Notes under the pieces: model-generated | Database searches by the model: none | The model's input: only the letters and a program-made list of their open reading frames with translations | Told to the model about the DNA's origin: nothing | Translations under genes and position numbers: made by a program | Shown: positions 1 to 64,000 of the stretch, piece by piece | How positions within the stretch are numbered: the stretch's first letter is position 1 | Layout: the number at the start of each line of letters is the position of its first letter | Assembly (NCBI RefSeq): GCF_000025225.2 | Contig: NC_013895.2 | Location: forward strand, 1,426,001 to 1,490,000 | DNA: 64,000 nucleotides | DNA from: Mageeibacillus indolicus UPII9-5 | GTDB taxonomy: Bacteria > Bacillota > Clostridia > Saccharofermentanales > Fastidiosipilaceae | Direction of reading: 5' to 3'

Positions 1-84
1 GCTAGGCAATATTCAGTAATACTCGGTAAGTACTCGTACGGACGACCGCCCCTTGGCAGAACTTCAAAAACTGGCAGAAAAGTC

Positions 85-113
85 TTGTTCCACCTGAAAG
101 CATGGTTTATTAT
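85..113 (+). promoter_or_regulatory. Predicted sigma-A-type promoter
   Basis: TTGTTC at 85-90 and TATTAT at 108-113 are separated by exactly 17 bp. This lies about 105 bp upstream of the acyl-CoA ligase start and is the best promoter match in the leader. Nothing else is recognisable in bases 1-219. Confidence 0.45.
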
Positions 114-219
114 TAAAGGGATGTTGGAAACATCAGATAACTCTCAGGAATAGGCTACGGCAAGCGGTTCTACCGTGTGCCTGCATTGTATCGTTGAATC
201 AAGGTATGTAGAGGTAAAT

Positions 220-1989
220 ATGAATAATCATTCCAATGTAATCGCGCCTTATGCGTCAACCGTTATTAAAGATTTGAAAGACATGCTAAACATCAGCCGT
301 AAGCAGTTTGCCGATCGAACGGCTTTCTTAACTAAGCCGGTCAAGGAACAGCCTTATGTTCCAGTTACTTATCGACAATATGCCGACGATGTCGATGCTT
401 TTGGGACCGCTTTGCTTAACGACCTGCACTTGGATGAAAATACGGCGACCGGTATCATCGGCGAATCCCGCTATGAATGGTATGTTTCCTACTTAGCAAT
501 CGTCAATGGTGCTTCTGTAGTAGTTCCACTGGATAAAGAATTACCGCCGCATGAACTCGCCAATTTGCTTTGCCGCAGTCATATTGATGCCTTGATAATT
601 TCGCCATCATACTTCCAAAAACTACATGACGCTTTACAAATAATCGCTGAGAAAAAGCTCGACGGATTGCGTCTAAAGCACATAATCAGCATGGGTGACG
701 CGGCCGAAGCGGCCATGTTCGCTCCTGCCCGGTATGATTTGCACACTTTTAACGCCCTGCTTGCTGCCGGTAAAACCGAACTTGCCAACGGAAACCGCTC
801 CTTTGTCGATTACGTTATCGACCCTAATCGGATGCGCATTTTGCTCTTCACTTCCGGCACTACAGCGGCCGCCAAGGCAGTAATGCACAGCCATGCTACC
901 GTAGCCACCAACCTAATGGCTATGTGCAAAATGGTGTATATAGCTAAGGAAGATGTGTTCTTCTCCGTCCTACCTCTACACCACACTTATGAATGTACTT
1001 GCGGCTTCCTCTGCCCCATTTACCGTGGCTCCTGCATCGCGCAATGCGAAGGTTTACGCTATATTCTGGCTAATCTGAAAGAAGCGCGTGCCACCGTAAT
1101 GTTGGTCGTGCCTTTGATTGCCGAAACCTTCTACAAAAAAATCAACAAGGGAATTCGGGTGAACAAAATGACTTTGGCTAAAGTTAATTTTGCCCTCACC
1201 GTAACCAAAGCCCTGCGCAAAGTTGGGGTGGACAAGCGGCGCGATTTCTTCAAGCCGATTTTGGATCAATTCGGTGGTGCCTTGCGCTTACTTATCATCG
1301 GAGGAGCAAAGGTGAAGCCGGAAATAATTGACGCGCTCAATGCTTTCGGCTTGCTGACTCTGCAAGGCTACGGGTTAACTGAATGTGCGCCAATCATCGC
1401 CCTTAACTGCGATAAAAATCCTAAATCCAGTTCGGCTGGTCAGGCTCTGCCGGGAGTTGAAATCGAAGTAGCTAACCCGGACGAAAATGGAATCGGCGAG
1501 TTCATTGCTCGCGGCAAAAATGTCATGCTCGGCTATTACAATGATCCAGCCGCCACCGCCGCCGCCATTGACAAAGACGGCTTCTTCCACACTGGCGACT
1601 TGGGCTACATCGACTCGGAAAATTTTGTCATCATCACCGGGCGCAAGAAGAACGTCATCGTCACTACAAACGGCAAAAACATTTATCCGGAAGAAATTGA
1701 AGGCCTGTTGGCCGACAGCCCGCTGATTCAGGAGGTAGTGGTCAGCGGCAGCCTTAATCAAAAGGGCGAAACGGTAATCACCGCCGAAATTTTCCCCGAC
1801 CTTGAAGAGGTTAAGGCGGCGTTAAATGTGGCCAAAGCTGAGATGCCGGATCAAGCGGCGATGCAACACTTATTGGAACAGACCGTGCATGAAATCAACC
1901 ACCGTCTGCCAACTTATAAAGCGGTGCGGCAAGTTGTTTTGCGCGATACGGAGTTTCCCAAAAACACGTCCAAAAAAATCAAGCGTTAA
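220..1989 (+). CDS. AMP-dependent acyl-CoA synthetase/ligase (long-chain fatty acid type)
   Basis: This is an ANL-superfamily adenylate-forming enzyme that should activate a fatty acid with ATP and join it to CoA. Visible motifs are the P-loop FTSGTTAAAK (around residues 210-219), the adenine-binding GYGLTE, the GDLGYID motif, the hinge GRKKNVIVTTNGKNIYPEE, and a C-terminal KKIKR carrying the expected catalytic lysine region. The length (589 aa) fits the FadD/FAA subgroup and there is no carrier-protein domain. I chose the ATG at 220 because GAGGT lies just upstream; an in-frame GTG at 175 would add 15 residues and has no ribosome binding site. It is monocistronic and convergent with the pyrophosphatase gene. 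The acyl substrate cannot be read from the sequence. Confidence 0.85.
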   Translation: MNNHSNVIAPYASTVIKDLKDMLNISRKQFADRTAFLTKPVKEQPYVPVTYRQYADDVDAFGTALLNDLHLDENTATGIIGESRYEWYVSYLAIVNGASVVVPLDKELPPHELANLLCRSHIDALIISPSYFQKLHDALQIIAEKKLDGLRLKHIISMGDAAEAAMFAPARYDLHTFNALLAAGKTELANGNRSFVDYVIDPNRMRILLFTSGTTAAAKAVMHSHATVATNLMAMCKMVYIAKEDVFFSVLPLHHTYECTCGFLCPIYRGSCIAQCEGLRYILANLKEARATVMLVVPLIAETFYKKINKGIRVNKMTLAKVNFALTVTKALRKVGVDKRRDFFKPILDQFGGALRLLIIGGAKVKPEIIDALNAFGLLTLQGYGLTECAPIIALNCDKNPKSSSAGQALPGVEIEVANPDENGIGEFIARGKNVMLGYYNDPAATAAAIDKDGFFHTGDLGYIDSENFVIITGRKKNVIVTTNGKNIYPEEIEGLLADSPLIQEVVVSGSLNQKGETVITAEIFPDLEEVKAALNVAKAEMPDQAAMQHLLEQTVHEINHRLPTYKAVRQVVLRDTEFPKNTSKKIKR

Positions 1990-2108
1990 CGCCAGTCGTT
2001 TCCGTGGAGGCGTTCACGACCGCTTGTTCGCTAGCGTTAGCGTTCGTCTCCTCGTTTCCGCGCATTGTAGCGTTAGGCGCTAGGCGTTAGCGTCCGTCGT
2101 CGTTCGCC
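1990..2108. repeat. Short degenerate repeat between convergent genes
   Basis: This 119-bp spacer is built of degenerate copies of GCGTTAGCGT, GCGTTAGGCG and CGTTCG words. It can form small hairpins such as CGCTA-GCGT-TAGCG near 2029-2042. It has no T-tract, so it is not a classical terminator, although it may help stop transcription from both sides. Confidence 0.4.
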
Positions 2109-3788
2109 TCAACTGTTCCAACTGCTTACATTGCGCAGGTAAAGCGAGAGCTGCGGCACAATCTGGTTTTTGCGCGATACGATTCCCTTTTGGAAACTAT
2201 GAGATTCACCGGGTAAATTCGGATAGATCTCCGCAATGTACTTAGCACCTTTGCCCACCGCATAAAAAGTTGAGCCATTGTCCCGCGCCGAAGTAAAGAC
2301 CATTAGCCACAAATCGGCTTTGGCGGCCTCCGCTTCCTTAGTCATCTGCGCCAGCAATTCGCTTTCAATCGCCTCAATCGTATTCAGGCGATACATGGTA
2401 AGCTGTGAAATAACCACCTTGCCGCCGGCAATATCAAATTCTTTAACATCTCCGTTCAACATACCATGCAAATCGGCCAATGCGTTCTTGGAACTCTGCG
2501 CAAAAATTTCCTTAGCCAAATCTTCCGTATCCAGACCGGTCAACTCTACCAGCCAAGCCGCCATATTGTGATCAGCTGCCGAGGTGGTTGGGGAACGGAA
2601 ATTCAGCGTATCGGCAATTATGGCCGCTAGCATAAGCGACGCTATTTCCTTATCTGGAACTATGTCCATTTCCCGGTACATTTTGGCAATAATCGTGGCC
2701 GTTGCGCCGACCGGCTCATTACGGAAGCTAATCGGACGATCAGAGGTTATATCGCCGACCCGATGATGATCGACAATTTCAAGGATTTCCGCTTTTTCAA
2801 TATTCGGGACAGCCTGTTTACGCTCATTGTGATCCACCAAAATAAAATGACGCTTGGGTGCCGTCAAAATGCGATAGCGCGAGGTCAGTCCCATAACTCG
2901 GTTTTCTGAATCCATGATCGGATAAGCTCGGAAACGCGATTTCAACATCTGGTCGCGTACGTCGTCAACAAATTCCTCTTCGCTGAAAACTACCAGATTA
3001 TCTTTGTCCATAACCATCGAAACCGGAATTGAATAATACAAATAACGAGACGTATTCATAGCCCCATGGCCTGACAAAATCACGCCGCATTTCTTTTCTC
3101 GTGCCGCCTCAAGAACCATGGGTGCCACCTGATTGGTCCAAACCAAAATAAGAATCGCCGCGCCCTTATTTATCGCTTCAATCTGAGCGTTGGTATCATT
3201 TCCCATGATAACAATACGATCAGCCAGATCATAATTGGCCAAGCGATTGGCAGAAATGGCAGTAATACTTACCTTGCCGTTGTGCCGCGTTTCAGCCGGA
3301 GCGTACAATAGCCGGCCTTCGATAGCCTTGGTTATATTTTCAATCGGCGTGCGGCTCAGCAAATCAATAGCTTTGGCCGTATCTCCCCATAAAATATCTC
3401 CGATTGTGGAGCTGGTAACCAGTCCCAGTAGCTTACGCTTGTCGTCCAAAACCGTAAAAACTTTATGATCATCATCAAAGGCTTCTATAACTTCGCGCAA
3501 AATCGTCGTCGGGGGGATCGCATTCGGGTCGTCAAGTTCCGTCTCATCCATCTGAGCCCGGGCATCTTGAATCAACAACGGTTCCGGTTGGTTGAATTTT
3601 TCCAATAAATGTTTGGTTTCAGGATTGACATCGCCGCAACGGCAGGCAACGGCATTCAGCCCGATTCTATTTTTCAGGTGGGCGTAAGCTATGGCAGACA
3701 AAATACTGTCTGTGTCCGGGTGACGATGTCCGACGATGAAAATGACTCCGCCGCTGACACCGGCCGCAGGGGTTTGATTAGTTAACAT
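2109..3788 (-). CDS. ppaC: Manganese-dependent (family II) inorganic pyrophosphatase with CBS and DRTGG domains
   Basis: DHH-superfamily phosphoesterase predicted to hydrolyse pyrophosphate in the cytoplasm. The N-terminus has the metal-binding HRHPDTDS motif, and further on come DHNE and the family signature VDHHRVGD. The catalytic DHH part is interrupted by two CBS domains flanking a DRTGG-like domain, as in the nucleotide-regulated clostridial subgroup. A DHHA2 domain closes the protein (about 559 aa). In the regulated family, AMP/ADP binding at the CBS pair inhibits and ApnA activates; the same is inferred here. The ATG at 3788 is used because the GGAGGT ribosome site overlaps an upstream in-frame ATG at 3800, which would otherwise seem to be the start. 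Confidence 0.9.
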   Translation of the reverse strand: MLTNQTPAAGVSGGVIFIVGHRHPDTDSILSAIAYAHLKNRIGLNAVACRCGDVNPETKHLLEKFNQPEPLLIQDARAQMDETELDDPNAIPPTTILREVIEAFDDDHKVFTVLDDKRKLLGLVTSSTIGDILWGDTAKAIDLLSRTPIENITKAIEGRLLYAPAETRHNGKVSITAISANRLANYDLADRIVIMGNDTNAQIEAINKGAAILILVWTNQVAPMVLEAAREKKCGVILSGHGAMNTSRYLYYSIPVSMVMDKDNLVVFSEEEFVDDVRDQMLKSRFRAYPIMDSENRVMGLTSRYRILTAPKRHFILVDHNERKQAVPNIEKAEILEIVDHHRVGDITSDRPISFRNEPVGATATIIAKMYREMDIVPDKEIASLMLAAIIADTLNFRSPTTSAADHNMAAWLVELTGLDTEDLAKEIFAQSSKNALADLHGMLNGDVKEFDIAGGKVVISQLTMYRLNTIEAIESELLAQMTKEAEAAKADLWLMVFTSARDNGSTFYAVGKGAKYIAEIYPNLPGESHSFQKGIVSRKNQIVPQLSLYLRNVSSWNS

Positions 3789-3944
3789 CACAACCTCCAT
3801 TGAAATTGAGTAAAATATTTATTTTCATACGCTTGGCACATTCGGTCGATAAATCGAGTTGTAAATTAAGGTGCTAAAGGTGTACGGTGTGTTTAATTTT
3901 AGCATTGTAGGTAATTCGTGTAAATCAGTTAAAAGAATGTCAAG

Positions 3945-5294
3945 CTACGCAAAACGCAATGAAATAAGCATCAAAATAAACTGTGCCTCCGCTGTGGGAA
4001 AGTGAGCTTTGTCAGTTATCATACTTAGCTCATAGTTTTTGCCATTGCTTACAAAATACACACGACGCATGGCACCAGCTTTTTTGTCTTTATCGAGTTG
4101 CAGATCTATAAAGCTGTAAGTTCTACCATTGATTTCTAGCTTCTCGGGCGGAGAAACAATCATTTTGCTCCGACCATTTTTGCCGGCCTCACTTGCCTGC
4201 ATAAAAATCTGATTTAGTTTCGTTTCGATTGCCGCCATATCACTATAGTGTGAATTTTTTTCCAGGGTAATTATTCCGGCCGCCATGTTGCTTAAACCGA
4301 CGATTCTGGTAAGCGTATCCGGCTCTGGTTCGGTAAATAAATTCGGCACCAACTTTATCTCTTTGTTTCGCCCCGCTGGCAAATTTGCTGATGTGTTTTT
4401 TTCTACTTCGGGCGATACTTTTTTATCGTTCTGTCTTTCCTGCTGCGCCGTGGACTTATCTTCTGTGAAAAGTTGCCAATCGCTCATTCTAAAAAAGCTT
4501 GCTTCCCCACTCGGTGATTTTACCAATTGTGCTCCGTAACGTCGCGAACCAAATTCCGCCGTTCCGACCAATTGTAACAGCATCTGTCGTACTTGCCCGT
4601 CCCCATTGATCGCCGGAGTGAAAGCGGAAAAAACCATGACGCCTCCGGACGCGGCATTTGTCACCATTACTGTATGAATACGGCCATCCGAGGTCAACGC
4701 TTGGGCCTGAACTAATGGTCTTTCGCCATACTGCAAGGTTTCCGCCTGCAGATTGCCCTTGTATGTATATTTGTCCGTTTGTTTGAACAATGGTAAGTCA
4801 GCAAAATTTTTCACCAAATCTGTCACATCAAAAATAGGATTATTTTTAATCGCCGCGACATGGGTGATATTGATGGTTGTTCCGTCTTGCAAACGCAAAG
4901 ACAAGCCTTCGGAAGAATCGGCAATCACCTCGGCCTTGCCCGGCAAATTCAGTTTAAGGCCCCAGTTTTTATCGGTATAAACGCCCTCAATCGCCCGTGG
5001 GACATCTTGATTCGCCGCTTTAGCTGCATTGGACGTGGTTGGCGCATCTCCTGCCACATCAGCACGGCCTTGGCGTGCAGTTTCCTCCCCAAACGGATCA
5101 GCCAGATCCGTTGTTTTCGGTCCGGTAGGAAAGCCTGTTTCAGTGCGCCGATCCGTTGGTTGCCGACCGACGTATCTCCCTAAACAAAAAACACATATCA
5201 GTAAAACAACTGCGCCGAAAATCGCAGCACTTTTTTGACATTTTTTACGTTTTTCCGGCGAAATTCTCAACCAAAACGGGCATTTTAAACACAT
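3945..5294 (-). CDS. Membrane-anchored hypothetical protein
   Basis: A protein of about 449 aa with a short basic N-terminus and one hydrophobic segment (AAIFGAVVLLICVFCLG, roughly residues 23-39), then a long hydrophilic part expected outside the cell. Residues 45-95 are low-complexity linker. The remainder contains two stretches resembling small alpha/beta surface domains (around GVYTDKNWGLKLNLPG and near the C-terminus). The N-terminus has three cysteines (CLKC and KKC) before the membrane segment. I recognise no family. The start at 5294 has AGGAG seven bases upstream; an in-frame ATG at 5318 precedes that site. The next gene, divergent, encodes a lipoprotein with a loosely similar C-terminal pattern, so the two may act in the same envelope process. 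Confidence 0.6.
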   Translation of the reverse strand: MCLKCPFWLRISPEKRKKCQKSAAIFGAVVLLICVFCLGRYVGRQPTDRRTETGFPTGPKTTDLADPFGEETARQGRADVAGDAPTTSNAAKAANQDVPRAIEGVYTDKNWGLKLNLPGKAEVIADSSEGLSLRLQDGTTINITHVAAIKNNPIFDVTDLVKNFADLPLFKQTDKYTYKGNLQAETLQYGERPLVQAQALTSDGRIHTVMVTNAASGGVMVFSAFTPAINGDGQVRQMLLQLVGTAEFGSRRYGAQLVKSPSGEASFFRMSDWQLFTEDKSTAQQERQNDKKVSPEVEKNTSANLPAGRNKEIKLVPNLFTEPEPDTLTRIVGLSNMAAGIITLEKNSHYSDMAAIETKLNQIFMQASEAGKNGRSKMIVSPPEKLEINGRTYSFIDLQLDKDKKAGAMRRVYFVSNGKNYELSMITDKAHFPTAEAQFILMLISLRFA

Positions 5295-5342
5295 TTTACT
5301 TCTCCTAAGAAATGACATTACATAAGCTGTTATTTTTGGTGT

Positions 5343-5372
5343 ATAATACCATCATTGGCACTCCGAGGGCAA
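5343..5372 (-). promoter_or_regulatory. Predicted promoter of the membrane-anchored hypothetical gene
   Basis: On the minus strand TTGCCC (5367-5372) and TATTAT (5343-5348) are separated by 18 bp, about 50 bp upstream of the start at 5294. Confidence 0.35.
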
Positions 5373-5497
5373 TTATAAGCTGACGCCTTTTGTTGCCCGA
5401 TTTGTCAGTGTTTTAAGTATAACGATAATATTGGGCTTGTGCTGCTTTATTTGGCAACGCTGACGTATATATTTTGAAAACATTTAAGGAGAAAACA

Positions 5498-6172
5498 ATG
5501 AAAAAAATCTGTAAAAAATTAACATCTACTTTACTGACATTAGGGATCATTTCTACTGTTACTTTCACTGCCGCCTGTGGCAAAACGGAAAGCACCGCCA
5601 ACACTGCCGCAACGGCTGTGGCAACCACAGATGAAGTTGCCGCCACAACCCCGTCTTCAACGGAAAAAAATCCCGATTTTACTTTGACTGCTGGTGAACT
5701 TACGATGAACTTGTCCGGAGATTCATGGGTCAAAGCCCCTGACAATCCGAACGCGGCCTACTATCGCATCAACAACGACATCAATGTTGCTTATGCCGAA
5801 TTCAATGCCCAAAAGTTCAAAACTGAGGGCTTTATGATGAAGGAATATGACAGTGATCCCAACCAATTCTACAAACAGGTTGAATCGTCCATTTTCCCGG
5901 CCAATCCGCCTACCGACAAAAAGACAGCGTATTTTTCCAAGAACGGCGAGCCCGAAAACATCACCATTCAGGGGCATCCGGCTCACGTTTATCCGATTAT
6001 CCTGCACAACCCCGGTCAGGATCTAACAGCTAATGTACTGGTTTTCATAAACGGTTCTCACATTCACACAACAACGATTGTTGCCATGCCCGGTAATGAA
6101 AAGTCCATCGCCGACTACAAGATTGCTGTGGTCAATCTGCTGAATGCCGCTACGGTTGCTGCAGCTAAATAA
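5498..6172 (+). CDS. Putative exported lipoprotein of unknown function
   Basis: A 224-aa protein with a typical lipoprotein signal: basic MKKICKK, a hydrophobic stretch, and a lipobox ending TAAC at about residue 26, so it should be lipid-anchored outside the membrane. A threonine/alanine-rich linker follows, then a globular domain of about 170 residues that I cannot assign to a named family. The start is the ATG at 5498, preceded by AAGGAG; the upstream TTG at 5474 lies before the ribosome site. It is monocistronic, with a clear terminator about 90 bp downstream. Confidence 0.65.
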   Translation: MKKICKKLTSTLLTLGIISTVTFTAACGKTESTANTAATAVATTDEVAATTPSSTEKNPDFTLTAGELTMNLSGDSWVKAPDNPNAAYYRINNDINVAYAEFNAQKFKTEGFMMKEYDSDPNQFYKQVESSIFPANPPTDKKTAYFSKNGEPENITIQGHPAHVYPIILHNPGQDLTANVLVFINGSHIHTTTIVAMPGNEKSIADYKIAVVNLLNAATVAAAK

Positions 6173-6261
6173 TTTGGCTTCGGCTCACCGCTGGTTGATT
6201 CTCGGGTCACCGCTATCCAATCTTGGATTAGTCATTACCTGATAAGTTTCGTAAAAGAATT

Positions 6262-6301
6262 AAATCACCGTCGCCAGTTCAAGGCTTGCGGTGATTTTTT
6301 T
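6262..6301 (+). terminator. Rho-independent terminator of the lipoprotein gene
   Basis: AAATCACCG pairs with CGGTGATTT, with a further GCC/GGC inner stem, followed by a run of six to seven T residues. It lies between the lipoprotein gene and the convergent transporter gene. On the other strand the T-tract is interrupted, so it may work weakly in both directions. Confidence 0.8.
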
Positions 6302-6366
6302 GTCTGTCTGTGTTTCATGACCAGCTACCGAGAAGAAATGCGATAGATGCGCCTCCCTCGATTCGG

Positions 6367-7890
6367 TTAAAAGATCAATTCAGCCAATGGGTATCCGACA
6401 ACCGCCAGCAGACCTACCATCATTGCCCCTGCCGCCAAACCGCTGACCAGCATCTGCCCCGTTGTTACATAACCGGTACCAATTGCTAGAGCAACATTAG
6501 GATGAGCTGACGGGGCGGCAAAGCTGCATGACGCCAAAAACCCGATAAAACAGGCGACGATTGCCGGATTAAGCCGCCCACCTGCGGCCGCCAATGGGAG
6601 CGCAACCGTTGTAACTAAGCTGACCGTAACAATATTAGACGAAAAATTAGTCTGCAAAGTAGCCCAAACAGCAATGATGAGTAACAGCACCGGGGCACTT
6701 ACTTCAGCCGTGACCTTCGCCAACAGCTGATGCAAAAAATTATTAAGCCCCAAAGTACGCTCAGTTAAAGCCATCCCCATCGCCAAAGTCGCCGCACACA
6801 TCAGAATACTTCCCCAAGCAATGCCCTGAGCGGTGGTTTCTTTAAATTTGATCAACGGTCGTTCCGTTGAACCAAGCAAAAACAGCAACACCGCTCCTAA
6901 AAGCGGCGGCCAAGCCGTTCCAAGTTGTTTCAGCCATTTTCCCATACCCTCGGTTTGCGCTGGTAGGAAACTCGGCAACAGCCACAATACGACGACTAAA
7001 ATAAAAACGAACAAAATCTTTATTTCCCGACCTTGCGGCTGCCATTTTTCCACATGTTTCGGCCAATTATCAGCTTGCAGAACCGCACTGAGCGCAGGCA
7101 TTTCACGTCTTGCCCAAATAATCAGAGAGGTAACGATAATTGCCGCTCCTGCCAATCCGACAGGCAGCATGACTGCCATATATTGACCATAACCGATAAC
7201 CTTTTTAAAAACGTTTTGATAATAATCCATAGCTAAAATCGCAAACACATGCGAAATAGGGGTCATTCCCGAAGACAGAGCGCAAAGGAACGTCTGTCCA
7301 ATCATCAAAGCCGCGGCCGAACGTGAACCTCGCTCCAACTTGAGTAAAGCGCAAGTTTCATGATGTAACGGCAAAAAAAGAATGAACAGTATTGTCGGTG
7401 ACAAAAAAAGCCCGAGCAGCAGCACCGCGGCAAAATAGAGGCACATAAAGCGTCGCCCTCCGCTTGCTGCCAAACGATTACGAATGAACAGCAAAGCCAC
7501 CTGTTTTACTACACCGGTCGTCGTCAAAGCATAAGTGCAAGTAAAGGTAAAAATAAGGAACGCTACCGTGCCGCTCCCCAGTGAAGCTGCTAAGACCTTA
7601 TTCATACCGAGTTCCGGAATCATAGCTAAGCCCAGAAGCAGCAGCAAACTCGGCCAATCTATGGCGGTAGTGAACCATAGTACAAGTGTGCCGGCGAAAA
7701 TGCCGAGCACAGCCGCTCCGGAGCGTGACAACACGCTCGGCAAAGGCAGGCTTAAAGCCAAAACAAGCGGTAGTGCCGCCCAGAATAACACCCAAGGATA
7801 GCCGATAAGCAAATCCTTGCAACTGCGCCGTCGGTGCCAATGCCGGCTTTGGACAGATATGAAGTTTTCATTTTTCATCGGAGAACTCAT
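6367..7890 (-). CDS. SLC13/DASS-family anion symporter
   Basis: A polytopic membrane protein (507 aa, about 11-13 hydrophobic segments) of the divalent anion:sodium symporter type, which imports dicarboxylates, citrate, sulfate or related anions. Family features are the two repeated halves and the conserved hairpin regions, here TNFSSNIVTVSLVTTVALP and SAHPNVALAIG near the C-terminus, where the substrate/sodium sites lie in homologues. The start at 7890 has AAGGA eight bases upstream. The substrate is uncertain. Proximity to fumarase makes a dicarboxylate tempting, but the two genes are not in one operon. Confidence 0.75.
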   Translation of the reverse strand: MSSPMKNENFISVQSRHWHRRRSCKDLLIGYPWVLFWAALPLVLALSLPLPSVLSRSGAAVLGIFAGTLVLWFTTAIDWPSLLLLLGLAMIPELGMNKVLAASLGSGTVAFLIFTFTCTYALTTTGVVKQVALLFIRNRLAASGGRRFMCLYFAAVLLLGLFLSPTILFILFLPLHHETCALLKLERGSRSAAALMIGQTFLCALSSGMTPISHVFAILAMDYYQNVFKKVIGYGQYMAVMLPVGLAGAAIIVTSLIIWARREMPALSAVLQADNWPKHVEKWQPQGREIKILFVFILVVVLWLLPSFLPAQTEGMGKWLKQLGTAWPPLLGAVLLFLLGSTERPLIKFKETTAQGIAWGSILMCAATLAMGMALTERTLGLNNFLHQLLAKVTAEVSAPVLLLIIAVWATLQTNFSSNIVTVSLVTTVALPLAAAGGRLNPAIVACFIGFLASCSFAAPSAHPNVALAIGTGYVTTGQMLVSGLAAGAMMVGLLAVVGYPLAELIF

Positions 7891-7920
7891 TCGGCGGATC
7901 CTTTTCAGCTGAGTTAAGTT

Positions 7921-8574
7921 CTATATATGAGCTGCGTGACGGGCTGTTGGCTTTTTTACTACGGTAGCGTCGGTATCGCCAGTTACGCTAAGGGTACCCG
8001 TAACTCCTGAAACGGCAGCATCCGCATTGATTTTGTTTGTAGCGGGATTTGCCTCGTCAAGGCGTCTATTTCTGTCACTGATCCCAGCAACTGCACCACC
8101 CGATACAAGACCGGATATGGTGTCCGTATGAATATAATCGGTTATGTTAGGATTATCAATTTCAGCAATTCGTTGCCGCATAAATGCGACGTCACGCCGC
8201 GCCGCAAATACGCTTTGCCGCCAGCTTCTTAATTCATCGTCTTCCGGTAAGGCATCGGACAAGTCAATTCGTTCACCCAACTGGCGGTACATCTCATCGA
8301 TCCAGCGTTTTTTGTCGGTTATCGCCGACTGCAGCCGAGCCACTTCCAATGTTTTGTGGAGCCAGCCATCAGGCGCAAAAAAATGCAGACGTTTAAAAAA
8401 TCTTTGCAGTCGGTTGGGCGATTTCGTCGCAACGGGCTTGGCAGTAGGCGTTTGATCCGTGCCGACAGGAAGCCCTACTTTTTTCTTATCTTGTTGTTCA
8501 ATTTGACTCATCGCGGCACACGCCCTTTCATTACAATCATAGTGACTTGCACATAACTGTTTTAATTCTACCAC
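7921..8574 (-). CDS. Hypothetical protein, cysteine-rich N-terminus
   Basis: I do not recognise this protein (about 218 aa). It has three cysteines near the N-terminus (LCASHYDCNERAC), a basic central region (NRLQRFFKRLHFF), a predicted helical stretch of about 70 residues, and a low-complexity Thr/Val/Ala tail. No signal peptide or membrane segment is evident. The GTG at 8574 is preferred because GGAGAGG lies about ten bases upstream. The longer reading frame to a TTG at 8655 lacks a ribosome site and would cover the fumarase promoter. It lies 30 bp downstream of nothing but the transporter it precedes, on the same strand, so the two may be cotranscribed. Confidence 0.5.
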   Translation of the reverse strand: MVELKQLCASHYDCNERACAAMSQIEQQDKKKVGLPVGTDQTPTAKPVATKSPNRLQRFFKRLHFFAPDGWLHKTLEVARLQSAITDKKRWIDEMYRQLGERIDLSDALPEDDELRSWRQSVFAARRDVAFMRQRIAEIDNPNITDYIHTDTISGLVSGGAVAGISDRNRRLDEANPATNKINADAAVSGVTGTLSVTGDTDATVVKKPTARHAAHI

Positions 8575-8623
8575 ATTTACCCGCCCTCTCCGCAAGGTGG
8601 ACTGCCACTCGTCAGGATGAAAT

Positions 8624-8652
8624 TTGAACCACCCAGTTTTTCCGTTTATAAT
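8624..8652 (+). promoter_or_regulatory. Strong predicted promoter of fumC
   Basis: TTGAAC (8624-8629) and a perfect TATAAT (8647-8652) are spaced by 17 bp, 30 bp upstream of the fumC start codon. This gives a very short leader containing the GGAGGTG ribosome site at 8670-8676. Confidence 0.75.
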
Positions 8653-8681
8653 CAAAGAAAAAATCTTGTGGAGGTGTTGTC

Positions 8682-10058
8682 ATGCCGTCTAAAGACAGCT
8701 ATCGTTTGGCACATGATTCATTAGGTGAAATGAAAATTCCGCTCGACCGTTTTTGGGGAGCGCAGACACAACGCAGTTTGGAAAATTTTCCTATCGGGAC
8801 TGAAAAGATTCCTTTTTCAGTAATAAAAGCACTCGCTCTAGTAAAAATTGCGGCAGCAAAAATCAATCGGCGGTTAAACCTGCTTAGCGACCAGCAAGCA
8901 GATTTAATTGAAAAAGTAGGTCAGGAAATTGTCCAAGGCAAGTTAAATACGCATTTTCCACTATCCGTATGGCAAACTGGCAGCGGCACACAGAGTAATA
9001 TGAACGTGAATGAAGTTATCGCTTACCGCGGCAACACTTTGGCCGGGCAGGAAATTTTGCACCCGAATGACCATGTCAACTGTTCGCAAAGTTCTAACGA
9101 CACATTCCCCACCGCTATGCATTTAGCCGCTCTGGAAGCCATATCTGAGAAACTACTCCCAGCAATTGACACCACCGTCGCCGCTTTGGCTAAGTTGGAA
9201 GCTGATTATCCCGATCTAATCAAAATTGGCCGTACACATTTGCAAGATGCCGTGCCGATTAAATTCGCCCAAGAAGTCAGTGGTTGGCGCAGCATGTTGG
9301 AACACAACAAACAAGAGATTCTGGCCACTTTGCCGGCTTTGCGTGAAATAGCCCTCGGCGGAACGGCAGTCGGAACCGGGCTCAATGCCCCAGCCGGTTT
9401 TGCCGAACAGGTAGCCGAAGTTTTAAGTGAGCTGACCGGCGAGGCCATCGTTTCCGCACCCAACAAAATGTATGCTCTGGCTGCCAAAGATGACTTTGTA
9501 TTCGTCCATGGGGCAATCAAAGCTCTGGCAGTAAACTGGCTGAAAATCGTCAATGACATTCGTTGGATGGGCAGCGGACCGCGCGCCGGTCTGGGTGAAT
9601 TACAATTGCCAGCAAATGAGCCCGGCAGTTCAATTATGCCCGGCAAAGTGAATCCAACCCAATGTGAGTCGGCGGCAATGGTCGCCGTTCAAGTTATCGG
9701 CAATGACACGGTAATCGGGCTGGCCGCTTCCCAGGGCAATTTTGAGTTGAACGTGTTTTTGCCGGTGTGTATCCATAATTTTTTGCAATCAGTAAATCTT
9801 TTGAGTGATTCTTTAGCGTCATTTACCTTGCGTTGTCTGAAAGGGCTGAAACCTGTCGCCGCCCGTATGCGAGCTAACGTGGCAAGCTCCCTGATGCTGG
9901 TAACCGCCCTAAGTCCGCACATCGGCTATGAACAGGCTGCTAAAGTCGCTCAATATGCCCATGCCAATAATTTAACCTTGGTCGAGGCGGTGGTCGCCTT
10001 AAAATTGATGACGGCAGATGAGTTTAACGAAAAAGTAAATCCGGCTGCTATGGTTTAG
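8682..10058 (+). CDS. fumC: Class II fumarate hydratase
   Basis: Iron-independent fumarase of the aspartase/fumarase superfamily (458 aa), interconverting fumarate and L-malate in the cytosol. Conserved regions include SGTQSNMNVNEV, the HPNDHVNCSQSSND substrate loop, the TH in GRTHLQDAVP, and the superfamily signature GSSIMPGKVNP, whose flexible loop carries the catalytic serine. Class II rather than aspartase is supported by the overall sequence, but aspartate ammonia-lyase is not strictly excluded. The start has GGAGGTG at ideal spacing. Monocistronic under its own promoter. No obvious T-rich terminator follows it. Confidence 0.9.
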   Translation: MPSKDSYRLAHDSLGEMKIPLDRFWGAQTQRSLENFPIGTEKIPFSVIKALALVKIAAAKINRRLNLLSDQQADLIEKVGQEIVQGKLNTHFPLSVWQTGSGTQSNMNVNEVIAYRGNTLAGQEILHPNDHVNCSQSSNDTFPTAMHLAALEAISEKLLPAIDTTVAALAKLEADYPDLIKIGRTHLQDAVPIKFAQEVSGWRSMLEHNKQEILATLPALREIALGGTAVGTGLNAPAGFAEQVAEVLSELTGEAIVSAPNKMYALAAKDDFVFVHGAIKALAVNWLKIVNDIRWMGSGPRAGLGELQLPANEPGSSIMPGKVNPTQCESAAMVAVQVIGNDTVIGLAASQGNFELNVFLPVCIHNFLQSVNLLSDSLASFTLRCLKGLKPVAARMRANVASSLMLVTALSPHIGYEQAAKVAQYAHANNLTLVEAVVALKLMTADEFNEKVNPAAMV

Positions 10059-10126
10059 GTTTTAATTCATTTGGTCATCTAGGCAATAAATAGGCAAGTC
10101 GCCGGAGGCGGCACTGGGCGGTACTG

Positions 10127-10200
10127 GCCTCCCGCCGTTTGGTTGCGGCCCCCACCGTTTATTTGCGGCCTCCCGTCGTTTGGTTGCAGCCCGCCCCCAC
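10127..10200. repeat. Tandem repeat, about 21-bp unit, three copies
   Basis: Three imperfect copies of a unit built around GCCTCCCGCCGTTTGGTTGC (second copy GCCCCCACCGTTTATTTGC). Much higher GC than its surroundings. Function unknown. Confidence 0.6.
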
Positions 10201-10221
10201 GTACTCCAAGCGCAAAACGCA

Positions 10222-10290
10222 TAAAAAAATGGCCTGTCCGCTTCTCCTCGGGCAGGCTACTGATGTTTCGTTTGCGACCACAGTTTCTAT
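10222..10290 (-). ncRNA. Candidate small RNA, about 70 nt
   Basis: A minus-strand unit bounded by a well-formed promoter and a canonical terminator, with no reading frame between. The transcript would start near 10290 and end in the hairpin GCCTGCCC...GGACAGGC (10232-10257) followed by seven U residues (10223-10229). I cannot match it to a known family such as 6S, 4.5S SRP, tmRNA or a riboswitch. No minus-strand gene begins downstream within reach, so an attenuator role is unlikely. Confidence 0.45.
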
Positions 10291-10296
10291 GTCTTG

Positions 10297-10325
10297 ATTC
10301 TAGCAGAGGCAAGCTTGAACTTCAA
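10297..10325 (-). promoter_or_regulatory. Predicted promoter of the small-RNA candidate
   Basis: On the minus strand TTGAAG (10320-10325) and TAGAAT (10297-10302) have a 17-bp spacer. It points away from the downstream plus-strand carboxypeptidase gene. Confidence 0.5.
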
Positions 10326-10336
10326 TAACATTCTAT

Positions 10337-10356
10337 ATGTTGCCCAAGGGCAACAT
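10337..10356. promoter_or_regulatory. Perfect palindrome, possible operator
   Basis: Arms ATGTTGCCC and GGGCAACAT are separated by only two bases. It lies just upstream of the minus-strand small-RNA promoter and about 230 bp before the next plus-strand gene. The short loop favours a protein-binding site over an RNA hairpin. Confidence 0.35.
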
Positions 10357-10568
10357 GCAAAACAAGGAATCTAAGATCAACCGACAACCGGCCAACCACG
10401 AAGAGAGGCTTTGCTTTCCCTAGAACTCGCGGCAATTTTTGCGCAAACTGTAACGCCTGTAATTTCTTCGTAACAACTTATTCCGGAAAGTAAAGTATAA
10501 TAGAAATATCCATTTGTATGAGTCTGGTGCTGCGAACATTTTGGCCGCAGTGCTACTGGAGGAGTAAA

Positions 10569-12815
10569 ATGTCAATACCTTTTTTTCATTCAACCCGACG
10601 TCTCGGCCGCTCATTAATTGCCCTAGCACTCAGTTTCAGCATTGGGTGCGGAATCGGCTTCAACATTTCTGCTGAAGAAAAATCAGCCAAGGCTGAGGCG
10701 ACTGAGCTTGCGGAAAAATCCGAGCATTCGCAGAGTCAATCCACGGATGCCGCTTCAGGTCATAAAACTTCGGAAAATAAAGTTTCGAATAGCAATCCGG
10801 CCGCCAGTCAGCCGACTGTCAGCCAACCGAACGGTAGCCAATCCACCGTTACCCCTGCAAAGGAAGGGAAAGTCGCACCGCCCAAAGAAGATCCCACAAT
10901 CAAGCGCACATCGGACGGGCGTTTACTGAATTGGCCGACTGAACGCGGCTTTACTTTTAACACGAACGCCAATGAAATTAAAATTAAGCAGAACGACCTG
11001 CGCAGCAACAAGTTCGCCACCTATATTTTTAACAACAACGGGCAGATTCAGTCAGTTTTCACCAAAAAAGAGCATGAAAAGTTTGCCCCGGCAACCATGA
11101 CGAAATTGTTCAGTGTTTTGCTGGCTTACGACAAGCTGAATCAGCGTTTGAATGAAGAAACCGATATTATCCCTTCAGATGTGGACGGTCTAGCTGAAGT
11201 CGGCGCCCGCATTATCGGCTTTAAAGTAGGTGAATCCCTGCCGATTGCCGATCTTTTTCTCGGAGCGGTGATGGAAAGCGGTGCTGACGCCATCCGTGCT
11301 TTGGCTCGACTGTCTTACGGTGATGAAAACGATTTTGTCAAAGCTATGAACGAAAAAGCGAAGGCCCTGGGCATGAATGACTCGCATTTTTCCAACTGCA
11401 CTGGTTTGAGTGCCGACGGGGACAGTACCAGCGTCCATGATATGGCTATTGTGATGGCTTTATGTGCTACTCGCCCCCAGCTTGTTCAAATGCTCTGTAC
11501 AGCCGGCTACACAACTCAAAAAACAGATTTTCATCCTTACGGTATCGCCTTAAACAGCATTCTTTTCAACGACATAGAGCAGGCTAAAGCTCAGTCGGAA
11601 GGCCGTAAGGTCTACATTCAAGGCGGACGCCCCGGTTGGAGTCCGGACGGATTGTTTAATCTGATGACTTTCGCCCATGTCGGCAAAAAACTTCTTGTCG
11701 TCGTTTCGGCCGGTGCCGATCAGGCGCAAGCGCGTTTTGCAGATCATGACAATATTTATAATCAGCTCATCGGAGCGCAACACGATGTTACCGTACTGAC
11801 ACCGCATCAGCCGGTCGGTGAAATCAAGTTGATTAACGGAAGAAGCGATAAAGTCGAACTAGCGAATGGGCCGGACAGTTTCACCGCTTCCCTGCCGGTG
11901 ATGCTTTTCGCGGAGGACGTGGACATAAAGCTGCAAGTTCCCGAACGCATAGACGCACCAGTCAAAAAAGGTCAGGAAATCGGACAAATTCAAGTCAATC
12001 TGAACGGGCGGCTGCTCCACACTACCCCTGCCATTGCCGCAGAGTCTTACCGGGCGCGGTTGGTTATCGGCCTAGCCTCTGGGATCACCGCTTTTTACCA
12101 AAAAGTACCGTATCTCTTTGTGCTGATTTTGCTAGTGTTGATCGCTTTAACTATTTTCTATATTATTCGTCTCAATAAAAAACAGGCTTTGTTGGAGCAA
12201 AGGCTGCGTGAGGAAGCGGAAGCGAGGCTGGCGGAACTTGAGCGTAAAAGACGTTTGGAAGAAGACGAGCGTCGTTGGCAGGAGCTGAACAAAGGGCGAG
12301 CCTATTATTCTACCGCGCAGGATCCTTATCGCATTGAGAAGCATTACGAAACGCCATTAATGGAACCGGATGAGCCGGTGGACAACTCGGTTCTCTTAGG
12401 TGAAGCTGGCAAGGTACAGCTGCTTGACCCGGCAACGCTACTGAACGATTCGGATAAGAATGTCAAAAAGATCAATCCAAGCGTAGGTACGGCTCCCACC
12501 CGTCTCGCCGGTTCTGCCGCAAGCCAAGCAGCTTCTCGTCTCGCTGGGCACGCTGCAGGACAAGCCGCATCTCTCCTAGCCAATCAGGCCGCCAATCTGA
12601 CCTCAAGACCAGCACCTACTCGTCTCGGCGTAGATACCATCGGCCAAGCACCCGCGCCTACTCGTCTTGGAGGGCAAACTGCGGATAGGACTGCGTCAAA
12701 CACCAATGTCAAGTCCTCGACACCGTCGTCACCTAACCCAGCACCTACAACAATACATCCAGTAAGAATTCAACCGCCCGAGAAGTCCAACCCGGAGCAG
12801 CCACAACAAAAATAA
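10569..12815 (+). CDS. D-alanyl-D-alanine carboxypeptidase (S11) homologue, probably catalytically dead
   Basis: About 748 aa. An N-terminal signal/anchor segment is followed by a Ser/Gln-rich linker, an S11 penicillin-binding domain (about residues 130-410), a C-terminal beta domain, a membrane segment (about 514-533), a charged coiled coil and an Ala-rich repetitive tail. The fold is recognised from MTKLFSVLLAY, SNCTGLS and GLFNLMTFA in the right order. All three active-site motifs are changed: SxxK reads TMTK (Thr176 in place of the nucleophile serine), SxN reads SGA (237-239), and KTG reads RPG (354-356). It therefore likely binds peptidoglycan or a partner rather than trimming peptides. 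The start at 10569 has GGAGGAG upstream; the ATG at 10518 does not. Confidence 0.75.
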   Translation: MSIPFFHSTRRLGRSLIALALSFSIGCGIGFNISAEEKSAKAEATELAEKSEHSQSQSTDAASGHKTSENKVSNSNPAASQPTVSQPNGSQSTVTPAKEGKVAPPKEDPTIKRTSDGRLLNWPTERGFTFNTNANEIKIKQNDLRSNKFATYIFNNNGQIQSVFTKKEHEKFAPATMTKLFSVLLAYDKLNQRLNEETDIIPSDVDGLAEVGARIIGFKVGESLPIADLFLGAVMESGADAIRALARLSYGDENDFVKAMNEKAKALGMNDSHFSNCTGLSADGDSTSVHDMAIVMALCATRPQLVQMLCTAGYTTQKTDFHPYGIALNSILFNDIEQAKAQSEGRKVYIQGGRPGWSPDGLFNLMTFAHVGKKLLVVVSAGADQAQARFADHDNIYNQLIGAQHDVTVLTPHQPVGEIKLINGRSDKVELANGPDSFTASLPVMLFAEDVDIKLQVPERIDAPVKKGQEIGQIQVNLNGRLLHTTPAIAAESYRARLVIGLASGITAFYQKVPYLFVLILLVLIALTIFYIIRLNKKQALLEQRLREEAEARLAELERKRRLEEDERRWQELNKGRAYYSTAQDPYRIEKHYETPLMEPDEPVDNSVLLGEAGKVQLLDPATLLNDSDKNVKKINPSVGTAPTRLAGSAASQAASRLAGHAAGQAASLLANQAANLTSRPAPTRLGVDTIGQAPAPTRLGGQTADRTASNTNVKSSTPSSPNPAPTTIHPVRIQPPEKSNPEQPQQK
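12484..12720 (+). repeat. Coding low-complexity repeat in the carboxypeptidase-like tail
   Basis: Encodes alternating APTRLG and Ala/Ser/Gln-rich units (RLAGSAASQAAS, RLAGHAAGQAAS, APTRLGVD, APTRLGGQ). It lies after the coiled coil, on the side of the membrane segment expected to be cytoplasmic if the N-terminus is an uncleaved or cleaved export signal. Confidence 0.55.
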
Positions 12816-12837
12816 TTGAAGTTTATGTTTTAACAAT

Positions 12838-12873
12838 TTATGTTGTAAGACAAAGTTTTACCTTATAACATAA
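12838..12873. terminator. Hairpin between convergent genes, possible bidirectional terminator
   Basis: TTATGTTGTAAG pairs with CTTATAACATAA (one G-U pair) around a 12-base loop. There is no clean T-run, so termination is uncertain. Confidence 0.35.
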
Positions 12874-12919
12874 TATTCAAGGGATAAGCGGAGTCGGTTC
12901 CGCCGTGTGAGTTGCGTAA

Positions 12920-13636
12920 TCAAAAGCCATGAATTTCGCGCCGCAGACGAGCCGCCTCCGTCACTTTATTCGTCGTTAAATTAAAGACTCCCATTTGCCA
13001 AAATTCACTTATTGCCTGGCTTTCGTCCACCGTCCAAACCGACAGACCTAAACCGTGTTCAGCCAAGTAATTTCGAACAAAATTATCAACCGTCGGGAAT
13101 GCTAGATTCAGCTTATCTATCCCAGTTCTTAATTTAATTTCCTGCAATTTCGCCATATTTTTTTGCCAAAATATAAGCCGCTGTTGGGGCGATTTCTCAC
13201 GCTCCGCAATGAGCGCAACTAATCCACAATTTTCGGCGTTCAGCATAACTTCTGGCAAGCGAAGAGCAACCGACAAGGGCAGGGGCTGCCACAGCTTATA
13301 GTCAACCGTGCCGCTATACATGGAACGCTGCGCTAATCCGGTCGACCACAAAATTTCGACGGTTTTCTTTTCCAATCCAGGGGCTTTTAAATCAAAATTA
13401 AGATATTGTCGACTAGGTAAAGATGCCAAGAATTGGCAAAAGGACGTAAGTTCCTCTGCTCGCTCGGTCGTAGAAGAGTGGGCAGCAATTAAATGGCCGT
13501 CTTCCCGTCTAGAAACATCGATTTCTATGATGTCAGCGTAACTTTGCGTGGCGTAGCGCAAAAATTCTCGGCTGTTGGGCGGCGTATCACCTGCGCCGGC
13601 ATGAGCTGTAATTAGGTTGGCTTGTGGTTCGTGCAT
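12920..13636 (-). CDS. Glycerophosphodiester phosphodiesterase-like protein
   Basis: A 238-aa GDPD-type TIM-barrel protein without a signal peptide. The family would cleave glycerophosphodiesters to glycerol-3-phosphate and an alcohol, using a metal. The expected HRG motif reads HAG (arginine replaced by alanine). The acidic pair is present in IEIDVSRREDG, and the second histidine is in AAHSS where HD is usual. The C-terminal motif SVWTVDES with GVFNLTTN matches the family's last strand. The lost arginine suggests altered substrate or weak activity. The start has AGGTG upstream. It is 10 bp downstream of the ECF-like gene and probably in the same transcript. Confidence 0.7.
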   Translation of the reverse strand: MHEPQANLITAHAGAGDTPPNSREFLRYATQSYADIIEIDVSRREDGHLIAAHSSTTERAEELTSFCQFLASLPSRQYLNFDLKAPGLEKKTVEILWSTGLAQRSMYSGTVDYKLWQPLPLSVALRLPEVMLNAENCGLVALIAEREKSPQQRLIFWQKNMAKLQEIKLRTGIDKLNLAFPTVDNFVRNYLAEHGLGLSVWTVDESQAISEFWQMGVFNLTTNKVTEAARLRREIHGF

Positions 13637-13646
13637 AATACACCTG

Positions 13647-14993
13647 TTATTGGTCCAAATGTTTTGGATGAATAATTAGACGGTCGGGAGTTTCCAGGGG
13701 CATCTCAGGAGGATTTGGCCTTTCTGTATCTGTAGTTTTTATGCGCACTATCTTGGGCATAGCGTTATCGGGTGGGATGCGCACTATTTGCGGGGCAGCG
13801 ATTCTTTTCGCCGTGTCATCTGCAACCGCGCCATCTGCCGCCGCGCTTTCTTCAGCCGCGCCATCTGCCGCCGCGCTTTCTTCAGCCGCGTCATCTGCTA
13901 CCGCGCCATCTGCCACCGCGCTTTCTTCAGCTGCGCCATCTGCTACCGCGCCATCTGCAACTGCGCTTTCTTCAGCCGCGTCATCTGCAACTGCGCTTTC
14001 TTCAGCCGCGTCATCTGCAACTGCGCTTTCTTCAGCTGCGTCATCTGCTACCGCGCTTTCTTCAGCTGCGCCATCTGCAACTGCGCCATCTGTAACAGCG
14101 CTTTCTTCAGCTGCGTCATCTGCAATCGCGCTTTCTTCAGCTGCGCCATCTGCTACCGCGCTTTCTTCAGCCGCGTCATCTGCCGCCGCGCTTTCTTCAG
14201 CTGCGCAATCTACTACCGCGTCATCTGTAACAGCGCTTTCTTCAGCCGCGTCATCTGCCGCCGCGTCATCTGCAACTGCGCTTTCTTCAGCTGCGCCATC
14301 TGCCGCCGCGCTTTCTTCAGCCGCGTCATCTGCTACCGCGCCATCTGCTACCGCGCTTTCTGCTACCGCGCTCGTTTGCGCCACACGCGCTCGTTTCAGC
14401 GCACAAGCTTTAGAACAGCCTAACCAAATCAAATAGACAATATACACACCGATCACGGACAAGGCAAACGTAACCAACGTTGTAACTAGCCCCATCAATC
14501 CGGAAGTATATTTAATCACCTTGTCCATAGTTTCAACCGTTTCATTATGAGCTAGCCAGTAATCACGATAAGATTGCATGAAAAACCAGCAAGGAATAAC
14601 CGCCCCGAACACAGATCCGATATTAACCATCCCGGCGGCGATTGCAACCTGCCAAACCGGAACCTGTTTGCCGCGCGAAGCCAACCAATCTGCCAGCACG
14701 CTCATCACCACAACCGAAATAAACCACGGCAGATACATCCCACCCATCAATGAATAGACACACATTGTGATTAAAGATACCACGGTGAATTGCCCAAGCC
14801 TGCCCACACGTCGACTCAAAAAGAAGAAAACCGATCCAGTAAAAACCCCCGTAATTCCTGGGCTTACCGCTTCACCGAACGGCCCGAACAACGGCGCAAC
14901 GATCATACCAATCACGCTCAGAACAAAGTAAATTACCGTTCCCAAAAGAATTAAACCAGAATCCTTAGCCAACCGCTTAATAGATGTAAACAC
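13647..14993 (-). CDS. MptD/Trep_Strep-family ECF transporter S-component-like membrane protein with repeat tail
   Basis: The first 195 residues or so hold five to six membrane segments and resemble the Trep_Strep/MptD family, putative substrate-binding (S) components of energy-coupling factor importers (recognisable stretches: APLFGPFGEAVSPGITG, FVSVVVMSVLADW-like, GSVFGAVIPCWFF). There are no EcfA or EcfT genes nearby, so it would have to use a shared module. The remaining half is a highly acidic tail of AAEESAVADD-type pentads, followed by a proline-rich end, predicted disordered and cytosolic. The GTG at 14993 has GGAGG eight bases upstream; an ATG at 15008 is the alternative. Confidence 0.6.
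   Translation of the reverse strand: MFTSIKRLAKDSGLILLGTVIYFVLSVIGMIVAPLFGPFGEAVSPGITGVFTGSVFFFLSRRVGRLGQFTVVSLITMCVYSLMGGMYLPWFISVVVMSVLADWLASRGKQVPVWQVAIAAGMVNIGSVFGAVIPCWFFMQSYRDYWLAHNETVETMDKVIKYTSGLMGLVTTLVTFALSVIGVYIVYLIWLGCSKACALKRARVAQTSAVAESAVADGAVADDAAEESAAADGAAEESAVADDAAADDAAEESAVTDDAVVDCAAEESAAADDAAEESAVADGAAEESAIADDAAEESAVTDGAVADGAAEESAVADDAAEESAVADDAAEESAVADDAAEESAVADGAVADGAAEESAVADGAVADDAAEESAAADGAAEESAAADGAVADDTAKRIAAPQIVRIPPDNAMPKIVRIKTTDTERPNPPEMPLETPDRLIIHPKHLDQ
13805..14375. repeat. Coding minisatellite of 15-bp units
   Basis: Alternating 15-bp units of the forms GCGCTTTCTTCAGCN and GCGYCATCTGCNACC, about 37 copies. On the minus strand they encode AEES(A) and (V)ADDA pentads. 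Because the unit is a multiple of three, copy changes keep the frame; the other frames also stay open, which produces spurious antisense reading frames. Confidence 0.85.
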
Positions 14994-15060
14994 TCCATTT
15001 GCCTCCATTTGCCCAACTCGTGCGCAACTGCAGCGCGACACAACAGCTGACGAGACCAAC

Positions 15061-16464
15061 CTAATTACGTTTCAGCTCAAAAGAAACATTACCAGCCTCA
15101 TCAAGCTTTATATTCATATGTTTAATATATTTTTCATAAAATTGCGTTTTTTCCGCCGAAGACATTTCGATCCTGGTTTCATTCAAAGCTTCATTAAAAA
15201 TATTGCTCATATTTATTTTAGGAATAGCTTCAAGCAAACCGTAGATCGCTTTAAAAATTGAGACCGTCTTTATTTCTTCCACATTTCCGGAATAAAAATC
15301 GTCCAAATAACAATAAAAAATCCCGGCCTCCACCAAAGCGTTTTTCATGTCCGGACCGCATTTGTCCATTTCAATGACCACAATAAACCGCACATCCGGC
15401 AATGAGGAAATCAAGCCCCAATAATCGGAATCACTGGAAACTATGACAAATGAATCCACATTATTTTGATAATGTTCTTTGCAAACTCCGGCAGCCAGCC
15501 TTATGTCAACCAATGATTTATTCTGTTTGATACGTTCAATCATGATATGTTCAATCGGCACATGGACAAAACTTTCCAAAATCCGCCAACCAGTCGCCGC
15601 ATGCTCATCATCGAAAAGGATTATCTTCGTTATTTTATTCAAAGCTTCATGATCGAGGCTACGCAGCATCGCACAAAGCTTGTACGGATCAGAATTTTCG
15701 CAATCTACCACCACAACAGTTTTTTCACTATCGCCAACAAATTCATATATGTTTTTCTTGACATAGCTGCCAGCGTCGGCAACTTTACTAAAATCGTTAA
15801 AAGTCTCGCCATGCCATTGATAGAGCAAGCTCGCAAATTTCTTATCATTATAAAAAACATTGCCGGCTTCCATCGGTTGCCAATTCATATAAATTTGATA
15901 CGGATAAAGGTTGCGGTTAGCATAATACAGGGTCGCCGCGTCACGCACACCTTGCAAAGTCAGGCCGTCAGGCATAATAAAAAGGTCTTTAATGTAGCTC
16001 CAATTGACCCAACTGGGGATGAGTTCCTGACAATTGTTGATACGATCCAAAATTAGACGATTGATCTCGATAATATGTTCAAACAGACGTGTGCTGGATT
16101 TTTTGATAAAATTAGCACCGTCCTGCGTAAGTTGTCGCAACACTTCCGGCGGTATGATATCCGGCACAGAATGCAGGCCACCATAACCCTTTTGCATAAC
16201 TAAATTTATTTTTTTGAAATTTTGTTCGATAAGAGTACGGACAAGGCACAGATTGCGAATAATTCTCGCCGCGCGAATCTTTTCCAATTGGTGGTAAATT
16301 TCAATGTCCAGGGCCACATGTTCGCCGTCAAAATGGCGCATCGGAACCCCGAGAAGATAGGCAACTTTAGAGACCAGCTCATATTTCCCATCATAGCGGA
16401 AAAGTGGAGTCTCGGTTTTTTCATTAGTTTCTGCTGTATCGTTCGCGTAAGTTGCTTCTTCCAT
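15061..16464 (-). CDS. NYN-domain protein (putative PIN-like RNase)
   Basis: A 467-aa soluble protein. Residues 248-370 look like a NYN/LabA-type PIN-fold nuclease: VVVVDCEN (acidic residue 254), KSLVDIRLA (320), and SSDSDYWG (345, 347) provide the expected cluster of metal-binding aspartates. The 240-residue N-terminal part is mostly helical and I recognise nothing in it; the last 70 residues are also unassigned. NYN proteins act on RNA in known cases; the target here is unknown. The start has AGGAG six bases upstream. It is first in a probable three-gene unit with the ECF-like and GDPD-like genes. Confidence 0.65.
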   Translation of the reverse strand: MEEATYANDTAETNEKTETPLFRYDGKYELVSKVAYLLGVPMRHFDGEHVALDIEIYHQLEKIRAARIIRNLCLVRTLIEQNFKKINLVMQKGYGGLHSVPDIIPPEVLRQLTQDGANFIKKSSTRLFEHIIEINRLILDRINNCQELIPSWVNWSYIKDLFIMPDGLTLQGVRDAATLYYANRNLYPYQIYMNWQPMEAGNVFYNDKKFASLLYQWHGETFNDFSKVADAGSYVKKNIYEFVGDSEKTVVVVDCENSDPYKLCAMLRSLDHEALNKITKIILFDDEHAATGWRILESFVHVPIEHIMIERIKQNKSLVDIRLAAGVCKEHYQNNVDSFVIVSSDSDYWGLISSLPDVRFIVVIEMDKCGPDMKNALVEAGIFYCYLDDFYSGNVEEIKTVSIFKAIYGLLEAIPKINMSNIFNEALNETRIEMSSAEKTQFYEKYIKHMNIKLDEAGNVSFELKRN

Positions 16465-16550
16465 CTTCCTCTCCTTACATCAACACCTCTCTTTCATTGT
16501 ATCATTTCTTCACTTCTTTTTCCATTTACTTCAACTCCAAAATTCAGTTA

Positions 16551-17396
16551 TCATTTCTCCCAATCTTTGTCTTTTAAATTAGTATAAATATATACACCAG
16601 CCGATACAGCACATATTAAAAACATAATAACAGACAATGCAGCCGCGCGATTATAAGCCAAATATTTATTAAACTGATCAAACAAAGCAATTCCAAGCAT
16701 TTTCGGGTGATTCCCGCCCATGAGATATGGAGTTGTAAATGACCCGACATTTGACATAAAAACAAAGGTAGCGGCAATGACTACATCTTTCACCGACAAT
16801 GGCAAAATCATCGATGTAAATGTTTTCCATTTTCCGGCTCCAACATCTCGTGCTCCTTCGATAATCGAGTCAGGTATAGCTCCTAAACCAGCGGTAATCA
16901 TCAAGGCTGCAAAAGGAATATTGAACCACAAGTTCATAATAATCATACCGCCCGAATGGTACATTAAACCAAGCTTTATATTGTAGCCGAATAAAAGTCC
17001 GAATCGATTGAGTAAGCCGGAGTCCCTAATGATGGTAATCATTGCATATACAGCACACATAGCTGGAACAAACCGTGGAAGCAAGTACAGTGAGCCTATC
17101 GATTTAGCTATCTTTGAATGACAAAATCGCAAATATAGTGCAAGTAAATACGCTACAACGATAGCAATAATTACAGTCATCAAAACTACGTACAATGTAA
17201 ATGCGATATTTTGAACCTGGGTCGGTTCTGTGAAAAAATAGCGGTAATTCTCTAGGGTAAATTTCCCGGTTTTTTCGGCCTGAAAGCTTTGCTTTATCGC
17301 CGCTAATATAGGATAAGTTACGGTCAGCATAACCGTGAGGAAAGCAGGCAAAACCAATATATAAGCGATCAATCGATGACGGAACTGTTTAGTCAT
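16551..17396 (-). CDS. ABC transporter permease (PotB/FbpB-like)
   Basis: A 281-aa inner-membrane permease with about six membrane segments and the cytoplasmic EAA loop EGARDVGAGKWKTF followed by ILPLS, which docks on the ATPase. It is the first-type permease of a spermidine/putrescine-, iron- or aminoethylphosphonate-type importer. It is last in the four-gene unit: permease, ATPase, binding protein, this permease. The substrate is not determinable from the sequence. Confidence 0.8.
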   Translation of the reverse strand: MTKQFRHRLIAYILVLPAFLTVMLTVTYPILAAIKQSFQAEKTGKFTLENYRYFFTEPTQVQNIAFTLYVVLMTVIIAIVVAYLLALYLRFCHSKIAKSIGSLYLLPRFVPAMCAVYAMITIIRDSGLLNRFGLLFGYNIKLGLMYHSGGMIIMNLWFNIPFAALMITAGLGAIPDSIIEGARDVGAGKWKTFTSMILPLSVKDVVIAATFVFMSNVGSFTTPYLMGGNHPKMLGIALFDQFNKYLAYNRAAALSVIMFLICAVSAGVYIYTNLKDKDWEK

Positions 17397-17481
17397 ATTT
17401 TTCCTTCCTATTTTAATTCAACTGATACTAAGTTCAATTGAGAGCGCCGCCCCTAGCTGAGGCGACGCCTTGATCATACGG

Positions 17482-18672
17482 TCAACCGATTGTAGCAATC
17501 TCACGATCCCAACGTTCGTTAAATGCAGTTGAAAGTTTGCCGATAGACATAATGCGAAATGCGCTCACATCAAGATTAGCAAGGTCTTCATAACCCTTAA
17601 GATCTATTTCTTTGCTGTCGATCAAAGGAATAGCCGCCATTTCCTTAACCATAATGGTTTGCGCCTGCTTGGACAAAATGTAGTTCATAAATGCATATGC
17701 ACCGGGATTATTTGATCCGAATTTAGGGATAACCAAAGATTGCAGCGAACCGGTAAAAGACGGACTTATTTGAGCAATTTTTATGGAATCTTTGATTGCT
17801 CCTTTGGCGCGTTGAGATAAAACCATATCCGCCCAGTTCGGGCACATGTCTATTTCTCCTTGATTCAACAAGTCTAAAGTGCCTTGGTTCTTATTGGGGT
17901 AAACAACTGAACCGCCTGATTTATACATATATTGGTGTATATCTTTAAGGTAAGCAAACCCTTTGTCCCATTCTTTCACCCATTTTTCATCATCCGATAC
18001 GATCGCCTCCGTAGGTAAAGTGTTATAAACTGAAGTCCTCGCAAACGAATCGCCGGCTCCACCGGTACCCGGAGTGTTATAAGCAAAACGGCCGGGATTT
18101 TTCTTCATCCAGGCAACAAGATCATCTACTGTCTTAGGCGGTTCAGGAACTTTAGCTGAATCGTACGCCAAAACAACGGTTGTACCGCGATAAGGCAAGC
18201 TGCAATCTTGGCCGACTGAATTTTTTGCCGTTATCTTGGCAGCATTGGGGAGTTGGCTTTGGTCTAGTTTGACGAAGGCATCTTCTCCTATACGCGAAAC
18301 CAATTTTGACCAATCATCACCGCTCAGATCAACTAAGTCATAAGAGGTATCTTTTTCACCGGCTTGATGTGCGGCAATAATCATATCGGTGAGCGTTTGA
18401 GTGCCGGTGCCGCTAAGCATAAATTGCAGTTCCACCTCAAATTTACCGGCATACTCTGAATTGGTATTGAAATCTTTGGTTAAAGTTTCAAAAATCGTCC
18501 GTACATTATCCGAGCCCGTAGCCCAGAGTGTAATTTTTTTCTTGCTCACAGCCCCTGCTACGCCGGCATTTGACGCATCTTTTTCCGATGTTTTTCCCCC
18601 GCCGCAACCGGCTACCGTAGACATGGTCAATAAAGCGGTAAGACTGATCGCTATCCAATGTTTCCAATTCAT
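17482..18672 (-). CDS. ABC transporter extracellular solute-binding lipoprotein
   Basis: A 396-aa lipoprotein: signal MNWKHWIAISLTALL with lipobox VAGC, a short linker, then a periplasmic-binding-protein fold of the cluster used by iron, polyamine, thiamine and phosphonate importers (KKITLWATGSDNVRTIF at the domain start, the ELQFMLSGTG strand, late WDREIATIG). It should capture the substrate and deliver it to the two permeases. The ATG at 18672 has AGGAGGTG upstream; an in-frame start at 18702 precedes that site and is rejected. Confidence 0.8.
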   Translation of the reverse strand: MNWKHWIAISLTALLTMSTVAGCGGGKTSEKDASNAGVAGAVSKKKITLWATGSDNVRTIFETLTKDFNTNSEYAGKFEVELQFMLSGTGTQTLTDMIIAAHQAGEKDTSYDLVDLSGDDWSKLVSRIGEDAFVKLDQSQLPNAAKITAKNSVGQDCSLPYRGTTVVLAYDSAKVPEPPKTVDDLVAWMKKNPGRFAYNTPGTGGAGDSFARTSVYNTLPTEAIVSDDEKWVKEWDKGFAYLKDIHQYMYKSGGSVVYPNKNQGTLDLLNQGEIDMCPNWADMVLSQRAKGAIKDSIKIAQISPSFTGSLQSLVIPKFGSNNPGAYAFMNYILSKQAQTIMVKEMAAIPLIDSKEIDLKGYEDLANLDVSAFRIMSIGKLSTAFNERWDREIATIG

Positions 18673-18780
18673 AAAACACCTCCTGTTTTTGCTGCAAGAC
18701 AATTCCTGTCAGCTGTTATTTTATGTTGCCGTTTTTGTTGCTAATATCTTGCTATCGCCAGTCCCGTCAACTCGATTCAC

Positions 18781-19800
18781 TTAAAATACGGTATATCTTC
18801 CCAGTTTCAACCCAACTGATACTCCAACCTGTAACTTTTCGGCAGTTTCCCGATCTACAAAACATTTGATTACATTATCGTTTTTTTGCAAAGTGACCAC
18901 ATTGTAGTGTCCCAAGGTCATCACCGTCCTCACTTGCGCCGTAAAATCACCACTAGAAGTTATTCCCAGCGTGAGTTCTTCCGGGCGAACGGCAATTGTC
19001 GCCTCGCTACCAATTTTTTGCCTCAAATCTGGCGCAACTTCCGCAGCCGCAATAAAGTTCATTTCACCGATGAAGCCGGCCACATGGCGTGTAGCCGGTC
19101 GGTCATATATTTCTGCCGGCGTGCCGATCTGTTCAAACTTTCCCTTGTCCATAACCACAATTCGGTGTGACAGAGCCATAGCTTCTTCCTGATCATGCGT
19201 TACAAAAATAACGGTTATACCTAGATCACTTTGGATCTTCTTCAGTTCTTCGCGCATCTGTTGCCTTATTTTTGCATCAAGTGCCGAAAAAGGTTCATCT
19301 AAAAGCAATACGGATGGTTTGAGCAGCAGTGAGCGGGCAATTGCTATACGTTGTTGTTGGCCTCCAGATAATTGGCCGGGATATTTTTTCTCCGAACCTG
19401 ACATGGAAACCAGCGCCAGCATTGCCTGGATGTCCTTTTCCATCTCCGGCTTTGGAACTTTTCGTAAGCGCAATCCAAAAGCTAAATTTTCCTTAATCGT
19501 CATATGAGGCCAAAGATTGTAACTCTGAAAAACCATAGCGGTAGGCCGCTTTTCGGGGGGCAGATTAACAATCGACTTTCCGTCGATACTAATATCTCCG
19601 GATGTAACAGCCAAAAAGCCGCCGATTGTCCGCAAAATAGTTGTTTTACCACAGCCGGAAGGGCCAAGCAAAGTCACTATTTCGCCGTCATATATTGATA
19701 GGTTTATATCGGCCACCCCGTCGCCATTTGGATAGCGTTTCGTCATGTTTTCAATCAAAAGCTTTACTCTGCGTCCGTTTTTCAGCTGGTCTTCTTTCAT
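18781..19800 (-). CDS. ABC transporter ATP-binding protein (PotA/FbpC-like)
   Basis: A 339-aa ATPase with Walker A GPSGCGKTT, Q-loop region MVFQSYNLWP, signature LSGGQQQRIAIA, Walker B VLLLDEPFSALD and the H-loop histidine in FVTHDQEEA. The C-terminal 100 residues form a TOBE-type domain (VRPEELTLGI), common in importers of iron, polyamines, sugars and phosphonates. It energises the neighbouring permease pair. It lies 109 bp upstream of the binding-protein gene and 117 bp downstream of the other permease. Confidence 0.85.
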   Translation of the reverse strand: MKEDQLKNGRRVKLLIENMTKRYPNGDGVADINLSIYDGEIVTLLGPSGCGKTTILRTIGGFLAVTSGDISIDGKSIVNLPPEKRPTAMVFQSYNLWPHMTIKENLAFGLRLRKVPKPEMEKDIQAMLALVSMSGSEKKYPGQLSGGQQQRIAIARSLLLKPSVLLLDEPFSALDAKIRQQMREELKKIQSDLGITVIFVTHDQEEAMALSHRIVVMDKGKFEQIGTPAEIYDRPATRHVAGFIGEMNFIAAAEVAPDLRQKIGSEATIAVRPEELTLGITSSGDFTAQVRTVMTLGHYNVVTLQKNDNVIKCFVDRETAEKLQVGVSVGLKLGRYTVF

Positions 19801-19917
19801 CGTCGCCTCATTCCTTTGACTTGGTCAAAAAATATATTGTTGAGCATTATTGTATAAATAATATATTTCGTCGTTGTGGAGAAGTAGTTTTGCTTTAACC
19901 CGCGGTAATTTGTAGAA

Positions 19918-20763
19918 TTATTTCATCTTAAATCCGCCGGAAATAGCCTCCGGCCCTATGTACTTACGCATTAAAAAAATCATCAACGCTGATGGAACTA
20001 TTAGCAGTAAAGCAAATACTGCCCCGATCTGAACAGCAGATGAATCTAGTACTATACCGTACATAGCTACCGGCATGGTTTTGATGCGCGCCATTCCAAC
20101 TAGCATCGTCCCTTGTGCTTCCTCCATGGAGCCCAAGAATGTGTAAAGCGTAGCTACAGCGATCCCCGGCATCGCCAAGGGTAAGGTAATTTTGAAAAAT
20201 GTCCTTAGCGGCCCGGCTCCGATATCGCGAGCAGCTTCTTCCTGCTGCCTGTGTACGGCGCGAAAAGCTGCCGCCGGCAACCAAACCATGAACATCATAG
20301 AATGAATAAGGTGGATTATAACTACCCCGGTCAAAGTTCCCATAAGATGATACTTGTAAAACAAAATAGCAATGGATGTATATATGCCGAGTTTAGGGAA
20401 AGCATTGGTAAGCATAAATGAAAGCATGAAGAGCTTGCGACCACGGTATTGAAAACGAGCAATAGAATAAGCTGCAGGTATGCATAGGAACATAGAAACG
20501 ACGGTTGTAATTATCGCCACTAGAAAGGACTGTACCATAGATGAAACCAGACTTCTTTGAGCGAAAATATACTGCCACCATTTAATTCCCCAAGTCTGTG
20601 GCAAAATATTAGGAGCAGTATACTCATCGGCGAAGGCAAGCATCAGCATATTTAGAAGTGGGCCGTAGAAAAAGAGTATAAAGACAGCTAAAAGAACAAA
20701 TTCTAAGAATTTTCGTTTACCGACTGCGTGATAAAAATTTATCGGATTGAGCATTTTGAACAT
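19918..20763 (-). CDS. ABC transporter permease (PotC-like)
   Basis: A 281-aa second permease, about six membrane segments, with EAA loop EEAARDIGAGPLRTF followed by ITLPLAMPG. It pairs with the permease at 16551-17396. It is the first gene of the unit, with a predicted promoter 50-75 bp upstream. GGAGG precedes the ATG at 20763. The proximal position of the PotC-like partner, with the PotB-like partner last, is an uncommon order but gives a complete importer. Confidence 0.8.
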   Translation of the reverse strand: MFKMLNPINFYHAVGKRKFLEFVLLAVFILFFYGPLLNMLMLAFADEYTAPNILPQTWGIKWWQYIFAQRSLVSSMVQSFLVAIITTVVSMFLCIPAAYSIARFQYRGRKLFMLSFMLTNAFPKLGIYTSIAILFYKYHLMGTLTGVVIIHLIHSMMFMVWLPAAAFRAVHRQQEEAARDIGAGPLRTFFKITLPLAMPGIAVATLYTFLGSMEEAQGTMLVGMARIKTMPVAMYGIVLDSSAVQIGAVFALLLIVPSALMIFLMRKYIGPEAISGGFKMK

Positions 20764-20809
20764 TATTCAAATCCTCCGTCTGATTTTTTTATGCAACATG
20801 TACAAATTA

Positions 20810-20837
20810 ATAATAACACAGTCGAGCGATTTTGCAA
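20810..20837 (-). promoter_or_regulatory. Predicted promoter of the ABC importer operon
   Basis: On the minus strand TTGCAA (20832-20837) and TATTAT (20810-20815) are 16 bp apart. Confidence 0.4.
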
Positions 20838-20852
20838 GCCCCTTTTAGTTAG

Positions 20853-20921
20853 TTTGCACAATATTCAATCTTTATAGTCGAATTATTTTATGCAATTATT
20901 CAAGTGTCTGATTTGCACAAT
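20853..20921. promoter_or_regulatory. Paired TTTGCACAAT direct repeats, possible operator
   Basis: Exact copies of TTTGCACAAT lie at 20853-20862 and 20912-20921, 59 bp apart, in the AT-rich region between the divergent ABC operon and MgtC genes. The word is close to a palindrome (TTGCACAA), which suggests binding sites for one regulator. Confidence 0.3.
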
Positions 20922-20993
20922 CAAGATTTTTCTGCTAAAACTATACACATCATTCAGTGATCTACATCACAAACAGGCGAGAAGGTGATAATT

Positions 20994-21716
20994 GTGCTGC
21001 ATATTTTTGATGGGTTGCGAACCTTGACGTTTCAATCTCTGATCATACGGCTGATTTTAGCCATGCTATTCGGTGGATTTATTGGGTTGGAGCGCGGACG
21101 CAAGCAGCAACCGGCCGGCTTTCGCACATATATGTTGGTTTGTCTGGGCGCGGCTCTGACAATTTTGCTGCCTTTGTACAGTGCCGAAATGATTCAGCAA
21201 CACTGGCAAGCCATAGCTCACCTAACACTCAAAAATGATGTTTCTCGCTTCGGAGCGCAGGCAGTTGGCGGTATCGGTTTTCTAGGCGCCGGCACAATCC
21301 TTATCACCGGTCGACAGCAGGTTAAAGGATTGACCACGGCAGCCGGACTTTGGGCCTCTGCTTGCATGGGATTAGCCATCGGGGCAGGCTTCTATGAAGC
21401 GGTAATTTTGGCCTTCATCCTTATATTTTTTGCCGTAAAAATTTTGCCTCCGTTAGAAACCATGATCGTCGAAAAAGCTCGTTTTATCAACATTTATGTC
21501 GAAGTTGCTGAAATCGGAAATATGGGGGAAGTAATCAACACTATCAAGGCGCAGCATGCCGATATTTTAGACCTGGATATTGAGCGTAAGCCGAAGGATA
21601 AAAATTTCAACCCTAATGCTGTATTAGCTTTGCGGCTACCACAACACCAGCAGCACACGAAAATACTGACTAGGTTGGCCGAACTTGATTGCGTACGTAC
21701 GGTTGAAGAAATTTAA
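20994..21716 (+). CDS. MgtC/SapB-family membrane protein (first of two)
   Basis: A protein of about 240 aa with four to five N-terminal membrane segments and a C-terminal ACT-like cytosolic domain. Family features are GGFIGLERGRKQQPAGFRT, a VGGIGFLGAGTIL motif and VKGLTTAAGLWASA. MgtC proteins are tied to survival at low magnesium and to control of the F-type ATPase in pathogens, but many bacterial homologues are uncharacterised. The GTG at 20994 follows AAGGTGATAATT; a GTG at 20985 overlaps that site. The next gene, 77 bp downstream, is a paralogue. No M-box magnesium riboswitch was seen upstream. Confidence 0.8.
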   Translation: MLHIFDGLRTLTFQSLIIRLILAMLFGGFIGLERGRKQQPAGFRTYMLVCLGAALTILLPLYSAEMIQQHWQAIAHLTLKNDVSRFGAQAVGGIGFLGAGTILITGRQQVKGLTTAAGLWASACMGLAIGAGFYEAVILAFILIFFAVKILPPLETMIVEKARFINIYVEVAEIGNMGEVINTIKAQHADILDLDIERKPKDKNFNPNAVLALRLPQHQQHTKILTRLAELDCVRTVEEI

Positions 21717-21793
21717 ACAGAAAATTAAAAATAGGCTTTAATATGGCGCTAATTGAGATTAACGTTAAATTGAGATTAATTGGGAGTATATAC

Positions 21794-22672
21794 ATGTTGG
21801 AAGCATTGGATTTTTTACGGGGAATTAATTTTTTGTCAGTTGTCGTCCGTTTAATGCTGGCAGTAATTTGCGGCGGAGTTATCGGAATTGAGCGTGCTTA
21901 CAAAAGGCGGCCGGCCGGCTTTCGCACGCATATTCTGATATGTCTCGGCGCGGCAATGACCACGTTGACTAGCCAATATCTTTCCATATACATGTCCTAC
22001 ACCACCGACATTTCTCGGTTAGGTGCGCACGTTATCGCCGGAATAGGTTTTATCGGCGCCGGCACAATAATCGTCACTAAGCGGCAGCGGGTAAAAGGAT
22101 TGACTACGGCGGCCGGCTTGTGGACAGCAGCGATTATCGGCTTGGTTTTGGGCAGCGGATACTTTGAAGCCGGTATCTTGGCGACCATTCTCATCATGGC
22201 GGCCGAATTACTTTTTTCTAAAATCGAATACCGAATTTTGCATAATACCCGTGAAATAAATCTATTTATTGAATACAATCGCAAAAACACTCTGGAAAAA
22301 ATCCTCGCCTATTGCGCCCAAAATAATTTGAAGGTTTTAGATATTGAAGTTACACGTCAAGGGGATAGTGACCCGTCAAGCCAAGTGCATCCGATGATCG
22401 ATGAAACTGGCGAAAATGCAGCGAAAGAAACGCGAGCACCAGGACAAATTCAGCCGCAGGATCATGGACAAGCTCAATCACTAGTACAAGCACAGGGGCA
22501 AACTAAGGGGTTCGGAGATGATGCAGCAGGCGCAATTTCCGGTGAAACAGATCGGCTCAAAAATTATGCTTTTGTCATATTGAATATATTGCTGAACCGA
22601 CAAGTACGGCTTGAGGAAGTTATCGAGAGTCTGGCCGCCGTACGTGGAGTCATATCCGTTGACAAACTCTAG
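21794..22672 (+). CDS. MgtC/SapB-family membrane protein (second of two)
   Basis: A 292-aa paralogue of the preceding gene, with the same motifs: GGVIGIERAYKRRPAGFRT, IAGIGFIGAGTI and VKGLTTAAGLWTAA. It differs by an insertion of about 65 residues rich in Gln, Gly and Ala (around QIQPQDHGQAQS) in the middle of the C-terminal ACT-like domain. The insertion probably forms an exposed loop. The ATG at 21794 has GGGAG seven bases upstream; the longer frame to 21743 has no ribosome site. The pair may form a heteromer, but this is inference. Confidence 0.75.
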   Translation: MLEALDFLRGINFLSVVVRLMLAVICGGVIGIERAYKRRPAGFRTHILICLGAAMTTLTSQYLSIYMSYTTDISRLGAHVIAGIGFIGAGTIIVTKRQRVKGLTTAAGLWTAAIIGLVLGSGYFEAGILATILIMAAELLFSKIEYRILHNTREINLFIEYNRKNTLEKILAYCAQNNLKVLDIEVTRQGDSDPSSQVHPMIDETGENAAKETRAPGQIQPQDHGQAQSLVQAQGQTKGFGDDAAGAISGETDRLKNYAFVILNILLNRQVRLEEVIESLAAVRGVISVDKL

Positions 22673-22694
22673 CCTCACGCCGTGCTGTATTCAA

Positions 22695-23135
22695 CTATTT
22701 AATCAAATGGTAGAAACAGGCGGAATCCGTCAAATCCCATGCGCCGGCCTTTCTATAAAATTCATAAGCCGGGCTGTCGCGCAAAGTCGTAAAAAATATG
22801 CCGCTAACTTCGTTGCTTTTCAATTCATCAATACTGTGCCGATAAAGCGCCGTCGCCACACCTTGACGCCGCCAATGCTCAGTTACAAAAAACTCATCCA
22901 TATAGTAGGAGCGGCTTTGGCCAAACACTCTTATCCGCCCCAGAACAGCCCCAATTATTTTTCCTCCGGCCAAAACGACGTTGCCGTAAAAGCCGGGTGC
23001 CTGCATTATGCAAGCCAAGGACGTGGTGGCCGTATCTGCTGTCCACTTTCCGTTCCACGGCGGGGCACTGAATACTTTAGCGTATACGGCACCCAATTCT
23101 GCACTATCGGATGGCAAAATCTTCCTTATTTCCAT
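22695..23135 (-). CDS. GNAT-family N-acetyltransferase
   Basis: A 146-aa protein covering a single GNAT domain: an N-terminal strand MEIRKILPSD, strand 4 DEFFVTEHWRRQGVATAL containing the acetyl-CoA pyrophosphate-binding R-R-Q-G-V-A motif, and a C-terminal YRKAGAWDLT motif. It transfers an acetyl group from acetyl-CoA to an unknown amine. It overlaps the end of the PfkB gene by 10 bp, so the two are translationally coupled. Confidence 0.75.
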   Translation of the reverse strand: MEIRKILPSDSAELGAVYAKVFSAPPWNGKWTADTATTSLACIMQAPGFYGNVVLAGGKIIGAVLGRIRVFGQSRSYYMDEFFVTEHWRRQGVATALYRHSIDELKSNEVSGIFFTTLRDSPAYEFYRKAGAWDLTDSACFYHLIK

Positions 23136-24034
23136 TCTATTCGTTCCACTTTCATGCCTGCTGCCGTAATCAGGTCACGCACATCTTTCGCCGTGCCTTT
23201 GAACGGCCCGACTTTTCCGATCTTGAGGCAAACCAACGCCGTCGCAAACAACAGACTTTCTTCAATTGAATGGTTAAGTCGCATAGCTAAATATGCCGAG
23301 AATACGGTATCGCCGCGTCCCGTTCGTCCTGCTGTGCTCGTCGGATGGTAGGCGCATGTATAAAGCGTTTTGCCATCAAACACCATCATTTCCGTATGGT
23401 AGGAGACAAAAATTTCTTTCGCTCCCCAGGTATAAAGCTGGCGTGCCGCGGCTTCTCGATCCGCCGTTCCGGTCATAATTTCTGCTTCACGCGCATCGAC
23501 TTTTAAATAGCGCAAGCGTGGAAGGACTTGCAATTTTTCAGCATAATCAGTAAAAGGCATCGCTCCGGTAGTCAGGTCAGCATGCCGCAGCAAAAATTGT
23601 GCATCCGCCCCAATGTCGCCGATTTCAGCCAGACCAAGAATAAAATCTGTGCTAAAGTCAGTGTGAACAAGTCCGCCCAGGTGGTAAATTGAAGCCTTTA
23701 CATCGCCTAGATCGCTCAGTTTGAAGCCGTCGGCACACCCTAAAATTTTGCTGTCTCGGCGTTCGTGCGAAGCATCATAGTATACATTTCTAATTGAAGT
23801 CGTCCCCTGGGAATCAACCGGGATTATATCGCAAGGCAGATCCCTGAAACGAGCTGCAACATCCACCTGGCGTAAATTTGCTTGCGGCAAAACCACGCTT
23901 TTTACCCCGGTTGCCTGGACTGCATAAGCAGCGCAGGTTACCGCTCCGCCGATTTCGTGAATTTCCCGACCGTCGGGTTCAACATTGATATCCAGTGAAA
24001 GAGGCCCTAAAAGAGCAATGTCATACTTGCGCAT
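23126..24034 (-). CDS. PfkB-family carbohydrate/nucleoside kinase
   Basis: A 302-aa ribokinase-fold enzyme. The N-terminal GPLSLDINVEPDG with a glycine pair (IGGAVTCAAYA) and the C-terminal PfkB signature 2 GRTGRGDTVFSAYLAMRL, with the catalytic aspartate in GRGD, identify the family. It phosphorylates a sugar or nucleoside hydroxyl. The substrate is unknown; the fused-operon GNAT may act on the same or a related compound. AAGGAG precedes the ATG at 24034. Confidence 0.75.
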   Translation of the reverse strand: MRKYDIALLGPLSLDINVEPDGREIHEIGGAVTCAAYAVQATGVKSVVLPQANLRQVDVAARFRDLPCDIIPVDSQGTTSIRNVYYDASHERRDSKILGCADGFKLSDLGDVKASIYHLGGLVHTDFSTDFILGLAEIGDIGADAQFLLRHADLTTGAMPFTDYAEKLQVLPRLRYLKVDAREAEIMTGTADREAAARQLYTWGAKEIFVSYHTEMMVFDGKTLYTCAYHPTSTAGRTGRGDTVFSAYLAMRLNHSIEESLLFATALVCLKIGKVGPFKGTAKDVRDLITAAGMKVERIEWK

Positions 24035-24351
24035 AAAAACTCCTTATCGTTAATATAAAATTTATTTTATAAATGCAATATTTTTTGGTAACAAATAACC
24101 GTGTAAATTCCTACTTTATTTAGTATAATACTACAATGATTTGCTGTCTCATTCATAATGCTATTCTTTGTCTGCCACTTATCCGGGTGTTGCAGGATCA
24201 GCGCACCGGCAGTACGGGGCAAGCCAATTCCGGCGTACCTGAATTTTACAGCAATCAATGAAAATATCATTCCGCCGTCCAAGTGTTAGAGGGAGAAATC
24301 TGTAGAAACGGCGGTTACACATAAAGTGCACAGCACGAGAACGGAGGCAAT
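24035..24351. other. Divergent intergenic region upstream of the suf operon
   Basis: 317 bp with no credible gene. The only good -10 for suf is TATAAT at 24124-24129 with no convincing -35, which would give a leader of about 215 nt. The first 60 bp are very AT-rich and probably hold the PfkB promoter. I see no known riboswitch in the leader. Confidence 0.4.
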
Positions 24352-25251
24352 ATGGCAAAACCTGTTTTAGACATCAAAAATCTTAAGGTTGAAGTCGAAG
24401 GCAAAGAAATTTTGCACGGCATCAATTTACATATTGAAGGGGGCGAAATTCACGCCATCATGGGGCCGAACGGCACCGGCAAATCGACTTTGGCCTCAGC
24501 TTTAATGGGGCACCCACGTTACACGATCACAGCCGGTACGGTTACTCTGGACGGAGCCGATTTACTTTCAATGAGCGTAGACGAACGAGCACGCGCCGGC
24601 ATTTTTTTAGGGATGCAGTATCCTGCTGAAGTCCCTGGCGTCACCAATACCGATTTTTTGCGGTCGGCAGTAAACGCCAAACGTAACTGCACGGTTGGCT
24701 TTATGGATTTCCGCAAAGAGCTGATAACAGCCTTGAATGAATTGGAAATGCGCAAGGATCTGCCGGATCGTTACCTTAATGAAGGCTTTTCCGGGGGTGA
24801 AAAAAAGCGCAACGAGATTTTACAAATGAAACTTTTGCGGCCGTCGATAGCAATTTTGGACGAAATAGATTCCGGGCTTGATATCGATGCATTGAGAATA
24901 GTCGGGCAAAACATAACGGATATGTTCAAAAAGCGTGGCGAAGAAATGGCTGTTTTAATGATCACGCACTATCAGCGTTTGCTGGACTACGTACACCCGG
25001 ATTTTGTTCATGTAATAATTGATGGAAAAATTGTCCACACAGGAGACGCCGCTCTGGCTTTGCGGCTTGAAGCAGAAGGCTATGACTGGTTGAAGCAGGA
25101 ATTAGGTATCGAAATCAACGCAGACGAAGCGCAAGATGCCTCCGGCGCAGGTCAGGTCGCAACCGACGTTGGCGGCGGTTCCTCTGCCTCTACTGCCTCC
25201 TCTGCCTCAGCTGCTGGCGTAGCGAACGATTTAGACGCCCTGTTCAAGTAA
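24352..25251 (+). CDS. sufC: Fe-S cluster assembly ATPase SufC
   Basis: A 299-aa ABC-type soluble ATPase that powers the SufBCD scaffold. Walker A GPNGTGKST, signature FSGGEKKRNEI (typical of SufC), Walker B IAILDEIDSGLD and the H-loop MITHYQRLL are all present. A Ser/Ala-rich tail of about 40 residues (SSASTASSASAAG) extends beyond the usual SufC length of about 250 aa. First gene of the operon sufC-sufD-sufS-sufU-sufB, with GGAGG before the ATG. Confidence 0.93.
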   Translation: MAKPVLDIKNLKVEVEGKEILHGINLHIEGGEIHAIMGPNGTGKSTLASALMGHPRYTITAGTVTLDGADLLSMSVDERARAGIFLGMQYPAEVPGVTNTDFLRSAVNAKRNCTVGFMDFRKELITALNELEMRKDLPDRYLNEGFSGGEKKRNEILQMKLLRPSIAILDEIDSGLDIDALRIVGQNITDMFKKRGEEMAVLMITHYQRLLDYVHPDFVHVIIDGKIVHTGDAALALRLEAEGYDWLKQELGIEINADEAQDASGAGQVATDVGGGSSASTASSASAAGVANDLDALFK

Positions 25252-25265
25252 TGGGGGGTGATCAC

Positions 25266-26420
25266 ATGTTGAAATTTCCTTGCGCTTTGAGTGAATCGGA
25301 TTTGGCTGCCATGCAAGGCACCGTAGTCGATTTCACCGCCGCCGGGCAACCGGCTGTCCCTGAACAACTGGCTGATGCCGGGCAAATGATCGGTGTGGCT
25401 TTGCTAAAGAACCATTCTTTGTCCGCCAAAGCCTATGATGCTTTTGCCGATGTGCTATTCCAACCGGAGTCAAAACGTCCGCAAACTCTGTTTTTACAAG
25501 ATTTGGCCCGGCCACAAACCAGTTTATGTCCAGATTGGACCCAGGTAAAAAACGATCTGCTGATTTTGCGCTTGCCGGCCAGCAACGATGAATCACGGTA
25601 TTTTTCATTTAATGTTCCTACAAATACAAAACGGCAAATTGTTATCGTCGAAGCCGACTCATGTTCGCCCGCAGCCGTGGCAACACTGTCACCCGACACA
25701 AGAACCGCAGCCGCAGCCGCGACCGGCAAAGCCGCCACTTTCATTGATATTTCAGTTGAACGTGACGCTGAACTGAATATCGTATATGTTCACGCAGCCC
25801 ATACCGCAACACCGCATACCGCCGGCATTTGCCTCTACAACGCACGCGTAGCCACCAACGCTGCCTTCACTTGGACAGCCGTCGATTTTACCGGCAGCTT
25901 GCAGGAATTCGGCCGCACCGAGCTGGCCGAGCCCTATGCCAAGGCGAATATAAATGCAGCTGCGTTTATTCTGAGCGGCCATGAACAGTCATATTTAACC
26001 AAAATCATCTGTGCCAGACCACACACCACCGCTCATATATTTAATCGCGGTGTAGTAGAAGGCAAAGCAACCGGACGCATGGCAGCCGTTTGCGATATCG
26101 CCAAAGGAGCCTCCGGAACAATTGCCCGACAAGAAAACCGCTTTATCACTTTAAGTCCGGAGGCCAAAGCCTTTGCCGACCCGAGTTTGCTTATTGATGA
26201 ATACGACGTTGCCGCGTCACATTTGGCAACCGTCGGTCAGCTGGACGAAGAAAGCACCTATTATCTTTGCAGTCGCGGTCTTTCTCGCAGCCAAGCCATA
26301 CGTTTGGTTACTGTCGGTTTCCTGATTCCGGTTTTGGACCTTATTCCCCAAACCGCTTTACGTGACACTCTGAAATCTGACTTAGATTCCACCGTAAATG
26401 AAAAGCGAGGTGATAATTAA
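25266..26420 (+). CDS. sufD: Fe-S cluster assembly protein SufD
   Basis: A 384-aa SufB/SufD-family beta-helix protein, partner of SufB and SufC in cluster assembly. The C-terminal part has the family pattern HIFNRGVVEGKATGRM, then YYLCSRGLSRSQAIRLVTVGF, which mirrors SufB. The N-terminal half is poorly conserved, as is normal for SufD. The ATG at 25266 sits after GGGGGTGAT; an ATG at 25251 overlapping the sufC stop lies within that ribosome site. The stop overlaps the sufS start by one base. Confidence 0.9.
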   Translation: MLKFPCALSESDLAAMQGTVVDFTAAGQPAVPEQLADAGQMIGVALLKNHSLSAKAYDAFADVLFQPESKRPQTLFLQDLARPQTSLCPDWTQVKNDLLILRLPASNDESRYFSFNVPTNTKRQIVIVEADSCSPAAVATLSPDTRTAAAAATGKAATFIDISVERDAELNIVYVHAAHTATPHTAGICLYNARVATNAAFTWTAVDFTGSLQEFGRTELAEPYAKANINAAAFILSGHEQSYLTKIICARPHTTAHIFNRGVVEGKATGRMAAVCDIAKGASGTIARQENRFITLSPEAKAFADPSLLIDEYDVAASHLATVGQLDEESTYYLCSRGLSRSQAIRLVTVGFLIPVLDLIPQTALRDTLKSDLDSTVNEKRGDN

Positions 26421-27706
26421 TGTCTTTTGATGTTGCACTCACCGGCAGTGCCTGTCCACTGCGCGTAGATTGCTCCGCCGCCGGTAGCCGTACCCTGCGC
26501 GAGGCTTTCCCGATGCTCCGGACCTCAGTAAAAGGCAAACCCCTCATCTATCTCAACAGCGCGGCCACCGCTTTAAAACCACAATGCGTTATCGATGCGA
26601 TGACTGAATACTATCAAACCTATGGAGTAAATATCGCTCGAGGCGTGGACGAAATAAGTTACCGAGCAACCAAGACTTTTGAAGAAACACGGCATAAAAC
26701 GGCTAATTTTTTGCACGCCGCACGCAGTGAAGAAATCATTTTTACCCGCGGCACAACCGCCTCGTTGAATTTGGTCTGTCGTTCTTTTGCCGAAACTGTC
26801 GTTTCAGCTGGCGATGAAATCATCGTCTCGTCTGGCGAACACCATGCCAATTACATTCCCTGGCAACAATTGGCTCGCAAAGTCGGGGCCAAATTTACCG
26901 TCTTGCCGCTCGATGCAAACGGCTGTGTCACGCCGGATACTTTGGCGGCCGCCATCAGCGATCGCACCAAAATCGTAGCCGTATTCCATATCAGCAATGT
27001 TATGGGAGCCTGCAACGATCTAACGGCTTTAGCGGCCATTGCCCATGCGCATGGAGCTTACTTCATTGCCGATGGTGCTCAAGGGATTGTACACGAACAA
27101 ATAGATGTACAACGCACCGGTGTTGATTTTTATGCCTTCAGTGGGCATAAGCTTTTCGGGCCGACTGGAATAGGAGTTCTTTACGGCAAATATGATTTGC
27201 TTGAGCAGATGGAGCCAATTGAATACGGCGGTGAAATGATAGATGTCGTTGACGTCTATACGACAACTTTTGCTGCGCCGCCGCACCGTTTTGAAGCCGG
27301 CACCATGCCGATTGCCGAGGTCATCGGGCTGGGCAAGGCCATCGACTTCGTTCAGGCGACCGGCTATCCTTTGATGCAAGCCAGGGTAGCCGCTTTGACC
27401 GATTATCTGTTCAAAGGACTGCAGGCGAAGCCATCGATCAGTCTGTACAATCCGCATAATTTAGCTGGCGGTATTGCCAGTTTCAATGTTTCCGGCATCC
27501 ATCCACACGACGTCGCCGGGATTTACGACCGCGCCGGTATTTCCGTCCGCGCCGGGCAACACTGCTCGCAGCCGATGATGCGCGCTTTACACCAACAAGC
27601 CACATTGCGCGTGAGCCTCGGTTTTTACAACACATTTGAAGAAATAGATCGTTTTTTAGAAATAACTACGGAAGCCGGTGATTTTCTCGATGTTCTCTTC
27701 GGATGA
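26420..27706 (+). CDS. sufS: Cysteine desulfurase SufS
   Basis: PLP-dependent class V aminotransferase-fold enzyme (428 aa) that takes sulfur from cysteine as an enzyme persulfide, leaving alanine. PLP lysine 244 is in SGHKLFGPTG, and the catalytic cysteine 382 is in RAGQHCSQP, the group II (SufS) signature, with PLP contacts in FIADGAQG. A short N-terminal extension with two cysteines precedes the canonical start region. AGGTGATAATT lies directly before the ATG. It overlaps sufU by 17 bp. Confidence 0.93.
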   Translation: MSFDVALTGSACPLRVDCSAAGSRTLREAFPMLRTSVKGKPLIYLNSAATALKPQCVIDAMTEYYQTYGVNIARGVDEISYRATKTFEETRHKTANFLHAARSEEIIFTRGTTASLNLVCRSFAETVVSAGDEIIVSSGEHHANYIPWQQLARKVGAKFTVLPLDANGCVTPDTLAAAISDRTKIVAVFHISNVMGACNDLTALAAIAHAHGAYFIADGAQGIVHEQIDVQRTGVDFYAFSGHKLFGPTGIGVLYGKYDLLEQMEPIEYGGEMIDVVDVYTTTFAAPPHRFEAGTMPIAEVIGLGKAIDFVQATGYPLMQARVAALTDYLFKGLQAKPSISLYNPHNLAGGIASFNVSGIHPHDVAGIYDRAGISVRAGQHCSQPMMRALHQQATLRVSLGFYNTFEEIDRFLEITTEAGDFLDVLFG

Positions 27707-28196
27707 AACTTTATTGCGTCAAATAATCATGGATCACTATCGTAATCCGCGTAACAAAGGACTTATTAATGATAAAAAATATCACACCGTGCATTTGAAA
27801 AATCCAAGTTGCGGTGATGATTTAACCGTGCAGCTGGCCGTTTCGGACGGCAAAATCACGGATGTGCGGCAAAGTGGTGCTGGGTGTTCGATTTGCTGTT
27901 CTAGTGCCTCAATGATGAGCGAACTTATCAAAGGGCATACGTTAAGTGAAGCGCAGTCTTTGATTAAGAATTTTCGCAACATGGTGGAATCAGAACCGTA
28001 TAATGAAGCGGATCTTGGGGATGCTATCAGCCTGCAAGGGGTTTCGCACCTACCGCAGCGGGTAAAATGTGCCACTTTAAGTTGGCTGGCTTGTCAGCAA
28101 GGAATTGATGAAATTGAGGCCGGCCTACCCTCGGCCGCCGAGCCGCGCACGGTATCCTGCACGCTGACTGAAGATTCGCTGAAAAATATGCACTGA
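27690..28196 (+). CDS. sufU: SufU, zinc-dependent sulfurtransferase/scaffold
   Basis: A 168-aa IscU-fold protein of the Gram-positive SufU type. It accepts the persulfide from SufS. The three conserved cysteines are present: Cys41 in NPSCGDD, Cys66 in GAGCSIC and Cys127 in RVKCATLSW, with the insertion between them that marks SufU rather than IscU. The GDD aspartate that completes the zinc site is also there. The ATG at 27690 lies inside the end of sufS; translational coupling is likely. Confidence 0.9.
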   Translation: MFSSDETLLRQIIMDHYRNPRNKGLINDKKYHTVHLKNPSCGDDLTVQLAVSDGKITDVRQSGAGCSICCSSASMMSELIKGHTLSEAQSLIKNFRNMVESEPYNEADLGDAISLQGVSHLPQRVKCATLSWLACQQGIDEIEAGLPSAAEPRTVSCTLTEDSLKNMH

Positions 28197-28197
28197 C

Positions 28198-28265
28198 GAA
28201 CATTTACTGAGAAATATTTACCGAGGAATATTTACTGAGGAACATTTACTGAGGAACATTTGCTT
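28198..28265 (+). repeat. 14-bp tandem repeat carrying ribosome-binding-like sites before sufB
   Basis: About 4.8 copies of GAACATTTACTGAG fill the whole 68-bp gap between sufU and sufB. Junctions read TGAGGAA, so several copies present a Shine-Dalgarno-like GAGGAA; the last one is at workable distance from the sufB ATG. Confidence 0.75.
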
Positions 28266-29717
28266 ATGGAAAATAAAAATATACCTAATCAAAACAGCAA
28301 TCTCGCCGCGGAGGACAAGATTCAGGCCGAATCAATCGTACGCAGCGATTTTGAACATAAAATTTATGACGGCGACATATCCGTGCTAAAATTCAGCAAG
28401 GGTTTGGACGAGGCTAAAGTGCGAGAAATTTCCCGTCTAAAAAAGGAGCCGGCCTGGATGACCGATATTCGGGTAAAAGCTTACCACACCTTTTTAAAAA
28501 CCCCCTATCCTACCTTCGGGCCGGATCTCAGTGGTTTAGATTTGGATGACATCACCTATTATAATCGCGCCACCCCGAAAGCCGAAAGCACTTGGGATCA
28601 GGTGCCGGAAAAGATCAAAGAAACTTTCGACAAGCTCGGCATTCCGGAAGCGGAAAAACAATATTTGGCCGGAGTCACCACCCAATATGAGTCTGAGGTC
28701 GTTTATCACAAGGCCCAGCAAAAACTGCAAGAACTGGGAGTCGTTTTCCTTGACACTGATACCGGGCTAAAGAAGTATCCAGAATTATTCGAACGTTTTT
28801 TCGGTAAACTGGTGCCGGCTGCTGACAATAAATTTGCTGCCCTCAATACAGCTGTTTGGTCAGGCGGTTCTTTCATCTATGTACCGAAAGGTGTGAAATG
28901 TCCTCAACCGGTGCAATCTTATTTTCGCATCAATTCCGAACGTTTAGGGCAGTTTGAACGCACATTGATCATTGTCGATGATGATGCCGATCTGCATTAC
29001 ATCGAAGGCTGCACCGCCCCAACCTACACCACCAGCTCCTTGCACGCAGCCATTGTCGAAATTTTTGTTGGCAAAAACGCCAAATGTCGTTATTCAACTG
29101 TGCAAAATTGGTCTAACAATGTTTATAATCTGGTTACCAAACGCTCTTCCTGTGAGGCTGGCGGCCACATGGAATGGGTCGATGGCAATATTGGAGCCGG
29201 CGTAACTATGCTTTACCCATCCTGCTATTTGCGGGGTGAAGGGGCGCACGGTAGCATGATTTCTGTTTCCATGGCTGACCGGGGTCAAATCCAGGACATC
29301 GGGGCACGGATGATTCATACCGCACCTAATACCAGCTCACAAATTATTTCCAAGTCACTCTCGCGAAACGGGGGCAATGCCATCTATCGCGGTACGGTAG
29401 AACACACGCCGGCAGCGCACGGGGCCAAGTCCTACATTGAATGTGACACACTTATTTTGGACAAAGAATCTGAATCCGACACCATTCCTACCTACCGTAT
29501 TCGGGAAGGCGTTTCGGAAATTGAGCATGAGGGAACCGTTTCCAAAGTTAATGAAGAACAGATCTTTTACTTGATGAGTCGAGGTCTGACAGAGGAAGCC
29601 GCTACCGAAATGATAATTTCCGGATTTATTGAACCTTTCACCCGAGAGTTGCCGATGGAATATGCGGTCGAATTAAATCAGTTGCTAAAACTTGACATGT
29701 CGAACAGCGTCGGTTGA
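28266..29717 (+). CDS. sufB: Fe-S cluster assembly protein SufB
   Basis: A 483-aa core subunit of the SufBC2D scaffold, on which clusters form. Family regions include [39 protein letters not shown], the [17 protein letters not shown] segment and the C-terminal [16 protein letters not shown]. The conserved cysteine and histidine-rich beta-helix core is intact. The start is the ATG at 28266; a TTG six bases upstream is in frame. Last gene of the operon, followed by a strong terminator. Confidence 0.93.
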
Positions 29718-29745
29718 GGCTTTTCACCGCGACTTGAAAGGAAAC

Positions 29746-29793
29746 AAACCTGTTAACGATGGAGTTATCTATCATTAACAGGTTTAATTTTTA
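29746..29793 (+). terminator. Terminator of the suf operon
   Basis: AAACCTGTTAA (29746-29756) pairs perfectly with TTAACAGGTTT (29775-29785), followed by AATTTTTATT. It lies 28 bp after the sufB stop. Confidence 0.85.
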
Positions 29794-29822
29794 TTAAGTA
29801 GATAGTCTGCATTTAATTCTAC

Positions 29823-29987
29823 TCAATCAATACTTCTGCCACATTCCATTATTTTCTTCTTACAAACTACTGCAAATCCTGTGAGCAAAATTCCTAAAGC
29901 AAAAAATAACCAGCCGAAAGAGATGGATTCGCCAGTCTTAGGCAATGCGTGAACCTGTTTCTTGGGTTTTGGAATATATTTAATGCC
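29823..29987 (-). pseudogene. Orphan LPXTG cell-wall sorting signal (gene remnant)
   Basis: Directly after the TGA stop of the lipase-like gene, the same frame continues for 54 codons to a second TGA. It encodes a Pro/Lys-rich stretch (YIPKPKKQ), LPKTGE, a hydrophobic segment of about 20 residues (FGWLFFALGILLTGFAVV) and a charged CKKK tail: a textbook sortase substrate C-terminus. It has no start codon or ribosome site of its own. The upstream lipase-like protein has no export signal, so this is best read as the surviving 3' end of a lost surface-protein gene. An ancestral fusion broken by one nonsense mutation is a less likely alternative. Confidence 0.65.
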
Positions 29988-31187
29988 TCACAGCTTGGCC
30001 CAAAAATTACCAATATGCTTTTGCCAATGCTCTTTGAGGCGATTAATCCGTTCCTCCAAACGAGCCGGGGTAGAAAAATAAAGTGGCAAATTTTTCACAC
30101 CCAGCACCGCCAAAGCCTTTACCGTATTTAACAGAAATTTTTTCGTCAGTTCATCCAAATGAACGGTGGCCTGCAGAACCGCCGGAATATTTGTTTTCCA
30201 GTCTGCTTTAAATTCTTCTACTGAGTCGGCTTCAGTGTTGTTGATCAACAACGCATATAGGCAATCAATGAAGCGTTCACGGTCGGCGACGGATATCGTT
30301 TGCAGCCAGCCGGTAAGTGTATCATCAACAAACTTGGCCTCTTTCGAAATGTCTTCCAGCCAGATAAAATCTCCATCGCTAACCTGCCAGGTAAAGGGAT
30401 CGTGCTGCATAATTCCGAAACCATCGCTTTTTACTACTCTATATTGCTCACCCGAGTTAAGTAACATACCAATGATCGAAGTTTGGGGGAGAATCTTTTC
30501 AATCTTGTTTTCGATGGCAACAAAGCCCGGCGACTGGCAAAACTCCGGCAAGAATCCAGGGCCATCATGACTGTAGACACGCTTTATCCGTTGTTGCACA
30601 GCAGGGGCGACTGTAGCCGCCGCGTAAACAGCTAGATTGCCACCTTTCGAATGCCCGCCTACCAGAAGCTCGCCATTCGTTTCAGCCGCTACCCCGGCAA
30701 GAAATTCCCTCGCCCGTTCTTGAGCCGGGATTGGTGACATATAAGTCATGTTAAAATCTTCTTTCCACCCGACAAAACTTGCGTCGGTACCACGAAAACC
30801 AACATATAGCAAATTAGGACTCAAGCGGAAAGCAAAAGCGGCAAATTGTTTTTCAGCGGCCGGATTAAGTTCTTCTATATAATCAGAAACGATAATTTTA
30901 CTGAAGCGGCGTGATTTGGCCAAAGCCCGCAAGAAATCTGCCGCATAGGATTGTTGGGCCAGACTACAGAACGGGTTGCCAGTGTATTTTTCCTTGGCAA
31001 ACAGGCCGAGCGTGGCCTTGCCAGAAGCTATGACAGCACTCAGCCCTACCTTTTCACCATTGAGCTTAATTTGTTCCGGCAGTTGCCAATAAGACAGCCA
31101 TGCCAAAATCAGGCTGTCCACCGCATTGAGCGGTTGTTCCGCCAACGTTTTGTTTGCTTTTTTTATATAGTCTAATATATTTCCCAT
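29988..31187 (-). CDS. DUF2974/Mbeg1-like protein, alpha/beta-hydrolase (lipase class 3) fold
   Basis: A 399-aa soluble protein of the Mbeg1-like family. The N-terminal NAVDSLILAWLSYW motif is typical, and the nucleophile elbow GHSKGGNLAVYAA supplies the serine; FRGTDASFVGWKEDF matches the lipase-3 region before it. Natural substrates of the family are not established. No signal peptide, so cytosolic. The start codon overlaps the end of the oligoendopeptidase gene by 16 bp. The frame is followed in phase by the orphan sorting signal at 29823-29987. Confidence 0.75.
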   Translation of the reverse strand: MGNILDYIKKANKTLAEQPLNAVDSLILAWLSYWQLPEQIKLNGEKVGLSAVIASGKATLGLFAKEKYTGNPFCSLAQQSYAADFLRALAKSRRFSKIIVSDYIEELNPAAEKQFAAFAFRLSPNLLYVGFRGTDASFVGWKEDFNMTYMSPIPAQERAREFLAGVAAETNGELLVGGHSKGGNLAVYAAATVAPAVQQRIKRVYSHDGPGFLPEFCQSPGFVAIENKIEKILPQTSIIGMLLNSGEQYRVVKSDGFGIMQHDPFTWQVSDGDFIWLEDISKEAKFVDDTLTGWLQTISVADRERFIDCLYALLINNTEADSVEEFKADWKTNIPAVLQATVHLDELTKKFLLNTVKALAVLGVKNLPLYFSTPARLEERINRLKEHWQKHIGNFWAKL

Positions 31188-32926
31188 ACTAATTTCTCAA
31201 ACTGCTCGACGAACGTTCCGAATGTATCCAAACCGCTCAGCCAAAATTCCTGATTCGTCAAATCAATTCCCACCGAACGAGCCGTATCTTCCGCCGAAGC
31301 GACTGTGGTCATGGTCAAGAATTGGTCGTATTTAGGCATGAATGGAGCTCCCTCCGCCTGATAACGGCTGTACAAACCGATGGCCAGCAAAGCTCCGAAG
31401 GCATAAGGAAAGTTGTAATAGCCCATATATGAAGAATAATAATGTCCCTTGCACGCCCACATATACGGATGGAGGGTTTCCGGAATAATTGCTTCGCCAT
31501 AAGCTTCCAACTGCGCCTTATGCATTGTTTCGCAACACTCTTCCACCGTAAGCCGCCCTCGATCACAGGTATCAAAAACCGCTTCTTCGAATAGGAACCG
31601 CGAATAAATATCGACAACGGTTTGGCAAGTGTTGCATAAAACACCTTCCAAGATTGCCAGTTTTTCTTCCCGATCATCAGTGTCGGCCAAGGACATCAAC
31701 GTCAAATGTGTCTCATTAAAAGTTGAGGCCGTTTCCGCTACCGGCATCGAATAGTCCCAATTAAGCGGCAGATGATTTTGAATACGATAGCCGTGATAAG
31801 CATGGCCGAGTTCATGCGCCAAAGTGTCGACCGCATCAAAGCTGCCATTGAAGTTGGTCAAAATTCGACTTTGCTTTATTTGCGGGAGATTAGAGCAAAA
31901 AGCACCGCCCACTTTTCCCGGCCGCGGCCAGAAATCGATCCAAGCTTCATCAAAAGCCCGGCGCATCAATTCGGCGATGGGAGGATGAAGTTTATTAAAA
32001 GCCTTGACCAGCAGGTCTTTTGCTTCATCCAAAGTGTAAGTGTGGTTTGTCCGACCCAGCGGCGCGAACAAATCCCACCATGGTAAGGCCCCCGAATGGC
32101 CGAGGTATTTCGCCTTGGCTTTGAGATAGCGCCGAAATAAAGGCAGACGTTCGCGGATCGCCCCCAGCAAAGCATCAAGGGTTTCCCGGCTCATAAACGA
32201 ATCGAACACCGCTTCATCCAATGGGCTGGCAAAACCGCGCCGCCGACTCATAAATTTGGCCTGTTTTTTTATGGAATTCAGGGCGAAAGAAACCGGAACA
32301 GCGATTTCTTTATATGAGGCCAGCTCCGCCCGGTATGCAGCCTCGCGCACAGACGCTTCGCTGTCATAAGCATAGTTGCGAATGTCAGCCAAAGTGCATT
32401 TTTTCCCTTGAAAATCCATCTGTAAATTAGCCGTAAGCTGATCGAATAAGGCACTCCACGCATTGCCGCCGGCCATGTTCAAACCGGCCGCCAGTTCTTC
32501 TTCTTCACTGCTGAGCAAATATTTGCTCTCGGCCCGTTTGCGTTCCAAATAATACTTTAAATCCGCCAAATCAGGATCGGTAATCAAGTCCTCCCAAGGC
32601 GTGAAAGCCGCAATGCTCCGGCAAAAGGCGACTTCAGCCGGCTTTAATTCATTGCAAGCCGTCTGAATCTGTTCAAGCAAATTTTCTGCCTCGATATCTG
32701 AGGTATCGGCCGACGTGCGCAAGTACAGATATCCTTCCAGCGAATTAGCAAGTACGGATAAACGGGAAAAAACTTGCAAACGCGCCTTAATCGCAGCTAC
32801 GGTTGTAGCAGGATCAGAAAGATTTCGGTTGGCGGCAATCAGCTCACGCAGTTCCTGCCAATCCGCCTTAAATTTAGCTGAATCCAAGCCGGTATACAGC
32901 GCGTCCAGTGACCATTTTTCATTCAT
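31172..32926 (-). CDS. pepF: M3-family oligoendopeptidase F
   Basis: A 584-aa cytosolic zinc metallopeptidase that cleaves short peptides. The HELGH zinc motif is at about 371-375 within AHELGHAYHGY, and the third ligand glutamate lies in the downstream ETASTFNETHL segment; the conserved WACKGHYYSSYMGYYNFPYAFG region near the C-terminus is typical of the PepF subgroup. GGAGA precedes the ATG. First gene of a two-gene unit with the lipase-like protein. Confidence 0.9.
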   Translation of the reverse strand: MNEKWSLDALYTGLDSAKFKADWQELRELIAANRNLSDPATTVAAIKARLQVFSRLSVLANSLEGYLYLRTSADTSDIEAENLLEQIQTACNELKPAEVAFCRSIAAFTPWEDLITDPDLADLKYYLERKRAESKYLLSSEEEELAAGLNMAGGNAWSALFDQLTANLQMDFQGKKCTLADIRNYAYDSEASVREAAYRAELASYKEIAVPVSFALNSIKKQAKFMSRRRGFASPLDEAVFDSFMSRETLDALLGAIRERLPLFRRYLKAKAKYLGHSGALPWWDLFAPLGRTNHTYTLDEAKDLLVKAFNKLHPPIAELMRRAFDEAWIDFWPRPGKVGGAFCSNLPQIKQSRILTNFNGSFDAVDTLAHELGHAYHGYRIQNHLPLNWDYSMPVAETASTFNETHLTLMSLADTDDREEKLAILEGVLCNTCQTVVDIYSRFLFEEAVFDTCDRGRLTVEECCETMHKAQLEAYGEAIIPETLHPYMWACKGHYYSSYMGYYNFPYAFGALLAIGLYSRYQAEGAPFMPKYDQFLTMTTVASAEDTARSVGIDLTNQEFWLSGLDTFGTFVEQFEKLVWEIY

Positions 32927-33001
32927 TATTTTGTCTCCTTATTTTTCGTCATACGTACTTCTGTCAAGCATTACCGCCGATATACGCACTTCTTTTTAAT
33001 A

Positions 33002-33029
33002 TTTTTAACGACATATTCGTGTCTGTCAA
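33002..33029 (-). promoter_or_regulatory. Predicted promoter of pepF
   Basis: On the minus strand a perfect TTGACA (33024-33029) is 16 bp from TAAAAA (33002-33007). A second CTTGACAGA copy occurs nearer the gene at about 32960-32968 without a good -10. Confidence 0.35.
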
Positions 33030-33040
33030 GACTTGCAATG

Positions 33041-34405
33041 TTACAGCAACACCATCGCGATTAGATGAGCCGCCACGCCGGCAGTAAGTCCGCCTATCGT
33101 ATGGCTGAAAATCGCCTTGCCGGTAAGTTCTTTGCAATTTAGAGCATCACACATGGCAATGTGCGTCGAAATGTATCCGCTCCAGCACATGCAAATGGCC
33201 GAAAACACCGCTATGTCGTTGGCGGTAATAGCCCCACGTTGAACCAACTTGGCCACGACCCCGATTGCGGCTCCAGTTGAGCCCAGGGCGGTTATCGGAA
33301 CGGCAATTGCCTCCGGTGCGGTAAATCCGAATAATGGTTTTATAATAAAAGATATTTTTTCGCCGAGCCACGGCAAAACGGGGATGCCTTGATTCGCCTC
33401 TCCGGTGTAAATTCCGTTCGGCCCCGCTCCGTTGGTCAGCATGGTTACCAAGGTGCAAATAATCACTACACCCGGGACAATGCAAAGCCCCATTTCCACT
33501 CCTACTTTGCCACCTTCCAGCATCGCTTGGATGAATCTTGAGCCGACACCCCCCGGCCGTACCTGCCGCATGTTATCAGGTATTTTCTCGCCGCCGTGTA
33601 ATTCACATTTGGCTTCCGTGCCGTATATTTTACGAGTAAAAACAAGCATAATCCGGACTGAAACAACACTGCCAACAATCGCTCCCACCAAGCCGATCAT
33701 CGAGGCCGGCAGAGCTTTTTTCACATCCATGCCCATCATTGTTGTCACTGTAATCAAGCCCATACCGAAAGCCGTGCCGAGATTGGTCAATGCCGGTAAT
33801 TGGTATTTTTTGAAATATGTCAGGAAGTTGTCATCTGCGGCTAACGTTAATATTGCAGGGTTATCGGATAAAAAGCAGTTCAACATCCCGAGAGAGGCCG
33901 CCCCCGGCAAATCATATATGGGGCTCATAATCTTTGATACGATTCGGTTAACCATCGCAATAATTCCGAATTCGGAGAACAGTCCAGACAGTGCTCCGGC
34001 TAGGACGGCAATCGCCATTATATAAAAGCAGACGTTCATCAATAGATCAAAGGCCGTGTTCATCATAGTTTTCAGCATGTTGACCCCGCCCATTTTTGCC
34101 GCTATCGCCCCGAAAACCGCGATGAAGCAGGCTAAAAAGATAAAATTTTCTGGCGTAATATCTTTTTTCAGCAGCCGTTCCGTCTTGACTGGCGGCGGTG
34201 TAATAGTCACATTTTCAGCTGTTGCGGCCCTAACTGCAGCTCCATCGCTCGCCAGGCTTTTGTCTTGTTTGGCCGGTGCAGTCGTGTCGTCTATCTTGCC
34301 TTGCACAGCTTGCCCGGCCAATTCAGCCGCCTCGGCTGAAACAGCTTGCCCGGCCAATTCAGCTGCCTCGACCTTTAGTTTCCGTTCATTATCCACTTTC
34401 ATCAT
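33041..34405 (-). CDS. YjiH-type membrane protein with nucleoside-recognition (GATE) domains
   Basis: A polytopic membrane protein (about 455 aa) resembling the YjiH family: paired GATE/nucleoside-recognition regions (AIAVLAGALSGLFSEFG and FLSDNPAILTLAADD) and about nine to ten membrane segments. A hydrophilic N-terminus of about 80 residues contains a duplicated AAELAGQAV repeat. The substrate is not known. The start is uncertain: GGGGG abuts ATG ATG at 34405/34402, and a GTG at 34396 has better spacing. The longer frame to 34507 crosses the upstream terminator and is rejected. Last gene of the OTC/carbamate-kinase strand series. Confidence 0.65.
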   Translation of the reverse strand: MMKVDNERKLKVEAAELAGQAVSAEAAELAGQAVQGKIDDTTAPAKQDKSLASDGAAVRAATAENVTITPPPVKTERLLKKDITPENFIFLACFIAVFGAIAAKMGGVNMLKTMMNTAFDLLMNVCFYIMAIAVLAGALSGLFSEFGIIAMVNRIVSKIMSPIYDLPGAASLGMLNCFLSDNPAILTLAADDNFLTYFKKYQLPALTNLGTAFGMGLITVTTMMGMDVKKALPASMIGLVGAIVGSVVSVRIMLVFTRKIYGTEAKCELHGGEKIPDNMRQVRPGGVGSRFIQAMLEGGKVGVEMGLCIVPGVVIICTLVTMLTNGAGPNGIYTGEANQGIPVLPWLGEKISFIIKPLFGFTAPEAIAVPITALGSTGAAIGVVAKLVQRGAITANDIAVFSAICMCWSGYISTHIAMCDALNCKELTGKAIFSHTIGGLTAGVAAHLIAMVLL

Positions 34406-34458
34406 CCCCCGCAATTTCGTACATATAGTTTCATGCATATAGTTTATAACTTTTTGGC

Positions 34459-34494
34459 AAAAAAAGGGGGACAAGGCAAAAAATACCTCGTCCC
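34459..34494 (-). terminator. Terminator of the AGCS symporter gene
   Basis: On the minus strand GGGACGAGG pairs with CCTTGTCCC (one mismatch) and is followed by CCTTTTTTT. It separates the symporter from the YjiH-like gene. Confidence 0.75.
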
Positions 34495-34515
34495 TCCGGT
34501 CAGTCAAATCTATAC

Positions 34516-35886
34516 TTACTTGCGCAATCTCTCGTAGAACTTAGGATTGCTGAAAAATTCCTTGGTCAGCTTACGAACTTCGCCACTCAAATATACAACA
34601 CCGATCATATTCGGGATGATAACCAAAGCCAAGCTCAAGTCAAGGATGGAGCCTGCTTTTTCAAAAGTAATAACCAAGGCCGCAAGAATCATCAAGCTGG
34701 CAATCAGCCGGACGACCTTACCAATTTTGGTACCGAAAAGATATTCACCCTGTTTTTCAGCATAGAAGACAATGACGATGATAGTTGAAAGAACGAACAG
34801 GAACAAGCTTATCGCAATAATCACGCCGCCCAAAGTGCCGAAAACTTGTGTAAAAGCGGAATAAACGGCAACGCTTGACTTAACATCAGGATTCTTCCAT
34901 ACCCCGGTCGTCAACACTACCAAAGCCGACATGGTGCAAACGATAACTGTATCACCGGTGACCTCAAACACACCCCAGAAACCTTGGCGACAAGGATGAT
35001 CAACCACGGCAGCGGCATGGCCGTAAGGCGCAGAACCCATACCGGCTTCATTGGAGTACACACCGCGGGCGATACCACTTTTAACTGCAGCCATAAATGT
35101 CACGCCAACCGCTCCACCGGCAATTGCTTTAGGATTGAAGGCACCGACAAAGATATCTCTGATCGCGCCGGGGATTGCGGACGCGTGCAGGACAATGACA
35201 ATCAAAGCAAAAATAACGTAGATAACCGCCATAATCGGTACCATAAGCTCGGTTACCTGCCCGATACGTTTAACACCACCGTAAACGACCAAGGCGACAA
35301 CGACGAAAATTAGACCGACAGCCAGCCAAGTCGGGAAGCCAAGTTCACGCAACGGATTGACCGCGGACAAAGTCTGCACGGTAATTGACGGCAGAATCTC
35401 AATCATAAAGAAGAAGGATACACAGAAACCCAGTACTTTGCCGATTGGGCCGCCCAAACCTTTTTTCAAATAGTAAGCGGGACCGCCGATGTATTCGCCG
35501 TCAACGTTCTTCTCACGATACTTCATGCCGAGAACGATTTCTGTATACTTCGTGCTCATACCGATGAAAGCTGCAAGCCACATCCAGAAGACGGCCCCGG
35601 GTCCAGCAGTAAAGATAATCGACGGGACAACAACAATGTTGGCTGCACCGATTGATGAGGCCAAAGCAGTGCAAGCCGCTTGGAACGGGGTTACAGTACC
35701 TTCGCCTTCATGCTTTTTGACAAAAATCTTGCCGAATGTCTGGCTCATCATGTAGCCAAAGTATCTAATCTGTACCAACCCCAGTCTGAAAGCAACAAAC
35801 AAACCGCCGCCGACGATCAAAATCAGCAAAGGGTAGCTCCACAACCAATCGGATACCGTTTTGACGATATTCATAATAAAATCCAT
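34516..35886 (-). CDS. Sodium:alanine (AGCS) amino-acid symporter
   Basis: A 456-aa alanine/glycine:cation symporter family protein with about 11 membrane segments. Diagnostic regions are GGGLFVAFRLGLVQIRYFGY, the sodium-site stretch ALASSIGAANIVVVPS, the SYNEAGMGSAP-like motif (here VYSNEAGMGSAPYGHAA) and VFEVTGDTVIVCTMSALVVLTTG. It imports a small neutral amino acid with Na+ or exports one. Its position after OTC and carbamate kinase suggests movement of an amino acid linked to that pathway, possibly product alanine or proline, but this is inference. Confidence 0.85.
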   Translation of the reverse strand: MDFIMNIVKTVSDWLWSYPLLILIVGGGLFVAFRLGLVQIRYFGYMMSQTFGKIFVKKHEGEGTVTPFQAACTALASSIGAANIVVVPSIIFTAGPGAVFWMWLAAFIGMSTKYTEIVLGMKYREKNVDGEYIGGPAYYLKKGLGGPIGKVLGFCVSFFFMIEILPSITVQTLSAVNPLRELGFPTWLAVGLIFVVVALVVYGGVKRIGQVTELMVPIMAVIYVIFALIVIVLHASAIPGAIRDIFVGAFNPKAIAGGAVGVTFMAAVKSGIARGVYSNEAGMGSAPYGHAAAVVDHPCRQGFWGVFEVTGDTVIVCTMSALVVLTTGVWKNPDVKSSVAVYSAFTQVFGTLGGVIIAISLFLFVLSTIIVIVFYAEKQGEYLFGTKIGKVVRLIASLMILAALVITFEKAGSILDLSLALVIIPNMIGVVYLSGEVRKLTKEFFSNPKFYERLRK

Positions 35887-35910
35887 AAAACCCTCCTAGT
35901 TACCTTATTT

Positions 35911-35957
35911 AAAAGGCTGCCGGTAATGTGGTACCTGCACAAGTCCGGCAGTCTTAT
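35911..35957 (-). terminator. Terminator after carbamate kinase
   Basis: On the minus strand CTGCCGG pairs with CCGGCAG (35917-35951) followed by CCTTTTAAATAA. Confidence 0.6.
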
Positions 35958-35994
35958 GCAGATATATTTTAACAAAGTTTTATCTTTTTGTGAA

Positions 35995-36927
35995 TCAGCT
36001 GTGAATCAGGGTTCCTGTTTTTCCCTCCAGAGCTTCCCGGGCATTAAATAAGCCAGTAATAATGGCCGAACGTCCCGGCTTGGCTTTGACAAACGCCAAA
36101 CAAGCCTGTACTTTAGGCAACATGCTGCCCTTGGCGAATTGCCCTTCGGCGATATATTTTTCGGCCTCGGCAATTGACAAGCTGTCCAAATCTTTTTGCG
36201 CCGGAGTGTTGAAGTTGATCGCCACTTTTTCTACGGCGGTCAAGATAATCAGTTGATCAGCGTCCAATTCATCCGCCAGCTTAGCCGAAGAGTTGTCTTT
36301 GTCGATAACCGCATCTACGCCTTGATACCCGTTCGGAGTAGCGACAACCGGTATTCCGCCGCCGCCGACAGCGATAACCATGATATTATTTTCAACCATA
36401 GTGCGCACGGTATCGAGTTCAACAATTTTTTTCGGTAACGGGGAAGGCACTACCTGACGATAACCGCGCCCCGCGTCCTCGACAAAGGTCAACCCGTTTG
36501 CCGCGGCCATTTTTTCCGCTTCTTCTTTAGTGTAAAAATTGCCGACCGGCTTGCTTGGATTTGCAAAAGCCTTATCATCCGGATCAACTTCAACCTGTGT
36601 AATTACAGTTGCAACTGCTTTAGTTTTGCCCAAACGTCGGTATTCGTTTTGAATAGCCTGTTGCAGGTGATAGCCGATATAGCCTTGACTCATGGCACCG
36701 CATTCTTTCAGAGCCACATAAGGCACTTTATCTTCATGCTTACACCCACTGTCCATGGCCAACTTGATCATTCCTACCTGCGGTCCATTACCGTGTGCCA
36801 AAATAAGCTCATTGCCTGATTCAGCCAAATTAACAATGGCCACAGCTGCTTTGGCAACCGCCTCCAACTGAGCTTCCGGGGTATGCCCCAGAGCATTTCC
36901 GCCTAGGGCGGCAACAATCTTTCCCAT
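35995..36927 (-). CDS. arcC: Carbamate kinase
   Basis: A 310-aa amino-acid-kinase-fold enzyme that transfers phosphate from carbamoyl phosphate to ADP, giving ATP, ammonia and CO2. Clear features are the N-terminal VAALGGNALG, LAHGNGPQVG, VVPSPLP-type region and AVGGGGIPV. With the upstream ornithine carbamoyltransferase it forms the ATP-yielding end of citrulline breakdown. GGAGG precedes the ATG. A partial terminator lies between it and the OTC gene, so expression relative to OTC is probably reduced. Confidence 0.92.
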   Translation of the reverse strand: MGKIVAALGGNALGHTPEAQLEAVAKAAVAIVNLAESGNELILAHGNGPQVGMIKLAMDSGCKHEDKVPYVALKECGAMSQGYIGYHLQQAIQNEYRRLGKTKAVATVITQVEVDPDDKAFANPSKPVGNFYTKEEAEKMAAANGLTFVEDAGRGYRQVVPSPLPKKIVELDTVRTMVENNIMVIAVGGGGIPVVATPNGYQGVDAVIDKDNSSAKLADELDADQLIILTAVEKVAINFNTPAQKDLDSLSIAEAEKYIAEGQFAKGSMLPKVQACLAFVKAKPGRSAIITGLFNAREALEGKTGTLIHS

Positions 36928-36945
36928 TTCATTCCTCCTGAAAAG

Positions 36946-36977
36946 AAAAGGCCGCCGGAACCGACCCGCGGCCTTTT
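36946..36977 (-). terminator. Hairpin between OTC and carbamate kinase
   Basis: AAAAGGCCGC and GCGGCCTTTT form a perfect 10-bp stem, followed on the minus strand by CTTTTC. It is near-symmetric and probably a partial terminator or a processing site. Confidence 0.7.
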
Positions 36978-36988
36978 ACTAATTTATG

Positions 36989-37981
36989 TTATCTCAAGGT
37001 AGCATAAACAACTGCTTTGATTGTGTGCATTCTGTTTTCTGCTTCCTCAAACACGACGGACTTGTCCGATTCAAACACTTCATCGGTAACTTCCATCTCC
37101 GGCAAGCCAAATTTCTCGAAAATTTGCTCACCGATCGTGGTTTTGCGATCGTGGAAGGACGGCAGGCAGTGCATGAAAATCGCTTCAGGATCTGCGTTGT
37201 CCATAACCGCTTTATTTACTTGGTATGGTTTCAAAACCTTGATTCGGTGCGCCCAGATCTCGTCGGGTTCGCCCATAGATACCCAAATATCAGTATAAAT
37301 AACGTTCGCGCCGGCCGTAGCTTTCTTCACGTCGGACTCGAGGGTTACAGTGCAGCCCTGGCGAGCGGCTATTTCACGGGCTTTAACTACGAGGTCCTCC
37401 GCCGGGAAAAGTTCAGCTGGAGCGCAGGCTGTGTAGTTCACGCCCATCATGGCGCAGGCTATCATTAAGGAGTTACCCATATTGTTTCTGGCATCGCCCA
37501 TAAAGACGAAGTTCAGGCCTTTCAAATAGCCAAAATGTTCTTCAATAGTCAGCAAATCCGCCAACATTTGGGTCGGATGGAATTGGTCGGTCAGGCCATT
37601 CCAAACCGGAACACCGGCGTAATTGGACAGTTCAGTTACCAAATCTTGGCTGTAGCCACGATATTCAATACCGTCATACATTCTGCCGAGTACCCGTGCG
37701 GTGTCAGCGATGCTTTCTTTCTTGCCCATTTGGGATGAGCCCGGATCAAGGTAGGTAACGCCCATGCCCAGATCCATTCCGGCAACCTCAAAAGAGCAGC
37801 GGGTGCGAGTAGAAGTTTTCTCGAAAAGCAGAACGATATTCTTCCCTTCCAACCAGCGATGCGGCACACCGGCACGTTTCATATCTTTAAAATTTTTGGA
37901 TAAATCAAGCAGATAGCGTACATCTGAGGGTTCAAAGTCCAGCAGTTTTAAATATGATCTTCCGCTTAAATTTTTAGCCAT
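36989..37981 (-). CDS. arcB: Ornithine carbamoyltransferase, probably catabolic
   Basis: A 330-aa enzyme that interconverts ornithine plus carbamoyl phosphate and citrulline plus phosphate. The carbamoyl-phosphate loop STRTRCSFE, the ornithine-binding region FMGDARNNMGNS, and the HCLPSFHD motif are intact. The catabolic direction is inferred from the following carbamate kinase and the absence of arginine-biosynthesis genes. The ATG at 37981 has GGAGG upstream; an in-frame start at 38011 lies before it. Arginine deiminase is not present nearby, so citrulline or another carbamoyl donor may be the real input. Confidence 0.9.
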   Translation of the reverse strand: MAKNLSGRSYLKLLDFEPSDVRYLLDLSKNFKDMKRAGVPHRWLEGKNIVLLFEKTSTRTRCSFEVAGMDLGMGVTYLDPGSSQMGKKESIADTARVLGRMYDGIEYRGYSQDLVTELSNYAGVPVWNGLTDQFHPTQMLADLLTIEEHFGYLKGLNFVFMGDARNNMGNSLMIACAMMGVNYTACAPAELFPAEDLVVKAREIAARQGCTVTLESDVKKATAGANVIYTDIWVSMGEPDEIWAHRIKVLKPYQVNKAVMDNADPEAIFMHCLPSFHDRKTTIGEQIFEKFGLPEMEVTDEVFESDKSVVFEEAENRMHTIKAVVYATLR

Positions 37982-38157
37982 AATAATTACCTCCAAAGTT
38001 ATGCGTTGCAAATATATTTCCCTGACAAACAGAGTTATTATGTTTTGATTATAGACTTAAAAAAAGCACTGCCGAGACATTTCCAACCTTTTAGTTTGTT
38101 TCGAAAATCAAATTGTTGTTTTTTTGTCAATAAACTTGCTATTTTGGCCGTTTAAAT

Positions 38158-38186
38158 TTACAATCTTACAAAAGGGAAAGTATAAT
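38158..38186 (+). promoter_or_regulatory. Predicted promoter of the dual-AraC regulator
   Basis: TTACAA (38158-38163) and a perfect TATAAT (38181-38186) are 17 bp apart. Confidence 0.55.
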
Positions 38187-38198
38187 AATAGTGTATCA

Positions 38199-38216
38199 TA
38201 GCGAATTGTATCGCTA
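38199..38216. promoter_or_regulatory. Inverted repeat at the start of the regulator transcript
   Basis: TAGCGA-N6-TCGCTA sits about 13-30 bp after the -10 box, a place where a bound protein would block the start of transcription. A further half-like GGCGATA is at 38229-38235. It could be an autoregulatory or divergent operator. Confidence 0.4.
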
Positions 38217-38291
38217 TACCACAATAGTGGCGATAATTTTGTCTTGTCAGATAGATATGCGATGCCACTTCAGCTTAGAAAAGGTGAAAAC

Positions 38292-39887
38292 TTGAGAATT
38301 ATACCTGATAAATTTCCGGCTGAAACCGGAACAGGAATCCACCGTGCAGGAACTACAGGATCCGCCGGCACAGAAACTACAGGAGCTGCCGGCACAGGAA
38401 CTACAGGAGCCACCAGCACAGAAACTACAGGAGCTGCCGGCAAGCAATCGGCAGAAGTAGAGCGCACACAAGCTGCGCGAACCGGCCGTGTGCGCAAGCA
38501 AGTTGCCAGGGTCGCCCGTACAGAAGCAGTCATACCCGGAATTATTGAAGGGAAACTCAAAATGCGCAAACAAAACGCAATGTTGGCGCAAATAGCTGCC
38601 TTCGATTATCAAATTGACCGCGAACCTACCGAACCGCTGTTGCACCAAACGGGACGAATGCTTTATATCACCGACGGTCACGGCAAAATTGTCATTCAAG
38701 ATAAGGTCTATCAGCTTTTCCCTGGCCTCATAGTTGTCCTGATGCCTTGGCAAGTTTCACAGATCATTGAAGTTCGAGAGCCGTTACGTTATATACTTTT
38801 GGCTTTCAACTATACGTATATCAACTATTTAATAAAAAACAATTTTGAATCCGGCGACAATTACGAGCGTTTGCGCGACATCCTATACAGCGTAAGTACG
38901 CTATATCCTCGCGAATCAACCCGGCAAGAATTTTTTAGCCTCTTCAGCAGCTTTGCTTTCTTGCTCGACGCCGGGGATGATCTTTATCGGCCGGACAGCA
39001 AAAGCCACGATATTTCCGTTTCTATAAGGACCGGATTGCAGGCGGCTTTCAGTGCCGGCAAAAGTAATGAATGGTCACACTGGGCGGCTGTTCGCCTGAC
39101 CTCGCGACTGATGGAACTCTTGGCAATGTATGCGTTAGAAGTAAAAGCAACGACCGGCGAAGGAAACATCGTTCCGGCTGACAAAGTACCCGACTCCTAC
39201 AACCCTACCCGCTTTTTTCAGTATCTTTACCACAATTTGGATACCTACCCGACTTTAAAATCAGCCGCTGAGCAATTCATGATGAGTGAATCCACCTTGA
39301 ACCGTTTTGTGCGTCGGACAACCGGTGAAAATTACACCGATTTGGTAAAAGATATGCGGATAATGAAAATTATTGATTTTTTACTTTATTCCGACTTTTC
39401 GTTGCAAGAAATCGCCGGTTTTCTCGGCTACAAAGACGCCTCATATATTTCTCGTCTTATTCACGAAAAAACGGGGCTACATGCGCAGGAAATACGCGAA
39501 CAACCACATCGGGCAAATTTGCTCAACCGTGACCGCGGTTTGGCCAAGGCAAGGGCCGTCTGTAAATACATCGGCGAAAACTATCAGAGCGATATTTCAG
39601 CTATCCAAGTAGCGGAAACGTTTGACATTTCCACCGGGGCACTTACCGTGATGCTCAAAGAAACTTTCGACAAAACGTTTAACGAACTGCTGAATGAATT
39701 CAGGTTATCCAAGGCCTGTGTTTTACTGTTGACCACTGACATGGAAATCACCGAAATCGCTTTTCATGTCGGCTACAATTCCATCAAAACTTTTGTCCGC
39801 AATTTCAAAGCCAAGTATACTTACACCCCAAGTAGTTTTCGTACAACGATACATTTGCAAGATGTTGACCTCCAAGACGCAGATTAA
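38292..39887 (+). CDS. Transcriptional regulator with two AraC-type DNA-binding modules
   Basis: A protein of about 531 aa. It begins with a Thr/Gly/Ala repeat linker (about residues 18-50), then a probable cupin-like sensor (about 95-185), a helical middle, and two separate AraC/XylS-type helix-turn-helix modules: one around residues 309-404 (TLKSAAEQFMMSESTLNRFV, then QEIAGFLGYKDASYISRL) and one around 417-520 (IQVAETFDISTGALTVMLKE, then TEIAFHVGYNSIKTFVRNF). Ordinary AraC proteins have one such module. The TTG at 38292 follows AAAAGGTGA; an ATG at 38262 and a TTG at 38244 are alternatives without ribosome sites. It likely controls the divergent OTC genes and the downstream pair. Confidence 0.7.
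   Translation: MRIIPDKFPAETGTGIHRAGTTGSAGTETTGAAGTGTTGATSTETTGAAGKQSAEVERTQAARTGRVRKQVARVARTEAVIPGIIEGKLKMRKQNAMLAQIAAFDYQIDREPTEPLLHQTGRMLYITDGHGKIVIQDKVYQLFPGLIVVLMPWQVSQIIEVREPLRYILLAFNYTYINYLIKNNFESGDNYERLRDILYSVSTLYPRESTRQEFFSLFSSFAFLLDAGDDLYRPDSKSHDISVSIRTGLQAAFSAGKSNEWSHWAAVRLTSRLMELLAMYALEVKATTGEGNIVPADKVPDSYNPTRFFQYLYHNLDTYPTLKSAAEQFMMSESTLNRFVRRTTGENYTDLVKDMRIMKIIDFLLYSDFSLQEIAGFLGYKDASYISRLIHEKTGLHAQEIREQPHRANLLNRDRGLAKARAVCKYIGENYQSDISAIQVAETFDISTGALTVMLKETFDKTFNELLNEFRLSKACVLLLTTDMEITEIAFHVGYNSIKTFVRNFKAKYTYTPSSFRTTIHLQDVDLQDAD
38335..38450 (+). repeat. Coding 24-bp tandem repeat in the regulator gene
   Basis: Repeats of the form ACAGGAACTACAGGAGCTGC encode TTG(A/S)(A/T)GTE-type units. 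The frame is preserved by the unit length. Confidence 0.6.
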
Positions 39888-39949
39888 AGCCGTCTATATG
39901 AGCACATCACACTTGCGGAAGTCTAGAACAAGGAGAAGCTGTTTTAACT

Positions 39950-41080
39950 ATGCAATTCAAAGGCTTTCAATTTACCCCTCCCGATTTTGCTTCAGCCCCG
40001 TATGATACGGCCGCCGAAGTCACCACTGCCTCTTGCGAAATAGACGGGGTCGCACCGGATCAGTTTTATTTAACCTGTCATCTGCCTACTTTCTACAAAA
40101 TCGGCAATGAATGGCAATTACCGATACATAATTCACTTAACTGCGCAGCGGTCATAGCCAACGGGCAGGTAAAAATTACTGAACTGCGCGACTTAAAAGC
40201 AGGTGATGCAGTTGTAATCCGCTCTGAATCCGGATCTGAATCTGGATCCAGCTCTGATCTTACGGCTCAGGGCATTGCCGTCGAAAAAAATTGTTTCGGC
40301 CCTGATGTATACCTCAACAACGGCAACGCGGTTGAAAGTTCCTCAACCGCCAATTACGAATTTCTTTACCGGCTGATGGAACACGAACGTCGCAATGGCG
40401 GCCACATAGTCTGGGTGCTCGGCCCTTCGGTTGTTTTTGACTATAACACCCGCATCGCCCTAACTGAGCTTGCCGAAGCCGGATATATCAATGCCTTGCT
40501 GGCCGGCAACGCCTTGGCAACTCACGATCTTGAAGGCGGCTGGCTCGGCACTGCCTTGGGACAGGATATATATACACAGGTAACCGTGCCGTTGGGACAT
40601 TACAACCATCTTGATCTTCTGAATGCCGTCCGCACCGTAGGATCGACCAAGGAGTTCATCGCGCAGGGCAAGGTAAAAGACGGCTTGATTAAAACGCTCA
40701 TGCAGCTCAATATTCCTATCGTCTTAGCCGGTTCAATTCGTGATGACGGTCCTTTGCCGGAAGTTCATCACTGTGTTACCGACAGCTTGACGGCGATGAA
40801 AGCAGAAACGGATAAAGCCACTTTAATCATTGCTTTAGCCACCATGCTCCATTCAACCGCCACCGCCAACTTGGCATCAACTTATCACGTTGATGCGGAC
40901 GGCAGAGTCAAACCTGTCTACATGTACGCGGTAGACGTTACCGAAAACGTTGTCAACAAAATATCAGCTGCTCGCGGCCATTTTGCCACTAGGACAATGA
41001 TAACCAACGTGCAAGATTTCACCGCTAAGGTTAACCGAGCATTGATTAAACCTGAGTTCAAACAGGAGTCACTAATATGA
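39950..41080 (+). CDS. LOR/SDH-domain (TIGR00300) protein, ornithine-cyclodeaminase type, copy A
   Basis: A 376-aa protein matching the LOR/SDH family, known from the C-terminal part of cyanobacterial AgrE/ArgZ and from archaeal ornithine cyclodeaminases, which turn ornithine into proline and ammonia with bound NAD. Matching segments are HIVWVLGPSVV, INALLAGNALATHDLE, GTALGQD, GSTKEFIAQGKVKDG, AGSIRDDGPLPEV (intact) and ATMLHSTATANL. The glycine-rich HTGGG loop after the GPxVV strand of characterised members reads DYNTR. Residues 85-100 hold a short Ser/Gly insertion. AAGGAG precedes the ATG. It overlaps copy B by four bases. Confidence 0.75.
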   Translation: MQFKGFQFTPPDFASAPYDTAAEVTTASCEIDGVAPDQFYLTCHLPTFYKIGNEWQLPIHNSLNCAAVIANGQVKITELRDLKAGDAVVIRSESGSESGSSSDLTAQGIAVEKNCFGPDVYLNNGNAVESSSTANYEFLYRLMEHERRNGGHIVWVLGPSVVFDYNTRIALTELAEAGYINALLAGNALATHDLEGGWLGTALGQDIYTQVTVPLGHYNHLDLLNAVRTVGSTKEFIAQGKVKDGLIKTLMQLNIPIVLAGSIRDDGPLPEVHHCVTDSLTAMKAETDKATLIIALATMLHSTATANLASTYHVDADGRVKPVYMYAVDVTENVVNKISAARGHFATRTMITNVQDFTAKVNRALIKPEFKQESLI

Positions 41081-42168
41081 ATTTTAAAATACCAGCTTTC
41101 ACGCCACCCGATTTTGCCAACGATTTTCCGACTAATGCGCCTGACGTCACTTTGGAAGCCGTAAAAGAGGATGGCTTATCCCCCCTCAATTATCACGCCT
41201 TATCTATCTTTCCTGAATATTTCAAGATCAATGGCAAATGGATTTTGGCCGTACAATCTCGCATGGATACAGTCTGCGTCGCCAATGACACGCCGGGCGA
41301 AGAATCCGTCAGTATTGTCGAATTCCGCAACCTGAAAAAAGGCGATAAAGTAGTTATTGGGCGAACTGAGGACGGTTCAGAAGGCATCTACGTCTATACA
41401 AAAGGTTTCAAAGCTGCCGGGGGTAACGACGATACTTTCGCGTTTCGGGCCGGGCGATCGCGTGAAACCGCTTTCAGTATGGATTATGACAATCTGTCTG
41501 ATCTACTGAAATATGAGAAATCCCATAACGGTTATGTAACTTGGGTTCTCGGTTCGGCAATCTCGCTTGACCGCTCTTCCCGTGCTGCCTTGGAACAGCT
41601 TGTACGCGGCGGCTTTGTACAGGCGATCTTCTGCGGCACCGCCACGGCCGCTTTTGACCTTGAGTGCGGTATTTACGATTCGTCTTGGGGGCAAAAAGAA
41701 TTCTATGCCGAAGGGAATACCAATGACAATTATTACAAAACAATCAATTTGGCACGCAAGTACGGGTCTTTGCAGGCCTTGACGGAAAGCGGCATGGTCA
41801 AAGATGGTTTCGTCAAAGCATGTATTGAATGCGGCGTTGATCTCGTCATAGCTGGGACAATTCGGGATCGATTCACCCTGCCCGGTACATATGACAATGT
41901 GTATGAGGCGCAAAACGCCATGCGTAAGCATACTCGTAAAACCACTTCCATTATCATGGTCTCGGCCGTTCTTTTTACCATTGCTACTGGCAATATGACC
42001 CCTTCATATAACGAATTTGACGGAGTTATTCGCCCAATCTACATGTACACTGTCGACATCCAGGAATTTACGGTCAACAAGCTCTCTGACCGAGGTACGT
42101 TGACCGCTGTTTCCATCGTAACTAACGGGCAAGACTTCATGACCAATATTGGACAGGCTTTGAGCTGA
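41077..42168 (+). CDS. LOR/SDH-domain (TIGR00300) protein, ornithine-cyclodeaminase type, copy B
   Basis: A 363-aa paralogue of copy A that starts within its stop codon (ATGA overlap). The fold signatures remain (TWVLGSAISL, GSLQALTESGMVKDG, IATGNMTP, DIQEFTVNKLSDRG), but several conserved positions differ: AGSIRDDGPLP reads AGTIRDRFTLP, and GGNAIAVHD reads CGTATAAFDLE. On the other hand GNMTP is closer to characterised enzymes than in copy A. Tight coupling and complementary losses suggest an obligate heteromer. The last 165 bp overlap the antisense 3' end of the surface-protein gene. Confidence 0.75.
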   Translation: MNFKIPAFTPPDFANDFPTNAPDVTLEAVKEDGLSPLNYHALSIFPEYFKINGKWILAVQSRMDTVCVANDTPGEESVSIVEFRNLKKGDKVVIGRTEDGSEGIYVYTKGFKAAGGNDDTFAFRAGRSRETAFSMDYDNLSDLLKYEKSHNGYVTWVLGSAISLDRSSRAALEQLVRGGFVQAIFCGTATAAFDLECGIYDSSWGQKEFYAEGNTNDNYYKTINLARKYGSLQALTESGMVKDGFVKACIECGVDLVIAGTIRDRFTLPGTYDNVYEAQNAMRKHTRKTTSIIMVSAVLFTIATGNMTPSYNEFDGVIRPIYMYTVDIQEFTVNKLSDRGTLTAVSIVTNGQDFMTNIGQALS

Positions 42169-45100
42169 GAGTTCGCTGTCTCCGGCTGCACCAGTATCCG
42201 GCACTTCATCTTTGTCGCTTAACTCACTTTCTTCGCCGTTCTCGCTCAGCTCCAAAGCTTTATTGTCAGCTTCACCCTCTGAAGCGGCTGCCGAGTTTTC
42301 CTTGAATGCTGGATATCCGTTTAACGAATCGACCATTTTGGCCAAAATCTCTCCCTCCGTTTTCAAATATTTGCGCACAGATTCAGGTAATTTCTTAAAC
42401 TCCGTAAAAGCTTGTAAAATTGCCGCTTTGTTGGCCGCTGTAAGTTTCCATGGATCGAGCTTGAATAAAGCTCGGTATTTTTCTTTGAAATCTTTGGCGG
42501 CCTGTTTATCGTCCTTGGCTCGTTTAACCGCATCCAGCCAAAACTCTTTGGCAACCTGTAATTGGCTAATTTCCGGCTGTAGATATTTTTTTAAAGCCTG
42601 GGAAAATTTTGCCTGGGCGGCCAAGGCTTCTTGTAGTTTCTTTAGGTCGTCAACCGAATAGTTTTCCGGCTCTTTGTGCAAAATATCCGCGTAATTTTCC
42701 CTGAATCGCTCAGCCTGCTCTTGTTCTTCCTTGGTCAATTTGCCTTGGCGATGTTTGCGCCATGCTTCTATCTGTTGTTCAAGCAGTTTTCCTTCTTTTT
42801 CGGTCTCGGTTCTGGCCTCGACGGGTAAGCGCAGCCAATCTTGCCAAGCATCTAAAATCGCTTCACCATCTTGTTCCGTTATTTCGTTCACCTTTTTTGC
42901 CAGTATTTTGGCGTGTTTTTGTCGCCATTTCGGGGCGGCTGTATTGTCCTTATTCTCTTTTTCTTTTTTCGGTTCTTCTCCGGTTGAACGGCGTTTCCTG
43001 CTTTTCGCCGCTTCTTCCTCCGCCGCCCGGCGTTTCGCCGCTTCTTCCTCTGCCGCCCGGCTTTTCGCCGCTTCTTCCTCTGTCGCCCGGCGTTTCGCCG
43101 CCTCTTCCTCTGTTGCCCGGCGTTTCGCCGCTTTTTCCTCTGCCGCCCGGCGTTTCGCCGCTTCTTCCTCTGCCGCCCGGCGTTTCGCCGCCTCTTCCTC
43201 TGTTGCCCGGCGTTTCGCCGCTTCTTCCTCTGCCGCCCGGCGTTTCGCCGCTTCTTCCTCTGTCGCCCGGCGTTTCGCCGCCTCTTCCTCTGCCGCCCGG
43301 CGTTTCGCCGCCTCTTCCTCTGCCGCCCGGCGTTTCGCCGCCTCTTCCTCTGCCGCCCGGCGTTTCGCCGCTTCTTCCTCTACCACCCGGCGTTTCGCCA
43401 GCTGTTCTTGCCAAAACTTGGCTATTTCATCTATTGCGTGCAATTCCGGCAACAGCATTTCCTGCGCTCTCGCAGACAATTTTTTTGCCTCTTCTTTGGC
43501 ACGCACCAAAGTTTGTAAATCAGCAACCGTCAAATCGCCCGGCTGTTTGCTCAACACCGGTTGGAACTTTTTGCGCCAGGCCGCAGCCTCGGCCGCTGCA
43601 GCTTGCTCCTTGGCTTTAGCGGCGGCCTCTTTTTTCGCCGCTTCTTGTCGCTCCGTGGCCTTGGCCAATTTATCAGTCAAAACACTTTTAACTTTAGCTT
43701 TAGCCGTTTGAATTGGTTGCGACAACGCGGCAAATGCACGCAAAGCATCCCGCAACCCTTCGACATCATTATCACCTTGGTCTGTCGTCCAATAGTGTTG
43801 GTAACGTCGCGAAAACTCCGTCCAATTTCTGAAGCCTTCTACCAATTTATCCAAACGCGCCCGCAAAGCTTTTTGTTGAGGATGAGCTGACGGCACGGCA
43901 TTTACGGCAGCTGTAGCCGTGGTGAGCAGGCTCTGATTATCCGGCTGTTTTTCCGCTGCCTCCAACGCCTCTTTTGCTTTCTCATAGGCTGCGCGAAATT
44001 TTTCCTCCTGCTCTTGCATTTCTATTTGTCTTTTCAGCTCCTCCAAACGTTTTTTGGCAGTCTCAAGCTCTTTTTTCGCCTCATTGTTCGCCGCTATTTC
44101 TGCTAAAGCCGCGTCAATTTCTGCCTTGTCTTTACGTTGAGGCGTGTAGCCGTCAGCGAAAAACTTTTGATACAGCCGTTTGAAGTCATCGGCGATAATT
44201 TTATTGGCGTCACCGCTTTTTATGTAATAAACATCATAAGTAAAAGATGTCCGGTTATAGTTAATGTAACGCGGGCCACGAATGTAGATATTTCTATCTG
44301 TTTGCATCAATGTGTTATGAAAATTATGAGCTTTCACGAAACGTTCTTTGACAATATCATCATTATCCAAAAGTGCGCTGCCTTCATACTTATCATATTC
44401 TTCATCAGCATAGCTGCCCTGATTTTTTGCCGGGGACAGGCGATACCAATTGTCGAAAGACAACCCGTAAATTTTGGCAATACCACTGTCATCGCTGATC
44501 GCTGAGGTTTTTTCCAAATCCTTGTATGCGTTGTATTCACCGGCGTAAAAATAAGTACCGTAATATGATGACTTGACTAAACGATTTATTTTGCAGTCCA
44601 CTTGATTAAGTAAAAGCATATCTTCTCGTTCGCGGTACGGGGCAAACAAGCTACCCAAATCTTTGGTAAATGAAATAGGGTTTATGTCCGGGTTTTGTCG
44701 CCGATTACTCGGCTTTTTGATTGAAAATACTTTCCACTCCTGATTGGCAACTGGTGGAATGACATGTAGGATAAAGTTTAATTTTGCTTGTTTAACAGCA
44801 TTATTAACCCCTTCGGTATTGCGGGGCAAGGCAAGTTCATTGTTGCCGGGTTTTACGGAGGGCATGCTGCCGGGCGACTTGTAGCCAAGCGGTATTTCCT
44901 GAATTTCCCATCTGTATCTATACTTTTCGGGAGCCCAAACGACTTCCGCCTCTTTGCCGTTATCCGGCCTAAACTCGGCAATAGTTTCCCATTTATCCGC
45001 GCCGTTCGCGCTGCGCAGCAGGTTGATTACCCCATCAGTGATTTCGCGGCCGTCGTTTGCATCGTTAACGCGCAAGCTAATCGTCGTTTTTTTCACCGGG

Positions 45101-45309
45101 GGTTGGGGCTGATCGGTCTTGCCGGCAGGGGACTCTGCTGCTGCCGCTGCCGGTTTGGCTTCGCCGTCCCGTTGTTCAGGTGCGTTGCGGTGATATGCTC
45201 CGGAGTCGGTGTTTTTACTGAGTCCGATTATTTCATAGCTTCCGCTGCCGCTTGTCAAAAGTAACGTCGCCGCCAACAGGCTGCCGATATTTCTGAATAT
45301 TTTTTTCAT
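42004..45309 (-). CDS. Large surface protein with long coiled coil and truncated sorting signal
   Basis: An 1101-aa exported protein: signal peptide MKKIFRNIGSLLAATLLLTSG, a Cna-B-like beta domain (about residues 73-155, ISLRVNDANDGREITDG), a middle region without assignment, a long Ala/Lys/Glu coiled coil, about 12 copies of AAKRRAAEEE (about 640-770), further helical segments, then an acidic stretch and VPDTGAAGD, which looks like a sortase motif. The hydrophobic segment and basic tail that should follow are missing. From about 42172 the frame continues through the reverse strand of the neighbouring LOR/SDH gene for 54 codons. So the protein is probably secreted but no longer wall-anchored. 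Confidence 0.65.
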   Translation of the reverse strand: MKKIFRNIGSLLAATLLLTSGSGSYEIIGLSKNTDSGAYHRNAPEQRDGEAKPAAAAAESPAGKTDQPQPPVKKTTISLRVNDANDGREITDGVINLLRSANGADKWETIAEFRPDNGKEAEVVWAPEKYRYRWEIQEIPLGYKSPGSMPSVKPGNNELALPRNTEGVNNAVKQAKLNFILHVIPPVANQEWKVFSIKKPSNRRQNPDINPISFTKDLGSLFAPYREREDMLLLNQVDCKINRLVKSSYYGTYFYAGEYNAYKDLEKTSAISDDSGIAKIYGLSFDNWYRLSPAKNQGSYADEEYDKYEGSALLDNDDIVKERFVKAHNFHNTLMQTDRNIYIRGPRYINYNRTSFTYDVYYIKSGDANKIIADDFKRLYQKFFADGYTPQRKDKAEIDAALAEIAANNEAKKELETAKKRLEELKRQIEMQEQEEKFRAAYEKAKEALEAAEKQPDNQSLLTTATAAVNAVPSAHPQQKALRARLDKLVEGFRNWTEFSRRYQHYWTTDQGDNDVEGLRDALRAFAALSQPIQTAKAKVKSVLTDKLAKATERQEAAKKEAAAKAKEQAAAAEAAAWRKKFQPVLSKQPGDLTVADLQTLVRAKEEAKKLSARAQEMLLPELHAIDEIAKFWQEQLAKRRVVEEEAAKRRAAEEEAAKRRAAEEEAAKRRAAEEEAAKRRATEEEAAKRRAAEEEAAKRRATEEEAAKRRAAEEEAAKRRAAEEKAAKRRATEEEAAKRRATEEEAAKSRAAEEEAAKRRAAEEEAAKSRKRRSTGEEPKKEKENKDNTAAPKWRQKHAKILAKKVNEITEQDGEAILDAWQDWLRLPVEARTETEKEGKLLEQQIEAWRKHRQGKLTKEEQEQAERFRENYADILHKEPENYSVDDLKKLQEALAAQAKFSQALKKYLQPEISQLQVAKEFWLDAVKRAKDDKQAAKDFKEKYRALFKLDPWKLTAANKAAILQAFTEFKKLPESVRKYLKTEGEILAKMVDSLNGYPAFKENSAAASEGEADNKALELSENGEESELSDKDEVPDTGAAGDSELSAQSLSNIGHEVLPVSYDGNSGQRTSVRELVDRKFLDVDSVHVDWANNSVKFVI
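43012..43399. repeat. Coding minisatellite of 30-bp units in the surface-protein gene
   Basis: About 13 near-identical 30-bp units (plus strand CGCCGCTTCTTCCTCTGCCG then CCCGGCGTTT) encode AAKRR(A/T)(A/T)EEE. Variants differ at one or two bases (Ala/Thr, Arg/Ser, one Glu to Lys), which indicates recent expansion. All other frames also stay open. Confidence 0.9.
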
Positions 45310-45398
45310 ATGCTCCTCCTATGAACATTCTTATAGCTAAAGCTTAACGGGCAGTCGAAAAAAGTTGAGCGACAAATTTCGACATTTTTGTACAAAGC

Positions 45399-45467
45399 CC
45401 CACCAACCGCGGTGCAGCGAGGCCAATCCTCTCGCAGCCCACCAACCGCGGTGCAGCATGGCCAATC
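45399..45467. repeat. Two 30-bp direct repeats
   Basis: CCCACCAACCGCGGTGCAGC plus two variable bases plus GGCCAATC occurs at 45399-45428 and 45438-45467. Each contains the palindrome ACCGCGGT. It lies between the divergent surface-protein and phosphomutase genes. Confidence 0.7.
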
Positions 45468-45488
45468 GGCAAAAAGAGACAATTTACA

Positions 45489-45517
45489 TTGTTTTATTCA
45501 TCATTTATCAGTAAAAT
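45489..45517 (+). promoter_or_regulatory. Predicted promoter of the phosphohexomutase gene
   Basis: TTGTTT (45489-45494) and TAAAAT (45512-45517) with a 17-bp spacer, 44 bp before the start codon. Confidence 0.4.
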
Positions 45518-45560
45518 TAACTAAATAGAACAACAGCAACGTTGTTTGAAGGAGGTTTTT

Positions 45561-47390
45561 ATGGTGACAAAATGGACTGATAAATGGCAGGAAAACTTAC
45601 AAAGCTGGTTAGCTTGCCCCTTTGTGCCGGCCGAATTAAGAGATTCCGCCAGTTTTCCCGGCAACGAAAAAAACATCGTTGATTTACGAGAAATAAAAAG
45701 TGAAACCAATTGGCCCAAAGAATTGCGCGACTACCTCAGTGACGCTTTTGCGGCTGAACTAAGTTTCGGGACTGCCGGCTTACGCGGCAAGATGGGGGTA
45801 GGCCTCAACCGAATGAATGTCTACACGGTTGCCGTCGCTTCCCAAGGCGTTGCCGCTTGGCTCAGAAGCAAATACAGTGCCGATCGCTGCAGCGAAGCCG
45901 GCGTGGTCATCGGTTATGACACGCGGCACAATTCCCAACTCTTTGCTGAAGTCGCGGCCACAGTTTTTGCCGCCAACGGAGTAGCGGTAGCTCTGTTTCC
46001 GACCTACTGCCAGACACCCATGCTGGCCTACGCTATCAGACCTTTGCAAGCTTTAGCTGGAATAATGGTAACCGCATCGCATAATCCAGCCGTATATAAT
46101 GGTTATAAATTATATGGATCAGACGGCATTCAAGTCGGGCAAGAAGAAGTTGATCAAATAACCAAATTTATTTCAACCGAATATACAGCGGTCGATTTTG
46201 AAGAAGCTCTGCAAGAACAACAAATCAGCTATGTGCATCAAACTATTGAACGCGATTACATAGAAAAAACGATTCATCAACTGACCCCGCCCGTCGGCGC
46301 CGGCGGCATAAAAATTGCTTATACCGCTATGCACGGCACAGGAGCCAAGATAGTCCTTCCCCTTTTACGTGCCGGCGGTTTCACCAACGTTGTGACAGTA
46401 AAGGAACAAATCGAACCGGACGGCGACTTTCCGACCGCCCCAGCCCCCAATCCCGAATTTCCCAAAGCTACCGTTTTGTTGCGCGAACTGGCAGCGAAAG
46501 AAAAAGCGGATCTGGCCTTGGCAACCGATCCCGACGCTGATCGTCTAGCTGTGGTCATTCCGGATAACGCCGGAGAATATCACCAGCTTACCGGCAACCA
46601 AACGGCCGCTTTTTTGGCTGATTACTGGCTTTCTTTCCTCAAAAACAACCATAAATTGCCGGCCAATGCCGCCATCGTAAAGTCCATCGTCACAGCTGAT
46701 CTCGGCCGATCAATTGCCGCAACTTTCGGGGTCCATTTGGAAGAATCTTTGACCGGATTTAAAGATATTTGTGGTAAAATACGTGAATTTCAGGCCAATT
46801 CCACTTATGAGTATGTTATGGGGTATGAAGAAAGCATCGGCTACGCCCTAGGTCGGAATGTTTTGGACAAAGACGGTTGCTCGGCTGCCTATATTTTTGC
46901 GCATGCCGCAGCCTCTTACAAAGCTCAAGGGCTCAGCTTATGGGATGCTTGGGAAGGAATTTGTCGCAAGTACGGCTATTTGGGCGAAACCACCCTTAAT
47001 ATTGTCCGTGAGGGGCAAATTGGGAAAAAGTTCATGGCCTACGTCATGGATCACTTCCGTTTGGAGGCACCTCTCACTTTAGCGGGCAGCAAATTAGACT
47101 ATTTTGAAGATTTTCTTTCGTCTTACCGCGGCAAAATTACCTATGACGGCATCACTCGCAGCATTATTAAAACTGGGGTTATCAATTTACGTTCATCCAA
47201 TGTTATGCGATATCATTTTGCTGATGGGAACTGGTATGCCCTGCGCCCGTCCGGTACGGAGCCAAAACTAAAAGTTTATTTATATGCCTCGGCAGATTCG
47301 CAAGCGGCAGCTGATGCCAAGGTAAAAGTTATGACCGATGAAGTTCAGGCTGTAATTGACGCTCTTGAAGCCAAATTCAAAGCGGAGTAG
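45561..47390 (+). CDS. pgcA: Phosphoglucomutase/phosphomannomutase family protein
   Basis: A 609-aa alpha-D-phosphohexomutase that interconverts hexose-1- and 6-phosphates, feeding cell-wall and glycolipid precursors. The phosphoserine loop TASHNPAVYNGYK, the metal-binding loop ATDPDADRLAV, the sugar-binding GYEESIGY and the phosphate-binding RPSGTEPKLKVY are all present. Length and GTAGLRGKMG near the N-terminus match the Gram-positive PgcA/PGM type. The ATG at 45561 follows AAGGAGGT; an in-frame TTG at 45546 contains it. Confidence 0.9.
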   Translation: MVTKWTDKWQENLQSWLACPFVPAELRDSASFPGNEKNIVDLREIKSETNWPKELRDYLSDAFAAELSFGTAGLRGKMGVGLNRMNVYTVAVASQGVAAWLRSKYSADRCSEAGVVIGYDTRHNSQLFAEVAATVFAANGVAVALFPTYCQTPMLAYAIRPLQALAGIMVTASHNPAVYNGYKLYGSDGIQVGQEEVDQITKFISTEYTAVDFEEALQEQQISYVHQTIERDYIEKTIHQLTPPVGAGGIKIAYTAMHGTGAKIVLPLLRAGGFTNVVTVKEQIEPDGDFPTAPAPNPEFPKATVLLRELAAKEKADLALATDPDADRLAVVIPDNAGEYHQLTGNQTAAFLADYWLSFLKNNHKLPANAAIVKSIVTADLGRSIAATFGVHLEESLTGFKDICGKIREFQANSTYEYVMGYEESIGYALGRNVLDKDGCSAAYIFAHAAASYKAQGLSLWDAWEGICRKYGYLGETTLNIVREGQIGKKFMAYVMDHFRLEAPLTLAGSKLDYFEDFLSSYRGKITYDGITRSIIKTGVINLRSSNVMRYHFADGNWYALRPSGTEPKLKVYLYASADSQAAADAKVKVMTDEVQAVIDALEAKFKAE

Positions 47391-47578
47391 GGAGTAGACC
47401 ACGAGTGTAAAATTGTTCAGGAATATGGACACGTAAACGTCTATTATGCTTTAAATCTGAGGACAGAATCAGAGGGCGCAATCAGAGGGCGGCGGGCTCA
47501 GCAGTTCGTCGCCTTCTGCCGTTATTGCCCACAACTTTGAAAATACTTTTTGATAATTCTATATATGAAAGAGGCTTT

Positions 47579-47614
47579 GAAAAAATCTCCGTAACGTCGT
47601 CTTGGCAGAGATTT
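47579..47614. terminator. Terminator shared by convergent genes
   Basis: AAATCTC (47583-47589) pairs with GAGATTT (47608-47614). On the minus strand it ends GAGATTTTTTC right after the DUF1934 stop. On the plus strand the following bases are CTTT. The preceding 190 bp after pgcA hold nothing recognisable. Confidence 0.6.
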
Positions 47615-47616
47615 CT

Positions 47617-48285
47617 TTAACGGCTCCTAAAAATTAAACGATATTCGATACTACACGTAAATATTGTGCCAACGTCCGAACCGGCCTGATCCGCCAATTC
47701 ATAGACCACTTTCAGCTTGCCGCCCTTTTCGTCCATCGAAAAATCCACCTGATGGGTAAAATAATCAAGCTCCAAGCTGCCGTATTCGGTATTTACAGTC
47801 AAAACCTGATTAGGCGCGGCCATATCAAATACAAATTCCATAGCGTTATGCGGGCGTCGTTGCAAAATTATGCGGTGACCAGATGAGGACGAATCTGTGA
47901 TGTTGTGGGATAATTCGTGGGAACGTTCACCGGATATAAGGGGCAGCTTAATTCGCCAAGTTGCCGTTTGTCCCGGCTGAACCGTATCTGAACGACAGTA
48001 AGCGGATCCACATCTGTGGAGAGAATCATCCTCAATATAGCTTAGTTCGAGATAATTGGATACTATCGACAAAACACCGCGATAAATTTTTCGCTCCGGC
48101 CTGCCCCCTGCCGCCTGCTGCGTCCAAACCAAACGCACCTGCCATGAACCGCCAGAAAGTTCCGGCCACGCATTAGGTAGACTCGCCTGTGTCGAAGGCT
48201 CTATGCCAACAGCGTTCTTCGCACCCTGGGCTTTATCTGCCCCCTCCGCCTCATACACTTTTTCTGCTTCCCTTGCCTTCGCCAT
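47617..48285 (-). CDS. DUF1934 (YwiB-like) protein
   Basis: A 222-aa protein whose C-terminal 150 residues resemble the DUF1934/YwiB beta-barrel family (VLTVNTEYGSLELDYFTHQVDFSMDEKGGKLKVVYEL), lipocalin-like small proteins of unknown function often next to cell-wall or translation genes in Firmicutes. The N-terminus has a 60-residue Ala/Lys/Gly-rich extension. The ATG at 48285 follows GGTGGGAG and lies just after the ddl stop. The frame extends to 48381 inside ddl without a ribosome site there. Confidence 0.6.
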   Translation of the reverse strand: MAKAREAEKVYEAEGADKAQGAKNAVGIEPSTQASLPNAWPELSGGSWQVRLVWTQQAAGGRPERKIYRGVLSIVSNYLELSYIEDDSLHRCGSAYCRSDTVQPGQTATWRIKLPLISGERSHELSHNITDSSSSGHRIILQRRPHNAMEFVFDMAAPNQVLTVNTEYGSLELDYFTHQVDFSMDEKGGKLKVVYELADQAGSDVGTIFTCSIEYRLIFRSR

Positions 48286-48316
48286 AGCCGCTCCCACCTG
48301 CCCGCGCTCCGAATGG

Positions 48317-49432
48317 TCAGATAGTTTCAACTCGCCGCCCGGCCTGATGCTCGGCAATAGCCAAACGACAAAGCTGATCAACCAACGCCGGCAAATTTAT
48401 CCCGGCTTTTGCCCATGCCTGCGGATACAGACTTGTAGCTGTGAAACCGGGCAAAGAATTGATTTCATTCAAGTACAACGCCCCACTGCAACGGTCGAGG
48501 AAAAAGTCGACTCTGGCCATTCCCTTACAACCCAATACTTTGTAGGCCTTTTGTGCCAAATTTAAAATTCGCTCCGCCAAATCAGTCGGGAGATCCGCAG
48601 GCAAGGCCAAGGACGAAGCTCCAGCCGCAAAATATTTCGTCTCATAATCATAAAAAGCCACGTCCGCCTGCATCAAAATTTCGCCGACCATCGGCGCTTG
48701 CGGCTGCAAATTACCCAAAACCGCGACTTCAAGTTCTCGCGCCGGAATATATTGCTCCAAAAGGATTTCACGATCAAACTTGCTCACTTCACCAAGTGCG
48801 GCAACCAACTCAGAACGATTTCCCGCCTTAAAAGTACCGACAGACGAGCCACCCGAAGCCGGTTTCAAAAAAATTGGATAGGTCAAAACCTTTTCCACGG
48901 CGGCGGAAGTTTCCGGCAAGCCTATGCTGTCTTTAGCTAAGTCGTCACGAGTAACCACGTAATATGGCACCACCGGCAATTTATTTGCCGCCCAAATTTG
49001 TTTGGCAAAAATTTTGTTCATGCCTAAAGCCGAAGCCAACACGCCGGAGCCAACATAAGGAATATCTGTCATGTTTAAAAATCCTTGTAATGTTCCATCT
49101 TCACAATTGATACCATGAACGGCCGGGAAAATCACCTCGGGATTTTTGCCGAAAAAGTAGGTAAAAAAACGCCGCGGATTAAATACTTCCTTAATTTTCA
49201 GGCCTCGCGCGTGCTTTTTGTGCCACGCTTTATAAGCCGCCTGCTCCCAACCCTCCGTAAGTAGCACCTCCGGTTCGACCAGCAACGGCAACCAATCCCC
49301 CGCTTTGGTAATGCCCAGCGGCAACACATCATATTTAAGTTCTTTTAAAGCATTGATAACGTAAAAAGCGGAACGACACGAAACTAAGTGTTCCGTTGAA
49401 ACGCCGCCGAAAATTACTGCAACTGTATTCAT
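48317..49432 (-). CDS. ddl: D-alanine--D-alanine ligase
   Basis: A 371-aa ATP-grasp enzyme that makes the D-Ala-D-Ala dipeptide for peptidoglycan. The N-terminal VAVIFGGVSTEHLVS, the ATP-binding loop KPASGGSSVGTFK, EQYIPARELEVAVLG and the C-terminal ARVDFFLD with LNEINSLPGFT signatures are intact. The residue region that selects D-Ala rather than D-lactate is not resolved by eye. It is the last essential gene of the recG-rsmD-coaD-ddl run, which is read on the minus strand. Confidence 0.93.
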   Translation of the reverse strand: MNTVAVIFGGVSTEHLVSCRSAFYVINALKELKYDVLPLGITKAGDWLPLLVEPEVLLTEGWEQAAYKAWHKKHARGLKIKEVFNPRRFFTYFFGKNPEVIFPAVHGINCEDGTLQGFLNMTDIPYVGSGVLASALGMNKIFAKQIWAANKLPVVPYYVVTRDDLAKDSIGLPETSAAVEKVLTYPIFLKPASGGSSVGTFKAGNRSELVAALGEVSKFDREILLEQYIPARELEVAVLGNLQPQAPMVGEILMQADVAFYDYETKYFAAGASSLALPADLPTDLAERILNLAQKAYKVLGCKGMARVDFFLDRCSGALYLNEINSLPGFTATSLYPQAWAKAGINLPALVDQLCRLAIAEHQAGRRVETI

Positions 49433-49446
49433 TATATCTCCGGTAA

Positions 49447-49884
49447 TTATTGTATTCCCTGTTTATCTTTTTGAATTTGTAACAAAGCGTCCGTCAAACT
49501 GCGCTCAACATTTCCCACCAAATCTTCCGCATAATTATAGGCCTTTTCTCGGATATCTGCCGCCTCAGCCTCAGCAGAGGACAAAATCTTGTCGCGAATC
49601 TCTTCCGCCTGTTTAATAATCGCACTTTCGTCCAACATGCGCACACCACGTTCATGCGAATCTTCAATAATTCGTTTCCCTTCCTGCTTGGCACTTTCAA
49701 TTATTTCTTCGCCTTTTTTGATGATCCATTTGGCATTTTTTAGCTCACCCGGCAGGTTGGTGGTAATCAATTCCAAAGTATGCAAAAAATATTCCCGATC
49801 GATGATGCAGTTTTGGGACAAAAGTATGCCGCGGGCATTCTCGACCCTTCCCTTCAGCTCTTCAAGATAATCTACAACATCCAT
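49447..49884 (-). CDS. Coiled-coil ATP-synthase-b-like protein of unknown function
   Basis: A 145-aa, highly charged helical protein without membrane segment. The N-terminus MDVVDYLEELKGRVENA and the later AKWIIKKGEEIIESAKQEG match a conserved clostridial family that sits next to coaD and rsmD and is often annotated as ATPase or F0 b-like. Its function is not known. I chose the ATG at 49884 because homologues start at this point; a GTG at 49905 with GAGGG upstream is possible. Confidence 0.6.
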   Translation of the reverse strand: MDVVDYLEELKGRVENARGILLSQNCIIDREYFLHTLELITTNLPGELKNAKWIIKKGEEIIESAKQEGKRIIEDSHERGVRMLDESAIIKQAEEIRDKILSSAEAEAADIREKAYNYAEDLVGNVERSLTDALLQIQKDKQGIQ

Positions 49885-49897
49885 CTTATTGCGCTCT

Positions 49898-50419
49898 TTA
49901 CCCACGTCGGCCACCCTCTAATTTCCCTTTCCTGACACAACATTTTGACCGCACCACCGCTTGAATCTGCGCCGGCACCATACCACTTATATCACCACTG
50001 TAAGCAGCTACTTCCCGCACTATTGACGAACTGGTAAAAGCCAAATCAGGTCGGCAGCTGAGCAAAATCGACTCAAACTCCGGCCAAAGCAACCGGTTGG
50101 CCGCCGCCATTTCCGCCTCAAAGCGGAAATCCGACTCGCTTCGTAAGCCACGGACTATTGCCTTGGCCCCTTTTTCACGCATGAAATTGACCAGCAGCCC
50201 GTCATAGGGAATTACTTTTATTTTATCCCGATCCGCCTCGGAATCAATACAGGCTTGCACCATCGCACACCGCTCCGCCAAAGTAAACAACGGATTTTTT
50301 TGATAATTGGTCAGGACAGCCACAATCAGCCGATCGCACAGTCCTGCCGCCCGGCGGGCTATGTCCAGATGTCCGTTGGTAAACGGGTCGAAAGTGCCGG
50401 GGTAAACTAAGGTTCGCAT
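49898..50419 (-). CDS. coaD: Phosphopantetheine adenylyltransferase
   Basis: A 173-aa nucleotidyltransferase that makes dephospho-CoA from 4'-phosphopantetheine and ATP, the fourth step of CoA synthesis. The N-terminal YPGTFDPFTNGHLDI carries the T/HxGH motif, and the C-terminal TSSSIVRE region (the ISSTxVRE motif) is present; RGLRSESDFRFEAEMA is typical of CoaD. It follows rsmD by 9 bp, the common rsmD-coaD arrangement. Confidence 0.93.
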   Translation of the reverse strand: MRTLVYPGTFDPFTNGHLDIARRAAGLCDRLIVAVLTNYQKNPLFTLAERCAMVQACIDSEADRDKIKVIPYDGLLVNFMREKGAKAIVRGLRSESDFRFEAEMAAANRLLWPEFESILLSCRPDLAFTSSSIVREVAAYSGDISGMVPAQIQAVVRSKCCVRKGKLEGGRRG

Positions 50420-50428
50420 GTATCGCTC

Positions 50429-51001
50429 CTACGTAGAGATAATATTTTTCATATAGAATACTACCATTGCTGAGCCGTAGTGACAATGTTTAAACAATTG
50501 CAAATCAGTTACAACTTTGTCCAATTCTGTTTCCTTACCGCCTTCAACCGCCAAAATTCCGCCCGGCGACAAAATCGAGCTCAAAACGGCGGCGTTTTTT
50601 TGCCAAAATGTCGCCAAGTCCGCATACGGCGGATCCATGAGAATAAGGTCGAATTTTTCGCTTCGCACCGCTGCCTGATTCAAAAAGCCGGCGACTGAAG
50701 TTGTATATATATCAGCAAGTTCCGTTAAATGTGTCTTTTGCAAATTGATTATCTGAGCTTGGCGGGCCTCGTTTGAACGGTCAACCAAGGTGGCCCGTGC
50801 TGCGCCGCGACTCAACGCCTCAATGGCCAGTTGGCCGCTGCCGGCAAACAAATCCAATACATGCAGGCCAGCGAAACTGAGCCGCGCCTGTAAAACATTA
50901 AAAATTCCTTCTTTGGTTTTGTCGGCACTGGGGCGGGTCGTGCGGCCTTTCGGGCAAACCAGTTGTATGCTTCGTGCCATTCCGGAAATTACTCGCGGCA
51001 T
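50429..51001 (-). CDS. rsmD: 16S rRNA (guanine966-N2)-methyltransferase
   Basis: A 190-aa Rossmann-fold methyltransferase. SAM-binding motif DLFAGSGQLAIEALSRGA, catalytic motif LILMDPPYADL and the N-terminal RVISGMARS with TRPSADKTKEGIFNVL are typical of RsmD. The ATG at 51001 has GGAGG eight bases upstream; a GTG at 51016 overlaps the site. It directly follows recG. Confidence 0.9.
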   Translation of the reverse strand: MPRVISGMARSIQLVCPKGRTTRPSADKTKEGIFNVLQARLSFAGLHVLDLFAGSGQLAIEALSRGAARATLVDRSNEARQAQIINLQKTHLTELADIYTTSVAGFLNQAAVRSEKFDLILMDPPYADLATFWQKNAAVLSSILSPGGILAVEGGKETELDKVVTDLQLFKHCHYGSAMVVFYMKNIIST

Positions 51002-51002
51002 G

Positions 51003-53159
51003 TTATATTCCTCCACCGGTAAAAATTTCGCCTAAGCGTTCAGTAAGAGCCTGCTGATAAAGCGCAAAATTTTTCTCGTGTCGTCCGTCGTCTTCAGCCA
51101 AAATTTGCTGTACCTCGCGGCCGGCTCGCGCCAAAATACCTGCATCCTCATATAGATTGGCCAACTTGAACTCCGGCAGTCCGTGTTGTCGCACGCCAAA
51201 AAAGTCGCCGGGGCCACGCAAACGCAAATCAGCTTCCGCCAGTTGATAACCATCATTACTGTGGCACATCTGAACCAACCGCTCGCGCGCCGTACCCTGT
51301 TGCCGATCACTATGCAAAAGGCAATAAGACTGCAATTTTCCCCGTCCGACGCGGCCGCGTAGCTGGTGCAATTGAGCTAAGCCAAAACGTTCCGCATTCA
51401 TTACCAATAAAACAGTGGCGTTTGGATTATCAACACCTACTTCAACAACGGTCGTACTGACCAAAATATTGATCTTTCCGTTTTTAAAATCGGCCATGAC
51501 CGTCTGTTTTTCATTTTCCTTCATCGCTCCGTGCAAAAGTCCGATCGTAAATTCAGGGAAAACTTTATTTTTTAGCTCTTCCCCCAGTTCCGTCGCGGCA
51601 AAGCTTTCACTATGTCCGGTGTCGGCTTTTAACGGACAAATCACATAGGCTTGTTGTCCCAGGCGTAATAATTTATGGATTAAAGCGTAAGCTCGCTCCA
51701 GATCTGCGCTCCCCACCGTATAAGTCTTGATCGGCAAACGTCCCGGTGGCAACTCATCTATAATTGAAATTGACAAATCGCCGTATAAAACCAGTGCCAA
51801 AGAGCGGGGAATCGGCGTTGCAGACATTACCAAAACATGGGGTCTTTGCTCGTCCTGCCGCTTGATCATGGCCAACCGCTGGTTAACCCCGAAACGGTGC
51901 TGTTCATCGGTAACAACAAGACCGGGATGCAACATTTGCAAATTGTCATTCAAAATCGCCTGAGTGCCTATAAGCAAATCTATTTCTCCCGTACTTAAAG
52001 CTTGGGTTATTTGACGTTTAGCCGCCCCCTTTGTTTTTCCGGTCAACAGGGCGACCTTTATGCCGTAAGGGGTCAACAAGCTGCTGATATTATTGTAATG
52101 CTGTTCAGCCAAAATTCCGGTAGGAGCCATCAAAAGTCCTTGGTAGCCGGCCAAAACGGTGCGATACAAAGCTAACGCGGCAACAATTGTTTTGCCTGAA
52201 CCGACATCACCCTGAACCAGCCGGTCCATCGGAATCCCGACAGCCAGATCTGTGCTGATGTCTTGTAAGGCGGCGATCTGGGCTTTAGTTAATCGATAAG
52301 GTAAAGCGTTCACTACCGCCTGATACTTCGTCTCGGCCGTTTTATCCAGATTGATTATCGGGGCGGTTTGCCCGTTTAGGCGACGTTTTTTCAACAATTG
52401 CAAGCCAAGTTGCATGAAAAAGAGTTCTTCAAAAACAAGGCGTTCGCGAGCAATTGTATAATCTTCAAGGCAAGTCGGGAAATGAATATGTTCCACTGCG
52501 TATACATAGGTCGTTAAATGCTGTCGCTGCCTCATTTTTAAGGGCAAATAGTCTTCGCGCTCAAGTTGCTCGCGCATGGCGGTCAGGCATTGACGGATTA
52601 AATTGCGTAATACACCTTGCGTCAAGCCGGCGGTGAGTGGGTAAACCGGGCGGATGAAGGTATTGGCCAGAGCCGAGGGTTTGATGGTGTTTAAAGGGGC
52701 TTCGGCAAGTTCCGGCACGGGAGTAAAAGCGGGATTTTGCAAGGATAGCGGACGGTTTTTGCTGATTGTCCCGTGAAACAAATATACTTTATCTATATCA
52801 AGTTGTGTTTCCAAATATGGTTGATTAAACCAGATCACGCCAAGTTGGTCGCTAGCATCGGCCAGACCAACGCGCAAATAAGATAGTTTGCCTTTGTATT
52901 GTAGGTGAGGCATGGTTATGCACCGTGCCAAAACCGTAACTTCCTGTTCAGGTTCGATGTCGGCCAAGGTAGACAAAGTCGCCCAGTCTTCATATCGGCG
53001 CGGCCAATAGTTCAGCAAATCACGACAAGTATTAATGTTTAACCTGGCCATAAGTGCAGCTCGTTTGGCTGAAACACCGGCGAGTTGGGTGACTGACCCG
53101 ACCGGGTCAATCTTGCGGTTCGCGGTAATGGCCTCAGGGGCTGAATTTGTTGGTTTCAT
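51003..53159 (-). CDS. recG: ATP-dependent DNA helicase RecG
   Basis: A 718-aa superfamily 2 helicase that processes branched DNA at stalled forks. It has the N-terminal wedge/OB domain (about 70-140), Walker A GDVGSGKT (317-324), a DEQH box (VVTDEQHRFGVNQR), SATPIPRS (motif III) and the C-terminal helicase motif with QLHQLRGRVGRG. GGAGG precedes the ATG. Confidence 0.95.
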   Translation of the reverse strand: MKPTNSAPEAITANRKIDPVGSVTQLAGVSAKRAALMARLNINTCRDLLNYWPRRYEDWATLSTLADIEPEQEVTVLARCITMPHLQYKGKLSYLRVGLADASDQLGVIWFNQPYLETQLDIDKVYLFHGTISKNRPLSLQNPAFTPVPELAEAPLNTIKPSALANTFIRPVYPLTAGLTQGVLRNLIRQCLTAMREQLEREDYLPLKMRQRQHLTTYVYAVEHIHFPTCLEDYTIARERLVFEELFFMQLGLQLLKKRRLNGQTAPIINLDKTAETKYQAVVNALPYRLTKAQIAALQDISTDLAVGIPMDRLVQGDVGSGKTIVAALALYRTVLAGYQGLLMAPTGILAEQHYNNISSLLTPYGIKVALLTGKTKGAAKRQITQALSTGEIDLLIGTQAILNDNLQMLHPGLVVTDEQHRFGVNQRLAMIKRQDEQRPHVLVMSATPIPRSLALVLYGDLSISIIDELPPGRLPIKTYTVGSADLERAYALIHKLLRLGQQAYVICPLKADTGHSESFAATELGEELKNKVFPEFTIGLLHGAMKENEKQTVMADFKNGKINILVSTTVVEVGVDNPNATVLLVMNAERFGLAQLHQLRGRVGRGKLQSYCLLHSDRQQGTARERLVQMCHSNDGYQLAEADLRLRGPGDFFGVRQHGLPEFKLANLYEDAGILARAGREVQQILAEDDGRHEKNFALYQQALTERLGEIFTGGGI

Positions 53160-53184
53160 TTGTAACCTCCAGCTTTGGCGGCAG

Positions 53185-53973
53185 TCAATCGTTACTTAGT
53201 TTAAGATTATATGCACATAAATCGTTCAAGAAACAATTTTGACAGGCCGGCCGCCGCGCCGAACAAATTTTTCTGCCATGTTCCACCATGTAATGCCCCC
53301 AACCTATCCAATGCGATTTCGGCAAAATTTTTCGCAAATCCTTTTCAACTTTGACCGGATCTTTTGCCGTCGTAAAGCCAAGGAGGCGACTCAAGCGGCC
53401 GCAATGTGTATCGACAACTATCGCCGGTTGGCCGAACACTTCACCCAAAATGAGATTGGCAATTTTGCGTCCAACGCCGGGAAGGCTGAGCAATTCAGCC
53501 TCAGTTTGCGGAACACAGCCGGCAAAATCACTTTCCAGCTTTACCGCCGCACCGAAAATCGCTTTTGCTTTATTATGGAACAATCCACAACTGCTGATAT
53601 ATGGTTCAATGGCTGCCGGGGTGGCGGCGGCAAAATCGCGTGGCGTAGGGAAAGCGGCAAATAAACCCGGGGTTACCAGATTGACTCTAGCATCTGTACA
53701 TTGAGCGGCCAAAATTGCGGCAACCAGCAATTGCCAAGCATCGTCTTTGGCATCTAGGGTGCATTCCGTCTTGCCGTAAACGGCGACCAACCGCTCCCAA
53801 ACCGCAGCCGCTCGTTGTTTAAGCACGGCTATATCAAGGGCAGGAGCCATCTCACCTGTCATTTTGGCGTTTTTTACCGCAGAGGTTGTGCCAACCGGCT
53901 CCGGCTCAACGCCTCTTGTTTCCTCATCCACTCTTGCAGGTATAGTTACGCATGCCACTTTATTGCTTTTCAT
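53185..53973 (-). CDS. nth: Endonuclease III (DNA glycosylase/AP lyase)
   Basis: A 262-aa base-excision-repair enzyme that removes oxidised pyrimidines. The helix-hairpin-helix LPGVGRKIANLIL contains the catalytic lysine, VDTHCGRLSRLLG carries the catalytic aspartate, and the iron-sulfur ligands are in the pattern C-x6-C-x2-C-x5-C near the C-terminus. An N-terminal extension of about 45 residues is unusual. The ATG at 53973 lies after GGAGA and overlaps the histidine-kinase stop by 14 bp; the frame upstream to 54075 has no ribosome site. Confidence 0.9.
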   Translation of the reverse strand: MKSNKVACVTIPARVDEETRGVEPEPVGTTSAVKNAKMTGEMAPALDIAVLKQRAAAVWERLVAVYGKTECTLDAKDDAWQLLVAAILAAQCTDARVNLVTPGLFAAFPTPRDFAAATPAAIEPYISSCGLFHNKAKAIFGAAVKLESDFAGCVPQTEAELLSLPGVGRKIANLILGEVFGQPAIVVDTHCGRLSRLLGFTTAKDPVKVEKDLRKILPKSHWIGWGHYMVEHGRKICSARRPACQNCFLNDLCAYNLKLSND

Positions 53974-55792
53974 CAGGCTCAACTTTCTCCGTATTCCTAC
54001 AGGCGTCCTGAACGGGAATATCCTTATCCCCAGGTTTTGTGGTCTCGTTTTTCTCCGGAGCAGAAACTGTTTCACCCGGCTTTACGGCATCTTCACTTTC
54101 CTCTGAGGCTGACACCGCTTCACCCGCTTGCAAATCACCTTGAGCTGTGCCTTTGCCGACTTCGGTCAAAAGCGGAAAATCAAAAGCATCAGTAGAGAAC
54201 CCATCGTGCCGGCTGAAAAAGAGACGTCTGGAGGTTTTAGCCTTATCGTCTTTGATATGCTGCTGATCGCCGGCCGCCGGCAAAGTAAATACAAATTTCG
54301 CGCCACCCAGATCATTGCTTTGCGTCACATAAATTTGCTGCCCATGCTTGGCCAATATTTTCCTACAAATATATAAACCTAACCCACTGCCTTCCCGATT
54401 ACCACGTGATTTGTCCAGCTTATAGAAACGAGCGAAGACCTGATTACGCTTATCCGGCGGAACACCCGGGCCAGAATCCTCAACGGTGCAAGTAACGAAC
54501 ATCGCACCTTCCGGATAGGCCGTGCTGACACGCACAAGATCATTGTTACGACAAAATTTCGTTGCATTGGAAATGAGATTATACACAACTCGACTTATCT
54601 GCTCCACATCGCCGGTCACAAACAACGGGGCTTCATTTTTACCTTCAAGCTGCATCTCAACTGAGAGATTTTTTTCTCGCAACTGATTTTCCAAAGAATT
54701 GATCGTCCTGACAAACACCGCATTAATATCAAAGTCGTTGAAATTGTTTGAGACACTATTTTCAATTAAAACTTCCTGATTCATATCTGCGAGCAGATTT
54801 TTGAGCCGCAAAGCTTCCTGCTGAATTATACGCAAATATTTCTCCTGCCGCCCGTACGGAATGGTGCCGTCCAAAATACCTTCGGTAAAGCCGATAATTG
54901 ATGTCAACGGCGTTTTCATATCATGAGAAATACAGCTTATCATATCGCGCTGTTCACCGCTTACCGCTTCCAGTCTGGCGACCATGGCATTAAAAGTTAG
55001 CATGAGTTTCATCACGTCATCGCCTTCGCTCCCGGCGTTATCTAGCGTATCAAATGTATCCATATCGCTGTAACATACCCGAACCGAATAATCACCCAAC
55101 ATCACTTTGTTAGCCGCGTCGACCAAGGCCTCCAACGGCAGGGTCAGATAATTCATCAAAATCAAGGTCAAAGCGACTGAAATAATTAACGCCACCAGAA
55201 AAGCTATGCCAAAGCCATTGGTCAAAAACCAGTGTAAATTATATTGATCGAGCGAAGGCAAATGCACCTGCAAAATCGCCTGGGCTGTTGAAGTATCGTG
55301 ATCATTGCTAACCGGCAACATAGCCGTAATCCATTCCAGCCCTTTGCTACTGAACAATTTCGTGTACTCGCTGTTTTGCAGCACTACACCATCCCTAGAT
55401 GAAATATTGCTTCCGATATATTTGTCCGGCAATTGATACAAACCGCCCCCAAGATTCTGACAGTTTGCGATGACTTTAGTCGGCAGTTCTGAAGCATGAA
55501 TAATAATACCGTCAGATCGCACCAGCCAAATAATTGCATGCGATGATTTGGCCAGCAAATCAATGCGGTCATTCAAGGTCAACCGGCTAGTGTTCTCGCT
55601 ATAGACCTTCTCAATTTCATCACGTAAGGTCGTAGCTAAAGTATATACACGGCTGCTCTGGAGACGACTGACACGATCATTCATGATGCCGTAATAAACA
55701 AAGCTCAAAATACCGAAAGCCACCATCACTGATGCGAAGGCGGCCAAAGCGGTGCTCTTATATATAGAATGTCGTCTACCTTTCTTAGCCAA
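53960..55792 (-). CDS. Sensor histidine kinase, two-component system
   Basis: A 610-aa membrane kinase. Two membrane segments (about 14-37 and 194-216) flank an extracellular sensor of about 155 residues, followed by a HAMP-like linker, the HisKA domain with phospho-acceptor His290 in SHDMKTPLTS, and the HATPase with N-box VYNLISNATKF and DSGPGVPPDK and GSGLGLYICR. After the catalytic domain is a tail of about 100 residues rich in Glu, Lys, Ser and Pro, unusual for this family. The start is a TTG at 55792, 8 bp after the response-regulator stop. It phosphorylates the preceding regulator; the signal is unknown. Confidence 0.85.
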   Translation of the reverse strand: MAKKGRRHSIYKSTALAAFASVMVAFGILSFVYYGIMNDRVSRLQSSRVYTLATTLRDEIEKVYSENTSRLTLNDRIDLLAKSSHAIIWLVRSDGIIIHASELPTKVIANCQNLGGGLYQLPDKYIGSNISSRDGVVLQNSEYTKLFSSKGLEWITAMLPVSNDHDTSTAQAILQVHLPSLDQYNLHWFLTNGFGIAFLVALIISVALTLILMNYLTLPLEALVDAANKVMLGDYSVRVCYSDMDTFDTLDNAGSEGDDVMKLMLTFNAMVARLEAVSGEQRDMISCISHDMKTPLTSIIGFTEGILDGTIPYGRQEKYLRIIQQEALRLKNLLADMNQEVLIENSVSNNFNDFDINAVFVRTINSLENQLREKNLSVEMQLEGKNEAPLFVTGDVEQISRVVYNLISNATKFCRNNDLVRVSTAYPEGAMFVTCTVEDSGPGVPPDKRNQVFARFYKLDKSRGNREGSGLGLYICRKILAKHGQQIYVTQSNDLGGAKFVFTLPAAGDQQHIKDDKAKTSRRLFFSRHDGFSTDAFDFPLLTEVGKGTAQGDLQAGEAVSASEESEDAVKPGETVSAPEKNETTKPGDKDIPVQDACRNTEKVEPDEKQ

Positions 55793-55800
55793 GTATCGTC

Positions 55801-56520
55801 CTACTCTCCAGTAACTTCAAATTTATAGCCTACACCCCAGACCGTTTTAATATCCCAGCTCGGATGTTCCCCAATATCATCAATCTTTTCCCGCACACGT
55901 TTAATATGTACATCTACCGTGCGAGATTCGCCATAGAAATCATAGCCCCAGACCTGCCCTAAAAGTTGTTCCCGGTTAAAAACACGGTTTGGATGGCTTG
56001 CGAGAAAATATAATAATTCAAGTTCTTTAGGCGGCATGTCGATACGCGTGCCGTGGAAAGTTACCGTGTAACTACTCTTGTCAATTACGAGGTCTTTGTG
56101 CGTAATTTGTTCGGCCGGGTGGTCATCATTGTCAATAGCCTTAGCTTCGGGACAAGCTGCTTCAGTACGGCGCAACACGGTCTTAGCCCGCACCACCAGT
56201 TCTTTTGGGTCAAAAGGTTTAGAGATATAGTCATCCGCGCCTAATTCTAATCCGACAATCTTGTCCAAAGTGTCGCCGCGGGCTGTCAACATCAAAATGG
56301 GGACATTGGAGGTTTTGCGAATTTCCCGACATACTTCATAGCCGTCTTTTCCCGGCAACATCAAGTCCAGAATAACAACGTTAGGATTGTATTTGTCAAT
56401 CTCCTCCAACGCCATTTCACCATCGTTTACCGTCTTTACCTGAAAGCCGTCTTTTTCAAAATACAACTGTACAAGTTCGCAAATATTGCGATCATCATCT
56501 ACTACTAAAACCTTTTTCAT
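55801..56520 (-). CDS. OmpR/PhoB-family response regulator
   Basis: A 239-aa DNA-binding regulator: receiver domain with acidic pocket DDDRN, phospho-acceptor aspartate in VILDLMLPGKDGYEV and the lysine in ISKPFDPKEL, then a winged-helix output domain (ELLYFLASHPNRVFNREQLL, then SRTVDVHIKRVREKI). An insertion of about 15 residues separates the domains. First gene of the pair with the kinase. GAAGGAG precedes the ATG. Confidence 0.9.
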   Translation of the reverse strand: MKKVLVVDDDRNICELVQLYFEKDGFQVKTVNDGEMALEEIDKYNPNVVILDLMLPGKDGYEVCREIRKTSNVPILMLTARGDTLDKIVGLELGADDYISKPFDPKELVVRAKTVLRRTEAACPEAKAIDNDDHPAEQITHKDLVIDKSSYTVTFHGTRIDMPPKELELLYFLASHPNRVFNREQLLGQVWGYDFYGESRTVDVHIKRVREKIDDIGEHPSWDIKTVWGVGYKFEVTGE

Positions 56521-56547
56521 CTGCTAAACTCTCCTTCTGAGCTGCCG

Positions 56548-56577
56548 ATTATATAATCTATATGGCCTGTGTCTTAA
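56548..56577 (-). promoter_or_regulatory. Predicted promoter of the two-component operon
   Basis: On the minus strand TTAAGA (56572-56577) is 18 bp from a perfect TATAAT (56548-56553), 28 bp before the start. Further upstream TATAAT boxes (near 56610-56660) without good -35 boxes offer alternatives. The rest of the 260-bp gap to nrdR holds nothing recognisable. Confidence 0.3.
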
Positions 56578-56780
56578 ATCTATAAAGCTTGTGTCCATCT
56601 GCATACGCACTTTAATGCAACTTATAGAATTATAATAACTATGTACATTATAACAGATTAAGACGGCATATTTAGCCTGAACTTGTGTATTTTAAGTAAC
56701 AATTGAACGAATTTTGTCTTGCCCGGCCCGAACTGTGCGCTCTGCAACCTGAATTTATAGTTCTTTCGGAAGACAAACTG

Positions 56781-57248
56781 TCATTCCTTAGTTCCGTCAT
56801 CCGGGCGCAATGCTTTGAGTTCACGCAAAAATGAATCCACATCCTCAAACCGACGGTATACTGAAGCGAAACGGACGTAGGCAACTTCATCCAACTGACG
56901 TAATTCCTGCAAAACCAATTCGCCTATTTCTTCTGAGCGTATCTCTTTGCAAAGCTTATTGCGCGGTACTGCCTCAATTCGGCTGACTATCTGATCTAAT
57001 TCTTCCGAAGTTACCGGCCTTTTTTCGAAAGAACGCAACAGGCCACGGGTCAATTTTTCGCGCGAAAAAGGCTCACGAGTACCGTCTTTCTTGATCACCA
57101 ACAATGGAGTACTTTCAATCTTTTCATATGTAGTGTACCGACGATTGCAGCTCAGGCATTCGCGGCGGCGCCGAATCGCTGCACCATCTTCGGCAGGGCG
57201 TGAATCAATAACTCGGTCTTCGTCATGAGAACAAAACGGACAACGCAT
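56781..57248 (-). CDS. nrdR: Transcriptional repressor NrdR
   Basis: A 155-aa repressor of ribonucleotide reductase genes. The N-terminal zinc ribbon has CPFC and CLSC pairs (residues 3-6 and 31-34), with RRRRECLSCNRRYTTYE typical, followed by an ATP-cone domain (LVIKKDGTREPFSREKL) that senses ATP/dATP. It follows ftsZ across a 59-bp gap containing a hairpin. Confidence 0.95.
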   Translation of the reverse strand: MRCPFCSHDEDRVIDSRPAEDGAAIRRRRECLSCNRRYTTYEKIESTPLLVIKKDGTREPFSREKLTRGLLRSFEKRPVTSEELDQIVSRIEAVPRNKLCKEIRSEEIGELVLQELRQLDEVAYVRFASVYRRFEDVDSFLRELKALRPDDGTKE

Positions 57249-57270
57249 AAACTTCTCCGGGAATCCTAAT

Positions 57271-57294
57271 AAGGCACGGATTTCGCCGTGCCTT
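57271..57294 (-). terminator. Hairpin between ftsZ and nrdR
   Basis: AAGGCACGG and CCGTGCCTT form a perfect 9-bp stem with a six-base loop. The T-tract on the minus strand is short (TTATTAGG), so it is probably partial, allowing some reading into nrdR. Confidence 0.55.
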
Positions 57295-57307
57295 GTATTT
57301 AATTTAT

Positions 57308-58741
57308 TTATTCCAAATTATCGTCGTTTTCATTAAACAACCACGGCAAAATACCGCCCTTGCGTGGGCCAGAATCACGGGAAGACGGTCTTGGTGTTCT
57401 TCTGTCCGGCATATTTCCCTGCGGTCTTGCCCAACCGGTGGAATTGCTACTGTACGGGCGATTCAGCACGCCGCGCGGTTGTTCATTCTCCGGCACTAAA
57501 GGGGTGTAGGTTGAATGCGTTCCGACATTCGGCTCAAGATTTGTTCTGCCAAGGTCGGGCGTGACTGGTCTTTGCGGCATAGTCCGCGAAGTGCCGGCGT
57601 TATTGGTTCCTGCCGCGTTTTCACGGTTCAAGGAGCCGAGAAAATTGTTTGAATTTTCACCGGAGCGGGCGTTTGCCGTGCCGCCGCGCATAAAGTCCGC
57701 CATTCCGGTTCTCACCGGGCCGCGCTCAGGGGTTATCCGGTCAAAACCGGAAGCGATTACTGTGATCATAACTTCGTCATCGCCGAGGGCATCACTCTGG
57801 GCAGTTCCGAGAATGATTTCCGCATCAGGGGCTGCCGCATCTTTAATCAGATTGGCGGCCATTTGCAGTTCTTTCATCTTAAAGTTGCCGGCCAGATTAA
57901 TGATAACTCGGTGCGCACCGTCAATCGTCGTATCCAGTAACGGGCTGTGGATTGCCCGGTCTACCGCGACACTGGCGCGATTTTCGCCGCTACCACGACC
58001 GATACCCATGTGGCAGATGCCAGCATCCAAAAGTACGCGTCTCACATCGGCCATATCCAAGTTGATAACGCCGGGGACCGTGATCAGATCTGAAATTCCA
58101 GCCACGCCGTAAGTTAAAACTTCATCGGCATGGGCAAAAGCATCAGATACAGTCATATCGCCGTTATCCATATCCAGCAGTTTATCATTAGGAACTATCA
58201 GCAGAGCGTCAACATTTTTTTCCAGTTCTTGTATACCGTTGATTGCGTTGCGTTCACGCACCGCCCCTTCAAAAGTAAAGGGTTTAGAAACAACGCCGAC
58301 AGTCAAAATGCCCATTTGGCGAGCAATACCGGCAACTACCGGGGCAGCACCCGTACCGGTTCCGCCGCCCATACCGGCTGTAACAAAAACCATGTCGGAG
58401 TCTTGAACCAAGCCTGCCAGTTCATCGCGTGATTCATTGGCGGCCATAGCTCCTTTCTCCGGATCCGCCCCCGCGCCTAAACCGCGGGTCACTTTCTCGC
58501 CAATTTTTAATCTGGTTTCCGCGCTATTCAGAGCTAGAGCCTGGGCATCAGTGTTAATCGCAATAAATTCCACGCCTTGTACTCCGGACATGATCATCCG
58601 TTGAACAGCGTTACAACCGCCGCCACCTACACCTACTACCTTTATTTTCGCCAAGCCTTCAATTGCCGGCGAATCATAGCCATTTACATATACACTCTCA
58701 GGTGCAACATACACTTTATTTTCTTTTTTTTGTTCAGCCAA
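57308..58741 (-). CDS. ftsZ: Cell division protein FtsZ
   Basis: Tubulin-like GTPase of about 477 aa that forms the Z-ring. The tubulin signature GGGTGTGAAP (about 125-134), the N-terminal VVGVGGGGCNAV and the T7 loop region NLDMADVRRVL are intact. A linker of about 130 residues (Asn, Pro, Arg, Gly-rich) leads to a C-terminal GGILPWLFNEN, which probably plays the role of the usual FtsZ tail peptide. The start is a TTG at 58741: GGGGAG lies six bases upstream, inside what would be the coding part of a longer frame starting at an ATG at 58759. Confidence 0.93.
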   Translation of the reverse strand: MAEQKKENKVYVAPESVYVNGYDSPAIEGLAKIKVVGVGGGGCNAVQRMIMSGVQGVEFIAINTDAQALALNSAETRLKIGEKVTRGLGAGADPEKGAMAANESRDELAGLVQDSDMVFVTAGMGGGTGTGAAPVVAGIARQMGILTVGVVSKPFTFEGAVRERNAINGIQELEKNVDALLIVPNDKLLDMDNGDMTVSDAFAHADEVLTYGVAGISDLITVPGVINLDMADVRRVLLDAGICHMGIGRGSGENRASVAVDRAIHSPLLDTTIDGAHRVIINLAGNFKMKELQMAANLIKDAAAPDAEIILGTAQSDALGDDEVMITVIASGFDRITPERGPVRTGMADFMRGGTANARSGENSNNFLGSLNRENAAGTNNAGTSRTMPQRPVTPDLGRTNLEPNVGTHSTYTPLVPENEQPRGVLNRPYSSNSTGWARPQGNMPDRRTPRPSSRDSGPRKGGILPWLFNENDDNLE

Positions 58742-58782
58742 CGGAAACTCCCCTTTCATCGGCCTTCGCCATAAGTCCTTTT

Positions 58783-58811
58783 ATTCTACCGCATCAGTGC
58801 GGGGGTTACAA
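58783..58811 (-). promoter_or_regulatory. Predicted ftsZ promoter with an inverted repeat in the spacer
   Basis: On the minus strand TTGTAA (58806-58811) and TAGAAT (58783-58788) have a 17-bp spacer. The spacer itself contains CCGCA-N4-TGCGG, a perfect short inverted repeat between -35 and -10. This suggests ftsZ has its own, possibly regulated, promoter in addition to read-through from ftsQ. Confidence 0.5.
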
Positions 58812-59020
58812 GTTTTTTCGTTCCTATGTTACAATTATATTACAAATTCATCTCATTTTCCATTCATTTTGTAATATTAGGTCTGCGAACTTGAAATGGC
58901 CGGAGTTACACGCGCGAGCTAAAGTCATGGCGTTGCCGGATTCATTGGGGGAAGTGCAGTGTGGTTGTAGCCGTAAACAGCAGCGAGTCGGAGCCGGATT
59001 TTGCTCGCACAAACGCATTT

Positions 59021-61129
59021 TTAATTAAAGCCGCCGTTGCCGCCGGTATAGACGGTTGGATTAGTGAAATCATTGTCCGGGAAAGTTACAGCCGGCATTT
59101 TTTTGTGGTTTTGCGGCTTATTCCTGGAGGGGTCGGAAGAAGATGATGGGTTGTTATCGTCATAGCCATCGGTTTGGCTGTCAGTTTTGGCCGGAATGCG
59201 CTCACCTGTTGTAGAGTCGTTTTCAGCAGTTGTTCCCGAACTTGACTTGGTATTGGTATCCGAGCCGTTCGCCGCGCTGTTATCCGCCCCGTTTTCCGTT
59301 GAAACGGCAGACTTGTTTTCCGAGTCCCCTTTTCCGGCTTTATGATCCGGATCGGCCGATTTGTATTCCGGGGTGTTGGACAATATGTCTTGCGTCAGAT
59401 CTGATTTAACTGAAAAATGTTCAGCTGGAATATAAATTTTTTGTTTGCCGCTTAAGTCTAGCAGTCCTTTGCCTAGGCGTTCGAAAACGCCCATTTTTAC
59501 CGCCGAGCGCAACCAATAAATATTGGCCTGTATGTTGGTTACGTCACCCAATTTAACTTCCATTTCGCGGCCGTTATTTAACCTAATCGTAATATAATGG
59601 GTTTCTGCATTGATAGGGCGCAAAGATTTCAGCCGAGAAAAAAAGTTCCACTTGTCCTGTGCTTCGTCATCAGAATCGATTATATTGCTCATGATTAAAA
59701 TGGAATTGGTAATTGCCGCACGCAAATTACTATTTATCGGCTTGCCAACTTCTACCTGTGATTCGCTTACCCCGACAATGAGTGGCACTTTTTCGGGAGC
59801 TTTTTCGTCAATCCGCAAAACAACACCTTCGCTGTCCACGACGACCACATAGCCGGGCAATTGTAGATAAGCAACACCGATTCTCTCTTTGACAACGAAG
59901 CGGAGTTTGCCGGGAAATGATGGTCTGATTTCGACACTTTCGATTCCGGGCAGCAGGCGTTTAATATTGTTTTCCGCGGTGCTGTACCTTAGTCTCAGCC
60001 AACCTTCCAAATTGCCACCTAAGCCGGTGAAAAGGTGTTGGTTAAGGTGCAAGCCGCTGACGGCCAATATTTTTTTGACATCTATATAACGGGCACCTGT
60101 AATTGTTATTTGTTTTACATAAAACTGCGGTAAAAGTGAAATGGCGGCCAGCACAAAGGCGATAATGCCGTAAACTGCGAGTCGTTTGGCTATGTATTGG
60201 CCATAACGTATGGTCCATACGTGCAAGCGGCGGGGCAAAAAACGCTTGTGACGTTTACTGCTTTCTTTCTGGGTCGCTTGGGCTAGTCGCATTTGGTGGG
60301 CTTGAAATGGGCTTAGCTCTTCTTTGGTTTTTGCCGGGCGGGGCTGTTCAGTGGCGACGGTTGCGCCCGGGGCATTGGTTGCGCCCGGGACATTGGCTGC
60401 GCTCGGCGCATTGGTTGCGCCCGGGACATTGGCTGCGCCCGGGACATTGGCTGCGCTCGGCGCATTGGCTGCGCCCGGGGTGGCGACGGTTGCGCCCGGG
60501 GCATTGGTTGCGCCCGGGACATTGGCTGCGCCCGGGACATTGGCTGCGCTCGGCGCATTGGCTGCGCCCGGGGTGGCGACGGTTGCGCCCGGGGCATTGG
60601 CTGCGCCCGGGGCATTGGCTGCGCCCGGGACATTGGCTGCGCTCGGCGCATTGGCTGCGCCCGGGACATTGGCTGCGCTCGGCGCATTGGCTGCGCCCGG
60701 GCCATTGGCTGCGCACGGGGCATTGGCTGCGCCCGGGACATTGGCTGCGCTCGGCGCATTGGCTGCGCCCGGGGTGGCGGTCGGGTAAACTGAGACTTTT
60801 CTAACCGGACTCTCAGTCGTCGGCATGCTATGCAAATTATAGGAGCCTTGCGTAGCGTATGACGGCGTGGTCGGAAGTCCGGTCACATTCCGGCGTACGG
60901 GTTGCGCCTGCGACACCGCTGAAGCAGTTGAAGTGGCTGAAGAAGCTGAAACGCTTGTTGGATAATTTGTGGGGTAACCGGAAGTTTCTCTTTCCATACC
61001 ATCATTAGCCGGGGTGCCTGACAGACCGACTCTCGCCGTGCGCAAAGAATCGCTGTTCATAACAGGCGCTTGCGAAACGGCTTCCAGAGATCCGGTGGCA
61101 TCTTTTTTAACTTGCGGTTTTTTCTTCAT
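59021..61129 (-). CDS. ftsQ: Cell division protein FtsQ/DivIB with giant N-terminal repeat extension
   Basis: A 702-aa protein, against about 250-300 in relatives. Residues 1-300 are cytoplasmic and disordered, with 6-residue repeats of PGAANA, PSAANV and PGATNA type (about 117-260). A membrane segment (about 315-333) leads to a POTRA domain (VKQITITGARYIDVKKIL) and the FtsQ beta domain, then an acidic Ser/Asn/Asp-rich tail of about 140 residues. FtsQ links early and late division proteins. Identity rests on the POTRA and beta domains and on the position between murG and ftsZ. The 279-bp gap to ftsZ holds the ftsZ promoter and nothing else recognisable. Confidence 0.8.
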   Translation of the reverse strand: MKKKPQVKKDATGSLEAVSQAPVMNSDSLRTARVGLSGTPANDGMERETSGYPTNYPTSVSASSATSTASAVSQAQPVRRNVTGLPTTPSYATQGSYNLHSMPTTESPVRKVSVYPTATPGAANAPSAANVPGAANAPCAANGPGAANAPSAANVPGAANAPSAANVPGAANAPGAANAPGATVATPGAANAPSAANVPGAANVPGATNAPGATVATPGAANAPSAANVPGAANVPGATNAPSAANVPGATNAPGATVATEQPRPAKTKEELSPFQAHQMRLAQATQKESSKRHKRFLPRRLHVWTIRYGQYIAKRLAVYGIIAFVLAAISLLPQFYVKQITITGARYIDVKKILAVSGLHLNQHLFTGLGGNLEGWLRLRYSTAENNIKRLLPGIESVEIRPSFPGKLRFVVKERIGVAYLQLPGYVVVVDSEGVVLRIDEKAPEKVPLIVGVSESQVEVGKPINSNLRAAITNSILIMSNIIDSDDEAQDKWNFFSRLKSLRPINAETHYITIRLNNGREMEVKLGDVTNIQANIYWLRSAVKMGVFERLGKGLLDLSGKQKIYIPAEHFSVKSDLTQDILSNTPEYKSADPDHKAGKGDSENKSAVSTENGADNSAANGSDTNTKSSSGTTAENDSTTGERIPAKTDSQTDGYDDNNPSSSSDPSRNKPQNHKKMPAVTFPDNDFTNPTVYTGGNGGFN
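60350..60786. repeat. Coding minisatellite of 18-bp units in ftsQ
   Basis: About 24 units of the form GCATTGGCTGCGCCCGGG and its variants (ACATTGGCTGCGCTCGGC). On the minus strand they encode PGAANA-type hexapeptides. Higher-order units (36-108 bp blocks ending GTGGCGACGGTTGC) are themselves repeated three times, evidence of segmental duplication. Confidence 0.9.
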
Positions 61130-61135
61130 ATCAGA

Positions 61136-62314
61136 TTATTTTAGCATAGTTTTAAAAATAATTTCGACAATCTCAGCCGCGGCCGGCCGATTGGCTAAGG
61201 ACTCCGCTGCTGTACTGCGTTCATCCCAAGCCGATGCGTTTTGGACAAAATCCGTCAAAACTTCCTGCATAGTCGAGGCGTTCCAGTCTTTATCCGCATA
61301 CATAAGTGCCGCTCCGCCGTGAACGAGGGCTTGGGCATTGTAGGTTTGATGGTCACCAGCAGCATATGGATAGGGAATCAAAACCGATGGTTTGCCCATA
61401 GCGGCTAATTCAGCACAGGTAACAGCTCCAGCCCGACCAATTATCAAGTCGGCTGCAGCCATATACGTAGGCATATTATTCAAATAGGGTTCAATTCGTA
61501 AAAACGGCATGTCCGGCCAATCCTGCACCATACGTTTGGCGGCCTCGTAGCGACGACTGCCGGTAGCCAAAATTATATATGGGCCTTTATATGTCGTAGT
61601 TTGTGCCTTTTCCGCGGTCACAACGCTGTCCTGCTGTTTCGCCCACTCCAACGCCGCCAGATTCAAGCTTCTGGCTCCAAGGCTACCACCGCTAATCAAA
61701 ATAATCGGCCGATCAAGCGGCAGCTCCAATTCTCGTCGAGCACCTAATTTAGCGACTGCTGTTCCCAACGAAAAAAATTCCGGGCGTACCGGATTTCCGG
61801 TTACAAAAATTTGTCCCTTAGTTCTAAAATAGCGTTCAGCCGCCGCAAAGCCCAAACACACCGCCGCCGCATGGTAAGCCGTGAGCCGATTACTGCGGCC
61901 AGGATAAGCGTTTTGCTCATGGACAAGATACGGTACTTTCAGCTTGTGGGCAGCTCCCAGCATGGGCGCGCAAACATATCCTCCTGTGCCGATGACAGCC
62001 AACGGACTGTATTGCTTAATAAGGCTAGTACATTCCTTGCGCCCCTGCCGATATTCATTGCAAGCAGCAAAAAACCGCATGCTCGGCCGTGTCGGGAACG
62101 GCGCTGCTTTTACCGGGATGAAATCGAAACCTGCCTGCGGCACCACTTTTGCTTCTAGGCCACCACTTGTACCGCAAAAAATGATTCGCAGTTTCGGGCA
62201 TTGCCGCCGCAGTTCCGTAGCGATGGCCAACGCAGGATGAATGTGACCGCTAGTTCCGCCACCGCTAAAAAATATTGTACCGGTTAAATCTTTTCGCGCT
62301 GTTTGCTCGATCAT
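61136..62314 (-). CDS. murG: UDP-N-acetylglucosamine--lipid I transferase MurG
   Basis: A 392-aa GT-B glycosyltransferase that adds GlcNAc to lipid I to form lipid II at the inner membrane face. The glycine-rich loops FSGGGTSGHIHPALAIA and SGGSLGARSLN, the EQNAYPGRSNR segment and the donor-site GRAGAVTCAELAAMGKPSVLIPYP are all typical. An insert of about 20 residues follows the second glycine loop. GGGGGAT precedes the ATG. Confidence 0.94.
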   Translation of the reverse strand: MIEQTARKDLTGTIFFSGGGTSGHIHPALAIATELRRQCPKLRIIFCGTSGGLEAKVVPQAGFDFIPVKAAPFPTRPSMRFFAACNEYRQGRKECTSLIKQYSPLAVIGTGGYVCAPMLGAAHKLKVPYLVHEQNAYPGRSNRLTAYHAAAVCLGFAAAERYFRTKGQIFVTGNPVRPEFFSLGTAVAKLGARRELELPLDRPIILISGGSLGARSLNLAALEWAKQQDSVVTAEKAQTTTYKGPYIILATGSRRYEAAKRMVQDWPDMPFLRIEPYLNNMPTYMAAADLIIGRAGAVTCAELAAMGKPSVLIPYPYAAGDHQTYNAQALVHGGAALMYADKDWNASTMQEVLTDFVQNASAWDERSTAAESLANRPAAAEIVEIIFKTMLK

Positions 62315-62322
62315 GTATCCCC

Positions 62323-63591
62323 CTATTCAAGTTCCTCCGTCAGGAAATTTCGGTTGTCAAATTTTGAAACGCTCAGCATCAGGCCAACCCCGAGTAAGAA
62401 AAACAGATTTGAAGTACCGCCGTAGCTGAAAAATGGCAGAGAAATGCCCGTAGGTGGCAGGACGGCCAAGTTTACCCCCACACTCAAAAAGGCCTGTAAA
62501 GTCAGCAAATAGGTGTAGCCACAAACAATTAAGCGGCTGAAAATAGTCGTCGTTCGAATGGCGACCACCATACCGGCGATCAGAAAAGCAATAAAGAGGA
62601 GGATAAGAGCTATACCCCCGATAATACCCATTTCTTCGCACAAAATCGAAAATATGTAGTCATTGTGATTTTCCGGCAAATAAAGATATTTTTGGCGGCT
62701 TTGCCCAAGGCCGACACCGGTAATCCCTCCCGAGCCAACCGCTATAAGAGCCTGCTCAGATTGCCAACGTTGGTCATCGGTAACACTTACATCTTCCGTA
62801 AAAATATTGATTCTTGTAACAACATGTAACCAGCGCTGGGTGAAAGATGCATTGGGGAAAACGGCAGACAAAGTCAGTACCAGAACCACCAAGGCTGTCA
62901 ACGCCCCGACACCGACCAGGCCGCCGCGCAACCAAGAGCCAAATTTCAAACCGGCGGAGGCCATCATCGCCGCACAAACCAGAATAATAATGATTACTGC
63001 CGACATGTGGGCCTGCAGGGAAATCAGCATCAATTGCAGGACAACAGGGATCATCGGCTTGATAATCTCTTCCCAGGCGTCGACCCAGCCTTGCTTTTCA
63101 GGACGAGCCTTGAAGATCAATCCGGCGCGACGGCGGCGGCGCAAGTTGGAATAATACCACGCCATGTAAAACACAGTGAATATTTTAGTATATTCCGAAG
63201 GCTGGAAAGTGGATTTGGTCAGCGGTACGGGGAGCCAGCGTCTGGCCCCTTGAATAACGATGCCGACGCTCGGAACAAGTACCAGAACAAGTAGGAAGAA
63301 CGAGATTGCACCGGTTAAAATGACCCACGGTTTACGGTCAAAACGGCGAATGTTAATTTTGGACATCGCAATAATTGCCGCTACGCCTAAGGCCATAAAC
63401 AAAATTTGCCTAGTTATAAAAAAACTGGTTGAACCACCGCTTTTATAGAGTGAGCCGACCATGCTGGCACTGAACAGCATTATTAAGCCGAAAGCGAGGA
63501 TCAACATAACGGTGACGACTAGCGGCCCGTCGACATGAGCTTTCAGCCGACCGACAGAGGTATTTTTTTCTGAAGGATCCTGATTTATCAT
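62323..63591 (-). CDS. ftsW: SEDS-family glycosyltransferase FtsW (or SpoVE-type)
   Basis: A polytopic protein (about 422 aa, ten membrane segments) of the SEDS family, which polymerises lipid II for septal wall. Signature regions are RRWLPVPLTKSTFQPSEYTK, HMSAVIIIILV, the GSGGITGVGLGQSRQKYLYLPENHNDYIFSILCEEMG loop containing the conserved motif, and PPTGISLPFFSYGGTSNL. The location between mraY and murG supports FtsW. The ATG at 63591 is nine bases after AGGAGG; an ATG at 63597 is closer but too near. A 60-residue insert in the first large loop is notable. Confidence 0.9.
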   Translation of the reverse strand: MINQDPSEKNTSVGRLKAHVDGPLVVTVMLILAFGLIMLFSASMVGSLYKSGGSTSFFITRQILFMALGVAAIIAMSKINIRRFDRKPWVILTGAISFFLLVLVLVPSVGIVIQGARRWLPVPLTKSTFQPSEYTKIFTVFYMAWYYSNLRRRRRAGLIFKARPEKQGWVDAWEEIIKPMIPVVLQLMLISLQAHMSAVIIIILVCAAMMASAGLKFGSWLRGGLVGVGALTALVVLVLTLSAVFPNASFTQRWLHVVTRINIFTEDVSVTDDQRWQSEQALIAVGSGGITGVGLGQSRQKYLYLPENHNDYIFSILCEEMGIIGGIALILLFIAFLIAGMVVAIRTTTIFSRLIVCGYTYLLTLQAFLSVGVNLAVLPPTGISLPFFSYGGTSNLFFLLGVGLMLSVSKFDNRNFLTEELE

Positions 63592-63607
63592 TGGCATCAA
63601 CCTCCTG

Positions 63608-64000
63608 TTAAATTTTGCACATATTTACCAGAAGTAGCCCGATGATTATGCCGACCACGGTTACTAAAATAAAGACGCGGACAATTTTTGTTTCAGGCCA
63701 GCCTCCCAATTCAAAGTGATGGTGAATCGGGGACATACGAAAGATGCGGCGACCGTGTGTGGCTTTAAAAAAGCTGACTTGAATAACCACCGATAGGGCT
63801 TCGGTCACATAAATTATACCGTACAAGGCAAACAACCAGGGTATACCCATCAGCAGCGGAATCATACTCACTGCCGCGCCTAAAGCCAAGGAACCGGTGT
63901 CACCCATAAATACTTTCGCCGGATAACGGTTATATACTAGAAAGCCAAGGCAGCCGCCGGCAACCGCGAAAGAGATCCGGTCCAGGTCGGGTGAATAGTT
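63608..64000 (-). CDS. mraY: Phospho-N-acetylmuramoyl-pentapeptide transferase (3' part, cut by window edge)
   Basis: The C-terminal 130 residues of MraY; the gene continues beyond base 64000. The frame runs through the edge with NYSPDLDRISF, then GGCLGFLVYNRYPAKVFMGDTGSLALG (the metal-binding DTGS region), and MSPIHHHFELGGWPETKIV, the diagnostic histidine motif. It makes lipid I. It is 17 bp upstream of ftsW, with no murD between them, which is where many Firmicutes carry it. Confidence 0.93.
   Translation of the reverse strand, partial: NYSPDLDRISFAVAGGCLGFLVYNRYPAKVFMGDTGSLALGAAVSMIPLLMGIPWLFALYGIIYVTEALSVVIQVSFFKATHGRRIFRMSPIHHHFELGGWPETKIVRVFILVTVVGIIIGLLLVNMCKI

Follow-up and report, generated by a model that had tools for sequence, protein, structure and literature searches.

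Adjacent ornithine cyclodeaminase paralogues with mirror-image losses in Mageeibacillus indolicus: a probable obligate heteromer with one composite active site

Do two adjacent, overlapping genes of the ornithine cyclodeaminase (OCD) superfamily in the vaginal anaerobe Mageeibacillus indolicus UPII9-5 encode two separate enzymes, an enzyme and its regulator, or two halves of one enzyme? The genes, here called A and B, lie in the window analysed, i.e., a 64,000-nucleotide stretch (positions 1,426,001 to 1,490,000 of contig NC_013895.2) of a genome made up of one contig of 1,809,746 bases. An earlier sequence-only reading of the window had inferred that the two copies have split functions in one complex. 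The genes and their motifs were observed at the following window coordinates.

39950..41080, + strand: gene A, an OCD-superfamily subunit of 376 aa, nucleotide-pocket residue set kept
40505..40534, + strand: A motif GNALATHDLE, found in A and in the single-copy enzymes; most B proteins lack N187, A188 and H192
40595..40609, + strand: A motif GHYNH, present in A, gone from B
40733..40759, + strand: A motif SIRDDGPLP, present in A; B has TIRDRxxLP
41077..42168, + strand: gene B, an OCD-superfamily subunit of 363 aa, complementary residue set kept
41257..41268, + strand: B motif SRMD, present in B, gone from A
41437..41466, + strand: B motif FAFRAGRSRE, present in B; FxFR and R129 are gone from A
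41977..42003, + strand: B motif TIATGNMTP, present in B; its G, T and P are gone from A
42061..42096, + strand: B motif QEFTVNKLSDRG, with F, L, D and G present in B and gone from A

Both open reading frames are full length, and the four-base overlap that had been reported for them was confirmed (ATGA, 41077-41080). The two proteins are 34% identical over their whole length. They had been assigned to TIGR00300, a label that could not be kept: A and B score 193.7 and 180.5 bits, respectively, against a cut-off of 410.8. The nearest NCBIfam model for both is NF052526 (ODC_var), described as a "putative nickel-pincer-nucleotide (NPN)-dependent OCD", with 443.3 bits for B and 398.5 bits for A (curated cut-off 440). 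Both proteins also match PF21570, the ArgZ-like C-terminal Rossmann domain (161.9 bits for A and 152.2 bits for B; cut-off 27), and their only convincing PDB matches are Methanococcus maripaludis 3c2q and cyanobacterial ArgZ/AgrE. The clostridial single-copy NF052526 enzymes resemble A and B in length, domain order and fold family, and A and B are nested within them; each of these enzymes, however, is the product of one gene and carries all invariant positions in one chain, whereas A and B hold half each. The TIGR00300 archaeal OCD (M. maripaludis MMP1218, 3c2q) shares superfamily and fold with A and B but is a single protein with an HTGG loop, and A and B fall far below its cut-off. MMP_1218 is reported to form proline from ornithine (PMC10809761). 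Cyanobacterial ArgZ/AgrE (6juy, 6lrf-6lrh) has the C-terminal OCD-type domain in common with A and B but, unlike them, is fused to an arginine dihydrolase domain and carries both residue sets on one chain. That N-terminal dihydrolase domain is absent from A and B, whose matches cover only the C-terminal part of ArgZ/AgrE. At the downstream end of the pair, an antisense gene (42004-45309, - strand), whose 1101-aa product has long repeats of the AAKRRAAEE type, overlaps the 3' end of B with its own 3' end by about 165 bases.

Gene A keeps GNAxxTHDLE, GHYNH, SIRDDGPLP and LH, and is without SRMD, FxFR, GNMTP and NKLxDRG. Thus the motif description given earlier for A held for the retained SIRDDGPLP and the missing GNMTP, and that given for B, i.e., GNMTP kept with TIRDRFTLP and AFDLE in place of conserved blocks, proved correct. 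A lost HTGGG loop had also been taken as a mark of A, and this was rejected: the nearest single-copy family lacks HTGGG throughout, with the consensus GPAxxFDxDSR at that position, and HTGG is confined to TIGR00300 proper.

The losses in A and B are mirror images of each other. The reference was a set of 109 columns, each with an invariance of 95% or more across 69 single-copy relatives. Both proteins kept 43 of these columns; 37 were relaxed in A only, 28 in B only, and a single column in both, where 10.1 would be expected if the losses were independent (Fisher p = 8e-6). No invariant position was lost outright from both A and B. A second test used a non-redundant set and the 57 columns conserved also in distant TIGR00300-like relatives. 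Here 22 columns were kept in both, 18 were relaxed in A only, 17 in B only and none in both (p = 4e-4), and every position lost in A was kept in B. Neighbouring columns are not independent, and the Fisher p values are indicative only. A has lost SRMD, FxFR, R128, Q280 and R284, along with G306/T309/P310 of GNMTP and F333/L338/D341/G343 of EFxVNKLxDRG; M63, D64, F121, Q280, G306, P310, L338, D341 and G343 are the superfamily-wide residues gone from it. B has lost A188/H192 of GNAxxTHD, L203, GHYxH and DDGP. A protein A with all conserved active-site residues had been named beforehand as a finding that would refute the split-function inference; a large set of these residues is missing. The observed pattern is the signature expected if a two-chain site had stayed under selection and its twin site had not. 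The loss of the cofactor-pocket residues from B might also mean that B is a regulatory pseudoenzyme, which stabilises or allosterically switches a catalytic, perhaps weakly catalytic, A and uses its kept residues to bind ornithine or proline as an effector. Activation of an impaired partner by a paralogue was indeed the first reading of trypanosome deoxyhypusine synthase (PMC3663545). We nevertheless consider a regulatory B improbable: A lacks superfamily-wide residues all of which B keeps, and pure regulation predicts no such complement.

A search of 392 genomes across the class Clostridia, to which the window's genome belongs, returned single-copy relatives near 600 bits, distant single copies at 250-280 bits, and adjacent pairs. 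Two adjacent copies were found in 39 of the 130 genomes of one family (that of genome G422). In whole genomes, the window included, the A orthologue lay directly upstream of the B orthologue at 32 of 32 pair loci, and a contig scan with an A profile gave 30 A loci, B being immediately downstream in all 30, plus 50 single-copy loci. These 32-locus and 30-locus sets overlap; merged, they give 44 non-redundant A/B pairs. Neither a lone A nor a lone B was found among the loci read. The other result named beforehand as refuting, a pair not found together elsewhere, was therefore not obtained, as the two genes were together at every pair locus read. The pair occurs, among others, in Anaerococcus, Peptoniphilus, Neofamilia and psychrophilic Clostridium species. 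Its A-to-B order was constant, and the genes usually overlap or have a gap of no more than about 15 bases, the gap being 34-86 bases in Clostridium.

The tree places the pair's single origin among the single-copy clostridial enzymes: A is monophyletic (support 1.0), B is monophyletic (0.998), both are nested among those enzymes beside Clostridium single copies, and the Clostridium pairs sit at the base of both clades. Given this monophyly and placement, the pairs can be explained if a gene of the single-copy family was duplicated once and the two copies were then passed on together, in part by transfer. The mirror-tree correlation of A with B is high (r 0.88), and co-inheritance alone would also yield such a value. 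Because the Clostridium pairs already carry the core of both losses, with H301 and N187 still present in B, the A/B split is old, with later losses added on top. The single-copy enzymes near the duplication point, those of C. ganghwense (L099, 6001-7092) and C. aestuarii (L119, 6001-7083), are useful references for the pre-split state. Both members of the pair have been conserved over the long term (mean identity across the 44 pairs, 55% for A and 62% for B), as might be expected of two separate homomeric enzymes that had taken up new, different substrates or half-reactions and were co-transcribed for one pathway. Each such enzyme would have to function with half of the residues invariant in the superfamily missing; at all loci read, A and B occur only together, and their losses do not overlap. 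We regard two separate enzymes as very improbable.

The complementary losses and the strict pairing instead support the inference of split functions in one complex, which is well supported by these independent lines of sequence evidence, and they sharpen it to one composite active site; the complex and its catalysis remain inferred. We consider it likely that A and B form an obligate heteromeric OCD with one composite, most likely NPN-dependent site, where complex, site location, cofactor, substrate and reaction are all inferences. The ancestor would have been a single-copy homo-oligomer whose active sites lay where its subunits meet. Following a single duplication, A would have retained the face with the cofactor pocket (GNAxxTHDLE, GHYNH, DDGPLP) and given up the opposite one; B would have retained that opposite face (SRMD, FxFR, GNMTP, NKLxDRG) and lost the pocket. 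Since A and B have each lost the face that the other kept, of the two sites in each A:B dimer one would be composite and complete and the other doubly dead. That the retained sets meet across an interface is inferred, with no coordinates behind it.

An AlphaFold2 run was made on an artificial A-B read-through across the stop codon, for a locus (L087) whose two genes share a reading frame and are joined by about 35 residues of natural linker. The A-B chain had a mean pLDDT of 79.9 and a pTM of 0.80. The control chain, in which B continued into the downstream carbamate kinase ArcC (L075), had a pTM of 0.49 at similar alignment depth. The alignment for the A-B chain was shallow (a 5+5 row set, 9 rows per half), and the control came from a different locus with a short linker. 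The mean confidence of B was 80 next to A versus 68 next to the kinase, and several regions gained beside A, the surroundings of GNMTP and NKLSDRG among them. The modelling thus supports a defined A:B arrangement as a prediction, without locating the active site. Foldseek returned 3c2q (TM 0.85), AgrE and ArgZ, and after these deoxyhypusine synthases, including that of T. brucei (6dft). Neither A nor B matched the Pfam DS model (PF01916) up to E = 1, and comparison of OCD and deoxyhypusine synthase profiles gave a weak signal (E 0.003 in one case). Mapping of OCD residues onto deoxyhypusine synthase with HMMER and hhalign was dropped, the sequence similarity being too weak, and the comparison therefore rests on fold.

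Deoxyhypusine synthase active sites are built from residues of both subunits (PMC7226451); in the Pyrococcus horikoshii enzyme, one monomer gives the NAD contacts and the other gives a binding loop and a histidine (PMC7432094). The trypanosomatid enzyme is a heterodimer of paralogues in which one site is functional and the other dead (PMC7581365), and co-expression of the trypanosome paralogues raises activity 3000-fold (PMC3663545). Like the proposed A:B dimer, DHSc:DHSp of trypanosomatids and Entamoeba (6dft) joins two impaired paralogues with one live and one dead site, in a related Rossmann fold; it is, however, eukaryotic and differs in reaction and family. The parallel is a working analogy plus a fold match, and not family membership. 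With that proviso, we judge somewhat better than even the chance that the pair is an obligate heteromer of complementary half-dead paralogues that builds one NPN site, a bacterial counterpart of the trypanosome deoxyhypusine synthase.

The neighbourhood of the pair bears on its substrate. The following genes were observed close to A and B in the window.

36989..38011, - strand: ornithine carbamoyltransferase (arcB type); the same family is found near Peptoniphilaceae A/B pairs
35995..36927, - strand: carbamate kinase, arcC
34516..35886, - strand: AgcS-type amino-acid carrier, conserved close to the pair
33041..34507, - strand: membrane protein of the CD0519/CD1768 family, a conserved neighbour of the pair at 8 loci
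38244..39887, + strand: AraC-type regulator just upstream of A, with relatives at 4 other pair loci

Genes of these families also flank many of the Peptoniphilaceae pairs. Arginine deiminase was present in 10 of the 12 pair genomes tested, that of the window included, and in G540 it is encoded directly behind B. This neighbourhood fits a route from arginine through citrulline to ornithine and carbamoyl phosphate, with ATP made by ArcC, and from ornithine to proline; substrate and reaction are inferred from operon context only. Ornithine from the arginine deiminase, ornithine carbamoyltransferase and carbamate kinase route would be converted by the A-B pair to proline and ammonia. The CD0519/CD1768-family protein may transport arginine, ornithine, citrulline or proline. 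A gene for a ClpB-like AAA+ protein of about 840 aa (approximately 3470-5995) lies directly upstream of A at many Peptoniphilaceae pairs (L074-L076, L078-L080, L082, L083 and L089), and its role is unexplained.

Which cofactor would the pair carry? The nickel-pincer nucleotide, supplied by LarB, LarC and LarE, appears most likely. NCBIfam now describes TIGR00300 and the OCD superfamily as NPN dependent. At an Anaerococcus locus (L080), the genes for the ClpB-like protein, A, B, larE, larB, larC1 and larC2 follow one another on the same strand. Each of the four Lar proteins scores above its cut-off, and LarA was not found in that Anaerococcus genome (G446). Within the one family, LarC was observed in 32 of the 39 pair genomes versus 24 of the 91 others, and 15 genomes have the pair and LarC without LarA. 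In genus g110, all 16 pair genomes have LarC, and the sole other LarC-positive genome of the genus has LarA. LarC was also present in 13 of 13 further genomes, 11 with the pair (7 of these with the Clostridium pair) and 2 with the single-copy enzyme, a few of them counted already. The co-occurrence counts carry no phylogeny correction. The genome of the window has LarB, LarC and LarE along with three LarA homologues, and is therefore neutral on NPN use; we rejected its Lar genes as proof that A and B use NPN. LarA racemases resemble the proposed A-B enzyme in using NPN made by LarB, LarC and LarE, but are single proteins of an unrelated family.

The possibility remained that the heteromer is correct and its cofactor is NAD rather than NPN. 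The AgrE structure contains NAD+ (PDB 6lrg title), and LarC was absent, with no LarB match, from seven pair genomes (G317, G392, G472, G473 and G474 of g196; G486 and G487 of g246). These genomes are mostly about 99% complete, and the pocket motifs are present in the A proteins that they encode; G486 has a LarA homologue without LarC. They may hold NPN-independent pairs or a divergent pathway, and so NPN is perhaps not needed by every pair. Set against NAD are the placement of larE-larB-larC1-larC2 directly behind A-B in Anaerococcus, the 15 LarA-less genomes with pair and LarC, and the NCBIfam description of the superfamily. We therefore hold NAD to be unlikely as the cofactor, and retain the NPN-dependent heteromer as the preferred reading.

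We found no description of a two-gene form of OCD in the literature searched, a limited library, and to our knowledge no heteromeric NPN enzyme has been known before. If the proposal is true, labelling both genes plain ornithine cyclodeaminase misleads, and each protein assayed alone would show nothing. The pair would be a clean bacterial case of two paralogues that each miss half of the active site they share, and a comparison series is available in the single-copy relatives, the less-diverged Clostridium pairs and the more diverged pairs. Of the genomes that carry larBCE, about 15% are without larA, and what used NPN in these was unknown (PMC11796402). The A-B pair would be a non-LarA nickel-pincer user in human-associated anaerobes, and would explain some of the cofactor makers that lack LarA.
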